Of a DNA stretch of 51,648 nucleotides, positions 1-51,648 are shown piece by piece (position 1 is the first letter of the stretch; each line of letters begins with the position of its first letter). The stretch spans positions 1-51,648 of the forward strand of contig JAFDXF010000032.1 of assembly GCA_018268055.1 (NCBI GenBank), read 5' to 3'. Made by a program: the position numbers and the translations under genes. The notes beneath the pieces are model-generated. The model did no database searches. It had not been told where the DNA came from and saw nothing but the letters and a program-made list of their open reading frames with translations. This stretch comes from Bacteroidota bacterium (GTDB taxonomy: Bacteria > Bacteroidota > Bacteroidia > Chitinophagales > Chitinophagaceae).

Positions 1-301
1 AGGACTTATCTACTTCTTTAGGGCAGTAACTCCCGTTAATAAATCCAATAGCTAAAAATCTTCCTGAGTTTCTTTCAAACAGCAATGGTTTTCCGGCAAA
101 TATTCCTGTTGCATATTCATAAAATTTCTCAGGTGTTACAGATAGTACATTTGCAGTATTTAATCCTTTAGCCTTCATCCACCTCATTATACTTTGCTCA
201 TTTTCTATTTGTAATTTCTTTATGCCTCTTACTTTTCGAGCTACTAAAGAGCAACTTGCAAATGGCAGCAGCAGAATGAGTAGAAAATAATATAATCTCA
301 T
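1..301 (-). CDS. Partial small lipoprotein, N-terminal 100 residues
   Basis: An open frame reads leftwards from the ATG at 299-301 off the window edge, so the C-terminus is missing. The first 17 residues form a lipoprotein signal: MR, a hydrophobic stretch, then the lipobox PFASC with Cys17 as the expected lipidated residue. After it comes a basic segment and a short mixed alpha/beta-looking region with one further Cys near the edge. I do not recognise the family. It lies beside another lipoprotein gene (402-1064) on the same strand, about 100 bases apart, and may be co-expressed or have its own promoter. The reading frame and signal are clear; the function is unknown. Confidence 0.7.
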   Translation of the reverse strand, partial: MRLYYFLLILLLPFASCSLVARKVRGIKKLQIENEQSIMRWMKAKGLNTANVLSVTPEKFYEYATGIFAGKPLLFERNSGRFLAIGFINGSYCPKEVDKS

Positions 302-319
302 GATTCATATTTTTTAGAC

Positions 320-352
320 CAAATTCTATAGTATGTAATTTAATCTTTCAAA
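320..352 (-). promoter_or_regulatory. Possible promoter of the left-edge lipoprotein gene
   Basis: On the minus strand a TTTG (349-352) is followed 20 bases later by TAGAATTTG (320-328). This is a near match to the Bacteroidota promoter TTTG-N19-TAnnTTTG, with one extra base in the -7 element. It would start transcription about 15 bases upstream of the ATG at 301. The evidence is sequence match only. Confidence 0.35.
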
Positions 353-401
353 ATTTAATTACACCATTAGTATTATAGATTTTTAAAAGAAATGGCAGTT
401 A

Positions 402-1064
402 TTATTTCTTTACATAATCCACATTAAAAACAACACTTCCAAATTCACCATCTGAATAATCAATCAAGTAATTTCCTGGAATCATCTTAACACCAATATA
501 CTTTTCCCCATTTATCTTTAATATTTTGGGGAAATTCACAATCTCTTCCGATTCAACTTCGAATACATTTCCATTAGGACTATCTTTTTCTTCTTTTGGT
601 ATTGGTTTCTTAAAGATAAATTTTAATGTTTTATTATCATAGATTTTATACTCAGCAGTCATTATGCGTGTGGAGTCAATTGTTCTATTTTGATTTGGGC
701 AATTAGCCCCTCTGATGCAAACAATTATTGAACCATCACCACACATAAGATACCCCTCTCTACCACACCTAAATCCAATCCCTCTTGTACATCCACTACG
801 GCATGTTGCTAAATACCATGTTATTTGCGCATACACTGTCCCACCATGATCGCTACAACTACAAGGGTAACCACCTCCATCATCTCCAATTTCTCCATCA
901 CCACCATCATCCATTAGCCCCTGATCTGCAAGTACAATCTCATTCCCCGTTTTTGGATTCTTAACATCATTTCTTTGTGAATAATCATTATTTCTAGTAC
1001 AAGCTAAAAATAATAAAACAATCATCGAAAAAATTCCGGTTGTAATTAAAAATTTTTTTCTCAT
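402..1064 (-). CDS. Cysteine-rich lipoprotein of unknown function
   Basis: A 220-residue protein with a lipoprotein signal ending in LFLAC (Cys22), so it is probably anchored to the outer or inner membrane. After a Gly/Asp-rich acidic linker (about residues 45-65) comes a segment with roughly nine cysteines between residues 68 and 123, beginning with CSC, which suggests several disulphides and an extracytoplasmic location. The C-terminal 90 residues contain no cysteine and look beta-rich. I do not recognise a named family; the cysteine arrangement recalls small NVEALA-like secreted peptides of Bacteroidota but the protein is longer, so this is only a resemblance. Its promoter carries a ten-base G tract (see separate entries), so its expression may vary. 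Confidence 0.75.
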   Translation of the reverse strand: MRKKFLITTGIFSMIVLLFLACTRNNDYSQRNDVKNPKTGNEIVLADQGLMDDGGDGEIGDDGGGYPCSCSDHGGTVYAQITWYLATCRSGCTRGIGFRCGREGYLMCGDGSIIVCIRGANCPNQNRTIDSTRIMTAEYKIYDNKTLKFIFKKPIPKEEKDSPNGNVFEVESEEIVNFPKILKINGEKYIGVKMIPGNYLIDYSDGEFGSVVFNVDYVKK

Positions 1065-1090
1065 AAAAATAGTTTTAGAGTCTAAAACTA

Positions 1091-1100
1091 CCCCCCCCCC
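1091..1100. repeat. Ten-base C/G homopolymer at a promoter
   Basis: Ten consecutive C on the plus strand read as ten G in the minus-strand transcript direction. The tract begins about 8 bases after the -7 box at 1108-1115 and ends 26 bases before the ATG of the lipoprotein gene at 1064. In such AT-rich DNA a ten-base C run is very unlikely by chance. Tracts of this length are prone to slipped-strand length change. Confidence 0.9.
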
Positions 1101-1107
1101 AATTTTC

Positions 1108-1138
1108 CAAATTTATTTTTCTAAGTACTCTAAACAAA
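1108..1138 (-). promoter_or_regulatory. Promoter of the cysteine-rich lipoprotein gene
   Basis: On the minus strand TTTG (1135-1138) is followed after exactly 19 bases by TAAATTTG (1108-1115). This is a full match to the Bacteroidota consensus TTTG-N19-TAnnTTTG. The start of transcription is expected about 4-7 bases downstream, at or directly before the G10 tract at 1091-1100. The upstream box overlaps the terminator hairpin of the neighbouring ompH gene. Confidence 0.65.
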
Positions 1139-1170
1139 AATCCCGCTATGTAATTACAAAGCGGGATTTT
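1137..1170 (-). terminator. Terminator after the OmpH gene
   Basis: Perfect 11-base inverted repeat (1137-1147 and 1160-1170, core TCCCGCT/AGCGGGA) with a 12-base loop. On the minus strand it is followed by TTTTTGTTT. It closes the envelope gene block whose last gene ends at 1192. Confidence 0.85.
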
Positions 1171-1191
1171 GTATAAAATATTTTTATACTC

Positions 1192-1758
1192 TTAGTTCTT
1201 TCCTGCCGGTTTTGCCGGTGCTGCAGGTTTTTCTTGTTGTGGAATTTTGATACCCAACTTCGTTAATACCGGAAAAGAAATATCATCTGTTTCAGGTGCC
1301 ACCAAAAACACATCTGTATTCATCACATAAGTATAACCTTTTTCTTTGGCTACTTGCTCTATAGCTTTTTTAGCTTTAGCATAGTAAGGGCGAAGATATT
1401 CTTGTTGCTTTGAGTGTTGTACTTGTTGTAAATATTCATCTACACCGCTCAATTCTTCTTGCAAGTCCTGAATTTCTTTCAGCATTAATTTTTTAATCTG
1501 ATCAGAAACTTTCTTTGTACTGTCAGAATAGTCTTTTACTTTTTGATTATACTGCTCTTGCTTGTACTGAATAGAAGGCATTATAGAATCCTGAATAAAC
1601 TTATGGCCAATAGTGTCCATGTTGATTTTTTCAGGAGCCAATTCAGGCATTACGCTTACGATATCATCAATACGGATGTAAGCAATTTTTGTTTGAGCAG
1701 ATGCGCCTGTTGTTGCAATAAGACCAAGTGCTAAAATAAATAAGTGTAATTTTTTCAT
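1192..1758 (-). CDS. OmpH/Skp-family periplasmic chaperone (first of two)
   Basis: 188 residues with a signal peptide (MKKLHLFILALGLIATTGASAQ, cleavage after SAQ). It then shows the OmpH pattern: a short start strand (KIAYIRIDDIV), a long charged helical arm rich in Lys, Glu and Gln (about residues 60-140), and a return segment (YTYVMNTDVFLV) that rebuilds the body of the fold. Skp-type chaperones hold unfolded outer-membrane proteins in the periplasm and pass them to the BAM complex. A second paralogue lies directly upstream, followed upstream again by bamA, so the three genes probably serve one pathway. An Ala/Pro/Lys-rich tail of about 15 residues is unlike the paralogue. It is the last gene before the terminator at 1137-1170. 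Confidence 0.9.
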   Translation of the reverse strand: MKKLHLFILALGLIATTGASAQTKIAYIRIDDIVSVMPELAPEKINMDTIGHKFIQDSIMPSIQYKQEQYNQKVKDYSDSTKKVSDQIKKLMLKEIQDLQEELSGVDEYLQQVQHSKQQEYLRPYYAKAKKAIEQVAKEKGYTYVMNTDVFLVAPETDDISFPVLTKLGIKIPQQEKPAAPAKPAGKN

Positions 1759-1868
1759 GTGCTGTTTTTTTTTCTTTCTATTGAATCCCGTTTGGGTTTT
1801 ATTGTTGTTATAGATTATGTTTATAAATATTTGGTTGTCTGTTTTATATCTTTTAACAAAAGAAAAAA

Positions 1869-2378
1869 TTATCTAATATTCAATTCTCTTAAAACATCTT
1901 CACTCTTATCCAATTTTGGGTCGGCAAAGATAATGGTAATCCCTTCACTTTTGTCCAATACAAAATCATATCCTCTGCTGGTAGCTAATTTTTGAATGGC
2001 ATTATATACTTTATCCTGAACCGGCTTTACCAATTCCTGTCTTTTTTTGAATAAATCGCCTTCAAATCCAAAACGTTTGCGTTGCAAATCACGAAGATCT
2101 TTTTCTTTATTGAACAACTGGTCTTCTCTCTTTTTCTTCAAATCATCACTCAGCATTACCTGCTCTGCATCATAAGTCTTATACATATTGTCCAAATCTG
2201 CCTGCTTGCCATCAATGTCTTTTTGCCAACCTGCTGCGATGCTATCCAAACGATGTTGTGCCAACTTATAATCCGGCATTTTATCCAAGATATAACGGGT
2301 GTCCACAATGGCATACTTCTGTGAGAAACCAATAGTTGCCCATCCGAGTAATGCTGCTAAAAGAAATATTTTTTTCAT
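1869..2378 (-). CDS. OmpH/Skp-family periplasmic chaperone (second of two)
   Basis: 169 residues. The start chosen is the ATG at 2376-2378, which gives a clean signal peptide (MKKIFLLAALLGWATIGFSQ); an in-frame ATG nine codons upstream would place hydrophilic residues before it. The mature protein begins with the typical KYAIVDTRYIL strand, continues as a long Lys/Asp/Gln-rich helical arm with coiled-coil character (about residues 40-115) and ends with a YDFVLDKSEGI return strand. Like its neighbour it should be a periplasmic holdase for outer-membrane proteins. It lies 32 bases after bamA and about 110 bases before the second copy, so cotranscription with bamA is likely. Confidence 0.9.
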   Translation of the reverse strand: MKKIFLLAALLGWATIGFSQKYAIVDTRYILDKMPDYKLAQHRLDSIAAGWQKDIDGKQADLDNMYKTYDAEQVMLSDDLKKKREDQLFNKEKDLRDLQRKRFGFEGDLFKKRQELVKPVQDKVYNAIQKLATSRGYDFVLDKSEGITIIFADPKLDKSEDVLRELNIR

Positions 2379-2410
2379 GTTGAACAGTTTTAAGTGGTTA
2401 GCCAAATTTA

Positions 2411-5149
2411 TTAATCGGGTTCATAGCCTAACATAAATGTAAAGCGAGATGCACCTTTGAGTCCGCTTTGTCCGGGTGTTAAACGATCTAATCCTATACC
2501 ATAATCAAATCCAAGCAAACCAAACATTGGTAAATAAAAACGCATACCTACACCCACGCTGCGACGTAATCTGAATGGGTTATAATCTTTATAATTATAC
2601 CAGCCGTTTGCCGCTTCAAAGAAGGTGAGTGCATATATCGTGCTGCCCGGATTGGTCACTACAGGGAATCTGCCTTCCAATGTATATTTATTGAAAATAG
2701 TAAAGAACTGACTTGCCTGACTCTGTACATCAGGGTTCAGCGTAGGATCGGATGATTGATAAATCGGATAGCCTCTATGCGCTACTATATCATAACCCAA
2801 CAAACCAAAGTTGTTGGTAAGGCCTGCATCACCCACTTGAAAACGCTCAAAAGGTGAAAAGTCTAATTTGTTATTGTAGCGACCCATAAACCCATATTTC
2901 GCTGCCATCTTAATTACAAACTGTCTATTTTTCTCAGCGCCCAATGCTTTGCCCACCGGCACATACCATTCTGCTTTGAACTTCCATTTATGATATTCAG
3001 GATTTTTATAAGGATCGGCAGAGTTTACAAGACTTGGTTTGATTAAAGAATAAGGCGGTGTTAGCTGTACACTTGCTGAAATATTTGAACCACTGGTAGG
3101 ATAAATAGGATTGAATACAGATGAACGCTGTAATGCAACGCTAAAACTAAAATTATTTGAGTTTCCGGTAGGAGCAGCACCCGGAAAAATATTGTAGTTC
3201 TTTCTCTTATACTGTGTATAATTCAACGAATAAACTAAGCTAAAATAGTCATCCGGCCATTTTAATTGCTTGCCCAAAGAAACCCCTGCACCAAATGTGT
3301 TCAAGGAAGTACTAGCATCAAATTCATATTTGCCGGTAACAGGATCATAGCGGCCATTTTTATAGCTACTCTTGTTTAATGAAAAAGAAAGTGAGTTTCT
3401 TTTCTTGCCACCCAACCAAGGCTCTGTAAATGAAAAGCTATAAGACTGATAAGCTTTACCACTCGATTGTACACGCATACTCAGCTTTTGTCCATCTCCC
3501 ATAGGAAGTGGATCCCAAGCGGATTTTTTCCAAATATTTTTTATGGAGAAATTATTAAACGTAACGCCCAATGTTCCGGTAAGACCGATGCCTCCACCCC
3601 AGCCTGCCGATAGCTCCAGCTGGTCAGACGATTTCTCTTCTAATTTCCAGTTAATATCAACAGTACCATCATCAGCATTCGGCACTACTCCCGGATCTAT
3701 TTTTTCCTGATTAAAATAATTGAGGTTGGTTAACTCACGAATGGAACGTGTAATTTCTGAACGACTAAACAAATCGCCGGGCACAGTTCTTAACTCACGA
3801 CGAATAACATGGTCTTTAGTTTTATCATTTCCTGCAATCGTTACATTCTTGATTCTTGCTTGTGGTCCTTCTGTTATTCTTATTTCATAGTCAATCGTAT
3901 CATTATATACAGCAGTTTCTACAGGTTCTACACGGAAAAATAAATAACCATCATCCATATATTGACTGGTAATGTCACCGCCTTCTTGATTTGCTTCTTT
4001 TCCAAGTTTTTTATTAAGAATACTTAGATTGTAAATATCTCCTTTATTGATACTTAACCATGCAGTTAATAATGAATCTGAATATTTTGAATTTCCTTTC
4101 CAAGTAATATTGCCAAAATAATATTTTCTGCCTTCTTCTACTTTAATATCAATATCCAAATTACCTTTTTCTGTGGTAGTCATTGCCGTATCTAAAATCT
4201 GTGCATCACGATAACCGAGCGAATTGTAATAGCTCAATACCTTTTCTCTATCCTCTTCAAATTTTTTAGGATCTAATTTACTACCACTGAGTTTAAATCG
4301 GAACCACGGATCTAAAATTCTTTGTGTCTTATTAAGCGTCAAGAATCCCCAATCATCGACATATTGTTTGAAATCATATTTTTTCTCTGTTCCAAACGGG
4401 CTTGGCTTCAAGCGTTTATCTGGATACAATGTAATATGACTGACTTCTTTTGTTCCTTTCAACTGTTTTTTTAATCGCCAGCCATCTACATTATCATTCC
4501 CAAAAAATGAAATTTGATTGATTCGAACTTTTTGACCTTTAGTAACGTAGATATTTAAAGCAATCGAGTTAGAAAAGGTGGTATCTTTCTTTTCTTTGAT
4601 GTTTACATTTACATTCAGATAGCCTTTATCTCTGAAGAATTTTGAAATTCTTTCTGTTGTTTCCCGAAGGGTATTTTCTGTAACAATGGTTTGTTTGGTA
4701 AGGTTCACCTTAGCCATAATATCTTCTTGCTCAGACTTAGTGATACCGTAAAATTTAAAATTACCCAATCGTGGTCGTTCTTGTACATTTAGCTCTATCC
4801 AAACTTTGTTGTCTTGCACCTTTGTAACAAATACTTCGATGTTTGAAAAAAGTTTTTGCTTCCATAAGGCAGTAATTGCTTTTGCAAAAATATCTTCACC
4901 AGGGTGCATAAACTTATCGCCGGGCAATAAACCGGAAATAGAAGAAACAATTGATGTGTCTAAATATTTAATCCCGGTAATGTGTATTCCTGCAATGGAA
5001 TATTCTTTTGGGATGCGTGCATTACGATATTCTAAAAGTTTGGGATCCAATGAAGTTGGATGTGTTGTATCAGCCTGTTGTGCATAAATGCCGGTTGATG
5101 CAACAGACATCAAGAAAACAACAGTGAGCTTTAGTAAGGTTCTTTGCAT
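2411..5149 (-). CDS. bamA: Outer-membrane protein assembly factor BamA
   Basis: 912 residues with a signal peptide (cleavage near IYAQQ). Residues about 45-490 carry repeated POTRA-type segments, recognisable by returning patterns such as VWIELNVQERPRLGNFKF and VEEGRKYYFGNITWKGN. From about residue 515 to the end it is an amphipathic beta barrel of the Omp85 family, with GFDYGIGLDRL and an aromatic-rich last strand (FTFMLGYEPD). BamA inserts barrel proteins into the outer membrane. It is about 100 residues longer than the E. coli protein, partly because of a charged insertion near residues 240-290. It is followed by the two chaperone genes and preceded by uppS, a cluster order that I recall as common in Bacteroidota. 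Confidence 0.95.
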   Translation of the reverse strand: MQRTLLKLTVVFLMSVASTGIYAQQADTTHPTSLDPKLLEYRNARIPKEYSIAGIHITGIKYLDTSIVSSISGLLPGDKFMHPGEDIFAKAITALWKQKLFSNIEVFVTKVQDNKVWIELNVQERPRLGNFKFYGITKSEQEDIMAKVNLTKQTIVTENTLRETTERISKFFRDKGYLNVNVNIKEKKDTTFSNSIALNIYVTKGQKVRINQISFFGNDNVDGWRLKKQLKGTKEVSHITLYPDKRLKPSPFGTEKKYDFKQYVDDWGFLTLNKTQRILDPWFRFKLSGSKLDPKKFEEDREKVLSYYNSLGYRDAQILDTAMTTTEKGNLDIDIKVEEGRKYYFGNITWKGNSKYSDSLLTAWLSINKGDIYNLSILNKKLGKEANQEGGDITSQYMDDGYLFFRVEPVETAVYNDTIDYEIRITEGPQARIKNVTIAGNDKTKDHVIRRELRTVPGDLFSRSEITRSIRELTNLNYFNQEKIDPGVVPNADDGTVDINWKLEEKSSDQLELSAGWGGGIGLTGTLGVTFNNFSIKNIWKKSAWDPLPMGDGQKLSMRVQSSGKAYQSYSFSFTEPWLGGKKRNSLSFSLNKSSYKNGRYDPVTGKYEFDASTSLNTFGAGVSLGKQLKWPDDYFSLVYSLNYTQYKRKNYNIFPGAAPTGNSNNFSFSVALQRSSVFNPIYPTSGSNISASVQLTPPYSLIKPSLVNSADPYKNPEYHKWKFKAEWYVPVGKALGAEKNRQFVIKMAAKYGFMGRYNNKLDFSPFERFQVGDAGLTNNFGLLGYDIVAHRGYPIYQSSDPTLNPDVQSQASQFFTIFNKYTLEGRFPVVTNPGSTIYALTFFEAANGWYNYKDYNPFRLRRSVGVGMRFYLPMFGLLGFDYGIGLDRLTPGQSGLKGASRFTFMLGYEPD

Positions 5150-5370
5150 AGAGCAATATTCTATTTCGACAGTAAAATCTCCTCCGGCAGGAATTGTTTT
5201 TAGATGCCTATTACCGGAATTGAGGCGGCAAAATAACGGTAAAAATTTGAAGTGTTTGTTAAAGAAAATACTGATTTTCCCAATCTATAGAAAACTATAT
5301 GAATTAAGCATTGCAAAATAATGACTTGAAGTCTTGAGTATTAAAATTTAAAACTATAACAAACTGAATA

Positions 5371-6117
5371 TCAATTAGTTATTTGTTCACTGGTTTTCCC
5401 AAACCTTCTTTCTCTGTTTTGATAGTCCAAAATAGCCTCGTAAAGATTTTTTTTGCGAAAATCCGGCCAGCGCACTTCAGTGAAGTAAAGTTCGGTATAA
5501 GCCAGCTGATAGAGTAAAAAGTTGCTGATTCTAAATTCGCCACTGGTTCGTATCATCAATTCAGGATCCGGAATATTTGCAGTACACAAATGGTTTTGCA
5601 ATGTTTGTTCATTAATTTCTTCTACAGAAAGTTTGTTTTGTTTTACTTCTGATGCAATTTTTTGTACCGCATTGAGTAATTCCCAACGGCCGCTATAACT
5701 CAATGCCATGACCAGATTTAGACCGATATTATTTTTAGTAATATCCAATGCTTCCTGCAATTCACCCCTTGCATACTCGGGCATCATTTCCATATTGCCG
5801 ATTACGTGCAACCGAATATTGTTTTTATTCAGTCCTTCTACTTCTTTTCGTATTGTACTTACCAGTAATTCCATCAGCCCTTCCACTTCATACTCCGGCC
5901 TGTCCCAGTTTTCTGTACTAAAAGCATACAGCGTAAGGTATTCAATACCAAGTTCAGCACAACCTTCCACTATATTACGAACGCTATCCACTCCGTGATA
6001 ATGTCCATACAAGCGGTCTTCGCCTTTTTCTTTTGCCCAACGGCCATTGCCATCCATAATGACAGCAATATGCTTTGGTAGTTTCTGTTTATCAATTTTT
6101 TCCACCAATTCTGACAT
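5371..6117 (-). CDS. uppS: Isoprenyl transferase (undecaprenyl-diphosphate synthase)
   Basis: 248 residues, the usual size for cis-prenyltransferases. The N-terminal signature HIAVIMDGNGRWAKEKG holds the catalytic Asp22. Further family blocks are YLTLYAFSTENWDRP, LVMALSYSGRWEL (a Ser/Gly variant of the Asn-Tyr-Gly-Gly block), MIRTSGEFRISNFLLYQ and YFTEVRWPDF. The enzyme adds isopentenyl units to farnesyl diphosphate in the cytoplasm to make the lipid carrier for peptidoglycan and other envelope glycans. It sits between the DUF6089 barrel gene and bamA in the same direction; the 221-base gap before bamA could hold a separate bamA promoter. Confidence 0.95.
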   Translation of the reverse strand: MSELVEKIDKQKLPKHIAVIMDGNGRWAKEKGEDRLYGHYHGVDSVRNIVEGCAELGIEYLTLYAFSTENWDRPEYEVEGLMELLVSTIRKEVEGLNKNNIRLHVIGNMEMMPEYARGELQEALDITKNNIGLNLVMALSYSGRWELLNAVQKIASEVKQNKLSVEEINEQTLQNHLCTANIPDPELMIRTSGEFRISNFLLYQLAYTELYFTEVRWPDFRKKNLYEAILDYQNRERRFGKTSEQITN

Positions 6118-6218
6118 AGATGCGTAAAGATATTATGATTGCTGAAAATTATCGTTCATTATTTAATAACGATGCTATTTCATTGCAATTAGAAAAATAT
6201 AGCAAGTATCAACAAAAA

Positions 6219-7073
6219 CTATTTTGTTGGCGGACATTTATAAGATTGTAAGTTAAAAGTAAGATGGAACATCGCTGTTACAAAATGATCTTTTTGCCGA
6301 CTCATTCCTCTTGCTCTTCCCGGAGTACCAATAGGATCGCCGAGTTCGTAAGAGCGGTCGTGTAATAAAAATGCATCGGAAGGGCTTCCGTCCGGGTTGG
6401 GAGGGAAAACTGAAGGATCTACATAGGTTTTACTTACGTCATCTAAATAATCGGTAGTAGTAAAGCGGTATAAAACTTCAAAACCGATATTTACTTTACT
6501 ATTGAGTGCATATTTAAAACCACCCCCAAAAGGAATTGACATTGCCATTGAACCATATTTTTTACGGTCTTTATACATTGCACTGCCCTGGCCTTCGGTG
6601 CCTAATGGACGTAAATAAACTTTTTGTCCCTTCAGATATGCGTAAGGATCATAACTGAATACTCCTAATCCTAACGTCATATAAGGTGTAAAACTATAAG
6701 CCGGCTCTCCGGGCATAAACCGAAAGAAATTAAAATCGCCTTGCAATGACACTTCCCATACATTGGTATTGAAGCTCAGGTTGCGCAAATACATATACTG
6801 ATTTTGTGTATTGTATTTATCAGAATATCCCAAACGGGCATAAGTAGCTCCGATTCTTCCAGCAATGTAATTGCCAAAATTTTTTCTAAAAAATGCAGTT
6901 GCCGCAATTTTAGGTCTGTTTAAATGTGCACGAGTATTCAAATCACCAAAATAATGTGCAGCACCTATACCAAAACCAAATTCCCCTTCTTGAACTATAG
7001 ATTCTTGAGCTGATAGTTTAGAACCAAAAGAAAGAGCCAACACCACGAAAGCCGCTAAAATTTTCTTCATCAT
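6219..7073 (-). CDS. DUF6089-type outer-membrane beta-barrel protein
   Basis: 284 residues when started at the ATG at 7071-7073 (MMKKILAAFVVLALSFG...), which yields a clean signal peptide ending SAQES; an in-frame ATG 20 codons upstream has no signal-like start. The mature protein alternates hydrophobic and polar residues in about eight amphipathic strands with aromatic girdles, and begins GEFGFGIGAAHYFGDLNTRA, the typical opening of the DUF6089 family. Such proteins are small outer-membrane barrels. The gene lies between nadK and uppS in an envelope cluster, so a role in envelope biogenesis is plausible, but no function is established that I can cite. Confidence 0.85.
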   Translation of the reverse strand: MMKKILAAFVVLALSFGSKLSAQESIVQEGEFGFGIGAAHYFGDLNTRAHLNRPKIAATAFFRKNFGNYIAGRIGATYARLGYSDKYNTQNQYMYLRNLSFNTNVWEVSLQGDFNFFRFMPGEPAYSFTPYMTLGLGVFSYDPYAYLKGQKVYLRPLGTEGQGSAMYKDRKKYGSMAMSIPFGGGFKYALNSKVNIGFEVLYRFTTTDYLDDVSKTYVDPSVFPPNPDGSPSDAFLLHDRSYELGDPIGTPGRARGMSRQKDHFVTAMFHLTFNLQSYKCPPTK

Positions 7074-7137
7074 AATAAAAATGAGGTTGAGACTATTTGA
7101 AACGATAAAAATAAGAATTTCTTGTATTTTCAACCGA

Positions 7138-8016
7138 TTAATTCCGTTTGTCCAGCCCCCAAGTCAATTTATTTCTGAGGGTTTGTAAAAAATTATTTTC
7201 GCTCAGCCGTACTAACTGAACATCAAACTCCTCTCGCCTTACTGCAAGCTGCACATCTTTACTCACTAATTGTCTTCTCGAATCCAAAGCACAAATAATC
7301 TGATCTGCACGGCTTTCTATTTCAAATGAAATAATGGTACTATCCGGTACTACAATCGGCCGCACATTCAAATTGTGTGGAGCTACCGGCGTAATGATAA
7401 AGCTGGAGGAATCGGGAAATACAATAGGCCCATTACAACTCAATGAATAGCCTGTCGACCCTGTTGGTGTTGCCACTATTAATCCATCTGCCCAATAAGT
7501 ATTTAAAAATTCGCCATTCAGGTAAGTGTGTATTTTTATCATTGAAGCCACATCGCGTTTATGAATACAAAAATCGTTGAGTGCATAAGGTATGTGCCCA
7601 AACGTTGGCAAACTAGAATCTAAATGAAGCAATGATCTTTTATCTACGATATATGTTCTTTGTACCATTGCTTTTACAGCTACACGGAGTTCATCTCTTC
7701 CGATACTTGCCAGAAAGCCCATTCTTCCAAAATTAATCCCCATGATGGCAATATCTTTATTGCGCACCAAAGTGGTTGTATCCAACAAAGTACCATCTCC
7801 GCCGAGGCTAACGATAAACTCTACTTCTTCATTCAGGTCTTCTGCACTTGCAAAAGTTGCAGTATCGGCAGGCAAATGAATAACATGTTTTATAACTTCA
7901 AAAAAATCTTTAAAAATTACAGGGGCAATTTTTTGATGACCTAATTCGTCAAAAAAAGTTTGTAGATCTTCACGTTGCTCTTCCACCATTATCCTACTAT
8001 AAACTGCTGCTTTCAT
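7138..8016 (-). CDS. nadK: NAD kinase
   Basis: 292 residues from the ATG at 8014-8016 (MKAAVYSRIM); an in-frame ATG 28 codons upstream adds a tail that does not look native. It carries the ATP-NAD kinase signature FIVSLGGDGTLLDT with GGDGT at residues 72-76, then GINFGRMGFLA and the substrate loop LIVATPTGSTGYSLSCNGP. It phosphorylates NAD to NADP in the cytoplasm. The stop codon lies 64 bases upstream of the DUF6089 start, consistent with one transcript through the envelope cluster. Confidence 0.95.
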   Translation of the reverse strand: MKAAVYSRIMVEEQREDLQTFFDELGHQKIAPVIFKDFFEVIKHVIHLPADTATFASAEDLNEEVEFIVSLGGDGTLLDTTTLVRNKDIAIMGINFGRMGFLASIGRDELRVAVKAMVQRTYIVDKRSLLHLDSSLPTFGHIPYALNDFCIHKRDVASMIKIHTYLNGEFLNTYWADGLIVATPTGSTGYSLSCNGPIVFPDSSSFIITPVAPHNLNVRPIVVPDSTIISFEIESRADQIICALDSRRQLVSKDVQLAVRREEFDVQLVRLSENNFLQTLRNKLTWGLDKRN

Positions 8017-8146
8017 ATTTTTGATTATCTGTAAAAAATAAGCATTGCAAAAATAATCTGTTTTGCTAAACCGGACTAAATATTCAACTAAGTAGGGCAA
8101 AAATGATATGAATGCTAATATAGATTGAGTAAAAAATAACGCGACA

Positions 8147-8821
8147 TTAAACCTTCAAATAACTCATCAGATTATCGTAGTTACTTTTCAGTTCATTGGT
8201 ATAAGATTCTTCGCCGAAGAAATATTTTACGTTATACTCATGTCGTTGAAAGCTGGCAATAATATCAGATATCTCGGGTTTGTTTATTTTAATAGTTACC
8301 AGCATGATTCCTGTATGTGCATCATTGGTAGTATTTAATTGTGTAATGCGTGCATCGTTATTCTCAACGATTCTATTCAGTTCGTTAAATGAATATTGAT
8401 TGCTTTCTATTTCTAATACAATCAGTCCACCCGGCTCGCCCAGGTTCATAAAACCGGATGAGTGTTTCAATAATTCATTGTAAGTAACTGTACCTAATAA
8501 ATCATTTTCATCATTGACGACTGGCACTACCGTTACTCCGGCTTCTGCTGCTATTTGTACTGCTTTTAAAAAATGTGCATTTTCTTTTACAGATATGTTG
8601 GCAAATGATTGCTCCATTTCCGAAAGTGTAGTATGATCATTCTCTGCTTGCAAAAGATCTTCTTCACTAATCAGTCCAATGAATTTTTCTCCATTTATAA
8701 TCGGAAGATGTGTAACATTATTTTCATTCATTAGCTCCAATGCCGAATATACTTTGTCTTCTAATCGAAGAAAAGGAATATTATTTGTAATTAGATCACG
8801 GGTTAATATAGATAGTGGCAT
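8147..8821 (-). CDS. CBS-pair protein with ACT-like C-terminal domain
   Basis: 224 residues. Residues about 5-125 hold two CBS motifs (VTHLPIINGEKFIGLISEEDL and VTVVPVVNDENDLLGTVTYNELL), a module that usually binds adenine nucleotides. The C-terminal part (about 135-215) begins LIVLEIESNQYSFNELNRIV and has the beta-alpha-beta layout of an ACT-type ligand domain. No catalytic domain or membrane segment is present, so it is probably a stand-alone sensor or regulator. It is transcribed just ahead of nadK, and nucleotide sensing would fit that neighbour, but this is inference. Confidence 0.85.
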   Translation of the reverse strand: MPLSILTRDLITNNIPFLRLEDKVYSALELMNENNVTHLPIINGEKFIGLISEEDLLQAENDHTTLSEMEQSFANISVKENAHFLKAVQIAAEAGVTVVPVVNDENDLLGTVTYNELLKHSSGFMNLGEPGGLIVLEIESNQYSFNELNRIVENNDARITQLNTTNDAHTGIMLVTIKINKPEISDIIASFQRHEYNVKYFFGEESYTNELKSNYDNLMSYLKV

Positions 8822-8872
8822 TGTAAACTTTTATTCTAAAGAAAGGAATGGACATTTGTAAGACAAAAAGCA

Positions 8873-9649
8873 TCAGCTAATTGTTGCAGGCTCACTCATT
8901 TTTTTCAAGAACTGATGTAAAATTGCATTAAACTCATTCGGCACTTCCATCATTGGTGCATGACCACAGTGGTCAATAAAATGAAGTTCGCTATTGGTAA
9001 TAAGTTTATGAAACTCTTGTGCAACAAATGGCGGAGTAATGATATCATTATTACCCCAAATCAATAAAGTAGGTTGTTTGATTTGATTTAATTCTTGGCC
9101 TAAATTATTTCGTATTGCGCTTTTGGCCAAAGCAATTATTTTTATTGCTTTCATCCGATTATTGGTAATGGCAAAAACTTCATCTACCAATTCTTTTGTA
9201 GCGGTTTTGGGATCGTAAAAGGTTAGTTCCGTCTTTTTCTTGATATATTCATAATCACCACGCTTTGGATAGCTGTCGCCCATTCCGTTTTCAAACAAAC
9301 CGGAACTTCCGGTAAGTATCAAAGACTTTATACGTTCCGGATGCTTGAGTGTATGCACCAATCCGATATGTCCGCCCAAAGAATTTCCTAAAAGATGAAC
9401 ATCATTATAGTTTCTTGCTTCAATGAATTTGTGTACATATTTGGCTAAGCCGCCTACAGATGTATGCAGTATATCCATTTCGAGTAGTGGCAGCATAGGC
9501 ACCACTACTTTATAATGTTGTCTGAAATATTCAATCAGGTCTTTGAAATTGCTTAATGCACCAAATAATCCGTGTAGTAACATTAAGGTTGCTCCATTTC
9601 CTTCTTCAATATATTTAAACTTATCTTGTTGTTTTATTTCGTAGTTCAT
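8873..9649 (-). CDS. Alpha/beta hydrolase
   Basis: 258 residues with the alpha/beta-hydrolase fold: oxyanion motif LHGLFGA (25-31), nucleophile elbow GNSLGG with Ser90, acid Asp202 in LLIWGNNDIITPP, and His230 in DHCGHAPMMEVP. The full triad is intact. There is no signal peptide, so it acts in the cytoplasm. Sequence style is that of the MhpC/BioH-like ester or C-C bond hydrolases; the substrate cannot be told. It is the first gene of the minus-strand envelope cluster, 51 bases before the CBS gene. The 137-base gap upstream holds a TTTG and a TAGTTTG 17 bases apart (minus strand) that may be its promoter. Confidence 0.88.
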   Translation of the reverse strand: MNYEIKQQDKFKYIEEGNGATLMLLHGLFGALSNFKDLIEYFRQHYKVVVPMLPLLEMDILHTSVGGLAKYVHKFIEARNYNDVHLLGNSLGGHIGLVHTLKHPERIKSLILTGSSGLFENGMGDSYPKRGDYEYIKKKTELTFYDPKTATKELVDEVFAITNNRMKAIKIIALAKSAIRNNLGQELNQIKQPTLLIWGNNDIITPPFVAQEFHKLITNSELHFIDHCGHAPMMEVPNEFNAILHQFLKKMSEPATIS

Positions 9650-9786
9650 GGATTGATATTAGGCTTGTTGGCTAATAAAATCTCGGCTAAAATAATTCAT
9701 TTATATCAATAAATAGAGCTATCGCTTCAGAAATATGATAATTGGACAAACTATTTATTAAAGTTTTTTTCAAATATTAATTGAAA

Positions 9787-11094
9787 TCAACCATTTACTC
9801 TTGTTATAGCTGCTCCAATACTTCTCAATCGGCCATCTATATTTTGATATCCTCTGTCTATCTGTTCTATATTTTGAATAATACTTTTCCCTTCTGCACT
9901 CAAAGCGGCAATTAATAGCGCTACACCTGCCCGAATATCGGGCGAGCTCATAGTAATACCGCGCAGCATTTGTGTTTTTTCAAGACCAATCACTACTGCA
10001 CGATGCGGATCACAGAGTACAATTCTTGCGCCCATATCAATAAGCTTGTCCACAAAAAATAATCTGCTTTCAAACATTTTTTGATGTATCAGCACCGAGC
10101 CTTTTGCTTGTATAGCTGTTACCAATACGATGCTTAGCAAGTCAGGCGTGAATCCGGGCCAAGGATGGTCGTAGATCGTCATTACAGAACCATCCAAAAA
10201 GGTTTGAATCTCATACGTTTCCTGTGCTGGTATATGAATATCATCTCCGAAGAAATTCATCTGTATGCCCAACTGCTTAAATTTCTCGGGTATGATACCC
10301 AGATGTTCTATACCTGCTCCTTTTATGGTGATATCACTTTGCGTCATTGCAGCTAAGCCAATAAATGAACCCACTTCAATCATATCGGGTAGCATTGTAT
10401 GGGTAGCGCCACCAAGATAATCTACTCCTTCAATGATTAATTTATTACTACCGATTCCGGATATTTTAGCACCCATACTTGTCAACATCTTACACAGCTG
10501 TTGGATGTAGGGTTCACAAGCTGCATTATAAATTGTGGTAACGCCTCTGGCCATCACAGCAGCCATTACGATATTGGCAGTGCCGGTTACTGATGGCTCA
10601 TCTAATAATAGATTGGCTCCTTTGAGCTCCGGCGCATTCAAATGAAAGAAGCCATCATCATGATAAATAAATGAAGCACCTAACTGTTCAAAACCTAAAA
10701 TATGTGTGTCCAATCTTCTCCGTCCTATTTTATCTCCACCGGGTTTTGGAATAAATGCTTTTTTAAAGCGCCCAAGCATGGGCCCTGCAAGCATTACTGA
10801 ACCGCGAAGCCGTCCGCTTTTCTTTTTATAAGCTTCGCTGTGCAAATAATCAACATTCACATCATCTGCCTGAAAAGTGTACACACTATTTTGCACGCGT
10901 TGCACTTTTACATTCATCTCTCCCAAAAGTTCTATCAAAAGGTTTACGTCAATGATGTCGGGCACATTATACAAGGTCACTTTCTCCGGTGTCAATAACA
11001 CGGCACTGATGATTTGCAATGCTTCATTTTTTGCTCCTTGCGGAATAATAGTTCCGGATAATTTTTTTCCACCAATAACTTCAAATGAATGCAT
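9787..11094 (-). CDS. murA: UDP-N-acetylglucosamine 1-carboxyvinyltransferase with Asp in place of the usual Cys
   Basis: 435 residues from the ATG at 11092-11094 (MHSFEVIGGKKLSG), preferred over an upstream in-frame ATG because it matches the family start. EPSP-synthase-fold repeats are clear, with GAKNEALQI near the N-terminus (substrate-binding Lys-Asn) and the loop PKPGGDKIGRR at 117-126. MurA makes the first committed step of peptidoglycan synthesis by moving enolpyruvate from PEP to UDP-GlcNAc. In most bacteria the loop reads GGCAIG with a catalytic Cys that fosfomycin alkylates; here it is GGDKIG with Asp121. Known Cys-to-Asp MurA enzymes are active and fosfomycin-insensitive. DUF4290 lies upstream in the same direction. 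Confidence 0.95.
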   Translation of the reverse strand: MHSFEVIGGKKLSGTIIPQGAKNEALQIISAVLLTPEKVTLYNVPDIIDVNLLIELLGEMNVKVQRVQNSVYTFQADDVNVDYLHSEAYKKKSGRLRGSVMLAGPMLGRFKKAFIPKPGGDKIGRRRLDTHILGFEQLGASFIYHDDGFFHLNAPELKGANLLLDEPSVTGTANIVMAAVMARGVTTIYNAACEPYIQQLCKMLTSMGAKISGIGSNKLIIEGVDYLGGATHTMLPDMIEVGSFIGLAAMTQSDITIKGAGIEHLGIIPEKFKQLGIQMNFFGDDIHIPAQETYEIQTFLDGSVMTIYDHPWPGFTPDLLSIVLVTAIQAKGSVLIHQKMFESRLFFVDKLIDMGARIVLCDPHRAVVIGLEKTQMLRGITMSSPDIRAGVALLIAALSAEGKSIIQNIEQIDRGYQNIDGRLRSIGAAITRVNG

Positions 11095-11191
11095 ATTATT
11101 TTGAATTTCTTTTTTTGAATACTTTAAAAAATTCAAGAGACCATTTTACAACTGCAAAGTAAGTACAAAGTAAAATCTATTGTAAAAGAAA

Positions 11192-11222
11192 ACAGGCTGA
11201 CCTGATTGATCGGTCAACCTGT
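11192..11222 (-). terminator. Terminator after the DUF4290 gene
   Basis: Inverted repeat of 11 bases (11192-11202 and 11212-11222) with a 9-base loop; read on the minus strand it is ACAGGTTGACC/GGTCAGCCTGT with one G-U pair, followed by TTTTCTTTTA. It separates the DUF4290 gene from murA. Confidence 0.7.
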
Positions 11223-11244
11223 AAACGTATTAATTTTTCGTAAA

Positions 11245-11916
11245 TTAAAATCTCTTCTTCTTAAAATTTCCGCCACCGCGATTATCTCGGCGATCGTTTC
11301 GTCCACCATTTCTGTGTTGAAACTTACCCCCTCTTCCATGACCATGACCACCGCCATTGCGTAGCTCATGTTGTGGGCGAAATGCTTTTACAAATGGTGT
11401 ATTGGTAAAAGTTAATTGACCTTCGGTAATAGATGACAACTCACTCTGAATTGCATCATCGTGTACTATTTCTTTATGCCAATTATTATAGGCCAACTTC
11501 ATATAATAAGCCACAACATTGGCAAATCCCAATCTTTTATCGGGGTTCTCTTCTTGCAATGCTTTATTAATAACAGATTCAAGATTTTTTCCAAGATGCG
11601 AAAACCTTGGATGCCGCTTAGGGTAAGGCAGTTTATTTGGTTTTGCTTTTAAAGTCTCACGGGTAGGTATCGGATAAGGCGATTTTACCTCTAATTTGAA
11701 GTCTGAAATTAAAAATAAATGATCCCACAACTTGTGCCTAAAGTCTTCTACATTTTTTAAATGTGGGTTTAGAAATCCCATCAGTTCTATAATCGCCTGC
11801 ACATTCTTTTGTCTGCGTTCGGGGTCTTCAATAGTAAGGGTGTATTCAACCATTTTTTGCACATGACGACCATATTCAAGCATCGTGAGGTGGTTACGAG
11901 TTGTATTGTATTCCAT
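11245..11916 (-). CDS. DUF4290 family protein with Gly/Arg-rich tail
   Basis: 223 residues. Residues 1-175 form a mostly helical cytoplasmic domain with the DUF4290 look (MEYNTTRNHLTMLEYGRHVQ at the start, and FRHKLWDHLFLISDF). The last 45 residues, from about 178, are low complexity, rich in Gly, Arg, His and Asn with repeated RGG- and GRG-like steps, ending in FKKKRF. Tails of this kind often bind RNA or mediate condensation in other proteins, but nothing is known for this family that I can cite. It lies upstream of murA but is separated by a terminator. The start codon is the only plausible ATG. Confidence 0.8.
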   Translation of the reverse strand: MEYNTTRNHLTMLEYGRHVQKMVEYTLTIEDPERRQKNVQAIIELMGFLNPHLKNVEDFRHKLWDHLFLISDFKLEVKSPYPIPTRETLKAKPNKLPYPKRHPRFSHLGKNLESVINKALQEENPDKRLGFANVVAYYMKLAYNNWHKEIVHDDAIQSELSSITEGQLTFTNTPFVKAFRPQHELRNGGGHGHGRGGKFQHRNGGRNDRRDNRGGGNFKKKRF

Positions 11917-12096
11917 AAAGATTATATACTGCTAAAGTCAGCAGTTTTAAAATAGTAATATATAAATTCGGAAGCAAGTCATTACCGAAGCGAATCAAAA
12001 TTTGAAAGATTTTATCCGGTCTATTTTAGAAACCGCATCGGTTTAAAGGAACAAATGTAGAAAAATGAGTTTAATTCTGAATATTTTTCAAAAAAT

Positions 12097-12123
12097 AAAG
12101 GGGCCCCGAACCAAGGCCCCTTT
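12097..12123 (-). terminator. Strong terminator hairpin in the gap before DUF4290
   Basis: Nine-base perfect stem AAAGGGGCC/GGCCCCTTT (12097-12105 with 12115-12123) and a 9-base loop. On the minus strand it is followed by ATTTTTTG, on the plus strand by only one more T. No annotated minus-strand gene ends here, so it must terminate an unannotated transcript. Confidence 0.7.
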
Positions 12124-12264
12124 TACAAGCCACCATCCTCTTCCACCTAAGAGGTCGTTTAAAATAACAATATTGGATATTCTATACTCGTTAAAAACAT
12201 TTTATTAAAAACTTAATGCTTCATTGATCATCTGCCTTATACTCTCTACTTTTTAGGCAGTATT
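12097..12264 (-). ncRNA. Candidate small RNA or long leader in the gap before DUF4290
   Basis: The 573-base gap 11917-12489 holds no convincing gene. On the minus strand it has three hairpins in a row: CTGCCT/AGGCAG (12232-12237 with 12255-12260), CCTCTT/AAGAGG with a 6-base loop (12138-12155), and a strong terminator (12097-12123). A TAGTATTTG at 12271-12279 resembles a -7 box and would give a transcript of about 170 bases, but its spacing to an upstream TTTG is too long (24), so the promoter is weak. The terminator lies 180 bases before the DUF4290 start, which favours a separate small RNA over an attenuator. A 6S-like RNA is one possibility by size only. Confidence 0.35.
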
Positions 12265-12489
12265 TATTGGCAAATACTATACCAAAAAAACCTAATCACG
12301 CAGCAAATTCCGGAAATGCTAAAAAATTTTTATAGACCTTTTGTTTTCTGGTATAAAATTAATTGGTACAGTAGATGAAAACAATCGTAAATAATAGCAG
12401 TAGATATCATAACGTTTATTTCAACATTGCAGCATCCATATTGTATTTTATACAAGGAATTATTACGAGCAGCCAATACCTTTGCTGCA

Positions 12490-13617
12490 ATGATTATCGC
12501 AGTCAACACCAGGTTTTTATTAAAAGATTATTTAGAAGGTTACGGATATTTTATACAGGAAACGTTTCGTAGAATTGTGGTCAATCATCCCGAGCACCAG
12601 TTTCTTTTTCTATTTGATCGTCCTTTTGATACTTCTTTTGTATTTGCCAAAAATGTAACACCCATCGTTGTTAGTCCAATGGCGAGGCATCCTTTACTTT
12701 GGAAAATGTGGTATGATTTTAAAATCCCTTCTATATTAAAAAAGTATAATGCTGATGTGTTTGTAAGTTGTGACGGATTTTGTTCATTGCGAACCAAAGT
12801 GCCACAATGCTTAATGGTTCACGATTTAGCTTTTCTGCATTATCCTGATTTTATTCAGCAATCGCATTTAAGATTTTATAAAAAATATACTCCGCTTTTT
12901 CTTAAAAAAGCAAACAGTCTTGCTACAGTATCGGCATTTTCTAAAAGAGATATCGCTGAGCAATATAAAATAGATTCATCTCGTATTGATATTGTTTATA
13001 GTGCTGCCAAAGACATTTTTCACCCATTAACTGAAATTCAAAAACAAAACATTAAAGATCAATATACGGATGGAAAGGAATATTTTATGTACATAGGGTC
13101 TATTCACCCTCGTAAAAATTTGATGAATTTGCTCAAAGCATTTTCTGTTTTCAAAAAAAGATTGAACAGTAAAATGAAATTGGTACTCGCCGGAAGACTT
13201 GCATGGAAATATAAATCATTCAGCGAAAGTTTAAAAAGTTATAAATACCGCAATGATGTGATCCTCGCAGGATATACAGACGAAGAAACACTTTCAAAAC
13301 TAATGGGCGGCGCTTATGCGATGGTTTATCCTTCTTTATTTGAAGGATTCGGTGTGCCGCCTTTGGAAGCCTTGAAATGCGAAGTGCCTGTCATTACTTC
13401 GTCCGGAACAGCGATGCAGGAAATTTATAAAGATGCCGCACTATACGCCAATCCAACCGACTACAATGATATTGCCGAGCAAATGATGCTGCTCTATAAA
13501 GATGAATCACTACGCAAACAATTAATTGAAAAAGGGAATATTATAAAGAAAGAATACAATTGGGATAAAACAGCAGATCTTCTTTGGACGTCCATATTAA
13601 AAAGCATTAAAGCTTGA
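12490..13617 (+). CDS. GT4-type (family 1) glycosyltransferase
   Basis: 375 residues from the ATG at 12490 (MIIAVNTRFLLKDYLEGYG); the frame stays open for 21 codons upstream, but those look non-native. It has the GT-B layout: an N-terminal acceptor domain with FVSCDGFCSLRT and LMVHDLAFLHYP, and a C-terminal donor domain with YIGSIHPRKNLMNLL, the EX7E region SLFEGFGVPPLEAL and VITSSGTAMQEIYKDAALYANP. It should transfer a sugar from a nucleotide sugar, at the cytoplasmic face, to an envelope glycan or lipid. The acceptor is unknown and no glycan-cluster genes lie near it. It precedes gldC by 79 bases. Confidence 0.9.
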   Translation: MIIAVNTRFLLKDYLEGYGYFIQETFRRIVVNHPEHQFLFLFDRPFDTSFVFAKNVTPIVVSPMARHPLLWKMWYDFKIPSILKKYNADVFVSCDGFCSLRTKVPQCLMVHDLAFLHYPDFIQQSHLRFYKKYTPLFLKKANSLATVSAFSKRDIAEQYKIDSSRIDIVYSAAKDIFHPLTEIQKQNIKDQYTDGKEYFMYIGSIHPRKNLMNLLKAFSVFKKRLNSKMKLVLAGRLAWKYKSFSESLKSYKYRNDVILAGYTDEETLSKLMGGAYAMVYPSLFEGFGVPPLEALKCEVPVITSSGTAMQEIYKDAALYANPTDYNDIAEQMMLLYKDESLRKQLIEKGNIIKKEYNWDKTADLLWTSILKSIKA

Positions 13618-13672
13618 AATGAAATGATGATTTTATGACCTAATCAATAACAAACGCCTAAATCATTTTATT

Positions 13673-13680
13673 TATCTTTG
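13673..13680 (+). promoter_or_regulatory. -7 promoter element of gldC
   Basis: TATCTTTG matches TAnnTTTG exactly and ends 16 bases before the gldC ATG. No good TTTG is seen 19 bases upstream, so the upstream half is weak. Confidence 0.5.
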
Positions 13681-13696
13681 TCGTTCAATATTTTTT

Positions 13697-14047
13697 ATGA
13701 GCAAATCTACAATTACGATAGAAGTAGGAATGGATGAGGGCAGAGTGCCGAGCACTATTAATTGGACTGCAACTGAATCAACTTCAGAAAATCCGCAAAA
13801 GGCAAAAGCGATGATGCTTTCCTTTTGGGATGGTGCAGATAAAGCAGCATTAAGGATTGATCTTTGGACAAAAGATATGATGGTGGATGAAATGGCCGAC
13901 TTTTTTTATCAGACGTTGATGACTATGGCCGATACCTATGGCCGTGCTACACAATACAGCGAAGATGCAGAAGAGATGAAACAATATGCTGTAGATTTTT
14001 ATGAAAAATTCAGAGCGAAACAATTAAAAGACAACAAAGCCGACTAA
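13697..14047 (+). CDS. gldC: Gliding motility protein GldC
   Basis: 116 residues, the usual size of GldC. It starts MSKSTITIEVGMDEGRVP and has INWTATES, KAMMLSFWDGADKAALRIDLWTKDMMVDEM and a helical C-terminus (FFYQTLMTMADTYGRAT), which together are characteristic of the family. No signal peptide is present. GldC is found in gliding and T9SS-bearing Bacteroidota, where it supports motility without being strictly essential. The T9SS-type exported proteins elsewhere in this window agree with a functional gliding/secretion machine. It has its own promoter element and is followed by the YqeY-like gene 40 bases later. Confidence 0.93.
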   Translation: MSKSTITIEVGMDEGRVPSTINWTATESTSENPQKAKAMMLSFWDGADKAALRIDLWTKDMMVDEMADFFYQTLMTMADTYGRATQYSEDAEEMKQYAVDFYEKFRAKQLKDNKAD

Positions 14048-14087
14048 AACTTATTTCACCAATCATTGACTTATAAAATTTTTATCT

Positions 14088-14543
14088 ATGTCACTGGAGC
14101 AGAAAATAATGACTGATCTTAAAGTTGCAATGCTTGCAAAGAATGAAGTAGCACTTCGTAGTTTGCGTGCTATTAAAGCGGCTATTTTATTAGCCAAAAC
14201 ATCTGAAGGAAGCACCGGCGAATTAAAAGAAGAGGATGAAATAAAACTACTTCAGAAAATGGCCAAGCAGCGAAAAGATTCTTTGGAGATATTTAAACAA
14301 CAAAACCGCGAAGACCTAGCGAAGAAAGAAGAAGAAGAATTGGAAGTAATTGAAAAATTTTTACCTAAGCAAATGAGCCCGGATGAGATAAAAGTGGTGT
14401 TAGAAAAAATAATTGCGGCAACCGGAGCCTCCTCACCTGCAGATATGGGCAAGGTGATGGGTGCAGCAACTAAAGAACTTGCGGGCAAGGCAGATGGAAA
14501 AACCATTTCTAATCTGGTGAAAGAGTTGTTGGCCAAAGGATAA
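14088..14543 (+). CDS. GatB/YqeY domain protein
   Basis: 151 residues, matching stand-alone YqeY proteins. It has the two-helical-subdomain layout: an N-terminal bundle (EQKIMTDLKVAMLAKNEVAL, RSLRAIKAAILLAK) and the C-terminal tail-like subdomain of GatB (FLPKQMSPDEIK, DMGKVMGAATKELAGKADGKTISNLVKELL). In GatB this domain binds the tRNA body during amidotransfer; the free-standing protein may affect tRNA-linked steps, but its job is not settled. It lies between gldC and a CvpA-like gene with short gaps, so all three may be cotranscribed. Confidence 0.93.
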   Translation: MSLEQKIMTDLKVAMLAKNEVALRSLRAIKAAILLAKTSEGSTGELKEEDEIKLLQKMAKQRKDSLEIFKQQNREDLAKKEEEELEVIEKFLPKQMSPDEIKVVLEKIIAATGASSPADMGKVMGAATKELAGKADGKTISNLVKELLAKG

Positions 14544-14606
14544 GCGTTTAATAAAATAGTTAAAGAAATAAATCGCTGACATCATCGTTTATCTATAAAC
14601 CACCTG

Positions 14607-15149
14607 ATGCTGATAGACATTTTTTATGCCATTGCTCTTCTATTTGCCCTCTGGCATGGCTGGCAGCGTGGTTTAATCGTTGGCATTTTCTCCCTTTTGG
14701 CAATCATTATTGGCCTTGCTGCAGCGATGAAACTTTCTGTTGTGGTTGCAGGATACATCGGAAAATCCGTTAATGTGTCTCCTGAATGGCTGCCGTTTAT
14801 TTCCTTTATTTTAGTTTTTATATTAATTGTGTTGTTGGTTCGATTGGGTGCTAAAGCACTTGAAAAAGCCGTAGAAACCGTTTTGATGGGTTGGGCCAAT
14901 AAGTTAGGCGGAATTTTATTCTATACGATTATTTATACATTAATATTTAGCGTGCTGCTGTTCTACACAGAGCAAATGAAATGGCTTCAACCCAATACAA
15001 TAAAAGAATCGGCCACATACTCATTCGTTCAACCTTGGGGACCGAAAGTAATTGATAGCCTTGGCGCTATTATCCCAATCTTCAAAGATATGTTTGAGAA
15101 ACTGCAAGCATTTTTTGGCGGTGTGGCGGAGAAGATGTCTGCTTTATAA
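14607..15149 (+). CDS. CvpA family membrane protein
   Basis: 180 residues with four hydrophobic helices (about 3-20, 27-48, 62-85 and 100-125) and the CvpA-type opening DIFYAIALLFALWHGWQRGLI, where the Gly-rich WxxG turn links helices one and two. A soluble tail of about 50 residues follows. CvpA proteins sit in the inner membrane and have been tied to colicin V production and stress in enterobacteria; the molecular role is unclear. It is the last gene of the gldC-yqeY group, ending 95 bases from the convergent RND gene. Confidence 0.88.
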   Translation: MLIDIFYAIALLFALWHGWQRGLIVGIFSLLAIIIGLAAAMKLSVVVAGYIGKSVNVSPEWLPFISFILVFILIVLLVRLGAKALEKAVETVLMGWANKLGGILFYTIIYTLIFSVLLFYTEQMKWLQPNTIKESATYSFVQPWGPKVIDSLGAIIPIFKDMFEKLQAFFGGVAEKMSAL

Positions 15150-15165
15150 AACCTCCATAAAAAAA

Positions 15166-15187
15166 GCATCCGTCAAATGACGGACGC
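15166..15187 (-). terminator. Terminator between the CvpA and RND genes
   Basis: Hairpin GC-n-TCCGTCA/TGACGGA-n-GC (15166-15175 with 15178-15187). On the minus strand it is followed by seven T, so it mainly ends the efflux operon; the plus-strand side has a weaker T tract and may serve the CvpA gene too. Confidence 0.75.
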
Positions 15188-15244
15188 TCTTGTATTTCAC
15201 CAAAACCAACTATTGCAACGGTATGTTGCGTATATATGACATCA

Positions 15245-18200
15245 CTATTCTTTGTTTTGCTGCTTTGGCTGTGCTCCCAACCATACTTTTTTTCCTTGCA
15301 ACTTTTTCACCAAGAACATAATTCCTGTAAAAATAAAAAATAACGGACCCAAAAATCCTAATAAAGCAATAAACTTAGTGCCATAAAAACGTTCCATTGG
15401 TCTTTTTATTCGTTCCGCTATCAAATACATACTAGGTACCATTATCAGTGTTAGGAAGAATGAAAAGATTAATCCGAATATGATTGTCCAGCTAAGTGGT
15501 CCCCAGAACACAACACTGTCGCCACCGAAGAAAATATTTGGTCGCAGATGTGTAAACAATCCGGCGAAATCAATATTAAAACCAACGGCCAAAGGTAATA
15601 GCCCCAAAATCGTTGCTACTGCAGTAAGTAATACAGGGATGATCCTAATTTTTCCTGCTTGTATTGCAGCTTCACGAGTGCGCATTCCTCGTCCACGCAA
15701 TTCATCAATAAATTCAATAATCAAAATACCATTCTTAATTACAATACCTGCAAGACCAACAATACCTACTAATAACATTATTGTGGCGATAGTCATTCCT
15801 GTAAAAGCATAACCTAATAAAACTCCGATGATAGAAAAGAAAATTTCAGTAATTACAATAAAAGGTTTGCTCATTGAGTTAAACTGCAATACCAGAATTA
15901 GAAATATCAAACCAATGGCAATAGCAAAAGCAGTTCCTAAAAACCCTTGTGTTTCTTTTTCCTGCTCACTTTGGCCACTTAAGTGAATAGAAACATCGGA
16001 AGGAATTTGCACCTTGTTTTTAAACTCATCTATTTTAAACTGCAGGCTCTTATTAATCGGGCCAACCATGGTTGGATCCAACACATTACTTTGCAACTGA
16101 ATTGTTCTCTTTACATTTTTGCGCTTTACTCCGCCGGTAGTACTTGTATAATCTATCGAAGCAATAGAGCTGAGTGGTATAGATTTCACCTGCATTGAAT
16201 TCATATCCATAAACGTAATACGCAGGTTCATCAAATCAGTAACATTGTTTTTTATTAAATCATTGTAGCGCAATTGAATTTTATATTCATCTTCACCATC
16301 TTTAATCTTACTGATTTCTTTTCCAAAAATAGCTGTACGTATTTCCATTCCTATTTGTCCTGTACTCAATCCTTCAAACATTGCTTTTTCTCGATCAACG
16401 TTTACAGTGATTTCAGGGTTATTCAAATCCACATCAGATTGCAGATTTTCAATACCATCAATTCTATTTGTATCTAAAAAATTATACAACTGTCGAGATA
16501 CGGCTGCAATACTTTCAAAATCATCACCCTGTACTTCAATATTTACCGGAGGGTCGGTGGGCGGGCCACTATCTTCTTTAGCCACTTCCACGCTTGTGCC
16601 CGGAATGCCTTGCACCACTTTCCTTATTTCATCCATGTAGGTCTGCGTTCTTTTACCATGTCTTTTTTCAAATTCAACAAACGAAACTTGAATACGACCC
16701 AGATTAGATTGTGTGCTTCTGTTTTGATCTCTCGGATTATTGGCACTTACAGCTACATTGGTAATGATACTTTCTACAATACTTCCTGGTGTGCCGGGTT
16801 TTTCTTTTTCCAAAACCTTCTCTACTCTTTTCTCCAAAACACTGGTGATGCTATCCGTATATTTTACATCTGTACCAACCGGTAGTTTTAAATATACATA
16901 AACGAAGTTTGGATCACCACTCGGAAAGAATGTTGACTTTGTTCTTCCGGCTTTTACACTTGCAAACAATAATCCGGCAGCGATGATAAACAATCCGAAT
17001 AGCGAAATAAAAGCATACATCGGTCGCTTCCCTACTAATATCCAACGCAGCAGTTGCTCATATTTCTCCATTAATCCCGGCAAAATTCTCTTCTGAAAAC
17101 TGTGAATCACATCATTCAGCACATAAGCATTGAAGATCATCAGGATCGACATCAATAGAGAGAAATTTGCAACACCACTTAAACCTACAAGATGCAGCAA
17201 TACTCCGGCAACAATAAATACAATGAACCATTTATTTCTGAATACTGCATTCTTTGGTTTTTCATATTCTTTGCCTTCGGGTTTCATAAAGCTAACCGCA
17301 AATACCGGATTGAATATAAAAGCAACAATCAATGATGCCGCTAATGTGAGAATAAGAATGGTCGGTAGATAAATCATAAACTTACCAATCAATCCTTTCC
17401 AAAATAATAACGGGAAAAACGGAGCCAGCGTAGTAGCTGTACCGGCCAATACCGGAATAAAAATTTCACCTGCTGCTTCTTTAGCACTTCGTACAATGGG
17501 TACACGGCCGTTATTGTAAATTCGGTGTGTATTTTCAATGACCACAATTGCATCATCTACGATAATACCCAAACCAAACAATAATCCAAATAGAACAATA
17601 AAATTAAGGGTTATGTCAGAGCCTACGATTGAATTGCCCATTGGCAAAAATAAAAATGCTACAAACACACTTAGTGGCACACTCAATGCAACAAAAAATG
17701 CATTAGTAACACCCATAAAAAACATAAGAATGATTAATACCAATGTGAAACCGATGATGATAGTATTGATCAATTCACTAAAAGAAGTTTTTGTTTGTTT
17801 GCTTTGATCGCCGGTAAAATCTACTCTCAAGTTTGAAGGCAGCTCTTCCTTCTCTTGCATACTTTTTACAACGGCTTTTACATTGTCGGCACATTGAATA
17901 AGGTTTTCGCCCGATCGTTTTATAATATTAAGTGTGACAACATTTTTTCCATTCAGTCGGGCATAGCTGTCTTTTTCTTTGATGGTATCTTTTAATTCAG
18001 CAATATCACGCAGATAAACAGCAGCCCCTTGCGCACTGCTACGCACAATAATGTTTTGCATATCTGCAATACTCTTAAACTGTCCTTTTACCTTGAGTGT
18101 ACGCTTCATATTCCCTACTTCAATCAAGCCGCCGGTAATATCTCTGTTCTCTCTGGATACAGCATTCTCGATATCCATAAAGCTGATTCTTGCAGCAGCC

Positions 18201-18820
18201 ATTTTATAAGGATCTGCATTAATCTGAATTTCTCTTTCGGGCGCACCGACTATTTCTGCTCTGGTTACTTCACTCAGTTCCTCGATTTTATCCTGCATTT
18301 TATCGGCATACTCTTTTAGTTTAATGCCGTCAAAATCGCCACTGATATTTACGAACATGATAGGCATTTCACTAAAAGCAAACTCTTTTGAAGTAGGTTG
18401 ACTCGTAAGATCATTCGGCAAATCTGACTTAGCTTTATCTATTGCATCATCTACTTTTTGTTTAGCCAATTCTGTTTTTACATCTGTATCAAACTCCACA
18501 ATAATCAAACTATAATCAGCCTGAGAAATACTTTGTATTTTTTTTACTTTAGCTCCGCTGATGCCTTTCAATTGCTTTTCAATAGGGCGTGTTACTAAGT
18601 TTTCAATATCTTTTGGCGAGTTACCGGCATAAATAGTTGTAACGGAAATTGTAGGAACCACAATATCCGGGAACTGTTCCTTTGGCATACTGTTGAACTT
18701 CAAAAAACCATACAAAGTGATTAGAATAGCCACAATGTATATGGCTGTGCGATTGTCAATAGCCCAGCTCGTTGGTTTAAACTCTTTAAATTTTTTTGAT
18801 ATTCCTTCTATAGCTTTCAT
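15245..18820 (-). CDS. Efflux RND transporter permease (HAE1/AcrB-like)
   Basis: 1191 residues. The architecture is TM1 (about 27-43), a porter domain, TM2-TM6, a second porter domain and TM8-12. The proton-relay pair Asp422-Asp423 lies in GLGIIVDDAIVVIENTHR, so it is probably a proton-driven drug or lipid pump rather than an Me2+ exporter. It is about 140 residues longer than AcrB: residues roughly 530-570 add a hydrophobic hairpin before the loop to TM7, and the last 50 residues add another hydrophobic segment. It forms a tripartite pump with the adaptor and TolC-like protein encoded just upstream; all are led by a TetR gene. Substrates cannot be read from sequence. Confidence 0.93.
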   Translation of the reverse strand: MKAIEGISKKFKEFKPTSWAIDNRTAIYIVAILITLYGFLKFNSMPKEQFPDIVVPTISVTTIYAGNSPKDIENLVTRPIEKQLKGISGAKVKKIQSISQADYSLIIVEFDTDVKTELAKQKVDDAIDKAKSDLPNDLTSQPTSKEFAFSEMPIMFVNISGDFDGIKLKEYADKMQDKIEELSEVTRAEIVGAPEREIQINADPYKMAAARISFMDIENAVSRENRDITGGLIEVGNMKRTLKVKGQFKSIADMQNIIVRSSAQGAAVYLRDIAELKDTIKEKDSYARLNGKNVVTLNIIKRSGENLIQCADNVKAVVKSMQEKEELPSNLRVDFTGDQSKQTKTSFSELINTIIIGFTLVLIILMFFMGVTNAFFVALSVPLSVFVAFLFLPMGNSIVGSDITLNFIVLFGLLFGLGIIVDDAIVVIENTHRIYNNGRVPIVRSAKEAAGEIFIPVLAGTATTLAPFFPLLFWKGLIGKFMIYLPTILILTLAASLIVAFIFNPVFAVSFMKPEGKEYEKPKNAVFRNKWFIVFIVAGVLLHLVGLSGVANFSLLMSILMIFNAYVLNDVIHSFQKRILPGLMEKYEQLLRWILVGKRPMYAFISLFGLFIIAAGLLFASVKAGRTKSTFFPSGDPNFVYVYLKLPVGTDVKYTDSITSVLEKRVEKVLEKEKPGTPGSIVESIITNVAVSANNPRDQNRSTQSNLGRIQVSFVEFEKRHGKRTQTYMDEIRKVVQGIPGTSVEVAKEDSGPPTDPPVNIEVQGDDFESIAAVSRQLYNFLDTNRIDGIENLQSDVDLNNPEITVNVDREKAMFEGLSTGQIGMEIRTAIFGKEISKIKDGEDEYKIQLRYNDLIKNNVTDLMNLRITFMDMNSMQVKSIPLSSIASIDYTSTTGGVKRKNVKRTIQLQSNVLDPTMVGPINKSLQFKIDEFKNKVQIPSDVSIHLSGQSEQEKETQGFLGTAFAIAIGLIFLILVLQFNSMSKPFIVITEIFFSIIGVLLGYAFTGMTIATIMLLVGIVGLAGIVIKNGILIIEFIDELRGRGMRTREAAIQAGKIRIIPVLLTAVATILGLLPLAVGFNIDFAGLFTHLRPNIFFGGDSVVFWGPLSWTIIFGLIFSFFLTLIMVPSMYLIAERIKRPMERFYGTKFIALLGFLGPLFFIFTGIMFLVKKLQGKKVWLGAQPKQQNKE

Positions 18821-18859
18821 CTGAAAAAGTTTTTATTCGTCTTCAATTGTTTCTAAGTA

Positions 18860-20089
18860 TCAGTTTGACGCAGCTGTGGTTATAAGCTGTCCATCATAAA
18901 CGGTTTGATATCCATCAGTAATAATCATATCGCTGCCGCTTAATCCTGAAGCAATAGCAACCTGCCCTTTATAAGGTTCCCCTTGAACTGTTACGGTCTT
19001 TTTACGTGCCACCAGTTTATCTCCTTCTTTTATCATTATATAAACAAACTTTCCGCCTTCATCCGTCTGCACAAGATTTACCGGAACTACTACTACATTC
19101 TTTAATAAATTGTCCTGAATACGAATCACTGCTGTAAGGTTTGGCTTTAATTTTTTATTGATACCCAATTTAGCTTCGGCCATAAATGAGCGAGTAGTAG
19201 CATCTATAGAAGCGCCTACCATTGTTATGGAAGCTTTAAACGTAGTGTCCAAATCGGGAACATCTATCAACACCTTAGCTCCTTTCACCACATCTTTTGC
19301 ATAGCGATCCGGTACCGGCACTTCCGCTTTCATACTTGCATTATCATTGACAATTAAAATCTGAGGTTTTCTATCTGCACTTACACCTGTAAAAAATTCA
19401 CCGGGTCTTACATTTACCTGCTCTACTGTTCCACTGATTCCGGCATACACATTGGACATATTTACTGCTTCTTGTGCAGTACCCACATTGGATAGTGCAG
19501 CATTATATTGCGCTGTTGCCGCTTCGAAATCTGCTTTTGCTTTTACCACCTGCATTTCGGCACCTATGTTTTGACTCCACAAATTCTGATAGCGTTCATA
19601 AGTAGTTTTAGCAAGATCCATTTGCGCTTTTATCACGCCCACTTGCTGACGAGCAGTAGCCAATTGCTGACGTGGAATTGCATCATCCAACTTAGCTACT
19701 AATTGACCTTTGCCCACTTTTTGTCCGGGCTTCACCAACACTGCTTTTACTAAACCACCTTGCCCTTTTGGTGCAACATAAGCCACGCCATCATCTGTAT
19801 TTATTTTGCCTTGCAATTCTATATAGTGTGCAAATGACGAATCGACTGACACAGGCGCAACAGCTACCAACTTTGCATTTTTTGCTGCATTAGAAGGATC
19901 TAACTTGTTTATTTCCTCTTCCGTTTTGCGGATATCTGTTTCAATATTATTCTTCTTTACTTTCAGGTTTTCTAATTTTACATTCAGGTCTTTTAATTGA
20001 GCGTTTTTATCTTTTGCACCTCCTCCGCAAGAAGAAAGAATCAAAGAAGAAACAACAATTGTACTTAGCGCTTTAATCTTCTTATTCAT
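18860..20089 (-). CDS. RND efflux periplasmic adaptor (HlyD/AcrA-like lipoprotein)
   Basis: 409 residues. The N-terminus is a lipoprotein signal ending LSSC (Cys21), as in AcrA. A coiled-coil segment (about 28-70) precedes the lipoyl-like half motif VAPKGQGGLVKAVLVKPGQKVGKG; a helical hairpin spans about 140-205, then the second lipoyl half (GISGTVEQVNVRPGEF) and barrel and membrane-proximal domains (VVVPVNLVQTDEGGKFVYIM). The extra N-terminal coiled coil is unusual in that typical adaptors put the hairpin between the lipoyl halves only. It bridges the inner-membrane permease and the TolC-like channel and lies between their genes with short gaps (39 and 30 bases). Confidence 0.92.
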   Translation of the reverse strand: MNKKIKALSTIVVSSLILSSCGGGAKDKNAQLKDLNVKLENLKVKKNNIETDIRKTEEEINKLDPSNAAKNAKLVAVAPVSVDSSFAHYIELQGKINTDDGVAYVAPKGQGGLVKAVLVKPGQKVGKGQLVAKLDDAIPRQQLATARQQVGVIKAQMDLAKTTYERYQNLWSQNIGAEMQVVKAKADFEAATAQYNAALSNVGTAQEAVNMSNVYAGISGTVEQVNVRPGEFFTGVSADRKPQILIVNDNASMKAEVPVPDRYAKDVVKGAKVLIDVPDLDTTFKASITMVGASIDATTRSFMAEAKLGINKKLKPNLTAVIRIQDNLLKNVVVVPVNLVQTDEGGKFVYIMIKEGDKLVARKKTVTVQGEPYKGQVAIASGLSGSDMIITDGYQTVYDGQLITTAASN

Positions 20090-20119
20090 AAATATATTTT
20101 TACTGTTGATTGTTGATAA

Positions 20120-21541
20120 TTATAATTTTCCGGTTGCTTTCAGATAATCTACTTTGGCAATAATGGCATCATATAATGCAGAAACGTAATTGGTTTGTGC
20201 TGATTTCAAATCTGTTTGTGCAGCTACTATTTCTATCTGACTGCCCGTACCTACTTCATATTTCTTTTTGGTTTGTTGATACACTTTTTCAGCCAGTTCC
20301 ATATTTTTTTTCTGATAGTCCATAGTGGCTACTGCATTTTTATAATTGTTTTTTGCAGCGACTACATCATTATCAATAGAAAGCTTGAGTGCATCCAACT
20401 GATTATTTATTTTTTGTACTTCAATTTTTGCTTCCTGAATTTTGGAACGAGTAAACATTCCGTTGAAAATGGGAATATTCAAATTCAAATTAACATTGGA
20501 AACGGTAAACCAATCGCCTCTTCCTAAAAAATTCCATTTATCACGTTGTGCATTTTTTGCATATACTGCCGATAGAGAGATGGAAGGTATTTGTGAAAGT
20601 TTATACCGGCGCACATTAAATTCTAATAACTGTTTAGAAATTGATGCTTGTTGAAATTCCTTTCGGTCTTCATATTGATAATTGCCGGTTTCCAACATTG
20701 CATCCTTCACGCTTTCATCCGTAATTTTATCCGTCAGTATCAATTCATCAGCAATGCGCATTCCCATCAAAAGTTTCAACCCATAATAACCATTTGAAAT
20801 TTGGTTAAGCAGCTTTTGTTTCTCCGTTTGCAGATTGGCCAATCGCACTGTTTCTTTATCCACATCTAATTTTTCTCTGAATCCATTTTCATAAATAATG
20901 CGGGTATCGTGTAGATTTTTTTCGGTTAACGAAATCAAGCTATTCAACATTTCAACCTGCGTTTGACTTACGGATAGTTGATAATAAACTTTATGAACAT
21001 TGGTTTTGATCATTTCTTGCGTTACTTCAGCACTCTTTTCATACAATTTTATTGCTGCACCACGGGCCTGCAAGCCAACAAATACTTGTCCGTCAAAAAG
21101 AATTTGCTGCAAGCTGATGCCGGCATTTGCGCTAAACTTTGTTCCGAACTGTGCAGGTATGTATCCAAAATTTCCGGGCATTTGAATCGGATTACCGTTT
21201 CCATCTTTCACGCCTTCTTGTATCAACACTTGGTAAGTAGCCGGAGAAATAAAATTAGGTATCACGGTTGTTGCAATCGCCGGATTATAGGTTGTTCCGA
21301 TTGAGGCATTGATATGCGGATAAGCTGAAGCTGTAAATTCAGCATTTTGTTGTTCTTGCACTTTCACTTGCAGTAATGCATTTTTTATTGCTACATTATT
21401 CTTCAATGCATAATCAACTGCTTGCTGCACAGAAAATTCATATTTCTTTATAATTACACTGTCGGGTTTTTGTGCGTGGACTGCTACTGAAAAAATACAT
21501 AAGGTACCAAGCAGCCATCCATATTTTACTTTATAGTTCAT
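20120..21541 (-). CDS. TolC-family outer-membrane efflux protein
   Basis: 473 residues with a signal peptide (VAVHAQ cleavage) and the duplicated TolC layout: long helices with heptad-like spacing (QAVDYALKNNVAIKNALLQV; KTNVHKVYYQLSVSQTQVEML) and short beta segments (FGTKFSANAGISLQQILFDG; VSNVNLNLNIPIFNG) that build the barrel. It forms the trimeric exit duct of the efflux pump. Its start codon overlaps the stop of the upstream TetR gene by four bases (ATGA), which ties its translation to the regulator. Confidence 0.92.
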   Translation of the reverse strand: MNYKVKYGWLLGTLCIFSVAVHAQKPDSVIIKKYEFSVQQAVDYALKNNVAIKNALLQVKVQEQQNAEFTASAYPHINASIGTTYNPAIATTVIPNFISPATYQVLIQEGVKDGNGNPIQMPGNFGYIPAQFGTKFSANAGISLQQILFDGQVFVGLQARGAAIKLYEKSAEVTQEMIKTNVHKVYYQLSVSQTQVEMLNSLISLTEKNLHDTRIIYENGFREKLDVDKETVRLANLQTEKQKLLNQISNGYYGLKLLMGMRIADELILTDKITDESVKDAMLETGNYQYEDRKEFQQASISKQLLEFNVRRYKLSQIPSISLSAVYAKNAQRDKWNFLGRGDWFTVSNVNLNLNIPIFNGMFTRSKIQEAKIEVQKINNQLDALKLSIDNDVVAAKNNYKNAVATMDYQKKNMELAEKVYQQTKKKYEVGTGSQIEIVAAQTDLKSAQTNYVSALYDAIIAKVDYLKATGKL

Positions 21542-22170
21542 TGATTCGTTTTTTTTCGTTGTTCATGATATTTTAAAATCAGTTTATACCCTTTAGGTGT
21601 TGCAAGGCCATAGAGATAATGATCCGATATTTCTTGTGTAACTTGAATCAGATGATATGTAGTAGGAGGAAAAACTGAAATATTAAAAGCAACCATCATA
21701 GATTCTAATCGAAAGCGGGCAATAATATCTGTATTCACTTCGGGGCGATACAAGCCTTCTACTTTACCACGTTCCAGATTTTTGCGAATTGCCTCATAAA
21801 GAAATTCATTTTTATGTTTCATGAATTTTCCAAAAGAAGTAGGATGAAATTTTTCCAAATCATACAAAACAACGGGATTCATATTACTGAATTGATGTGC
21901 AATATGTTCCATCGTAAAAAATATTTCTTCTATAGCATCTCTTGATTTTTGAAAAGATAAAGCACATTCACATTCCCCTGTTTTTAATTGTGCGTCCACA
22001 ATGACATCTACTAATTTGTTTTTATCATCAAAATATTGATAGAGTGTTTTTTTGGACATGCCTAATTGTGTGGCTATATCATCCATCGATACTGAACGAA
22101 TACCATAGCGCATAAACAAGTCTTCCGCCTTGCTTTGTATCCTTGCTTTTATTTCATTATCGACTTCCAT
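21538..22170 (-). CDS. TetR-family regulator of the RND efflux operon
   Basis: 210 residues from the ATG at 22168-22170 (MEVDNEIKARIQSKAEDLFM). An in-frame ATG 20 codons upstream would start upstream of the predicted transcription start, so it is rejected. The N-terminal helix-turn-helix is clear (YGIRSVSMDDIATQLGMSKKTLYQYF, in two parts: scaffold then recognition helix). The C-terminal 140 residues form a helical ligand domain. It is the first gene of the TolC-adaptor-permease operon and overlaps the tolC-like gene by four bases. An inverted repeat overlaps its promoter, so negative autoregulation is likely. Confidence 0.92.
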   Translation of the reverse strand: MEVDNEIKARIQSKAEDLFMRYGIRSVSMDDIATQLGMSKKTLYQYFDDKNKLVDVIVDAQLKTGECECALSFQKSRDAIEEIFFTMEHIAHQFSNMNPVVLYDLEKFHPTSFGKFMKHKNEFLYEAIRKNLERGKVEGLYRPEVNTDIIARFRLESMMVAFNISVFPPTTYHLIQVTQEISDHYLYGLATPKGYKLILKYHEQRKKTNQ

Positions 22171-22188
22171 TATTTCAAAATCGGAGCG

Positions 22189-22226
22189 CAAAACTAAGGA
22201 AACTATTTTTGTTACACAAGTTTCCT
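22189..22226 (-). promoter_or_regulatory. Promoter and likely TetR operator of the efflux operon
   Basis: On the minus strand a TTG (22217-22219) is followed after 20 bases by TAGTTTTG (22189-22196), a good TAnnTTTG box. Transcription would start near 22185, 15 bases before the regulator ATG. A perfect 8-base inverted repeat, AGGAAACT/AGTTTCCT (22197-22204 and 22219-22226, 14-base spacer), covers the whole spacer and upstream box. Such placement fits repression by the first gene product. Confidence 0.6.
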
Positions 22227-22303
22227 GCATATTTTTTTATTTTATTAACCTCGCTCATTCAATAATAAAAAACATTATTAAGTTAACTTTATGCCCTAAA
22301 TGA

Positions 22304-22978
22304 TTGAATTTGAAGAAGGAAACACAAAAAGAAAGTGGGCTTCAGCCTTTCAAATGGAGAAAAGTTTTAAGCTATTTTTTACAGGGCTTACTTATTCTGG
22401 CACCCATTACCATCACTATATATTCTATCTATTGGATAATTTCTACAGTAGATAGCTGGATACCCATATTCAGAGAGCCGGTTTTAGATGCACAAGGAGT
22501 TATTATCCGCTATGAGGTGAAGAATTACGGATTAGGATTTATTATCATCATTGCAGCATTGATTATAATCGGTTATCTCAGTTCCACATTTATCAAATCA
22601 AGAATCTACAGTTTATTTGACTCATGGTTAGAAAAGACGCCCGGTGTAAAATATATTTATTCCTCCGTTCGTGATTTATTTGGAGCATTTGCAGGAGGAA
22701 AGAAAAAATTCAGCACACCTATATTAGCCAACACATTTGGCGAAAATGTTTGGGTGATGGGTTTTATTACTGATGAAGAATTACAAAAATTTGATTTAGG
22801 CGCCGAAATGGTTTCTATCTATATACCACAATCTTATGCATGGGCCGGGCAGCTCTATGTATTGCCGCGCACTCGTGTAAGAAAATTGGATAAAATAAGT
22901 AGTGGCGATGCGATGAAATACGCTGTAACCGGCGGTGTAGTGGATACTGAGGATGATGAGGAGAAGGGAAAGAATTAA
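22304..22978 (+). CDS. DUF502 family membrane protein
   Basis: 224 residues starting at a TTG (22304); no in-frame ATG is available near the N-terminus and an in-frame stop directly precedes it, so TTG is the best choice. Two membrane helices are present (about 20-45 and 75-98: LSYFLQGLLILAPITITIYS and YGLGFIIIIAALIIIGYL), followed by the DUF502 core with TPGVKYIYSSVRDLF and the PRTRVRKLDKIS region. The C-terminus is acidic. Function is unknown; plant relatives (LCV/COV) affect vascular patterning, which says little for bacteria. It is divergent from the efflux operon. A TAACTTTA at 22283-22290 may be its -7 box. Confidence 0.82.
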   Translation: MNLKKETQKESGLQPFKWRKVLSYFLQGLLILAPITITIYSIYWIISTVDSWIPIFREPVLDAQGVIIRYEVKNYGLGFIIIIAALIIIGYLSSTFIKSRIYSLFDSWLEKTPGVKYIYSSVRDLFGAFAGGKKKFSTPILANTFGENVWVMGFITDEELQKFDLGAEMVSIYIPQSYAWAGQLYVLPRTRVRKLDKISSGDAMKYAVTGGVVDTEDDEEKGKN

Positions 22979-23084
22979 ATTCCAATTGTGCTATCAGGTT
23001 GATTTATTAAGTTTCATTTACAATACACTGACACAAAAGTGTTTTTAAGCTAACACAAACGTCACATCAATCATATACTTTTTG

Positions 23085-23092
23085 TAAGTTTG
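23085..23092 (+). promoter_or_regulatory. -7 promoter element placed for a leaderless transcript
   Basis: TAAGTTTG matches TAnnTTTG exactly and ends three bases before the ATG at 23096. If this is the promoter, transcription would begin at or very near the A of ATG, giving a leaderless message. The upstream TTTG box is not evident. Confidence 0.45.
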
Positions 23093-23095
23093 AGT

Positions 23096-24064
23096 ATGTA
23101 CAAAAAGTACACTTATATACTCTTCTTCCTATGTTTACCGCTTGCTACTTTCAGTTGGGGTTTTTTTGCGCATAAAAGAATCAATTACTATTCAGTATTT
23201 CTTTTGCCACCCGATATGATGGTTTTGTTCAAGCCCCATATTGATTTTATTTCTGAACATGCTACCGACCCCGATAAGAGGCGCTATGCAATACCTGAAG
23301 AAGGTCCCAGACATTATATCGATATTGATTATTACGGAAAATATCCGTTTGATTCATTGCCTAGAAAATGGGAAGATGCCGTTGCAAAATATTCTGAAGA
23401 CACTTTAAGAGCTTACGGAATAGTACCATGGTGGGTACAAATCATGCAGTATAAACTCACTGCAGCTTTCAAAGAAAAACATCAAGCTAAGATTTTAAAA
23501 TATGCAGCAGAGTTAGGCCATTACATTGCAGATGCACATGTGCCATTGCATGCCAATAGCAATCACAATGGACAGCACAGCGATCAAAAAGGTATTCATG
23601 GTTTTTGGGAAAGTCGTGTGCCGGAATTATTGGCCGATAAAGACTGGGATTTCTTCATTGGCAAAGCCGAGTATTTAAAAACACCGGGGGATTTTATTTG
23701 GAAACGAGTCTTAGAAAGTGCTGCTGCATCCGACACTGTTTTAAAATATGAAAAAGAGTTAAGCAAAGTTTTTCCCTCAGATCAAAAATATTCTTTTGAA
23801 GATAGAAATGGACTCACTATTCGCCAATATTCATCTGCCTATACCCAAAAATATAATGACTTACTCAAGGGAATGGTAGAACGGAGGATGAAACAGGCCA
23901 TTTATGCCATTGCATGTTTTTGGTACACGGCGTGGGTAAATGCAGGGCAACCCAATCTTCAACAACTCAGCAATAAAGAATTTTCTGAAGAAGACAAAAA
24001 AGAGTTTGAAGCACTGAATAACGCTTGGAAGAAAGGAAAGATGGCAGGTAGGGAACATGAATAA
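23096..24064 (+). CDS. Zinc-dependent phospholipase C / S1-P1 nuclease-like enzyme
   Basis: 322 residues from the ATG at 23096. The signal peptide ends so that the mature protein would start with Trp or Gly near FSWGFFAH; in this superfamily the N-terminal Trp binds zinc through its backbone. Other metal-binding motifs are present: RHYIDIDYYG, AELGHYIADAHVPLHANSNH (H-x3-D-x-H-x-P-L-H) and GIHGFWESRVPEL (H-x3-E). It should therefore be a secreted trinuclear zinc hydrolase. Nuclease and phospholipase members share these motifs, so the substrate cannot be decided. The last 35 residues are charged and probably disordered. Confidence 0.85.
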   Translation: MYKKYTYILFFLCLPLATFSWGFFAHKRINYYSVFLLPPDMMVLFKPHIDFISEHATDPDKRRYAIPEEGPRHYIDIDYYGKYPFDSLPRKWEDAVAKYSEDTLRAYGIVPWWVQIMQYKLTAAFKEKHQAKILKYAAELGHYIADAHVPLHANSNHNGQHSDQKGIHGFWESRVPELLADKDWDFFIGKAEYLKTPGDFIWKRVLESAAASDTVLKYEKELSKVFPSDQKYSFEDRNGLTIRQYSSAYTQKYNDLLKGMVERRMKQAIYAIACFWYTAWVNAGQPNLQQLSNKEFSEEDKKEFEALNNAWKKGKMAGREHE

Positions 24065-24400
24065 TATGAAAGGGATAAAGGAGTATTAAGTGATAAGTCT
24101 TTAATTAATTTTAAAAAAAATCATAGTTTGCTTTGCTCAAATTTCTGAATTGAATCCACATTGCTTTCAGCAATGAGTTAAATCGAGTTTCGTTAGATGG
24201 CAGTTCAGTATCATTTTTTTTACATCCTCAGAGGCTCATGTCTGTTTTTGAAAAATTTAATCGCTATATGCAGCTATTGTATTAACTTAGATTAAAAGCT
24301 CTTTAAAATGTATTCAACCCGCTCACCAAAAACTGCACTGCCCAACAACTACAAAAATATTTTGTACTATACAAACAGCACAAACGTCGGCTAATGAAAA

Positions 24401-24450
24401 AGTAAACCTATTGCAGGACTATAAACAAACCGTAAACCTGTCGTAGGATT
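24401..24450. repeat. Two imperfect CCT-N5-AGG repeats, 30 bases apart
   Basis: GTAAACCTATTGCAGGA (24402-24418) and GTAAACCTGTCGTAGGA (24432-24448) share 14 of 17 bases and repeat with a 30-base step, about three helical turns. Each holds a small palindrome, CCT-N5-AGG. They lie about 150 bases before the methyltransferase start and could be protein-binding sites. Confidence 0.4.
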
Positions 24451-24545
24451 TATCAACAAAAACTGTCAATTTTTTTCAGGACGAGGCAGGACAGACAAAA
24501 CCTATCAACAACCGACACAAACAGGACACCTATCATTTCGGAAAA

Positions 24546-24577
24546 TTGTTCAAAAAGCCCAACTTTAACTAAATTTG
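24546..24577 (+). promoter_or_regulatory. Promoter of the restriction-modification genes
   Basis: TTG (24546-24548), 21 bases, then TAAATTTG (24570-24577), an exact TAnnTTTG. Transcription would start near 24581-24584, just before the GTG at 24583 and 12 bases before the ATG at 24595. Confidence 0.55.
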
Positions 24578-24594
24578 TTGGCGTGACACAGAAC

Positions 24595-26184
24595 ATGGAC
24601 ATACAACCACTTACAAATGAGTTGCCCAGCCACTTTGCAGACAGGGTTGGACAAGCCTATGCTCAAACTGTTACGACACAACACAAAAAAGACAACGGAC
24701 AGTTTTTTACACCGACAAAGATTGCCCATTTCATGGCAAACCTGACCAGACAGGCACAAAGCAAATTGAAAATACTTGACCCTGGTTGTGGTACAGCAAT
24801 ACTTTCATGCTCTCTGATTGAAACGATTGTTCAACAAAGCGACACAGTAAAAGAAATTGACCTTGTTGTTTATGAAACTGACAAAAATATTTTGCCATAT
24901 ACACAAGCTACATTGGATTATTTGGGCAAATGGTTAAAGAAACGTAACATCAAATTCAAAGTAACACCTGACACAAACGATTTTGTTCTTGAAAACAAGG
25001 AATGTTTTGAACAATCAGCAACACTTTTTTTTGAGCCTAAAAATGCAATTTATGATATTGTAATTGCCAACCCACCCTATTTTAAAATTCCAAAAGAAGA
25101 TAAAAGGGCAACCGTTGCAAAGTCCATAGTTTGGGGACAACCAAACATTTATTCAATCTTTATGATGGTTGCTGCAAAGCTTTTAAAAAATAATGGTGAA
25201 CTAATTTTCATCACACCAAGAAGTTTTGCCTCTGGTAATTATTTCAGGGCTTTTCGTGAAGCATTTTTCCAAGAAATTGAAATTGAACAAATACACTTGT
25301 TTGGCTCAAGAACTGACACATTTGACAGAGATAACGTTTTACAGGAAACGCTGATATTAAAAGGGAAAAAGCAAAAATTAAACGGACACTTTCCGTCAAT
25401 ACTTGTAACACATTCCAATGGAATAAAAGATATTGAACACTACACAGAAAAAGTTTACAAAGCATCTGAACTCATAGACTTTAATTCAAAAGAAAAAATT
25501 GTTCATCTTCCTACAAATGAAACAGAAGATAAGGTTATTAAACTATTCAAGTCATGGACAGGAAGTCTAAATCAATACGACATTCAAATTTCAACGGGGC
25601 CTGTTGTTTCATTCAGAGCAACACAGTATTTACATGAACACTACAAAAACGGAACAATCTTTTTAGTGCCCTTGTATCAACTTATCAATACTGCAAAAAT
25701 GCAGTTTGAATGGCCTGTTGCAAAAAGAAGTAAACCACAATACATTGAACTTTGTGAAGCAACAAGGCCGCTTTTATTGCCAAACAAGAATTATATTTTT
25801 TTACGCCGTTTTAGTGCCAAAGATGATAAAAGCAGGTTAGTTGCAACGCCCTATTTTGTTGATATTTCACAGACAGAGTTTATCGGCGTGGAAAATCATT
25901 TGAATTATATTTATCGCCCAAAAGGGCATCTTGAAAGAAATGAAATTTTAGGTTTATCAGCTTTATTAAACAGCAATTTATTTGACACATATTTCAGAAC
26001 ATTCAACGGCAACATTAATGTAAGTGCAACAGAGTTGAGAGAAATGCCTTTGCCACCTTTGGAAGATATTAAACAAATTGGCAACCAAATAATTTTACAA
26101 AATGATTTTTCACAATCAAAAGTTGATGAAGTTATAAACGACTACTTTGATTTAGAGCATATATTCGCTTATGAGCAAAATTGA
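24595..26184 (+). CDS. N6-adenine DNA methyltransferase, PstI/BsuBI type
   Basis: 529 residues from the ATG at 24595; a GTG at 24583 could add four residues. The SAM-binding motif I is LDPGCGTAILSCSL (about 61-74) and the catalytic motif IV is NPPY at 159-162 (DIVIANPPYFKIPKEDKRA). The order motif I, then IV, then target-recognition region marks the gamma class of N6-adenine enzymes. Length is close to M.PstI and M.BsuBI (about 500). With the neighbour below, the expected site is CTGCAG, methylated at the adenine; the site is inference. The gene overlaps the endonuclease gene by 14 bases. Confidence 0.9.
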   Translation: MDIQPLTNELPSHFADRVGQAYAQTVTTQHKKDNGQFFTPTKIAHFMANLTRQAQSKLKILDPGCGTAILSCSLIETIVQQSDTVKEIDLVVYETDKNILPYTQATLDYLGKWLKKRNIKFKVTPDTNDFVLENKECFEQSATLFFEPKNAIYDIVIANPPYFKIPKEDKRATVAKSIVWGQPNIYSIFMMVAAKLLKNNGELIFITPRSFASGNYFRAFREAFFQEIEIEQIHLFGSRTDTFDRDNVLQETLILKGKKQKLNGHFPSILVTHSNGIKDIEHYTEKVYKASELIDFNSKEKIVHLPTNETEDKVIKLFKSWTGSLNQYDIQISTGPVVSFRATQYLHEHYKNGTIFLVPLYQLINTAKMQFEWPVAKRSKPQYIELCEATRPLLLPNKNYIFLRRFSAKDDKSRLVATPYFVDISQTEFIGVENHLNYIYRPKGHLERNEILGLSALLNSNLFDTYFRTFNGNINVSATELREMPLPPLEDIKQIGNQIILQNDFSQSKVDEVINDYFDLEHIFAYEQN

Positions 26185-27106
26185 TGACGCAAAAGAAATA
26201 CTGAAAGAGTTAGGATTGCCCGTTGCACAACAAAACGAAATTTCAGCTTATACATTATTGGCACTTTGTAGCATAAAGCCCAAAGATAGTTGGAACAAAG
26301 CGACAAGAAGCAGCCTAAAAGTTTCAAAAGGCATTATGGCTTTTTGTAAAGATGTTTACAAAAAAGAATATGCACCGAATACAAGGGAAACTTTTCGCAG
26401 GCAGGTGTTACATCAGTTTGTTCAGGCAAGAATTGCAGACTATAATCCCGACAATCCAAGTTTGCCTGTAAATAGTCCAAATGCCCATTATGCTGTAACA
26501 AATGAAGCATTGGAAGCAATTAGAGCTTTTGGCACAAAAGCATGGAAAGAAGCAGCCAAAAAATTCAAATCAGAAGTTGGCGAACTTTCAAAGAAATATT
26601 TGAAAGAACGAAAACAAACTTTAATTCCTGTAAAATTAAGCAATGGAAAAACACTTAAACTTTCAGCAGGAAAGCATAACGAAGTGCAAGCTGCAATAGT
26701 TCATGAATTTGCTACACGTTTTGCAAAAGGTAGTGAAGTTCTTTACTTAGGCGACACAGCCAACAAAGATTTGTACGTTGATAAAACTGCATTAAAAACG
26801 TTAGGTATTCCAATAACTGAACACAGCAAATTACCAGACGTTGTTTTGTATGACAGAAAAAAGAATTGGCTTTATTTGATTGAAGCTGTTACATCACATG
26901 GGCCTGTTTCGCCAAAACGAATTGTTGAATTGGAAGAAATGTTGAAAAACTGTAAAGCAGGCAAGGTTTATGTTTCAGCATTTCCAGATTTTTCGGAGTT
27001 CAAAAAACATTCAACCAACATAGCATGGGAAACAGAAGTATGGGTTGTTGATTTCCCCGAACACATGATACATTTTAACGGTGATAAGTTTATGGGGCCG
27101 AGATAA
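26171..27106 (+). CDS. Type II restriction endonuclease, BsuBI/PstI family
   Basis: 311 residues, close to R.BsuBI (316) and R.PstI (326). The N-terminal half is helical and basic (RRQVLHQFVQARIADYNPDN); the C-terminal BsuBI/PstI domain includes KHNEVQAAIVHEFATRF, VLYLGDTANKDLYVD and the nuclease core LPDVVLYD (Asp223) with LIEAVTSHGPVSPKR (Glu238). It should cut CTGCAG, protecting against phage and plasmids; the host copy of the site would be shielded by the methyltransferase. The window has at least 13 CTGCAG sites, so the genome does not avoid it. It starts inside the methyltransferase gene, so both are translated from one message. Confidence 0.9.
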   Translation: MSKIDDAKEILKELGLPVAQQNEISAYTLLALCSIKPKDSWNKATRSSLKVSKGIMAFCKDVYKKEYAPNTRETFRRQVLHQFVQARIADYNPDNPSLPVNSPNAHYAVTNEALEAIRAFGTKAWKEAAKKFKSEVGELSKKYLKERKQTLIPVKLSNGKTLKLSAGKHNEVQAAIVHEFATRFAKGSEVLYLGDTANKDLYVDKTALKTLGIPITEHSKLPDVVLYDRKKNWLYLIEAVTSHGPVSPKRIVELEEMLKNCKAGKVYVSAFPDFSEFKKHSTNIAWETEVWVVDFPEHMIHFNGDKFMGPR

Positions 27107-27143
27107 ATTATGCAATCATAAAATTATTAACAAGTAGAAATAA

Positions 27144-28052
27144 ATGGCGGCTAATCAAGAGAACGAATTATTATTTGAAGTCAATCTTCTATTTCCAGAA
27201 GATAAAAATGCTATTGAAGCATTTACTCAGATAATAAAATTCTATGAAATCCTAAACGAATTTGATAAAACTATTGTACGAAACGTTGGACACAACTTTA
27301 TTTCCGAGTATGGTCTTGAAGACATAGAATTTAGTTCTATTAAAACCAAGCTATTACAAATTTTAAAAATTATTCCAGATGAAGTATTAAAAAATCTTGA
27401 TTTAAAAAAGACTATTGGTTACTTTCTAGTAAAAGTGAAATATTGGTTAATCAAGGTTTTGGCGGATGAAAAAGAAATAACATCCAAAGAACAAATTCAA
27501 AAAATTACAGATAAAGTAAATGATGAAATAAAGGAAATTGGCAATACATATCAAATAATCGTTACTCAAGTAAATAATTATATTATCTTAAATGCAGTAG
27601 ATGATTTAGCAAAAGAAACGAATAATTTGAAAGAAAAAGAATTGCTTGAATATAAGTCAAAGGCTGGTAATACATTCATCCAAAAGGGTGTGTATATTAA
27701 CAAACCAAAAATATTATCAGAGTTGGGACAAAGAACAATAGTAAATGAAACAACAGAGATTTTGAAAATAAAAAAAATTGATATGTTGAGTGAAGAACCC
27801 AAATGGGATTTTTTGCAAGGGAAAAAGAATTTACATGCAAAAATGCTTGACAAAAAATGGCTTGATGATTTTCATAATAGACAAGTAGTTATTAAACCAG
27901 AAGATGCTTTAATGGTTACTTTGAGAACAACGCATACATATAATCCAAATTTTGACGACAAAAAAACAGATTATGAAGTAATAAAAGTGTTATCTGTAAT
28001 TAGCCCTGATAATGATAATAGTCAACAATTAAAGATAGCAGATGATATTTGA
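27144..28052 (+). CDS. Unknown protein linked to the restriction-modification pair
   Basis: 302 residues; not recognised as a named family. It begins 37 bases after the endonuclease stop in the same direction, and shares the AT-rich, Lys/Ile/Asn-heavy composition of the island. The N-terminal 170 residues are mainly helical, with a moderately hydrophobic stretch (TIGYFLVKVKYWLIKVL) that looks amphipathic rather than membrane-spanning, and a possible coiled coil near 110-180. The C-terminal part (about 210-290: KWDFLQGKKNLHAKMLDKKW, IKPEDALMVTLRTTHTY, YEVIKVLSV) has a beta-rich pattern I recall from many uncharacterised bacterial proteins. A defence-accessory role is possible from position only. 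Confidence 0.7.
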   Translation: MAANQENELLFEVNLLFPEDKNAIEAFTQIIKFYEILNEFDKTIVRNVGHNFISEYGLEDIEFSSIKTKLLQILKIIPDEVLKNLDLKKTIGYFLVKVKYWLIKVLADEKEITSKEQIQKITDKVNDEIKEIGNTYQIIVTQVNNYIILNAVDDLAKETNNLKEKELLEYKSKAGNTFIQKGVYINKPKILSELGQRTIVNETTEILKIKKIDMLSEEPKWDFLQGKKNLHAKMLDKKWLDDFHNRQVVIKPEDALMVTLRTTHTYNPNFDDKKTDYEVIKVLSVISPDNDNSQQLKIADDI

Positions 28053-28129
28053 CCCAATGAACCAAAACAAAGAGCGAACGCATAACATGAACTGTGCATA
28101 AAACCAAATAAATTTTATGGTTTTTGTGA

Positions 28130-28297
28130 TCAGTAATTGGGTTGATAAATGGTTCCGTTTTTTACTGCCGCAAAAACCTGTTTGAGTAGCTTATTCATTA
28201 CTGTTATTAATGCTTGTTTTCCTGTTTTTCCATTTGCTTTTAAGCGGTCAAAAAGTGCCTTGCAGGCAGGATTGGTTTTGGGGAAGCCTACAGGAGC
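28130..28297 (-). pseudogene. Remnant of an IS110-family transposase (C-terminal end)
   Basis: On the minus strand an open stretch of 55 codons runs from 28297 to the TGA at 28130, entered directly from a TAG stop, with no start codon. It reads GFPKTNPACKALFDRLKANG, then KTGKQALITVMNKLLKQVF and ends NGTIYQPNY. This matches the C-terminal end of IS110/IS116/IS902 transposases (small residue, Cys, ALxxRLxxxGK, ALxxVMxKLL). The N-terminal catalytic part is absent from the window. It marks an old insertion or deletion at the right side of the restriction island. Confidence 0.75.
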
Positions 28298-28452
28298 CTA
28301 CACTCAACAGAATATGATAAAAGCACAAGCCTACCAATGACAGTAAAACGATTATTCTATTTAATTTTTTTACTTCAGGCAGAGCGCCGGCTGGTATTAC
28401 AAACTAATAGGTAACCATTTTAACGCCAAAACTTCATCGGTTTTATATTTCG

Positions 28453-28460
28453 TACATTTG
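28453..28460 (+). promoter_or_regulatory. -7 promoter element of serC
   Basis: TACATTTG is an exact TAnnTTTG, 30 bases before the serC GTG. The expected upstream TTTG is not evident. Confidence 0.45.
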
Positions 28461-28490
28461 CTGTTTCATTCTTAATACAAAGCGAGTTCT

Positions 28491-29561
28491 GTGGTACACA
28501 ATTTCAATGCAGGGCCTTCCATACTTCCCAAAGAAGTTTTCGAACAGGCAAGTCAAGCAATATTAAACTTCAATGATACCGGTTTATCCATTCTGGAAAT
28601 AGGCCATCGCACACCATTGTTCGAGCCGGTGATGCAAGAAGCAAGAGCATTAGTTAAAGAATTAATGAACTTAGACACAAATCACGAAGTACTTTTTTTA
28701 CATGGCGGCGCTACCACGCAGTTTATGCAGTTGCCAATGAATCTGTTGAATGAAAACGGGCTGGCATCTTATACAGAAACAGGTACCTGGTCGAATAAAG
28801 CAATCAAAGAAGCGAAACTATTTGGCCATGTAGAAATATCCGGCTCATCTAAAGAGGAAAATTTCACTTCAATACCCGATGAGTTGCAAGTTTCGGCTAC
28901 TGCAGCCTATTTACATATTACAACCAACGAAACAATTGCCGGCACTCAATGGCATGCAATCCCTTATGACTGTGGTGTGCCGCTCGTTGCCGACATGAGC
29001 AGTGATATATTAAGTCGTGTCCTTGATTTCAACCGTTTTGATTTAATCTATGCCGGTGCACAAAAGAATATGGGTGCAGCAGGTGTCAATCTCGTTGTAG
29101 TCAATAAAAATATATTGGGAAAAGTAAGCAGAAATATCCCTTCCATTTTAGATTATCAAAATCATATCAAAGAAGAGAGTATGTTGAATACTCCGCCGGT
29201 ATTCGCCGTATATGTAGCTATGCTTACATTACGTTGGCTGAAAAAACAAGGTGGTGTTTCGGTGATAGAACAAAAAAATAATGAAAAGGCAAAACTATTT
29301 TACGACACAATAGATAACCTACCTGTTTTTAAATGCCCCATTAGAAAAATAGACAGAAGTAAAATGAATGCTGTGTTTGTAATGGAAAACCCGGAGCTGG
29401 AGAAAGAATTTTTGAACTTATGTACCGCTGAAGGAATGATCGGCGTGAAAGGACATAGAAGTGTTGGCGGATTTAGAGTATCAATGTACAATGCACTACC
29501 GATTGAAAGCGTAAAAGCATTTACCAATTTAATGAAACACTTTGCAACGAAACACGGATAA
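28491..29561 (+). CDS. serC: Phosphoserine aminotransferase
   Basis: 356 residues from the GTG at 28491, which matches the family start HNFNAGPSILP. The class-V aminotransferase fold is clear: GGATTQFMQLPMNLL (phosphate cup), SNKAIKEAKLFG, and the PLP-binding Lys192 in YAGAQKNMGAAGVN. It converts 3-phosphohydroxypyruvate and glutamate to phosphoserine (serine synthesis) and may also act in pyridoxal phosphate synthesis. No serA lies next to it in this window; the next gene is a DUF1015 protein. It is the first core gene to the right of the restriction island. Confidence 0.95.
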   Translation: MVHNFNAGPSILPKEVFEQASQAILNFNDTGLSILEIGHRTPLFEPVMQEARALVKELMNLDTNHEVLFLHGGATTQFMQLPMNLLNENGLASYTETGTWSNKAIKEAKLFGHVEISGSSKEENFTSIPDELQVSATAAYLHITTNETIAGTQWHAIPYDCGVPLVADMSSDILSRVLDFNRFDLIYAGAQKNMGAAGVNLVVVNKNILGKVSRNIPSILDYQNHIKEESMLNTPPVFAVYVAMLTLRWLKKQGGVSVIEQKNNEKAKLFYDTIDNLPVFKCPIRKIDRSKMNAVFVMENPELEKEFLNLCTAEGMIGVKGHRSVGGFRVSMYNALPIESVKAFTNLMKHFATKHG

Positions 29562-29595
29562 ACCAAATCTATCAGATATTAATTTTTAATTTGTT

Positions 29596-30816
29596 ATGGC
29601 AATCATTAAACCATTTTCTGCATTAAGACCTAACCCTGAATTTGCTGCACAAGTAGCATCCAGACCTTATGATGTATTAAACAGTAGTGAAGCAAAAAAA
29701 GAAGCGGAAGGAAATCCAAAATCATTTTTACATGTCACCAAATCAGAAATCGATCTTCCGGAGGGCATAGACATTCACAGCCAGCAGGTGTATGACAAAG
29801 CAAAAGAAAATCTAGCGCAATTAATTCAAAACGGCACACTTATACAGGAACAAAAACCTTGTTTGTATATCTATCAATTGGTAATGAATGGAAGAAGTCA
29901 GACCGGTTTGGTATGCGCTTCATCTGTTGATGATTATAATAAAGGCATTATCAAGAAGCATGAATTTACCCGTCCGGAAAAAGAAAAAGATCGTATTGAC
30001 CACATGCGTACTATTAAGGCGCAAACCGGAAATGTATTCCTTGCTTATCGTGATGTAATGGAAATCAACGCCATTATTAATGGCTATAAAGCAAAAAACA
30101 AACCCGATTATGAATTTACAGCTTTGGATAACATACAGCACAGTATCTGGATTATCGACAGAGATATAATTATCAACTCTATACTTCAACTGTTTGCTAC
30201 TAAAGTGCCCTGCACTTATATAGCAGATGGCCATCATCGTGCAGCATCGGCAGCGAAAGTATCGAAGGAATTGCCCGAGAGTGAAGAAGCAAAATATTTC
30301 CTTACAACCATTTTTCCTGAAAGCCAATTGGCCATCCTCGATTACAACAGAGTGGTAAAGGATTTGAATGGCTTAAATGCGGAAAAACTTCTTGCATTAT
30401 TGCAGGAAGATTTTTACATCACACTTAGTCCGGAACCTGTAAAGCCCGCACAACTGCATGAGTTTGGTCTTTATTTAGAAAAACAATGGTACATACTTAC
30501 TGCAAGACCCGGAACTTATACCGAAGATCCAATTGGGGTGTTGGATATAAGCATTTTATCTAACAACGTTTTGGATAAAATTTTAGACATCAAAGATCAG
30601 CGTACCGATAAACGCATTGACTTTGTAGGCGGAATTAGAGGTTTGGGTGAATTGGAAAAAAGAGTAAACAGCGGAGAAATGAAGGCGGCTTTTAGTTTAT
30701 ACCCTGTTACTATTGCTCAATTATTTGATATTGCAGACAGCGGGAATGTAATGCCTCCAAAAAGTACCTGGTTTGAGCCTAAATTGAGAGATGGATTACT
30801 CACACATTTATTATAA
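29596..30816 (+). CDS. DUF1015 family protein
   Basis: 406 residues with DUF1015 hallmarks: MAIIKPFSALRPNPEFAAQV at the start, SRPYDVLNSSEA, KKHEFTRPEKEKDRIDHM, YIADGHHRAASAAKV (a ParB-like/serine-kinase-like His-His motif) and DFVGGIRGLGELEKRV. It is cytoplasmic. In several bacteria and archaea the gene neighbours serA/serC, and an archaeal relative (SerK) phosphorylates free serine, so a role in serine metabolism is plausible; the DGHHR motif is the part shared with that group. It follows serC by 34 bases and probably shares its message. Confidence 0.9.
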   Translation: MAIIKPFSALRPNPEFAAQVASRPYDVLNSSEAKKEAEGNPKSFLHVTKSEIDLPEGIDIHSQQVYDKAKENLAQLIQNGTLIQEQKPCLYIYQLVMNGRSQTGLVCASSVDDYNKGIIKKHEFTRPEKEKDRIDHMRTIKAQTGNVFLAYRDVMEINAIINGYKAKNKPDYEFTALDNIQHSIWIIDRDIIINSILQLFATKVPCTYIADGHHRAASAAKVSKELPESEEAKYFLTTIFPESQLAILDYNRVVKDLNGLNAEKLLALLQEDFYITLSPEPVKPAQLHEFGLYLEKQWYILTARPGTYTEDPIGVLDISILSNNVLDKILDIKDQRTDKRIDFVGGIRGLGELEKRVNSGEMKAAFSLYPVTIAQLFDIADSGNVMPPKSTWFEPKLRDGLLTHLL

Positions 30817-30956
30817 GCCCTGCAAATATTTGTTATTTTTACAACCGAAGCACTTTTTTCTGCGTCATCATAACTTAATATTGCATTATGAAATGCTCAT
30901 AAATTATGCATACCAGCCAGAATGATTATTGAAGCATTCCATGTGACAAAAATATT

Positions 30957-30971
30957 ACCGCCAAAGGCGGT
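30957..30971 (+). other. Small hairpin in the leader of the TPR gene
   Basis: ACCGCC-AAA-GGCGGT, a perfect 6-base stem with a 3-base loop, ending 18 bases before the ATG at 30990. There is no T run after it, so it is not a terminator; it could affect translation or message stability. Confidence 0.35.
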
Positions 30972-30989
30972 GAACTTAAAAACAAACAC

Positions 30990-32006
30990 ATGAAAAAAAT
31001 ATTGACGATCATATTATTGCAGTTTTTTTGCATTGCAGTAATTGCTCAGCCTCAAGATACCAAAGCAATCCAAAAAGCAGCCAGAACATATATGCAATCC
31101 GGCGATTTTGACAATGCAGTCATCGTACTCAACAGAGGTTTGCAAGCTGATAAAAAGAATCTGGAATTACTGAAAGATCTTGCAATGACTTATTACCTCA
31201 AGCAAGACTACACAAAAGCACTCGATGAAGTAAAACTGATGGTGGACAGAGATGATGCAGATGTGCAAGTGTATCAGATAGCAGGCAATGTATATAGGGC
31301 TATTGAGATGGTAAAGGATTGTGATAAAATGTACAAGAAGGCTTTGAAAAAATTTCCGAATAGTGGCCCATTGTATAGTGAATATGGCGAATTACTTTGG
31401 CAAAAGAAAGACTTTGCAGCAATCAATTATTGGGAAAAAGGCATAGATGTAGATCCAAGCTATGGCGGCAATTATTATAATGCAGCGATGTATTATTTCT
31501 ACGCAAAAGACAAAGTATGGAGTTTGCTCTATGGCGAAATATTTGCCGTTATGGAAAGCAGAAGCGAAAGAGGCACTGCAATGAGAGAACTGCTTTTAAA
31601 ATCCTATAAAGAAAAATTATTTGCCGATGCAGATATTTTTAAAGGAGAAGAAAAAAATAAAAATGAATTTGCTCAAGCATTTTTAACGACGATGGGCAAG
31701 CAATTTGATCTGGTAAAAAACGGAGTGAATACCGAAATCCTTACTATCGTACGCACAAAGTTTATTTTAGACTGGTTTGATACTTATGCAGGAAAATATC
31801 CTTACAAATTATTCGACTATCAGCAGCAATTAATCAAAGACGGATTATTTGATGCTTACAATCAATGGTTATTTGGTTCTGTTGAAAATCTAGGAACGTA
31901 TGAGGAATGGACAAAAAAGCATCCTGAAGAATATAAAAAGTTTACAGAGTTTCAAAATAGCCGTATTTTCAAAATGCCACCCAATCAACATTATCAAGCA
32001 TATTGA
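30990..32006 (+). CDS. Periplasmic TPR-repeat protein
   Basis: 338 residues with a signal peptide (FFCIAVIAQPQ) and then tetratricopeptide-type helical pairs from about residue 30 to 200 (ARTYMQSGDFDNAVIVLNRG, LAMTYYLKQDYTKALDEV, NVYRAIEMVKDCDKMYKKAL). The C-terminal third is helical and ends NQHYQAY without a sorting domain. It is probably a periplasmic protein-protein adaptor; no specific partner can be named. Its own transcript ends at the terminator 32025-32051. Confidence 0.82.
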   Translation: MKKILTIILLQFFCIAVIAQPQDTKAIQKAARTYMQSGDFDNAVIVLNRGLQADKKNLELLKDLAMTYYLKQDYTKALDEVKLMVDRDDADVQVYQIAGNVYRAIEMVKDCDKMYKKALKKFPNSGPLYSEYGELLWQKKDFAAINYWEKGIDVDPSYGGNYYNAAMYYFYAKDKVWSLLYGEIFAVMESRSERGTAMRELLLKSYKEKLFADADIFKGEEKNKNEFAQAFLTTMGKQFDLVKNGVNTEILTIVRTKFILDWFDTYAGKYPYKLFDYQQQLIKDGLFDAYNQWLFGSVENLGTYEEWTKKHPEEYKKFTEFQNSRIFKMPPNQHYQAY

Positions 32007-32024
32007 TTGCAAAATATTTTTAGT

Positions 32025-32051
32025 AAAGCATCGGTTTCCCGGTGCTTTTTT
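32025..32051 (+). terminator. Terminator after the TPR gene
   Basis: Ten-base stem AAAGCATCGG/CCGGTGCTTT (one U-G pair) with a 4-base loop, followed by TTTTA. It lies 18 bases after the stop codon. Confidence 0.85.
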
Positions 32052-32111
32052 ATTTATAATTTATTTTTCAGTAATTTGTCAGGGATATAACCACTCATAA
32101 ATAACTGCATC

Positions 32112-33893
32112 ATGACTGAACCCAAAAGACTATTTGATTGTATAGAATATCAATTGGAAAAAAATCCAAAAGATGATATGCTTGCCGGAAAAGAAGCCGG
32201 ACAATGGAAAAAATATAGCACTGCTACTGTGCAAGAAACTGTAAACAACCTGAGTGCCGGATTATTAAGTCTTGGTGTTAGTTGTGGAGATTTAACACCT
32301 GAAAGCCGTGATAAAATTGCCATCATCAGTAAGAATAGACCTGAATGGGTAATGCTGGATTTGGCGGTACAGCAAATCGGCGCATTATTAGTACCTCTGT
32401 ATCCAACAATCAATGTAAATGAATTAGAATTTGTGCTGAATGATTCGCAAGTGAAATATGTCTTTGTAAATGATGAAGATTTATTTCTGAAGGTACTTAG
32501 TCTCAAAGACAAGGTTCCCAGCATGAAAGATATTTTTACATTTGAACATGTACCCAATGCAAAACATTGGAAAGAAGTAATCGCTTTAAGCACTTCCGAA
32601 TTAATTGCAAGCATCAAACCAATTGCTGATAAAATAGGCTACAAAGATTTAGCTACCATTATTTATACATCCGGTACAACCGGTAAGCCAAAAGGCGTTA
32701 TGCTCTCCCACGAAAACATTATAACGAATGTAATCGCTTCCATGCCTTGTTTTCCGCCCGGAGATAATCTACGTTCTATAAGTTTCTTACCACTCAATCA
32801 CATTTTTGAAAGAATGGTTTGCTATCTGTATCTTTTTCATGGTACTTCTATTTACTATGCAGAAAGCTTAGACACAATTGCCGCAAATCTGAAAGAAATA
32901 AAGCCGCATTTATTTACCACGGTGCCCCGTTTGTTAGAAAAAGTGTATGAAAACATCATGCATAAAGGAAATGAGTTAACCGGTATCAAGAAAAAATTAT
33001 TCTTCTGGGCACATAGGTTGGCCGAAAAATTTGAAATCAATAAAAATCAGGGACTATGGTATAATGTACAATTGTCCATTGCCAATAAGCTTATTTTCAG
33101 CAAATGGAGAGAAGGACTTGGAGGCAATATTCTTTGTATTGTTTCAGGTGGTGCGGCTTGTCAGGTTCGGCTTATTCGCATTTTCACTGCAGGAAAAATT
33201 CCGATCATGGAAGGTTATGGACTTACAGAAACCTCACCTGTTATATCGGTAAACAGCTACGCTTTAAAAGGTAGAAGATTTGGAACAGTAGGGCCTTTGA
33301 TTGATGGTGTACAAGTAAAAATTGCTGAAGATGGCGAGATACTTTGTAAAGGACCCAATATTATGGTAGGCTATTACAAACGCCCCGACCTCACAGCAGA
33401 AGTGATGCAAGACGGTTGGTTCTTGACAGGCGATATTGGAGAATTGTCAAGTGATAATTTTTTAAAAATTACTGACCGTAAAAAAGAACTGTTCAAAACA
33501 AGTGGTGGTAAATATGTTGCACCGCTTGCTATTGAAAATAAACTAAAAGAATCACCATTCATAGAGCAGGTGATGTTGATAGGTGCTGATAAAAAATTTG
33601 TAAGCGCATTAATCGTTCCTTCTTTTCCCAATCTAAAAGATTGGTGTCGTAAAAACGAAATCAATACGGACAATCACGAAGCAATGATTCAAAATCCGAA
33701 AGTGGTAGAAATGTTCAAAGAGTTGGTAGAGAGTTTCAACAAGTTCTTCAACCATGTAGAACAAGTGAAAAAATTTGAACTGCTACACAATGAATGGAGC
33801 ATAGATACTGGCGAACTTACTCCAAAACTCTCACTGAAAAGAAAAGTAGTGATGGAAAAGTATAAGGATGCAATAGAACGTTTGTATCAGTAA
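32112..33893 (+). CDS. Long-chain fatty-acid--CoA ligase
   Basis: 593 residues of the AMP-forming acyl-CoA synthetase family, close in size to FadD15-type enzymes. Key motifs are the P-loop IIYTSGTTGKPKGVMLSH (about 189-206), GYGLTETSPVISVN, and GWFLTGDIGELSSDNFLKIT with RKKELFKTSGGKYVAP (hinge and catalytic Lys region). It activates fatty acids to acyl-CoA at the membrane face for breakdown or lipid synthesis. The stop codon lies six bases from the stop of the convergent asd gene and no terminator separates them, so the two messages may overlap at their 3' ends. Confidence 0.92.
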   Translation: MTEPKRLFDCIEYQLEKNPKDDMLAGKEAGQWKKYSTATVQETVNNLSAGLLSLGVSCGDLTPESRDKIAIISKNRPEWVMLDLAVQQIGALLVPLYPTINVNELEFVLNDSQVKYVFVNDEDLFLKVLSLKDKVPSMKDIFTFEHVPNAKHWKEVIALSTSELIASIKPIADKIGYKDLATIIYTSGTTGKPKGVMLSHENIITNVIASMPCFPPGDNLRSISFLPLNHIFERMVCYLYLFHGTSIYYAESLDTIAANLKEIKPHLFTTVPRLLEKVYENIMHKGNELTGIKKKLFFWAHRLAEKFEINKNQGLWYNVQLSIANKLIFSKWREGLGGNILCIVSGGAACQVRLIRIFTAGKIPIMEGYGLTETSPVISVNSYALKGRRFGTVGPLIDGVQVKIAEDGEILCKGPNIMVGYYKRPDLTAEVMQDGWFLTGDIGELSSDNFLKITDRKKELFKTSGGKYVAPLAIENKLKESPFIEQVMLIGADKKFVSALIVPSFPNLKDWCRKNEINTDNHEAMIQNPKVVEMFKELVESFNKFFNHVEQVKKFELLHNEWSIDTGELTPKLSLKRKVVMEKYKDAIERLYQ

Positions 33894-33899
33894 TTGCGA

Positions 33900-34889
33900 T
33901 TACAATAATCCATTTACATTCAAGTATTCTGCTATTTGAACCGCATTCGTGGCAGCACCTTTTCTAAGGTTGTCAGAAACAATCCACATATTCAAAGTAT
34001 TGGGCTGGCTCTCATCTCTGCGTAGGCGCCCTACAAATACTTCATCTTTTTCATGTGCATCTTTTGGCATCGGATATTGTTGTGTAGAGGTATCATCTAC
34101 CACTATTACACCGCTTGCGTTTTGCAACAATGATTTTACTTCACCTAAATCAAAATCATTGGCAAACTCTACGTTCACACTTTCGCTGTGCCCGCCCATC
34201 ACCGGAATGCGTACTGTAGTTGCTGTTACTTTTATCGCATCATCTCGCATTATTTTATTCGTCTCCTTCACCATCTTCATTTCTTCTTTTGTATAGCCAT
34301 TATCCAAGAACACATCAATCTGTGGAATCACATTTAGATCGATCGGATATTTATAAGCCATCTCACCTTGCACACCATTTCGTTCGTTCATCAATTGCGT
34401 TACAGCTTTCACACCTGTTCCGGTTACGCTTTGATAAGTGCTGACTACTACTCTTTTGATGTTATACTTTTTATGCAAAGGATTCAATGCTACTACCATT
34501 TGTATCGTAGAGCAATTAGGATTGGCGATTATTTTATCTTTGGCTGTAAGCACATCAGCATTTATTTCAGGAACCACTAATGGTTTAGTTGCATCCATCC
34601 TCCATGCCGAAGAATTATCTATTACTGTTATTCCTGCTGCTGCAAATTTTGGCGCCCACTCCAACGAAGTATTGCCTCCGGCAGAAAAAAGAGCAACGGC
34701 TGGCTTGGCAGCAATAGCATCGTTCATGCTCACTACCTTATAGTTTTTCCCTTTAAACTCCACTTCCTTTCCTATGGATTTTTCAGAAGCAACGGGAATC
34801 AATTCCGTAACCGGAAAATTTCGTTCTGCCAATACTTGTAACATCTTTGTGCCTACCAACCCTGTGGCGCCTACTACTGCAACTTTCAT
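33900..34889 (-). CDS. asd: Aspartate-semialdehyde dehydrogenase
   Basis: 329 residues. The N-terminal NADP-binding motif is VVGATGLVGTKML, the catalytic Cys126 is in IIANPNCSTIQMVVAL, and the catalytic His lies in MGGHSESVNVEF. It reduces aspartyl phosphate to aspartate semialdehyde, the branch point to lysine/diaminopimelate, methionine, threonine and isoleucine. Upstream lies a full leader: consensus promoter (35037-35067), a 14-codon leader peptide (34985-35029), alternative hairpins and a terminator (34912-34939) ending 22 bases before the ATG. Transcription of asd therefore probably depends on attenuation. It is convergent with the acyl-CoA ligase gene. Confidence 0.95.
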   Translation of the reverse strand: MKVAVVGATGLVGTKMLQVLAERNFPVTELIPVASEKSIGKEVEFKGKNYKVVSMNDAIAAKPAVALFSAGGNTSLEWAPKFAAAGITVIDNSSAWRMDATKPLVVPEINADVLTAKDKIIANPNCSTIQMVVALNPLHKKYNIKRVVVSTYQSVTGTGVKAVTQLMNERNGVQGEMAYKYPIDLNVIPQIDVFLDNGYTKEEMKMVKETNKIMRDDAIKVTATTVRIPVMGGHSESVNVEFANDFDLGEVKSLLQNASGVIVVDDTSTQQYPMPKDAHEKDEVFVGRLRRDESQPNTLNMWIVSDNLRKGAATNAVQIAEYLNVNGLL

Positions 34890-34911
34890 TTTTCTGTTTT
34901 TATCTTATTAT

Positions 34912-34939
34912 AAAAAAAGCCTTCCGATTTGGAAGGCTT
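34912..34939 (-). terminator. Attenuator terminator in front of asd
   Basis: On the minus strand AAGCCTTCC-AAATC-GGAAGGCTT (9-base perfect stem) is followed by an unbroken T run (34912-34918 hold seven A on the plus strand). It lies between the asd promoter and the asd ATG, so it can stop transcription before asd. The 5' arm with one extra base (CAAGCCTTCC, 34931-34940) can instead pair with GGAAGGTTTG at 34975-34984, ten pairs with one G-U, which would prevent the terminator. Confidence 0.8.
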
Positions 34940-35017
34940 GACCATCATTTATGTTTTAAACATACATAACGCAGCAAACCTTCCTCAGAAGCGTTTCATA
35001 TTGCGTTTAGTATGTTT
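34940..35017 (-). promoter_or_regulatory. Switch region of the asd attenuator (pause and antiterminator arms)
   Basis: Three arms can be seen on the minus strand. Arm 1 (35017-35002, inside leader codons 5-10) pairs with arm 2 (34973-34958): AAACATACTAAACGCA against TGCGTTATGTATGTTT, 14 of 16 pairs. Arm A, GGAAGGTTTG (34984-34975), lies between them and duplicates the terminator 3' arm, so it can capture the terminator 5' arm. A small hairpin TATGTTT/AAACATA (34950-34964) would sit inside the antiterminator. The stop codon of the leader peptide directly abuts arm A, so a terminating ribosome would cover it. Confidence 0.6.
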
Positions 35018-35029
35018 TATTAATATCAT
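34985..35029 (-). CDS. Putative asd leader peptide, 14 codons
   Basis: ATG at 35029 to TGA at 34985, encoding MILIKHTKRNMKRF. Nine of 14 residues are aspartate-family amino acids made through or near the asd branch (three Lys, two Met, two Ile, one Thr, one Asn), though AT-rich DNA favours Lys, Ile and Asn anyway. The ATG lies 8 bases after the -7 box, so the message is nearly leaderless. Codons 5-10 form arm 1 of the switch hairpin and the stop codon touches the antiterminator arm, the arrangement needed for ribosome-sensed attenuation. No protein evidence exists. Confidence 0.5.
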   Translation of the reverse strand: MILIKHTKRNMKRF

Positions 35030-35036
35030 TGCGCAG

Positions 35037-35067
35037 CAAAAGTAATGAGTAGCAGATAAATTGCAAA
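35037..35067 (-). promoter_or_regulatory. asd: Promoter of asd and its leader
   Basis: TTTG (35064-35067), exactly 19 bases, then TACTTTTG (35037-35044) on the minus strand: a full match to the Bacteroidota consensus. Predicted start of transcription is about 35030-35033, giving a leader of roughly 140 bases before asd. Confidence 0.75.
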
Positions 35068-35203
35068 TTTTAAAATGAAATATTATTTTAATGGTAGATT
35101 CAACGAACAAGTGCAACTTGTAAATTAAATTAGTTTAAAGCTATTCAAAATATTTTACGCTCCGTTTTCATTTATTTTTCCTATTTTGAAGTACCTTTTT
35201 CTT

Positions 35204-37813
35204 ATGCACCACAAACTGCTGTTGTTTATATTCATAATGAGTATTCAGACAAATACATTTTGTCAGTTTACCGATAATTTTAATGATGGTGATTTCACTA
35301 CTAACCCTGCATGGTCGGGCAACACTCCGGATTGGATGATCAATCCCTCACTCCAGCTGCAAAGCAATAACACTACTGCGAATGCTGCATTTTATCTAAG
35401 CACAGCAAATAGTTTGGCTACTACTGCACAATGGGAGTTTTGGTGTCAACTTGCTTTTAATCCTTCTTCGGCAAATTATGTGGATGTTTACCTTACTGCA
35501 TCGGCCAACGATATTACACAATCATCTGTCACGGGCTACTATGTAAGAATTGGAAATACCAATGATGAAATTTGCTTGTACCGGAAAAATGCAAATGGCA
35601 CAAGCACACTACTCATAGATGGCATCGATGGCATTTTAAATACTTCCAATAATGTGATGAAGATTAAAATAATCAGAGATGCGGCAAATCAATGGACATT
35701 ACTTCGTGATCTTTCGGGAACGGGTAATAATTATGTAAGCGAAGGGAGTGCTACCGATGCTACTTTTACTACATCTGTTGCTTTTGGTATTTGGGTGCGA
35801 CAAAGTACTGCATCCTTTTTTCAAAAACATTTCTTTGACGATTTTGAAGTAAAGACTTACACACCCGACATCACACCACCACAAATTATTTCAGCAACAG
35901 CTACTACGCCTAACAAATTAGACATACTTTTTAACGAACCGGTACAATTAGCTTCAGCACAAACTTTAATTAATTATGTTGTCAATAATGGTATCGGCAA
36001 TCCTGTTACAGCTCAAAGAGATATTACCAACAGTGCATTGGTACATTTAAGTTTTAATAATAATTTTCCAAACGGAACTACTTGCACTATTACGATCAAC
36101 GGGGTGCAAGATTTATCGGGTAATGCAATCAACAATGGAACGGCCACATTCAGTTATTATACTGCACAGCGATACGACATAGCGATAGATGAAATCATGG
36201 CACATCCGCTTGCAAATACAGGACTACCCAATGTAGAATGGATTGAATTAAAAAATGTTTCTTCATTTCCAATAAGCTTACAAGGCTGGCGCATCAGCGA
36301 TGCAACCGGCACAAGCGGGCCAATGCCTAATTATACTTTACAGCCTGATAGTTTTTTAATTGTATGTGCATCTTCTTCCGCTGCTGCTTTATCAACTTAT
36401 GGAAACACTATTTCCGTCACTTCATTTCCTTCTTTGAATGATGATGGTGATAATCTTACACTCACAGATGCAACCGGCAAGACCATTCACGCAGTTTTTT
36501 ATTCCGATGCATGGTATCAAAATGAAACAAAGAAACATGGTGGATGGACATTGGAAATGATTGACACAAAAAGTGCCTGCTCCGGAATGAAAAACTGGAA
36601 AGCAAGTACAGACGTAAAAGGCGGCACACCGGGAAAGAAAAATTCAATGGATGGAAGTTTTGCAGATACGAATCTGCCCAAGCTTAAATATGCTTACACA
36701 TCAGACAATACAACGATTATTCTTGTATTCGACAAAACATTGGACAGCCTCTCTGCTGCAACAACAGCAAACTATTCTATTGACGGAGGCATTTCAGTTA
36801 TCAATGCCATTTGCCTGTCGCCGTTATTCAACTCAGTGCAACTAAAAACAAATACTACATTAGAAGTTAATAAAGTTTATACAGTTACCGTTTCAAATGT
36901 GAAAGACTGCAAAGGCAACACAATAGGTGCAGACAATAAAGCCAAAGTTGGTTTAAGCACAGAAGCTAATGCCGGCGAATGGATTATTAATGAAATACTT
37001 TTTAATCCAAGAAGCAACGCTTATGACTATGTTGAGTTTTACAATCTTAGCAATAAAATTCTTGATGCATCAAAACTTTATATTGCCAATCGCAACAGCA
37101 GCAATGTAGTCAGTAGTATAAAACCACTTTCGCAAACACCACGATTTATTTTCCCCGGAGATTATATAGTCGTAACAGAAGATGCAGCAAGTTTAGCAAG
37201 AGAATATTTGGTTAAGAATCCGGATAATGTATATGTCATTTCATCAATGCCTTCATTCCCCGATGATAAAGGCTTTGTTATTGCATTGAATTTTCAAGGT
37301 GCAATAGTGGATGAAGTAAATTACAATCGAAAATGGCATTTTAAATTGATTGACAATGAAGATGGTGTATCATTAGAACGTATCGATCCAAGTGCACCTA
37401 CTCAAGATGCGAGTAACTGGCATAGTGCCGCTTCTACCGCAGGCTATGGCACACCTACTTATAAAAATTCTCAATATAAACTTGTGCAGCCCATCAATGC
37501 AACTATTGAAGTAAATCCAAAAGTATTTTCGCCCGATAATGATGGCTACAATGACATTGCCACCATTCAATATAAAACAACAGAGCCCGGCTATGTTGCC
37601 AACATCACCATTTTTGATGCAGCAGGCCGGCCAATCAGAAATTTAGTCAGAAATGGCACACTTGGCTTACAAGGTTATTGGAACTGGGATGGCCTGGATG
37701 ATATAGGAAATAAATTACCAATCGGAACTTATATTATCTTCACCGAAATATTTAACCTGCAAGGAAAGAAACAACAGTTTAAAAATACAGTTGTACTTGC
37801 AAGAAAACTTTAA
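35204..37813 (+). CDS. Secreted lamin-tail-domain protein
   Basis: 869 residues from the ATG at 35204, which gives a signal peptide (LLLFIFIMSIQTNTFCQ); a TTG six codons upstream is also open. The N-terminal 200 residues look like a lectin-type beta sandwich (FNDGDFTTNPAWSGN). A bacterial Ig-like segment follows (ITPPQIISATATTPNKLDIL), then a lamin-tail domain (IDEIMAHPLANTGLPNVEWI), a second Ig-like segment and a second lamin-tail-like domain (INEILFNPRSNAYDYVEFYN). The end is a FlgD/CHU_C-like domain (VFSPDNDGYNDIATIQY, GTYIIFTEIFNLQGKKQ), typical of surface proteins exported by T9SS in Bacteroidota. Role is unknown; adhesion or cell-surface structure is possible. Confidence 0.85.
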   Translation: MHHKLLLFIFIMSIQTNTFCQFTDNFNDGDFTTNPAWSGNTPDWMINPSLQLQSNNTTANAAFYLSTANSLATTAQWEFWCQLAFNPSSANYVDVYLTASANDITQSSVTGYYVRIGNTNDEICLYRKNANGTSTLLIDGIDGILNTSNNVMKIKIIRDAANQWTLLRDLSGTGNNYVSEGSATDATFTTSVAFGIWVRQSTASFFQKHFFDDFEVKTYTPDITPPQIISATATTPNKLDILFNEPVQLASAQTLINYVVNNGIGNPVTAQRDITNSALVHLSFNNNFPNGTTCTITINGVQDLSGNAINNGTATFSYYTAQRYDIAIDEIMAHPLANTGLPNVEWIELKNVSSFPISLQGWRISDATGTSGPMPNYTLQPDSFLIVCASSSAAALSTYGNTISVTSFPSLNDDGDNLTLTDATGKTIHAVFYSDAWYQNETKKHGGWTLEMIDTKSACSGMKNWKASTDVKGGTPGKKNSMDGSFADTNLPKLKYAYTSDNTTIILVFDKTLDSLSAATTANYSIDGGISVINAICLSPLFNSVQLKTNTTLEVNKVYTVTVSNVKDCKGNTIGADNKAKVGLSTEANAGEWIINEILFNPRSNAYDYVEFYNLSNKILDASKLYIANRNSSNVVSSIKPLSQTPRFIFPGDYIVVTEDAASLAREYLVKNPDNVYVISSMPSFPDDKGFVIALNFQGAIVDEVNYNRKWHFKLIDNEDGVSLERIDPSAPTQDASNWHSAASTAGYGTPTYKNSQYKLVQPINATIEVNPKVFSPDNDGYNDIATIQYKTTEPGYVANITIFDAAGRPIRNLVRNGTLGLQGYWNWDGLDDIGNKLPIGTYIIFTEIFNLQGKKQQFKNTVVLARKL

Positions 37814-37831
37814 CTATAAAAACAAAAACCA

Positions 37832-38539
37832 ATGAGCAAAAACGTACAATTCATTAAAGGGTTTTCAATAGCTATTATTGTTGCCGGCATACTTTCAGCA
37901 CTGCTGATTATAAGTGGGGACACTTTTAGTTTTGCAAGTGACGACATCACAGCAAGGCTATTTTTAATTTGCCTATCGTTTATTCTATTTAGCTTAACAT
38001 TCGTTGCAGGATTGGTGGTAGCCGAAAAACCACCATACAAAACGCTGGGAAATGCAGCTATGATTGTTTCCGGAGTCGCTTTTCTACTAATTGTAATTTT
38101 AATATTTACAGGCGTGGATGATAATTTAGGAATTATAAAGCTGGCCATCATTTTATTTATCGTAGCTTTTGCTTTAGCGCATCTATCTGTTCTCTATCAT
38201 TTTAATCTAAACAATAAGAATGCGATAATGGCCAGAACCCTTGCAATGGTTTTCCTCTCTATTTATACATTCATTTCAATCATCAACGTACTCAATTCCG
38301 GTAGTGGTTTTCCTGGCCTTTTTGGTGGCGATCAAACAACGTTAAAGCTTGGACTTGCATCCACTATACTAAGCTATGCTGCTACTGCATTAGTACCATT
38401 ATTCAATAGATTTCCAAAGGAGGCAACACCCATTTCAAATGTTGAAGAAATCAAACCTGTTACAGAAAACTATGAGACCGAAACAGTACAAACAGCACCT
38501 GTTTTCCCGCCAATGGATGATATTACCACTAAAGAATAG
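37832..38539 (+). CDS. Integral membrane protein of unknown function
   Basis: 235 residues with six predicted membrane helices between about residues 8 and 190 (FSIAIIVAGILSALLIISG; LFLICLSFILFSLTFVAGLV; AAMIVSGVAFLLIVILIF; LAIILFIVAFALAHLSVLY; TLAMVFLSIYTFISIINVL; LASTILSYAATALVPLF). An acidic, Pro/Thr/Glu-rich cytoplasmic tail of about 40 residues follows. I do not recognise a family and see no catalytic or transport motif. It starts 18 bases after the lamin-tail gene, so the two are probably one transcript, ended by the hairpin at 38561-38603. Confidence 0.75.
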   Translation: MSKNVQFIKGFSIAIIVAGILSALLIISGDTFSFASDDITARLFLICLSFILFSLTFVAGLVVAEKPPYKTLGNAAMIVSGVAFLLIVILIFTGVDDNLGIIKLAIILFIVAFALAHLSVLYHFNLNNKNAIMARTLAMVFLSIYTFISIINVLNSGSGFPGLFGGDQTTLKLGLASTILSYAATALVPLFNRFPKEATPISNVEEIKPVTENYETETVQTAPVFPPMDDITTKE

Positions 38540-38560
38540 AATTAATTTCTAACGATAAAT

Positions 38561-38603
38561 AAAAAATGAGCTATCACCGTAAAAAAGTGATAGCTCATTT
38601 TTT
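38561..38603. terminator. Bidirectional terminator between convergent genes
   Basis: Seventeen-base perfect inverted repeat (38561-38577 and 38587-38603; core TGAGCTATCAC/GTGATAGCTCA) with a 9-base loop, and A/T tracts on both ends. It serves the membrane-protein gene (plus) and the PfkB kinase gene (minus). Confidence 0.9.
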
Positions 38604-38618
38604 CTCATTCAAAATATA

Positions 38619-39542
38619 TTACGTTAATTCAATTTCAAAGTTTACTAAATCTTTAAACTGTTGAATGCGTGCGTCAATTTCTTCTTTCGTTACTTCTTTC
38701 AATCTTGAAGGTCCAAATTTTTCAACGCAGAAACTGGCCATTGCAGAACCTACAATAATTCCACGCTTCATATTTTCAAAAGAAATATCTCCGGTCTTTG
38801 CTATATGTCCCATAAAACCACCAGCAAAAGTATCTCCGGCTCCGGTAGGATCAAATACATCTTCTAATGGCAATGCAGGGGCGAAGAATACTTCATTGCC
38901 ATGAAATAACAAGGCGCCGTGTTCTCCTTTTTTAATAATCAAATATTTTGGCCCCATTTGCAAAATTGCTTTTGCAGCTTTCACCAAAGAATACATCCCT
39001 GTAAGTTGCTTTGCTTCAGCATCATTAATAATCAGCATATCCACATACTTCAACACAATTTTTAAATCCGCCATTGCCGATTCCATCCAGAAGTTCATGG
39101 TATCCATTGCAATCAACTTTGGTCTTTCATTCAATTCCTGAATAACATTTAGCTGAACTTTTGGCGCCAGATTTCCCAGCATTAAAAACTCAGCTCCTTG
39201 ATAACTATCGGGAATACTTGGATCAAAATCTGCCAATACATTCAAATCAGTAGCCAGTGTATCTCTACTGTTCATATCCTCGTGATAGCGGCCACTCCAG
39301 AAAAATGATTTTTTATCTTTCACCACTTCTACTCCATCTAACCACACACCACGCTCTCTCATTTCGGCAAGCTCTTCTTCAGGAAAATCATATCCGATTA
39401 TCGAAATTTGTTGCACAGGTTTTACAAAATTGCTGGCAGCATACGCTACATAAACACCGGAGCCGCCTACTATTTTATCCGTCTTGCCAAAAGGAGTTTC
39501 AATCGCATCAAAAGCCATTGTACCGACAGTAATCAAAGACAT
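38619..39542 (-). CDS. PfkB-family sugar or nucleoside kinase
   Basis: 307 residues of the ribokinase/PfkB fold. Motifs are the N-terminal di-Gly (IVGGSGVYVAYAASNF), the nucleotide-binding LIINDAEAKQLTG and PKYLIIKKGEHGALLF, and the catalytic DPTGAGDTFAGGFMG with the base Asp in GAGD. It phosphorylates a small polyol, sugar or nucleoside in the cytoplasm; the short form and lack of a fructose-6-phosphate signature leave the substrate open. It has its own consensus-like promoter and is divergent from the secreted-protein gene at 39650. Confidence 0.9.
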   Translation of the reverse strand: MSLITVGTMAFDAIETPFGKTDKIVGGSGVYVAYAASNFVKPVQQISIIGYDFPEEELAEMRERGVWLDGVEVVKDKKSFFWSGRYHEDMNSRDTLATDLNVLADFDPSIPDSYQGAEFLMLGNLAPKVQLNVIQELNERPKLIAMDTMNFWMESAMADLKIVLKYVDMLIINDAEAKQLTGMYSLVKAAKAILQMGPKYLIIKKGEHGALLFHGNEVFFAPALPLEDVFDPTGAGDTFAGGFMGHIAKTGDISFENMKRGIIVGSAMASFCVEKFGPSRLKEVTKEEIDARIQQFKDLVNFEIELT

Positions 39543-39575
39543 GTTTTAAAAATTAAAGTTGATTAAAAGAGGCCG

Positions 39576-39606
39576 CAAACCTACAAGAATTTTAGCAGTC
39601 TCTAAA
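39576..39606 (-). promoter_or_regulatory. Promoter of the PfkB kinase gene
   Basis: TTTA (39603-39606), 19 bases, then TAGGTTTG (39576-39583) on the minus strand. The -7 box is exact and the spacing ideal. It lies about 34 bases before the ATG. Confidence 0.6.
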
Positions 39607-39620
39607 AACCTTTCTTTTGT

Positions 39621-39628
39621 TATTTTTG
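39621..39628 (+). promoter_or_regulatory. -7 promoter element of the secreted-protein gene
   Basis: TATTTTTG is an exact TAnnTTTG, 21 bases before the ATG at 39650. No clear upstream TTTG is present; the region is shared with the divergent PfkB promoter. Confidence 0.45.
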
Positions 39629-39649
39629 TAATCAAACAAATCCGACCCA

Positions 39650-40180
39650 ATGTTGAAACGCTTCTTGATTTGCAGTTTTTTATCAATCATATACTTTACA
39701 GCATTTTCTCAGCTCGATACCGCTTGGGTTAAAAAGAACATTTCATCCTGTGTTGATAGTATGACTGATGCTTTTAAGGTAAGAAATTGGGATAAATACA
39801 CTCGCTATACCAACCCATCACTTATCGCCACGATGGGCGGTGTTGATAATTTTAAAAATATGGTGTCCTCCGGCTTTGGAGCAATTCCCGACAATGCGTG
39901 GGAGAAATATGAGCATGGCAATATTTTACAAATTGTAAAAACACCGGCTGATATACAAACTACTATCGAGCTCAATTCCATACTAAACATTGGCTCAATG
40001 CTGATTAAATCCACCGTTTGTCTCGTAGGGCAGTCGTGGGATGGCGGGCAATTCTGGACATTTTTCTCCAGTGACGGCGATAAGGCGGTAGCGCTTCAAA
40101 TAAAACCTGACCTAAGCGACCGATTGATCATACCCGGAAAAGTGGAAATCAAAGAACCAATTAATCAGATAAAAAATTAA
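39650..40180 (+). CDS. Secreted protein of unknown function
   Basis: 176 residues with a signal peptide (MLKRFLICSFLSIIYFTAFSQ) and a mature domain of about 150 residues. It begins with a helix (TAWVKKNISSCVDSMTDAFK, with RNWDKYTRYTNPSLIATMGG) followed by beta-rich segments, the layout of an NTF2/SnoaL-like cup, but I cannot confirm this. No catalytic residues are evident. It stands between the PfkB gene and the phenylacetate regulator and probably forms its own unit. Confidence 0.7.
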   Translation: MLKRFLICSFLSIIYFTAFSQLDTAWVKKNISSCVDSMTDAFKVRNWDKYTRYTNPSLIATMGGVDNFKNMVSSGFGAIPDNAWEKYEHGNILQIVKTPADIQTTIELNSILNIGSMLIKSTVCLVGQSWDGGQFWTFFSSDGDKAVALQIKPDLSDRLIIPGKVEIKEPINQIKN

Positions 40181-40200
40181 AAAGCCAAGCACAATCCTTA

Positions 40201-40230
40201 TTGGTCTTGACATAGTGTTCAGTATCTTTG
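40201..40230 (+). promoter_or_regulatory. Promoter of the phenylacetate operon
   Basis: TTG (40201-40203), exactly 19 bases, then TATCTTTG (40223-40230). The -7 box ends three bases before the ATG of the TetR gene, so the message is predicted to be leaderless. The layout TTTGAGTATG is the same as at 23089-23098. Confidence 0.6.
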
Positions 40231-40233
40231 AGT

Positions 40234-40821
40234 ATGACTGAATTCAAAAGAAAAAAAGCTTCTAAAAAAGAATTAATCATTCAAAAAGCTTCAGCAATGT
40301 TTCGGGAAAAAGGTTTTCCTGCCACTTCTATGCGTGACCTTGCCGACGAAGTAGGTATTGAAGCCGCAAGCCTTTACAATCATATTCAATCAAAATCAGA
40401 AATATTACAAGAAATCATATATCGCACAGCCAATGATTGTAATATACATTTAGACAACTTGGATGTTGCACAACTGAATAGTATCGAAAAATTAGAATCA
40501 CTTATCCGCTTTCACGTGCAGATGATGATCCATCAGTTTGATGATTATACAGTAATGATTAATGAATGGATACATCTTAGCGAACCGTATCAAACCAACT
40601 TTATTACACAACGGCGCATCTATGTACAAAGAATGGAAAACATCATTCAACAAGGTATTGATCATCAAGAAATAAAAACCGTTCTTCCTTATATTGCTAT
40701 GTTGACAATTCTATCATCTGTTCGCGGACTTGAGTTTTGGCATAGAAGCGAGAAACATGTTTCTCCTCAAGTGATAGAAGATAATATGGTTGCATTTCTA
40801 ATCAATGGTCTTAAGAAATAA
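40234..40821 (+). CDS. TetR-family regulator of the phenylacetate operon
   Basis: 195 residues from the ATG at 40234 (a TTG two codons upstream overlaps the -7 box and is rejected). The DNA-binding head reads IIQKASAMFREKGFPATSM, RDLADEVGIEAASLYNHIQS. The ligand domain is of the TetR C-terminal 33-like type (FHVQMMIHQFDDYTVMINEW). It starts the operon that continues with paaE-paaA-paaB-paaC-paaD, its stop lying four bases before the paaE ATG. It is therefore the likely phenylacetyl-CoA-responsive repressor, in the role of PaaR; ligand and autoregulation are inference. Confidence 0.88.
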   Translation: MTEFKRKKASKKELIIQKASAMFREKGFPATSMRDLADEVGIEAASLYNHIQSKSEILQEIIYRTANDCNIHLDNLDVAQLNSIEKLESLIRFHVQMMIHQFDDYTVMINEWIHLSEPYQTNFITQRRIYVQRMENIIQQGIDHQEIKTVLPYIAMLTILSSVRGLEFWHRSEKHVSPQVIEDNMVAFLINGLKK

Positions 40822-40825
40822 ATTT

Positions 40826-41905
40826 ATGTCAAAACATTTTTATCCGGTTACAGTTGATGAGATAAGGAAAGAAACTGCTGACTGCATCTCCATCAAATTC
40901 AAAATTTCCGAAGAGTATAAAAACTTATTTCAATATAAGCAAGGTCAAAGCCTCAATATTAAAACCATTATCAATGGCGAAGAAGTAAGGAGAACTTATT
41001 CTCTTTGTAGCTCACCATTAGATAATGAGTGGAGAATCGCTGTGAAACTATTAGAGAATGGCGTATTTTCTACCTATGCACATCAGCAATTAAAACAAGG
41101 AGACCAATTAGAAATAATGGAGCCTGTTGGTAAATTTTATACCGAACTAAATCCAGATAATCAAAAAAGCTATCTCGCATTTGCGGCAGGCAGTGGTATT
41201 ACACCTGTTATTTCTGTTATCAAAACTTCATTACGCACAGAGCCGAAAAGTACTTTCACATTAGTCTATGGCAATAAAGACAGAAGCTCAATTATTTTCT
41301 TTGATGAACTTGAGGCACTGAAAAATACTTTCATTGATCGATTCAATATCATTTATATTCTTAGCAGAGAACGTACTGAAATTGATTTGAACTATGGCCA
41401 TATAGATGAAAACAAACTGACAGCATTGGAAAAGGCAATCAATTATCAAACCATTGATGACACATTTATATGCGGCCCAAGAGATATGATTTTTTGTGTT
41501 AAAGATTTTTTGGAAGCAAGAGGAATTGATAAAAAGAAAATTCATTTTGAAATATTTTTATCTACAAGTCCTGCCAAAACCAATACTACAAAACAAACTT
41601 CGTCAGTAGAAACAAGCAAACAAAGCAACATTTCTATAAAAGCAGATGGCAGAAGTTTTGATTTTAAAATGCCGGTCAATAGTGAACAATCCATATTAGA
41701 TGGAGCATTAGCTCAAGGAGCCGATTTACCTTATGCTTGCAAAGGCGGGATGTGCTGCACTTGCAAAGCAAAATTATTGGAAGGCGAAGTAGCCATGGAT
41801 GTACATTGGGGCTTGGAAGATGATGAAGTAGCTAAAGGTTATATTCTCACTTGCCAAAGCCATCCCAAAAGCGAAAAAGTAGTGGTGGACTTTGATGATA
41901 AGTAA
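40826..41905 (+). CDS. paaE: 1,2-phenylacetyl-CoA epoxidase subunit E (reductase)
   Basis: 359 residues from the ATG at 40826 (MSKHFYPVTVDEI); an upstream ATG inside the TetR gene is less likely. It has the oxidoreductase layout: FAD-binding barrel (GEEVRRTYSLCSSP), NAD(P)-binding domain (YLAFAAGSGITPVISVI, FICGPRDMI), and a plant-type 2Fe-2S domain at the C-terminus with the cysteine set in YACKGGMCCTCKAKL and a fourth Cys in LTCQSHP. It passes electrons from NADPH to the PaaAC di-iron oxygenase. Being the first structural gene is unusual; in E. coli paaE is last of the paaABCDE block. Confidence 0.93.
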   Translation: MSKHFYPVTVDEIRKETADCISIKFKISEEYKNLFQYKQGQSLNIKTIINGEEVRRTYSLCSSPLDNEWRIAVKLLENGVFSTYAHQQLKQGDQLEIMEPVGKFYTELNPDNQKSYLAFAAGSGITPVISVIKTSLRTEPKSTFTLVYGNKDRSSIIFFDELEALKNTFIDRFNIIYILSRERTEIDLNYGHIDENKLTALEKAINYQTIDDTFICGPRDMIFCVKDFLEARGIDKKKIHFEIFLSTSPAKTNTTKQTSSVETSKQSNISIKADGRSFDFKMPVNSEQSILDGALAQGADLPYACKGGMCCTCKAKLLEGEVAMDVHWGLEDDEVAKGYILTCQSHPKSEKVVVDFDDK

Positions 41906-41936
41906 AAATGAAAATTAAAATCTATAACCCTGTTTT

Positions 41937-42548
41937 ATGAAGAAGATCTTATTACTTGGAGTTTTTATATTATCGACTTATAGTATTACTTTGTTCGGAC
42001 AAAAACTCTCCCCCGAACAGCAAAAAATCAAACAAACATTTTTTGATTTTCTTCACTTTTATCAAAAGAATGCAAAGAAGTTTAATTCCTTTTTGCTCTA
42101 CAAAGGAACAGGGAAAGAAAATAATCCTCCCTATAAAATACAATGGAAAGAAGCAGAGAAATATTTTCTCTTTTTGCGCAAGCAAGTACCTTTTGTTGGT
42201 GAGGAGTATATTAAAAACGAAAGAGCTCATTTCAAATATTATGACAGTTGCTACAAAGCAGATCCCGAAGAAGAAATCGCTGTAGGTTTTGACTTTGACC
42301 GCTGGGCAGGCGGTCAAGACAATGTAGCATATTTAGTAAAATGGAATACAAGCACAAAGAATAAATACTCTGTAGAGATAAAAGGGAATAAGGCATTTTT
42401 AAAAATCGGTAGTCCTTTATGGGAAAAAACTGCCAATCCGGAATATGCTTGGTCAATCGTACCTTTTATAAAAGAAAAGGGGAAATGGAAAATGGCCGAT
42501 AATATCTATCCCGAAGATGAAACGGAAAGTAGTGACACAAAGGAGTAG
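41937..42548 (+). CDS. Secreted protein of unknown function inside the paa operon
   Basis: 203 residues with a signal peptide (LLGVFILSTYSITLFGQ). The mature part starts with a helix (QQKIKQTFFDFLHFYQKNAK) and ends in a beta-rich half with the pattern YSVEIKGNKAFLKIG and WSIVPFIKEKGKWKMADNIY, which recalls DUF3828-type lipid-or-ligand-binding secreted proteins; I hold this loosely. It is 31 bases after paaE and 69 bases before paaA, same strand, so it should be cotranscribed. Nothing in phenylacetate chemistry needs a periplasmic protein of this sort, so its presence is unexplained. Confidence 0.7.
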   Translation: MKKILLLGVFILSTYSITLFGQKLSPEQQKIKQTFFDFLHFYQKNAKKFNSFLLYKGTGKENNPPYKIQWKEAEKYFLFLRKQVPFVGEEYIKNERAHFKYYDSCYKADPEEEIAVGFDFDRWAGGQDNVAYLVKWNTSTKNKYSVEIKGNKAFLKIGSPLWEKTANPEYAWSIVPFIKEKGKWKMADNIYPEDETESSDTKE

Positions 42549-42617
42549 TTTGCTATATGAGAGAAGACAGTTGTAAACAAACAATTGTTTCTTACATTTG
42601 TTCATAAAGTATTTTTT

Positions 42618-43565
42618 ATGCCCGTTCAAAATCCAGAACAAATATTTCAACAAAAAATAGAAGATGAATTAAAAATTGAGCCTAAAGACTGGATGCCAGA
42701 TGCGTATAGAAAAACAAACCTCAGACAAATCAGTCAGCATGCACATAGCGAAGTGGTAGGTATGTTGCCCGAAGGTAATTGGATAACAAGAGCGCCATCT
42801 TTAAAACGTAAAGCTATTCTCATTGCTAAAGTTCAAGACGAAGCAGGTCATGGATTGTATTTGTATTCTGCTGCTGAAACACTTGGTCAAAGCAGAGATG
42901 AAATGATTGCAGATTTACATACAGGCAAGGCAAAATATTCTTCTATTTTTAATTATCCCTCGCTTACTTGGGCCGATATGGGTGCTATAGGTTGGTTAGT
43001 AGATGGTGCAGCCATCATCAATCAAGTGATGCTTACCCGTACCTCTTATGGGCCCTATGCTCGTGCAATGGTGCGTATCTGTAAAGAAGAAAGTTTTCAT
43101 CAACGGCAAGGTTTTGAAATCTTACTCGTTTTATCTCAAGGTACAGATGAACAAAAAGCAATGTGCCAAGATGCTATCAACAGATGGTGGTGGCCATCGT
43201 TGATGATGTTTGGCCCACACGATAGTGAGAGTACTCACAGTGAACAAAGTATGCAATGGAAGATAAAACGAAAAAGCAATGATGAGTTGCGACAACAATT
43301 TGTGGATATGATTGCAGAACAAATAAAAGTGTTGGGAATGAAATTGCCGGACAAAGATTTGAAATGGAATGCAGAAAAGAAACATTATGATTTCGGAAAA
43401 ATTAATTGGGACGAATTTTGGAATGTGGTAAGAGGAAACGGCCCTTGCAATAAACAGAGATTAGACGCCCGAAGAAAAGCACACGAAAACGGGCAATGGG
43501 TACGAGAAGCTGCAATAGCATACGCTGAAAAAAGAAATGAAAAAAATAAAAGCAAAGTAGCATGA
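42618..43565 (+). CDS. paaA: 1,2-phenylacetyl-CoA epoxidase subunit A
   Basis: 315 residues from the ATG at 42618 ([20 protein letters not shown]). Di-iron ligands are visible in [13 protein letters not shown] (Glu75, His78) and in [14 protein letters not shown] (E-E-x-x-H). Further family blocks are [41 protein letters not shown] and the C-terminal [18 protein letters not shown]. It is the catalytic oxygenase subunit, forming the ring epoxide on phenylacetyl-CoA, and works with PaaC, PaaB and the reductase PaaE. The stop codon overlaps the start of the next gene (ATGA). Confidence 0.95.
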
Positions 43566-43984
43566 TGAAACTCATATTGCCCTTATTAGTTTTTGCTCTC
43601 GTTGTAATCGCATGCAACAGTAATGAGAAAAACAATCCTACGGCACAAAAAGATAAAAAGGTTGTGTTACACACAGATACTTTAAATGTAGTAAAGCTAT
43701 CGGATACATTAGTGATTTATGAATCCACCTGTAGAGGTTGTGCCTTTGAAGGTAGCACAAGCTTTTCTATTGATGATTCTCTTGGTATCGTTGCATTAGA
43801 TAAAATAGAAACAATTGACAATAATCCACCGGATATGGCCGGCGGCAGTGTGAGTAAAAATCTGATTATCGTTCCGAAGAAAACAGGAACTACCAAGTTC
43901 AAATTGTATAAGTTTTATAAAGAGCAGCATACTGCACAAGATTCAGCAAATGCTGTTTCCTATTCTATTGAAGTAAAAAACTAA
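43562..43984 (+). CDS. Small lipoprotein inside the paa operon
   Basis: 140 residues. The signal ends VVIAC (Cys18 with the first ATG), so it is a lipoprotein. The mature domain contains a CRGC pair near residue 60, then beta-rich stretches ([31 protein letters not shown]) that resemble the edge strands of chagasin (I42) inhibitors; the NPTTG loop of that family is absent, so the match is weak. It overlaps the paaA stop by four bases and ends 14 bases before paaB, so it is translated as part of the operon. Its role is unknown. Confidence 0.72.
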
Positions 43985-43998
43985 TCAAACATTATTTT

Positions 43999-44367
43999 AT
44001 GAATATTTCATTCCTTAAAAAATTTTATTACGGAGATATTCCGGATGAAAAAGGCGGTGGCAGCAACTATGAAGCAAAAAAAGACTCCAGCAATTGGCCG
44101 CTGTGGGAAGTTTTTATCCGAAGTAAAAACGGATTGGATCATAAGCACTGCGGTAGTTTACATGCTGCCGATGCAAAGATGGCAATTGAAAATGCAAGAG
44201 ATGTTTATACTCGCCGCATGGAAGGCGTAAGCATCTGGGTAGTAGAAAGCAAATACATTACGGCCACCAATCCTGAAGAAGCGGGAGAACTGTTTGAACC
44301 TGCTGTTGATAAAATTTATCGTCATCCTACCTTTTATCAACTTCCCGACGAAGTAAACCACATGTGA
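43999..44367 (+). CDS. paaB: 1,2-phenylacetyl-CoA epoxidase subunit B
   Basis: 122 residues with the PaaB core WPLWEVFIRSKNGLDHKHCG, SLHAADAKMAIENARDVYTR and GVSIWVVESKYI. PaaB is a small subunit that helps hold the PaaAC complex and is needed for activity. It lies between the embedded lipoprotein and paaC with short gaps. An N-terminal extension of about 30 residues (FLKKFYYGDIPDEKGGGSNY) is longer than in the E. coli protein (95 residues). Confidence 0.93.
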   Translation: MNISFLKKFYYGDIPDEKGGGSNYEAKKDSSNWPLWEVFIRSKNGLDHKHCGSLHAADAKMAIENARDVYTRRMEGVSIWVVESKYITATNPEEAGELFEPAVDKIYRHPTFYQLPDEVNHM

Positions 44368-44391
44368 TTTTAAACTTTAAAGAAATATAAA

Positions 44392-45129
44392 GTGAAATAC
44401 GCTTTAATAGATTATACGCTACACTTGGCAGACACCACACTCATCCTTGCACAGCGAAATGCTGAATGGTGTGGACATGGCCCAATATTAGAGCAGGATA
44501 TTGCCATTACCAATATTACATTAGACTTGTTAGGCCAATCCAGAAATTTTTATCAATATGCCGCTTCACTTATCGGGCACAATGCATCAGAAGACTCCTT
44601 GGCATATCTTAGAAAAGAAAGAGAGTTTAAAAATTTATTACTCGTAGAGCAACCTAATAAGGATTGGGGGCAAACAACATTACGCCAATTTCTTTTTAGT
44701 CAGTTTCATTTTTTTTTATTGGAACAATTACAAAAAGGAAACGATACTCAACTTGCCGCAATAGCAGAAAAATCAATTAAAGAAACTACCTATCATGTTC
44801 GTTGGAGCAGTGAATGGGTTATTCGATTAGGTGATGGCACCGAAGAAAGCCATCAACGGATGGAGAATGCAATTGAAGAACTTTGGAGATATACTGATGA
44901 GATGTTTACGCCGGTTGAATATGAAAACGAATCGAGTGTGGACTTCAAAGAGCTAAAAACAAAGTGGCTGAACAATGTAAAAAAAGTTTTTGCAGAAGCT
45001 ACATTAACTATTCCTGAAAATGAATTTATGCAAACCGGTGGCAAATCAGGTGTACACACAGAGCATTTAGGTTATATCTTATCCGATTTACAATATTTAC
45101 AAAGAACTTTCCCCGGTGCAACATGGTAA
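44392..45129 (+). CDS. paaC: 1,2-phenylacetyl-CoA epoxidase subunit C
   Basis: 245 residues from a GTG at 44392. It has the ferritin-like fold without full iron ligands: YTLHLADTTLILAQRNAEWC, GHGPILEQDIAITNITLDLL, GQSRNFYQYAA, and KETTYHVRWSSEWVIRLGDG. PaaC is the structural partner of PaaA in the epoxidase. Its stop overlaps the start of paaD by seven bases, a sign of coupled translation. Confidence 0.94.
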   Translation: MKYALIDYTLHLADTTLILAQRNAEWCGHGPILEQDIAITNITLDLLGQSRNFYQYAASLIGHNASEDSLAYLRKEREFKNLLLVEQPNKDWGQTTLRQFLFSQFHFFLLEQLQKGNDTQLAAIAEKSIKETTYHVRWSSEWVIRLGDGTEESHQRMENAIEELWRYTDEMFTPVEYENESSVDFKELKTKWLNNVKKVFAEATLTIPENEFMQTGGKSGVHTEHLGYILSDLQYLQRTFPGATW

Positions 45130-45626
45130 ACACAGCCACAATAGAAGAAGCAAAAATCAGAGCTTTATTGGAAACAGTTAAGGATCCGGAGATTCCTGTA
45201 CTTTCTATTATTGACTTAGGAATGTTGCGTGAAATAAAAATAAAAGACGATAAGATAGAAGTCGTCTTCACACCAACTTATTCAGGTTGTCCTGCTACGG
45301 ATATGATAAGCGCAACCATCAAAATGGTTTTACAAGAGAATGGATATTCCAATGTAAAAATTACCAGCGTATTATCACCAGCATGGACTACAGACTGGAT
45401 GACAGAAGAAGGAAAGAAAAAATTAAAATCTTACGGCATTGCACCTCCCAATCCAAAACAACAGGTTTGTCATCAAGAATTATTTTTACCCGATGAGGCA
45501 GTGCAATGCCCACGTTGTGATTCATGGAATACACACCGCATCAGCGAGTTTGGGAGTACAGCTTGTAAAGCATTATATCAATGCGATGATTGCAAAGAGC
45601 CTTTTGATTATTTTAAATGCCATTAA
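45123..45626 (+). CDS. paaD: Phenylacetate degradation protein PaaD (Fe-S assembly)
   Basis: 167 residues: an N-terminal MIP18/DUF59 domain (LLETVKDPEIPVLSIIDLGM, TYSGCPATDMISATI with the metal-site Cys) and a C-terminal zinc-ribbon-like tail with paired cysteines (VQCPRCDSW, YQCDDCKEPF). PaaD probably helps mature the iron-sulphur or di-iron parts of the epoxidase. It is the last gene of the operon; the following ruvB is convergent, 16 bases away, and no terminator hairpin is visible between them. The downstream pathway genes (paaG, Z, J, H, K) are not in this window. Confidence 0.93.
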   Translation: MVNTATIEEAKIRALLETVKDPEIPVLSIIDLGMLREIKIKDDKIEVVFTPTYSGCPATDMISATIKMVLQENGYSNVKITSVLSPAWTTDWMTEEGKKKLKSYGIAPPNPKQQVCHQELFLPDEAVQCPRCDSWNTHRISEFGSTACKALYQCDDCKEPFDYFKCH

Positions 45627-45642
45627 AATTTCATATACTCAG

Positions 45643-46671
45643 CTACGAAAATAGAGTTCCGGTATTTCCCGGTTTTACTTTTCCAAGATGTTGATAGGCT
45701 TTGGCAGTCACTTCTCTACCTCTCGGTGTTCTTTGTATAAATCCTTCCTGAATTAAAAATGGCTCATACACTTCTTCTAAAGTCCCGGCTTCTTCGCCAA
45801 CTGCAGTAGCTATTGTGGTTATTCCTACAGGGCCACCTTTAAATTTTTCTATTATGGTAGATAAAATTCTGTTATCCATATCATCCAATCCATGCTCGTC
45901 CACATTCAATGCTCGCAAGGCATGTTGTGTAATGCCTAAATCAATCATTCCGTCGTTTAGTACCTGAGCAAAATCTCTTACTCTTCTTAAAAGACCATTG
46001 GCAATACGCGGTGTACCACGACTGCGTCTTCCAATTTCGCCAACAGCCTCTTTGGAAATTTTTGTACCTAAAATATTTGAAGAGCGTTGGATTATTTTAT
46101 TTAATACTTCGGAAGTATAATATTCCAATCTTGATTTGATAGCAAAACGGGAAAGTAATGGAGCTGTAAGCAACCCGCTACGTGTAGTAGCACCAATCAA
46201 GGTAAAAGGATTCAGATTGATTTGTACACTCCGTGCATTAGGCCCGCTGTCAATCATGATATCAATGCGGTAGTCTTCCATTGCAGCATAGAGATACTCT
46301 TCTACCACAGTACTCAAACGATGTATTTCATCTATAAATAAAACGTCATTGGGCTGTAAGTTAGTAAGCAGCCCCGCTAAATCACCCGGTTTTTCTATCA
46401 CCGGCCCTGAAGTTTCTTTGATATTGACACCCATTTCATTTGCCACAATTCTTGAAAGAGTTGTCTTACCCAATCCGGGAGGCCCGTGAAATAATACATG
46501 GTCTAATGCTTCGCCACGAATTTTTGCAGCTTTAATAAATACACGAAGATTTTCTATTATTTGTGCTTGACCTGAAAATTCATCAATAACAGAAGGGCGA
46601 ATATTGTTTTCAAATTCTTTATCAGCAGCGCTCAAAGATTCATTCTTATTATTCAAATTCGGATTGGACAT
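45643..46671 (-). CDS. ruvB: Holliday junction branch migration helicase RuvB
   Basis: 342 residues, the typical RuvB size. It has the start [19 protein letters not shown], Walker [13 protein letters not shown] (about 62-73), Walker [10 protein letters not shown], sensor/arginine-finger region [17 protein letters not shown], and the C-terminal winged helix ([18 protein letters not shown]). It forms the AAA+ ring that drives branch migration with RuvA. A TAATATTTG upstream (minus strand) may be part of its promoter. It is convergent with paaD without an evident terminator. Confidence 0.97.
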
Positions 46672-46744
46672 AATGTAAAATTAGCAATTGAAATATGGAG
46701 TTTCGACAAATATTAATAATTGTTTTTTAAGTATGCTGTATAAA

Positions 46745-46772
46745 AAAACTGCCTCTGGATGGAGGCAGTTTT
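46745..46772 (-). terminator. Terminator after the large T9SS substrate gene
   Basis: Eleven-base perfect stem AAAACTGCCTC/GAGGCAGTTTT (46745-46755 with 46762-46772) with a 6-base loop. On the minus strand a further TTT and A follow the stem. It lies 24 bases past the stop codon at 46796. Confidence 0.88.
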
Positions 46773-46795
46773 AAAATGTATAAAGTAAGTTCGGT

Positions 46796-49700
46796 TTACT
46801 TCGTAATCTGAATCAGGAATCCTTTTTTCTCAGTTCTAATTCCATCGTCATAATACAATTCTACAAGATAAGTTCCTGCAGCCAATCCGGTCAAATTCAC
46901 CGGTATTACACGGCCATAAACCAGATTAGTCCAAACAGGTGATACTAATTGTCCGTCAATGCCATTCTTGGTAATCTTTCCATTCATCAAACGTCCATTC
47001 ATATCAAATACCTTCATACCAAGATAATTGTACAGAGAACTGTTGATACGAATATTGAATTGGCCATTGTTTGGATTCGGATAAATAGAAACTGCATTGT
47101 CTTTAAGCAATCTCAATCTTTCAGGACAATCTGATACCGCAACCGTTGTAGATGCTTTAGCAGTACAACCTGCCGCATTAGTATAAGTATAAGTAAGCGG
47201 ATAAGTTCCGATACCTGTAGATGCAGGAACAAAATTAAATCCTGAAACTCCTATACCGCTCCATGAACCACCAACAGGAGTGCCTACTAAATTAACCAAT
47301 GTATCACTGAGACAAACTCTCGTTGTTGAGAGATCTGTTACAGTTGCTGGTGTTGCTGCGTTTACGGTTAATGTAGCAGCATTAGATGTTATACTTTGAC
47401 CGCAACTGTTTGTTACAATCAGTCTGAAGCGTGCACCGTTCAATGAAACAGGTGCATTTGCTACGCTTAATGACGAGCTGAATACATTATTATAGAAAGG
47501 ACTTGATGTACTTGGTGTATTTGCCAAGTTAGTCCATGTAGCACCGCCATCTGTACTGATTTGCCATTGGAAAATATTTGGCGCAGGACTGCCGGCAGCA
47601 ACTACGTTAAACGTTGCAGACACCAAGTTGGTTGAAGGTGCAGTACAAACTGTTGCATTTGCCGGTTGCGTTGTGATTGTTGGGGCAGCAGCAACTTGCA
47701 ATACAGCTACTGCAGAAGTAGCAGCTGGAGGACAAGCACCACTTACCACGCAGTCATAATTACCTGCATTGGCCAATGCCACATTGAAGATGGTTAATGT
47801 TGGAGATGTTGCTCCAAAAATTTGACCACTATTTGCAAGAGCTACACCATTTCTTCTCCACTGATAAGTAAGAGGGCCTGCACCCGATGCACTTACTGTG
47901 TAAGTAACATTGAAGCCAGGGCATATCATTTGAGTAGCAGGAGCAGGATTAGTAACGATTGCAGGTAATTGATTAACCGTAATAGTTACATTTTGAGTTC
48001 CTGTACAACCATTCACAACAGCAGTTGCTGTATAAGTAGTGGTAGTTGCAGGTTTTGCATAAACAGTATTTACTGCCGTACCGGTATAAGGTACTGTTGC
48101 AGCAGCATCAGTAAATAATCCTGTAACAGGGCTAAACACTACTGTACTCGTAGGAGTAGAAGATGCTGTTATTGCTTGAATAGCACCTGCGCAAATTATC
48201 GGAGCAGCAGGTGTAAGCGTTACTACTGGTGTTGGATTTACCGTTACCGATACAGTAGATGATTTAGAGCATGGTGTACCATCTGTAGAAGTAAGCGTGT
48301 AAGTTTGAACACCTGCAGGAATATTGGTTACAGTGAAACTTACGTTTGAGTTATTTGGTCCTGATGGAACTGCTGCACCTATCGTGCCTGGTCCAGTAAG
48401 TGAGTGTGTATAGTTGCCAAGGCCGCCGGTTGCAGTAGCAGTTATCACTACAGAACCTGGAGAACAAACTGTAGAAGGTGTAGCTACAAGACTGCTATGA
48501 GAGATATTACTCACATTCACTACTACTGCAGCAGTAGTACCTGAGCCATTACCATTAGTACAAGTTACTACACAAGTGTAATAAGCGGTTGCTGTTGCAT
48601 TGAATGTATAAACATTACTTGTTGCTCCTGCAATATTTGTGTAAGGCCCACCTGCTGCAGGTGCTGAACGCCATTGGAATGTAAGGCCTGTTGCAGCAGA
48701 ATAACCACTTACTGTTAACGTAACCGAAGTACCTGTACACACAGAAGTTGTAGTTGGCGCAATTGCTCCGGGCGAAGGAACACCACTACAAGCAGGAGCG
48801 CAATTACGTACAAGTGTAAATGCACCTGAACTACTTCCAAAGCCGGTAACTAATATATAATAAGTGGTTCCGGCAACAGTATTAAATGTAACCTGTGATT
48901 GAACTCCACAAAAATCATCATTACTTGCTACACAAGTTAATGCAGTACAAGTACCTGTAAATACGCCAATCTTGGTATCAAAACTTGAACCGCAAAGGCT
49001 CATTGTTACAGGACTACCATCTCCCACCATTGAATACCAAACGCCGGGTGCAGTATTAAGTGTAGTTGCACAACCGGTAACAGCATCAGGCGTTGCATTT
49101 GTAGTAGAGCCATTAATTGTTTGACCGCAAGCTATTGGAATAGCGCCGGTACAAGCATCGTTTGGTGGCGGAGGAGCTGTGACGTTAATATTATCTAAGA
49201 ATAAATAAAACTCATTGGCATTTGAATACGCCTGGAAACCTATGTAATAGACTCCTGTTGTAGCCGGTGTAAAATCTACTGTATTCGTTAAAGGTGTACT
49301 ATTAACAACGTTTGGATGGTCTGCAAGCGTAGTTGTCATTGCAGCTATGGTAGCAGAAGTGCCATAAGCCACTTTCAACTTCTCAGGGAATGTTGTACCT
49401 GTGTTACCATAATCATATTTCAAACGATAAGTAGTACCACCTGTCAGGTTCAAACCCTGAATAAAATACCATGTATTAGCAGGGTTTGAAAGATTCCATG
49501 AATATCTGAGTGCTTTAGTTGTGAAGCCATACCCCGGACTTGAAACCGTTTGCCATAAATTACCGCTACCGCCCTGAACTACCTGTGTACAAGTAGGTAT
49601 AGCGGGCGGTGTAATGGATTCAAAATCCTGTGTATAAGGTACATTGGTAGCATTACACAGAGTAGTGAAGTTGATAGTACTGGAATTAGCACTATAGCTG

Positions 49701-51289
49701 CCACTACCGCAATCCTTACGAATCACATAAGAATAGTTTGTAGCTGATGTTAAACCGGCTAAATTAAGTGTGCCCACATTAGAAGCAGTGGCAACAAAGT
49801 TGTTGGCATTGCCGGCAGTGGCTCCTGTACCAACAGGTGTGAAGGTAGCAGATGGGCCATACTCTATTATCCAGTTACCTGAAGTAGGTGTCCAATTTGC
49901 AGTTGCCGCTGTAGCTGTTACACCTGTTGCTGCTGCTGCAGTAGGTGCAGTACATGCAGGCGGCGCTAAGATTGTAATTGCGTAATCTTCATATTCACCG
50001 CTTCCGGTATTTACACAAGGATTAGTTGGACTACCAGGCGTATAAGAAGCAAGAACACGCATACGTGTTGTACCCAATGTAGCTGTGCCGGGTATAGTTA
50101 TACTACCGGTTATTGGAGGGTAAGCGTAACCCGGGCTTGTTACTACTTGTTCTCCCGGCTGGAAAGTGCCGTCTTGATTGTAGTCAATCCAAATAGCGTA
50201 ACCATAATTGCTGCCTCCTGCTATATTAATACTATAATTGAATGCCGTTGTTTGACTAACTGACATAATATTAGTTGCAAAGAAATCTTGATAACCTGTT
50301 GCCGAACCACCAGATGTGTTGTTAATATTGGTAGTACCACCAGTGGTAGTAAAGTTTGAAATATAGTAAGTAGCTCCTCCCGCAGTACTCGGTGTACAGT
50401 AGCAACTTGCCGGTGTGTTGGTAGTTACATATACAGGATTTGAATAAACTGAAATTCCTGAATTGGTACAAGTTACTAAACAACGATAATATTTATTTGA
50501 TGTTTGTGATGTTGATTGCGAAGAAGAAGTTCCAAGGTTTGTAAGTCCAACAGTAAATGCAGCATCATTGGCACTTTGCCATTGATAGGTTACACCGGAG
50601 CCTGTAGTATTATTTTGAAGAGTCAGATTAAAGTTTACACCCGGACAAACAGGGTTTGCACTGGCTACTGTGTTGCCCGGTGCTGGTGTGCCGGAGCATG
50701 GAGAACTTGATGCATAAGTAATCTGAATATTTGTACGATTGGAGTTAAGGCTAGTTGCATTCCCAGCTGGTGGAGTATTGTCACTTGTCCAATATGCCTG
50801 ATTATTTGTAGAAGTTGAATATTGCAAAGTAGGGTTTGTACCGCCTCCGGTCCCGGTAAAATTCATCTCTACAAGCACCAATAAATTATCTCCACTATAA
50901 GGAAATGGAGTAGTTAAAGGCACCGTGTACCATCCATTGGCCGGAGCGGGTGTAGTAGAAGCATCGTAAACCAATGTAGCACCTGAAATAAAATTAGCCC
51001 AGGTATTGGTCGTTATAGGTGCTGAAGTTGTGGTTTTTAAATAAATTTTCGTTGGACATACTGTACCCGCACCCACAACATACCATCCCAAAGATGTGAT
51101 ATTATTACCTGCTACTGCTGACATCTCAGCGGTAGTATAAAGGGATGCTGTACGCTCATACCCCCATAAGTGTCCCAAAGGCCAACGTTGAGTTAATGTT
51201 CCGGATCCAATAATAATTGTTTGTGCCGAAACGTTTGCCGTAAAGCAAATTGCAAAAAATGTAAATAGAAAAGTGTAAAACTTTCTCAT
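46796..51289 (-). CDS. Very large T9SS-exported surface protein with GEVED, FN3, PPC-like and Ig-like domains
   Basis: 1497 residues from the ATG at 51287-51289 (MRKFYTFLFTFFAICFTANVSAQ signal, in two parts longer than needed); 16 in-frame codons upstream are rejected as not signal-like. Domains in order: N-terminal beta domain (24-190), Ig-like segment (200-300), GEVED domain (AIWIDYNQDGTFQPGEQV; GEYEDYAITI, about 310-450), fibronectin III (450-550), a lectin-like region (560-720), a PPC-like segment (NDACTGAIPIACGQTINGS, 730-850), several Ig-like repeats, then the type A sorting domain (SIYPNPNNGQFNIRINSS to the end). It is Ser/Thr/Gly-rich with no enzyme motif, so a surface adhesin is likely. 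Confidence 0.9.
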   Translation of the reverse strand: MRKFYTFLFTFFAICFTANVSAQTIIIGSGTLTQRWPLGHLWGYERTASLYTTAEMSAVAGNNITSLGWYVVGAGTVCPTKIYLKTTTSAPITTNTWANFISGATLVYDASTTPAPANGWYTVPLTTPFPYSGDNLLVLVEMNFTGTGGGTNPTLQYSTSTNNQAYWTSDNTPPAGNATSLNSNRTNIQITYASSSPCSGTPAPGNTVASANPVCPGVNFNLTLQNNTTGSGVTYQWQSANDAAFTVGLTNLGTSSSQSTSQTSNKYYRCLVTCTNSGISVYSNPVYVTTNTPASCYCTPSTAGGATYYISNFTTTGGTTNINNTSGGSATGYQDFFATNIMSVSQTTAFNYSINIAGGSNYGYAIWIDYNQDGTFQPGEQVVTSPGYAYPPITGSITIPGTATLGTTRMRVLASYTPGSPTNPCVNTGSGEYEDYAITILAPPACTAPTAAAATGVTATAATANWTPTSGNWIIEYGPSATFTPVGTGATAGNANNFVATASNVGTLNLAGLTSATNYSYVIRKDCGSGSYSANSSTINFTTLCNATNVPYTQDFESITPPAIPTCTQVVQGGSGNLWQTVSSPGYGFTTKALRYSWNLSNPANTWYFIQGLNLTGGTTYRLKYDYGNTGTTFPEKLKVAYGTSATIAAMTTTLADHPNVVNSTPLTNTVDFTPATTGVYYIGFQAYSNANEFYLFLDNINVTAPPPPNDACTGAIPIACGQTINGSTTNATPDAVTGCATTLNTAPGVWYSMVGDGSPVTMSLCGSSFDTKIGVFTGTCTALTCVASNDDFCGVQSQVTFNTVAGTTYYILVTGFGSSSGAFTLVRNCAPACSGVPSPGAIAPTTTSVCTGTSVTLTVSGYSAATGLTFQWRSAPAAGGPYTNIAGATSNVYTFNATATAYYTCVVTCTNGNGSGTTAAVVVNVSNISHSSLVATPSTVCSPGSVVITATATGGLGNYTHSLTGPGTIGAAVPSGPNNSNVSFTVTNIPAGVQTYTLTSTDGTPCSKSSTVSVTVNPTPVVTLTPAAPIICAGAIQAITASSTPTSTVVFSPVTGLFTDAAATVPYTGTAVNTVYAKPATTTTYTATAVVNGCTGTQNVTITVNQLPAIVTNPAPATQMICPGFNVTYTVSASGAGPLTYQWRRNGVALANSGQIFGATSPTLTIFNVALANAGNYDCVVSGACPPAATSAVAVLQVAAAPTITTQPANATVCTAPSTNLVSATFNVVAAGSPAPNIFQWQISTDGGATWTNLANTPSTSSPFYNNVFSSSLSVANAPVSLNGARFRLIVTNSCGQSITSNAATLTVNAATPATVTDLSTTRVCLSDTLVNLVGTPVGGSWSGIGVSGFNFVPASTGIGTYPLTYTYTNAAGCTAKASTTVAVSDCPERLRLLKDNAVSIYPNPNNGQFNIRINSSLYNYLGMKVFDMNGRLMNGKITKNGIDGQLVSPVWTNLVYGRVIPVNLTGLAAGTYLVELYYDDGIRTEKKGFLIQITK

Positions 51290-51459
51290 AATCAAAGTTT
51301 GGTTTGTGAATATTTTATCCCAATTAAGGGTTTTCAAAGCGGAAGTTAGGAAATTTTAATTGCTCTGCAATTTTTTTTCGCCAATAAAATATCTTCATCA
51401 AATAAGAGTACCAAAATACAAAGCCATCCTATTAAGTTAGCCGACTTTTCAGAACATAA

Positions 51460-51490
51460 AAAGCCTCCCGTTTTTGAAACGGGAGGCTTT
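51460..51490 (-). terminator. Terminator of the right-edge gene
   Basis: Fourteen-base perfect stem AAAGCCTCCCGTTT/AAACGGGAGGCTTT (51460-51473 with 51477-51490), 3-base loop, then TTTATG on the minus strand after the stem. It ends the gene whose stop codon is at 51524-51526 and isolates the large T9SS gene downstream. Confidence 0.88.
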
Positions 51491-51523
51491 AGAATTTGAA
51501 ACATTTTGATAATTTCTAAATCT

Positions 51524-51648
51524 TTAATTTATCTGCACTCTGATTTCTTTAGCGCCAATTAAACGACCGGTTGAAGACCGAACTTCCACTACATAAATTC
51601 CGTTGGCTACTCTGCCACCCAAATCTACACTCATATCGCTATATGGCA
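51524..51648 (-). CDS. Partial T9SS substrate: C-terminal sorting domain
   Basis: The minus strand is open from the window edge to the TAA at 51524-51526, about 41 residues. It ends DLGGRVANGIYVVEVRSSTG, then RLIGAKEIRVQIN, which is the classic last part of a type A (Por secretion) C-terminal domain: the GxYxVxV strand, a turn, and a final Lys-x-Val strand. The protein is therefore a T9SS-exported surface or secreted protein, neighbour to another such gene on the same strand. The rest lies outside the window. Confidence 0.8.
   Translation of the reverse strand, partial: PYSDMSVDLGGRVANGIYVVEVRSSTGRLIGAKEIRVQIN

Follow-up and report, generated by a model that had tools for sequence, protein, structure and literature searches.

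Leader of asd in Chitinophagaceae: a probable ribosome-controlled transcription attenuator answering to lysine

The gene for aspartate-semialdehyde dehydrogenase (asd) in a Chitinophagaceae genome (assembly GCA_018268055.1) is preceded by a short leader holding a promoter, a small open reading frame (ORF) and several stems that compete for the same bases. Does this leader control asd, and if so, which signal does it read? The window, i.e., the whole stretch of DNA that was analysed, was 51,648 nucleotides long (contig JAFDXF010000032.1). Within it, the leader and its gene comprised the following parts:

35064..35067, minus strand: -33 promoter element TTTG, read from the letters (of the 125 leaders whose -7 box lies 4-10 nt ahead of the start codon, 117 had TTG at this place)
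35037..35044, minus strand: -7 promoter element TACTTTTG, Bacteroidota TAnnTTTG type, read from the letters
35030..35032, minus strand: predicted RNA 5' end and 3-nt 5'UTR (GCA), from the -7 box placement at -12 to -5 given in PMC9723704
34985..35029, minus strand: leader ORF MILIKHTKRNMKRF, 14 codons, stop TGA at 34987-34985, read from the letters
35002..35017, minus strand: arm A AAACATACTAAACGCA, inside leader codons 5-10, partner of C (pairing specific and covarying)
34975..34984, minus strand: arm B GGAAGGTTTG, antiterminator 5' arm, partner of D (B:D duplex z < -2 in 141 of 151 leaders)
34958..34973, minus strand: arm C TGCGTTATGTATGTTT, partner of A (duplex energies and covariation)
34931..34940, minus strand: arm D CAAGCCTTCC, common to the antiterminator (B:D) and the terminator (D:E) (terminator scan and duplex energies)
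34917..34925, minus strand: arm E GGAAGGCTT, terminator 3' arm (terminator scan; best D:E stem of 8-16 pairs in every one of 151 leaders)
34912..34918, minus strand: terminator T run (letters and terminator scan)
33900..34889, minus strand: asd, 329 aa, the gene under the leader (TIGR01296)

An earlier note on this DNA had described a perfect promoter, a 14-codon ORF, a 9-base terminator stem with a T run 22 bases before the asd ATG, an upstream copy of the terminator 3' arm and a third arm inside codons 5-10, and all of these were present in the window. Exactly 19 nt separated TTTG from TACTTTTG. Arm D paired with arm B at 10 of 10 positions (one G-U). Arm A paired with arm C at 14 of 16, and the leader stop TGA directly adjoined arm B, both as described. 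The 9-bp D:E terminator stem ended 22 nt upstream of the asd ATG (34889), and a terminator scan recovered the same hairpin. One word of that note was wrong: its title called the attenuator translational, and the arms control a transcription terminator. The folding energy of the window leader was -34.7 kcal/mol vs -19.7 (sd 3.3) in 200 shuffles, none of which was as low (z -4.53). The asd gene was identified by TIGR01296 (NCBIfam; 432.7 bits vs a cut-off of 324.2) and was a single copy in the source genome. It stood alone, with a divergent large ORF upstream and an ORF on the opposite strand downstream. A plain terminator of the upstream gene was ruled out, as that gene is divergent and the promoter and leader ORF are kept in relatives.

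The search among relatives started from their asd loci, which gave 107 distinct upstream regions (110 loci, three duplicates removed, window locus included). Iterated nhmmer from the window leader matched 52 of these 107 regions, namely the window and 51 relatives. The 55 regions lacking a match included Pedobacter, Mucilaginibacter, Sphingobacterium, Flavobacterium, Hymenobacter, Dyadobacter and Spirosoma loci. One Chitinophaga (L051) and one Sediminibacterium (L064) also lacked it, as did two members of the window's genus (L027, L030); a few contigs (L062, L081) were too short to decide. In L027, a small-genome member of the window's genus, a GGCCTT hairpin and a T-rich stretch lay in the last ~45 nt before asd, which looks like a decaying leader element. 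Five of the relatives (L005, L007, L008, L013 and L014) had a second inverted repeat between terminator and asd start (e.g., CTTCCGCC..GGCGGAAG, then a G-rich stretch) that was absent in the window.

A covariance model (R2) with the A:C and D:E helices was built from the 52 leaders. At E <= 0.01 a match was present in 269 of the 394 genomes from the window's family, and these spanned 83 of 101 genera; the best match was only above 1e-4 in 26 of the 269, some of which are probably plain terminators or leaders of other genes. The remaining 125 family genomes, some of them incomplete or small, had no match. Named carriers included Flavihumibacter, Limnovirga, Filimonas, Niastella, Niabella, Sediminibacterium and Parafilimonas, on which the label Chitinophagaceae-type for the family rests; Niastella yeongjuensis (L039), Niabella ginsengisoli (L040) and Limnovirga soli (L035) are cultured carriers. 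A scan of 395 genomes across the phylum gave 26 matches at E <= 0.001, and every match below 1e-7 lay within the Chitinophagaceae-type family. Six phylum-scan matches outside the family were read and proved to be four trp-type leaders, one thrA leader and one terminator. A scan of 248 genomes of the order gave 52 matches, 46 of them inside the family; the other six were each read, and asd followed none of them. Within the source genome, the next-best R2 matches (L160-L165, E 0.009-0.27) were rejected as ordinary terminators having no convincing leader ORF.

Ninety-four strong R2 matches from family genomes (E <= 1.4e-8; 24 of L121-L148, plus L150-L159 and L209-L268) were fetched blind to the gene: 89 preceded asd and five preceded dapA. 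Another 40 weaker matches were read and comprised eight asd, six dapA, 13 hisG, five trpE-like and one thrA leader, and seven without a leader. The leader set was made up of 160 sequences (149 asd, 11 dapA), i.e., 52 found via asd, the 94 fetched blind and 14 picked by gene (8 asd, 6 dapA), so that 66 of the 160 were chosen with prior knowledge of asd or dapA downstream, the search model itself being built on asd leaders. Distinct leaders numbered 151 (140 asd, 11 dapA); hisG, trpE-like, thrA and leaderless matches (26 of the 40) were excluded from these counts. A twelfth dapA leader (L281) was found outside the 160-leader set. Eight of the 11 genomes with a dapA leader also carried an asd leader (G254, G346, G109, G293, G337, G182, G104 and G116), and dapA identity was confirmed by TIGR00674 for L152. 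The source genome's own dapA (48% identical to the dapA query) had no R2 match and, by eye, no such leader.

Eleven further weak matches were also read: three hisG, one dapA (L281), one ilvD, one aminotransferase, one peroxiredoxin and four without a leader. The aminotransferase match (L278; G174:C1, 724259-724378, minus strand) had a Lys-rich leader, MTRKLHKSKKHLPNR, and a terminator; the gene behind them codes for a PLP aminotransferase whose type is unclear, and it may belong to the lysine set as a third member. The peroxiredoxin match (L276; G088:C20, 106794-106919, minus strand) combined a terminator with a leader that has four Cys codons in a row, MNNCCCCMKPYRKGNCVYI, and is possibly a cysteine-sensing attenuator. 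Similarly built His-rich leaders (HIHHHH and alike) stood before hisG in L172, L174, L178, L180, L181, L183, L184, L187, L189 and L190, and in L197-L199, L279, L280 and L282 (one hisG verified with NCBIfam, the others recognised by eye). A HisG query had no match in the source genome, a result uninformative by itself. In the first 300 nt of L206 (G000:C11), tandem copies of a ~44-nt unit (GCGGACCGGATCCCGATACGAATCGGGACGCCCTCATT...) lay beside an apparent tRNA gene.

The short ORF accompanied the leader throughout. All 151 distinct leaders had an ORF of 13-26 codons at the leader position, with an ATG start in 150. In 125 of the 151, a TAnnTT[TC]G box ended 4-10 nt upstream of the start codon, vs a chance expectation of ~0.005 per leader. 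The -7 box is placed at -12 to -5 in Flavobacterium psychrophilum (PMC9723704). Since the box ends so near the start codon, those 125 leaders are predicted to have a 5'UTR of 0-6 nt, which would make the leader ORF almost leaderless; for the window, the predicted transcription start is 35032, three bases before the leader AUG. Transcripts of this kind form a small share where figures are given: 5.5% of mRNAs are leaderless in F. psychrophilum (PMC9723704), and about 3.7% of 5'UTRs are < 10 nt in B. thetaiotaomicron (PMC7366714). The leader stop began -6 to +18 nt from the first base of arm B in 151 of 151 leaders, and therefore a terminating ribosome could cover B.

The leader ORF is under coding constraint. 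Lys codons in the leaders alternated between AAA (366) and AAG (300). In an alignment of 100 sequences (A3), the first two bases of the K8 codon were A in 98 and 91 of 100, and the third base was G in 52 and A in 44; these nucleotide columns were used in place of a codon-position table anchored on the peptide pattern, which is partly circular.

Pairing between the arms was specific. Within the 52-leader set, mean cognate energies of A:C, B:D and D:E beat each of 2000 permutations, and those of the controls A:B, C:D and B:C did not. Among the 151 leaders the cognate means were -12.16 kcal/mol for A:C (best of 2000 permutations -9.86), -16.56 for B:D (-14.68) and -18.98 for D:E (-16.36). The control C:D reached -3.22 vs a best permutation of -3.94; the control A:B, at -6.11, came near its best permutation without passing it (-6.13; permutation mean -5.68). 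Taken leader by leader, z was < -2 for A:C in 134 of 151 and for B:D in 141 of 151 (an earlier terminator-arm finder, superseded because it fused adjacent stems, gave 110 of 151 for each). The antiterminator (B:D) and the terminator (D:E) exclude each other through their common arm D, and both cognate means were better than all 2000 permutations. Where D varied, B and E often varied too, e.g., (in the order D, B, E) at position 2 (T, A and A in 115; C, G and G in 2) and position 4 (C, G and G in 144; T, A and A in 4; G, C and C in 1).

Covariation of A:C was measured on A3, which was fitted to D:E only and not to A:C. Altogether, 69 cells were altered on both sides vs 38.8 when shuffled, and the covariation score was 0.216 vs 0.160; 0 of 500 shuffles were as high for either measure. 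Sliding the helix by 1-3 columns lowered the score to 0.02-0.06, and at two columns 65-70% of cells still paired vs 76.7% in register. One of five A:C measures, the number of pairs with change on both sides, was not higher than shuffled (7 vs 7.5). The MAFFT alignment (A1) and alignments made with the model R1 mixed two registers of arm D, and B:D was assessed by per-sequence duplexes instead. As judged from these comparisons, the three helices A:C, B:D and D:E co-vary. Coincidence as the source of the stems was ruled out by the permutation and covariation tests. The alignment of relatives' asd upstream regions, which the earlier note had proposed as a check, bore it out, with three covarying helices and a kept short ORF. 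The window leader, with its promoter, ORF and competing stems, is confirmed as real and far beyond chance, because all three are kept in relatives.

A masking model was used to ask how a ribosome on the ORF would act on these stems: each leader was folded with the RNA hidden as far as 11 nt downstream of the A-site codon's first base. With the ribosome 7-17 codons before the stop, mean P(B:D) over the 151 leaders was 0.95-0.99 before E is made; with the ribosome at the stop, it was 0.12 and the terminator reached 1.00. For the window leader, a stall at Lys 5, 8 or 12 gave a P(B:D) of 1.00 and a ribosome at the stop gave 0.00; B:D was released by a stall anywhere from codon 3 to codon 12. For the full-length window RNA, P(D:E) was 0.00-0.04 under Lys 5, 8 and 12 stalls and 1.00 at the stop. 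A switch test that required P(B:D) > 0.5 at a Lys codon and < 0.2 at the stop was passed, as a calculation only, by 110 of 151 leaders at 11 nt, 92 at 8 nt and 147 at 14 nt. In this model a stall at a Lys codon freed B:D, and a ribosome at the stop hid B in those 110. Lys made up 613 of 1859 codons where a stall freed B:D vs 26 of 468 elsewhere, an enrichment that is partly nucleotide-caused, as the comparison codons overlap the G-rich arm B in long leaders.

Equilibrium folding of the full-length RNA still gave a mean terminator probability of about 0.64-0.78 under a core-codon stall. In many leaders the terminator would thus still win in the finished RNA, and B:D would have to form ahead of it (kinetic control). 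In ribosome-free leaders not yet extended to E, B:D was the favoured pairing (mean 0.72; window 0.93), so an untranslated leader would depend on refolding or timing to terminate; the order in which the stems fold must therefore count.

Together, the comparison and the folding models supported the switch logic of the earlier note, in which the position of the ribosome picks terminator or antiterminator: the stems covary, the ORF was found in 151 of 151 leaders and its stop is tied to B. The five-arm leader before asd is probably a ribosome-controlled transcription attenuator answering to lysine, and we hold this reading with good confidence. We infer the assignment to lysine and all steps involving a ribosome from sequence and its modelled folding. 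The RNA would begin some 3 nt upstream of the leader AUG, a near-leaderless start on which a ribosome would load. With ample charged tRNA-Lys, translation would proceed to the stop, where the ribosome covers B; D would then pair with E, and RNA polymerase would halt ahead of asd. Under lysine shortage, Lys codons 5, 8 and 12 would be the places of stalling, and a ribosome halted at any of them would cover A and leave B free. Free B would pair with D, the terminator would be blocked and asd would be transcribed. With no ribosome, A:C and D:E are the predicted resting fold of the finished leader, and asd would be off.

Which amino acid is read was judged from the codons kept in the ten-codon core. 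At least two Lys codons were present in the core of 151 of 151 distinct leaders. Thr was missing from 17 cores (13 asd, 4 dapA), His from 20 and both from eight, and Lys from none; leaders lacking both Thr and His included MNTIIIIKSKKMIS (asd) and MNSIKKYSSKKNISQREDA (dapA). The search did not impose Lys, because R2 also caught leaders coded for other amino acids: HIHHHH before hisG, NNWW or NTWWW before trpE-like genes, the Thr/Ile-rich MTINNTTIITIITTGKYFGGK before a fused aspartate kinase/homoserine dehydrogenase (thrA, L194) and, in another family of the order, the Ile/Val-rich MIQIIVIISIIILMNG before ilvD (L273, G967:C1). One target gene of each of these kinds was checked with NCBIfam (the trpE-like one scored below cut-off), and the others were recognised by eye. 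The source genome itself has a thrA-type gene (828-codon open frame) with nine consecutive Thr codons ~117-90 nt before its start (L283, G000:C85:138300-139600). This Thr frame has a possible GTG start (...VVCFTTTTTTTTTPQ) and a stop within a hairpin, and no clear T-run terminator was seen there. Threonine thus seems to have its own leader in these bacteria.

The earlier note had named stalling at both Lys and Thr codons, and of the two Lys is the likelier. A signal of threonine, or of the whole aspartate family (Lys, Thr, Ile and Met), acting through the same attenuator is unlikely but is the strongest of the rival readings: 134 of the 151 cores contained Thr, usually within KHTK, and the product of Asd feeds Lys, Thr, Met and Ile. 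The 17 cores devoid of Thr speak against it, as do the separately Thr-coded thrA leaders and the position of dapA, which is the first step of the lysine branch and serves that branch only. Thr and His, both also widely kept, lie within arm A, where constraints on nucleotides and on codons coincide. The likely signal of the asd and dapA leaders is therefore lysine and not threonine, because Lys is common to all of them and Thr is not, and thrA is separately Thr-coded.

Two other readings take the amino acid out of the switch. If the ORF sensed none, and translation as such (ribosome presence, or a nascent-peptide or antibiotic effect) opened the switch, the release of B:D by any stall in window codons 3-12 would be expected, and the KHTKR-KK stretch is indeed kept better than Lys alone would require. 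Yet Lys codons alternate between AAA and AAG, non-Lys residues vary, and leaders of the same build before hisG, trpE-like genes, thrA and ilvD carry codons of their own product; we consider this reading improbable. Still less probable, to the point of being nearly discounted, is a ligand-binding riboswitch or a protein-binding leader in which the ORF is incidental. Three helices are conserved, as such an element would have them, and asd is under a lysine riboswitch in some other bacteria, but arm A is part of a kept ORF that has its stop at a set place relative to arm B, and the third base of K8 varies while its first two stay A. No Rfam family, T-box included, matched the window at its gathering score, on which ground a riboswitch or T-box was ruled out; the best weak match of the leader was Phe_leader, with 31.1 of the 55 bits needed.

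The lysine attenuator thus favoured can be set beside known systems. Classical attenuators are the E. coli thr, his and trp leaders. The asd leader has the same design, i.e., an ORF rich in codons of the product, an antiterminator competing with an intrinsic terminator, and a stop next to the antiterminator arm; clustered Lys codons, an intrinsic terminator and an exclusive antiterminator were each found in it. It differs from the E. coli leaders in having Lys codons, asd and dapA as targets and a predicted start codon 0-6 nt from the RNA 5' end. Further, its arm A pairs around B with C, forming a loop that holds B, and not with B itself.

Lysine genes are a textbook case of riboswitch control, and the lysine riboswitch has no ORF and binds its ligand directly. 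As predicted for the asd leader, the riboswitch (L box, RF00168) controls lysine genes, but in other phyla. PMC1262725 assigns lysine to the L box, and histidine, threonine and phenylalanine to attenuators. RF00168 had no gathering match in the window and none in the source genome. Of 390 Bacteroidota genomes, 10 scored over its cut-off, all of them from outside the window's family, and the same search was positive in four of 14 control genomes. The asd RNA motif (RF01732) is likewise named for asd but belongs to a different lineage, Lactobacillales (Weinberg 2010); it had no gathering match in the window and was absent among the weak matches of the leader.

Closer by lineage are amino-acid-operon leaders of the same phylum. 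Bacteroid-trp (RF01692) is a leader-peptide element. It is listed in PMC2864571, and clues to leader-peptide attenuation are given for F. psychrophilum, with hisG among the conserved 5' elements, in a section of PMC9723704 that names no lysine gene. That hisG element may correspond to the hisG leaders caught here.

A literature search, made mostly without subscription journals so that an earlier prediction is possible, found no lysine leader-peptide attenuator. On balance, we favour a Chitinophagaceae-type lysine regulon (asd, dapA and perhaps the aminotransferase) run through a leader ORF at the 5' end, which would be the first lysine attenuator of its class, where other bacteria use the lysine riboswitch. 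If so, the choice of RNA sensor would be a matter of lineage and not set by the amino acid, and Bacteroidota would gain a widespread, easily testable attenuator. The near-leaderless start, if true, would mean that attenuation relies on a mode of initiation uncommon in Bacteroidota. Compared with the known attenuators, the kind of switch is old; what is new is the lysine signal assigned to it, its place before asd and dapA, the holding of B in a loop closed by A:C, and a predicted start codon almost at the RNA 5' end.
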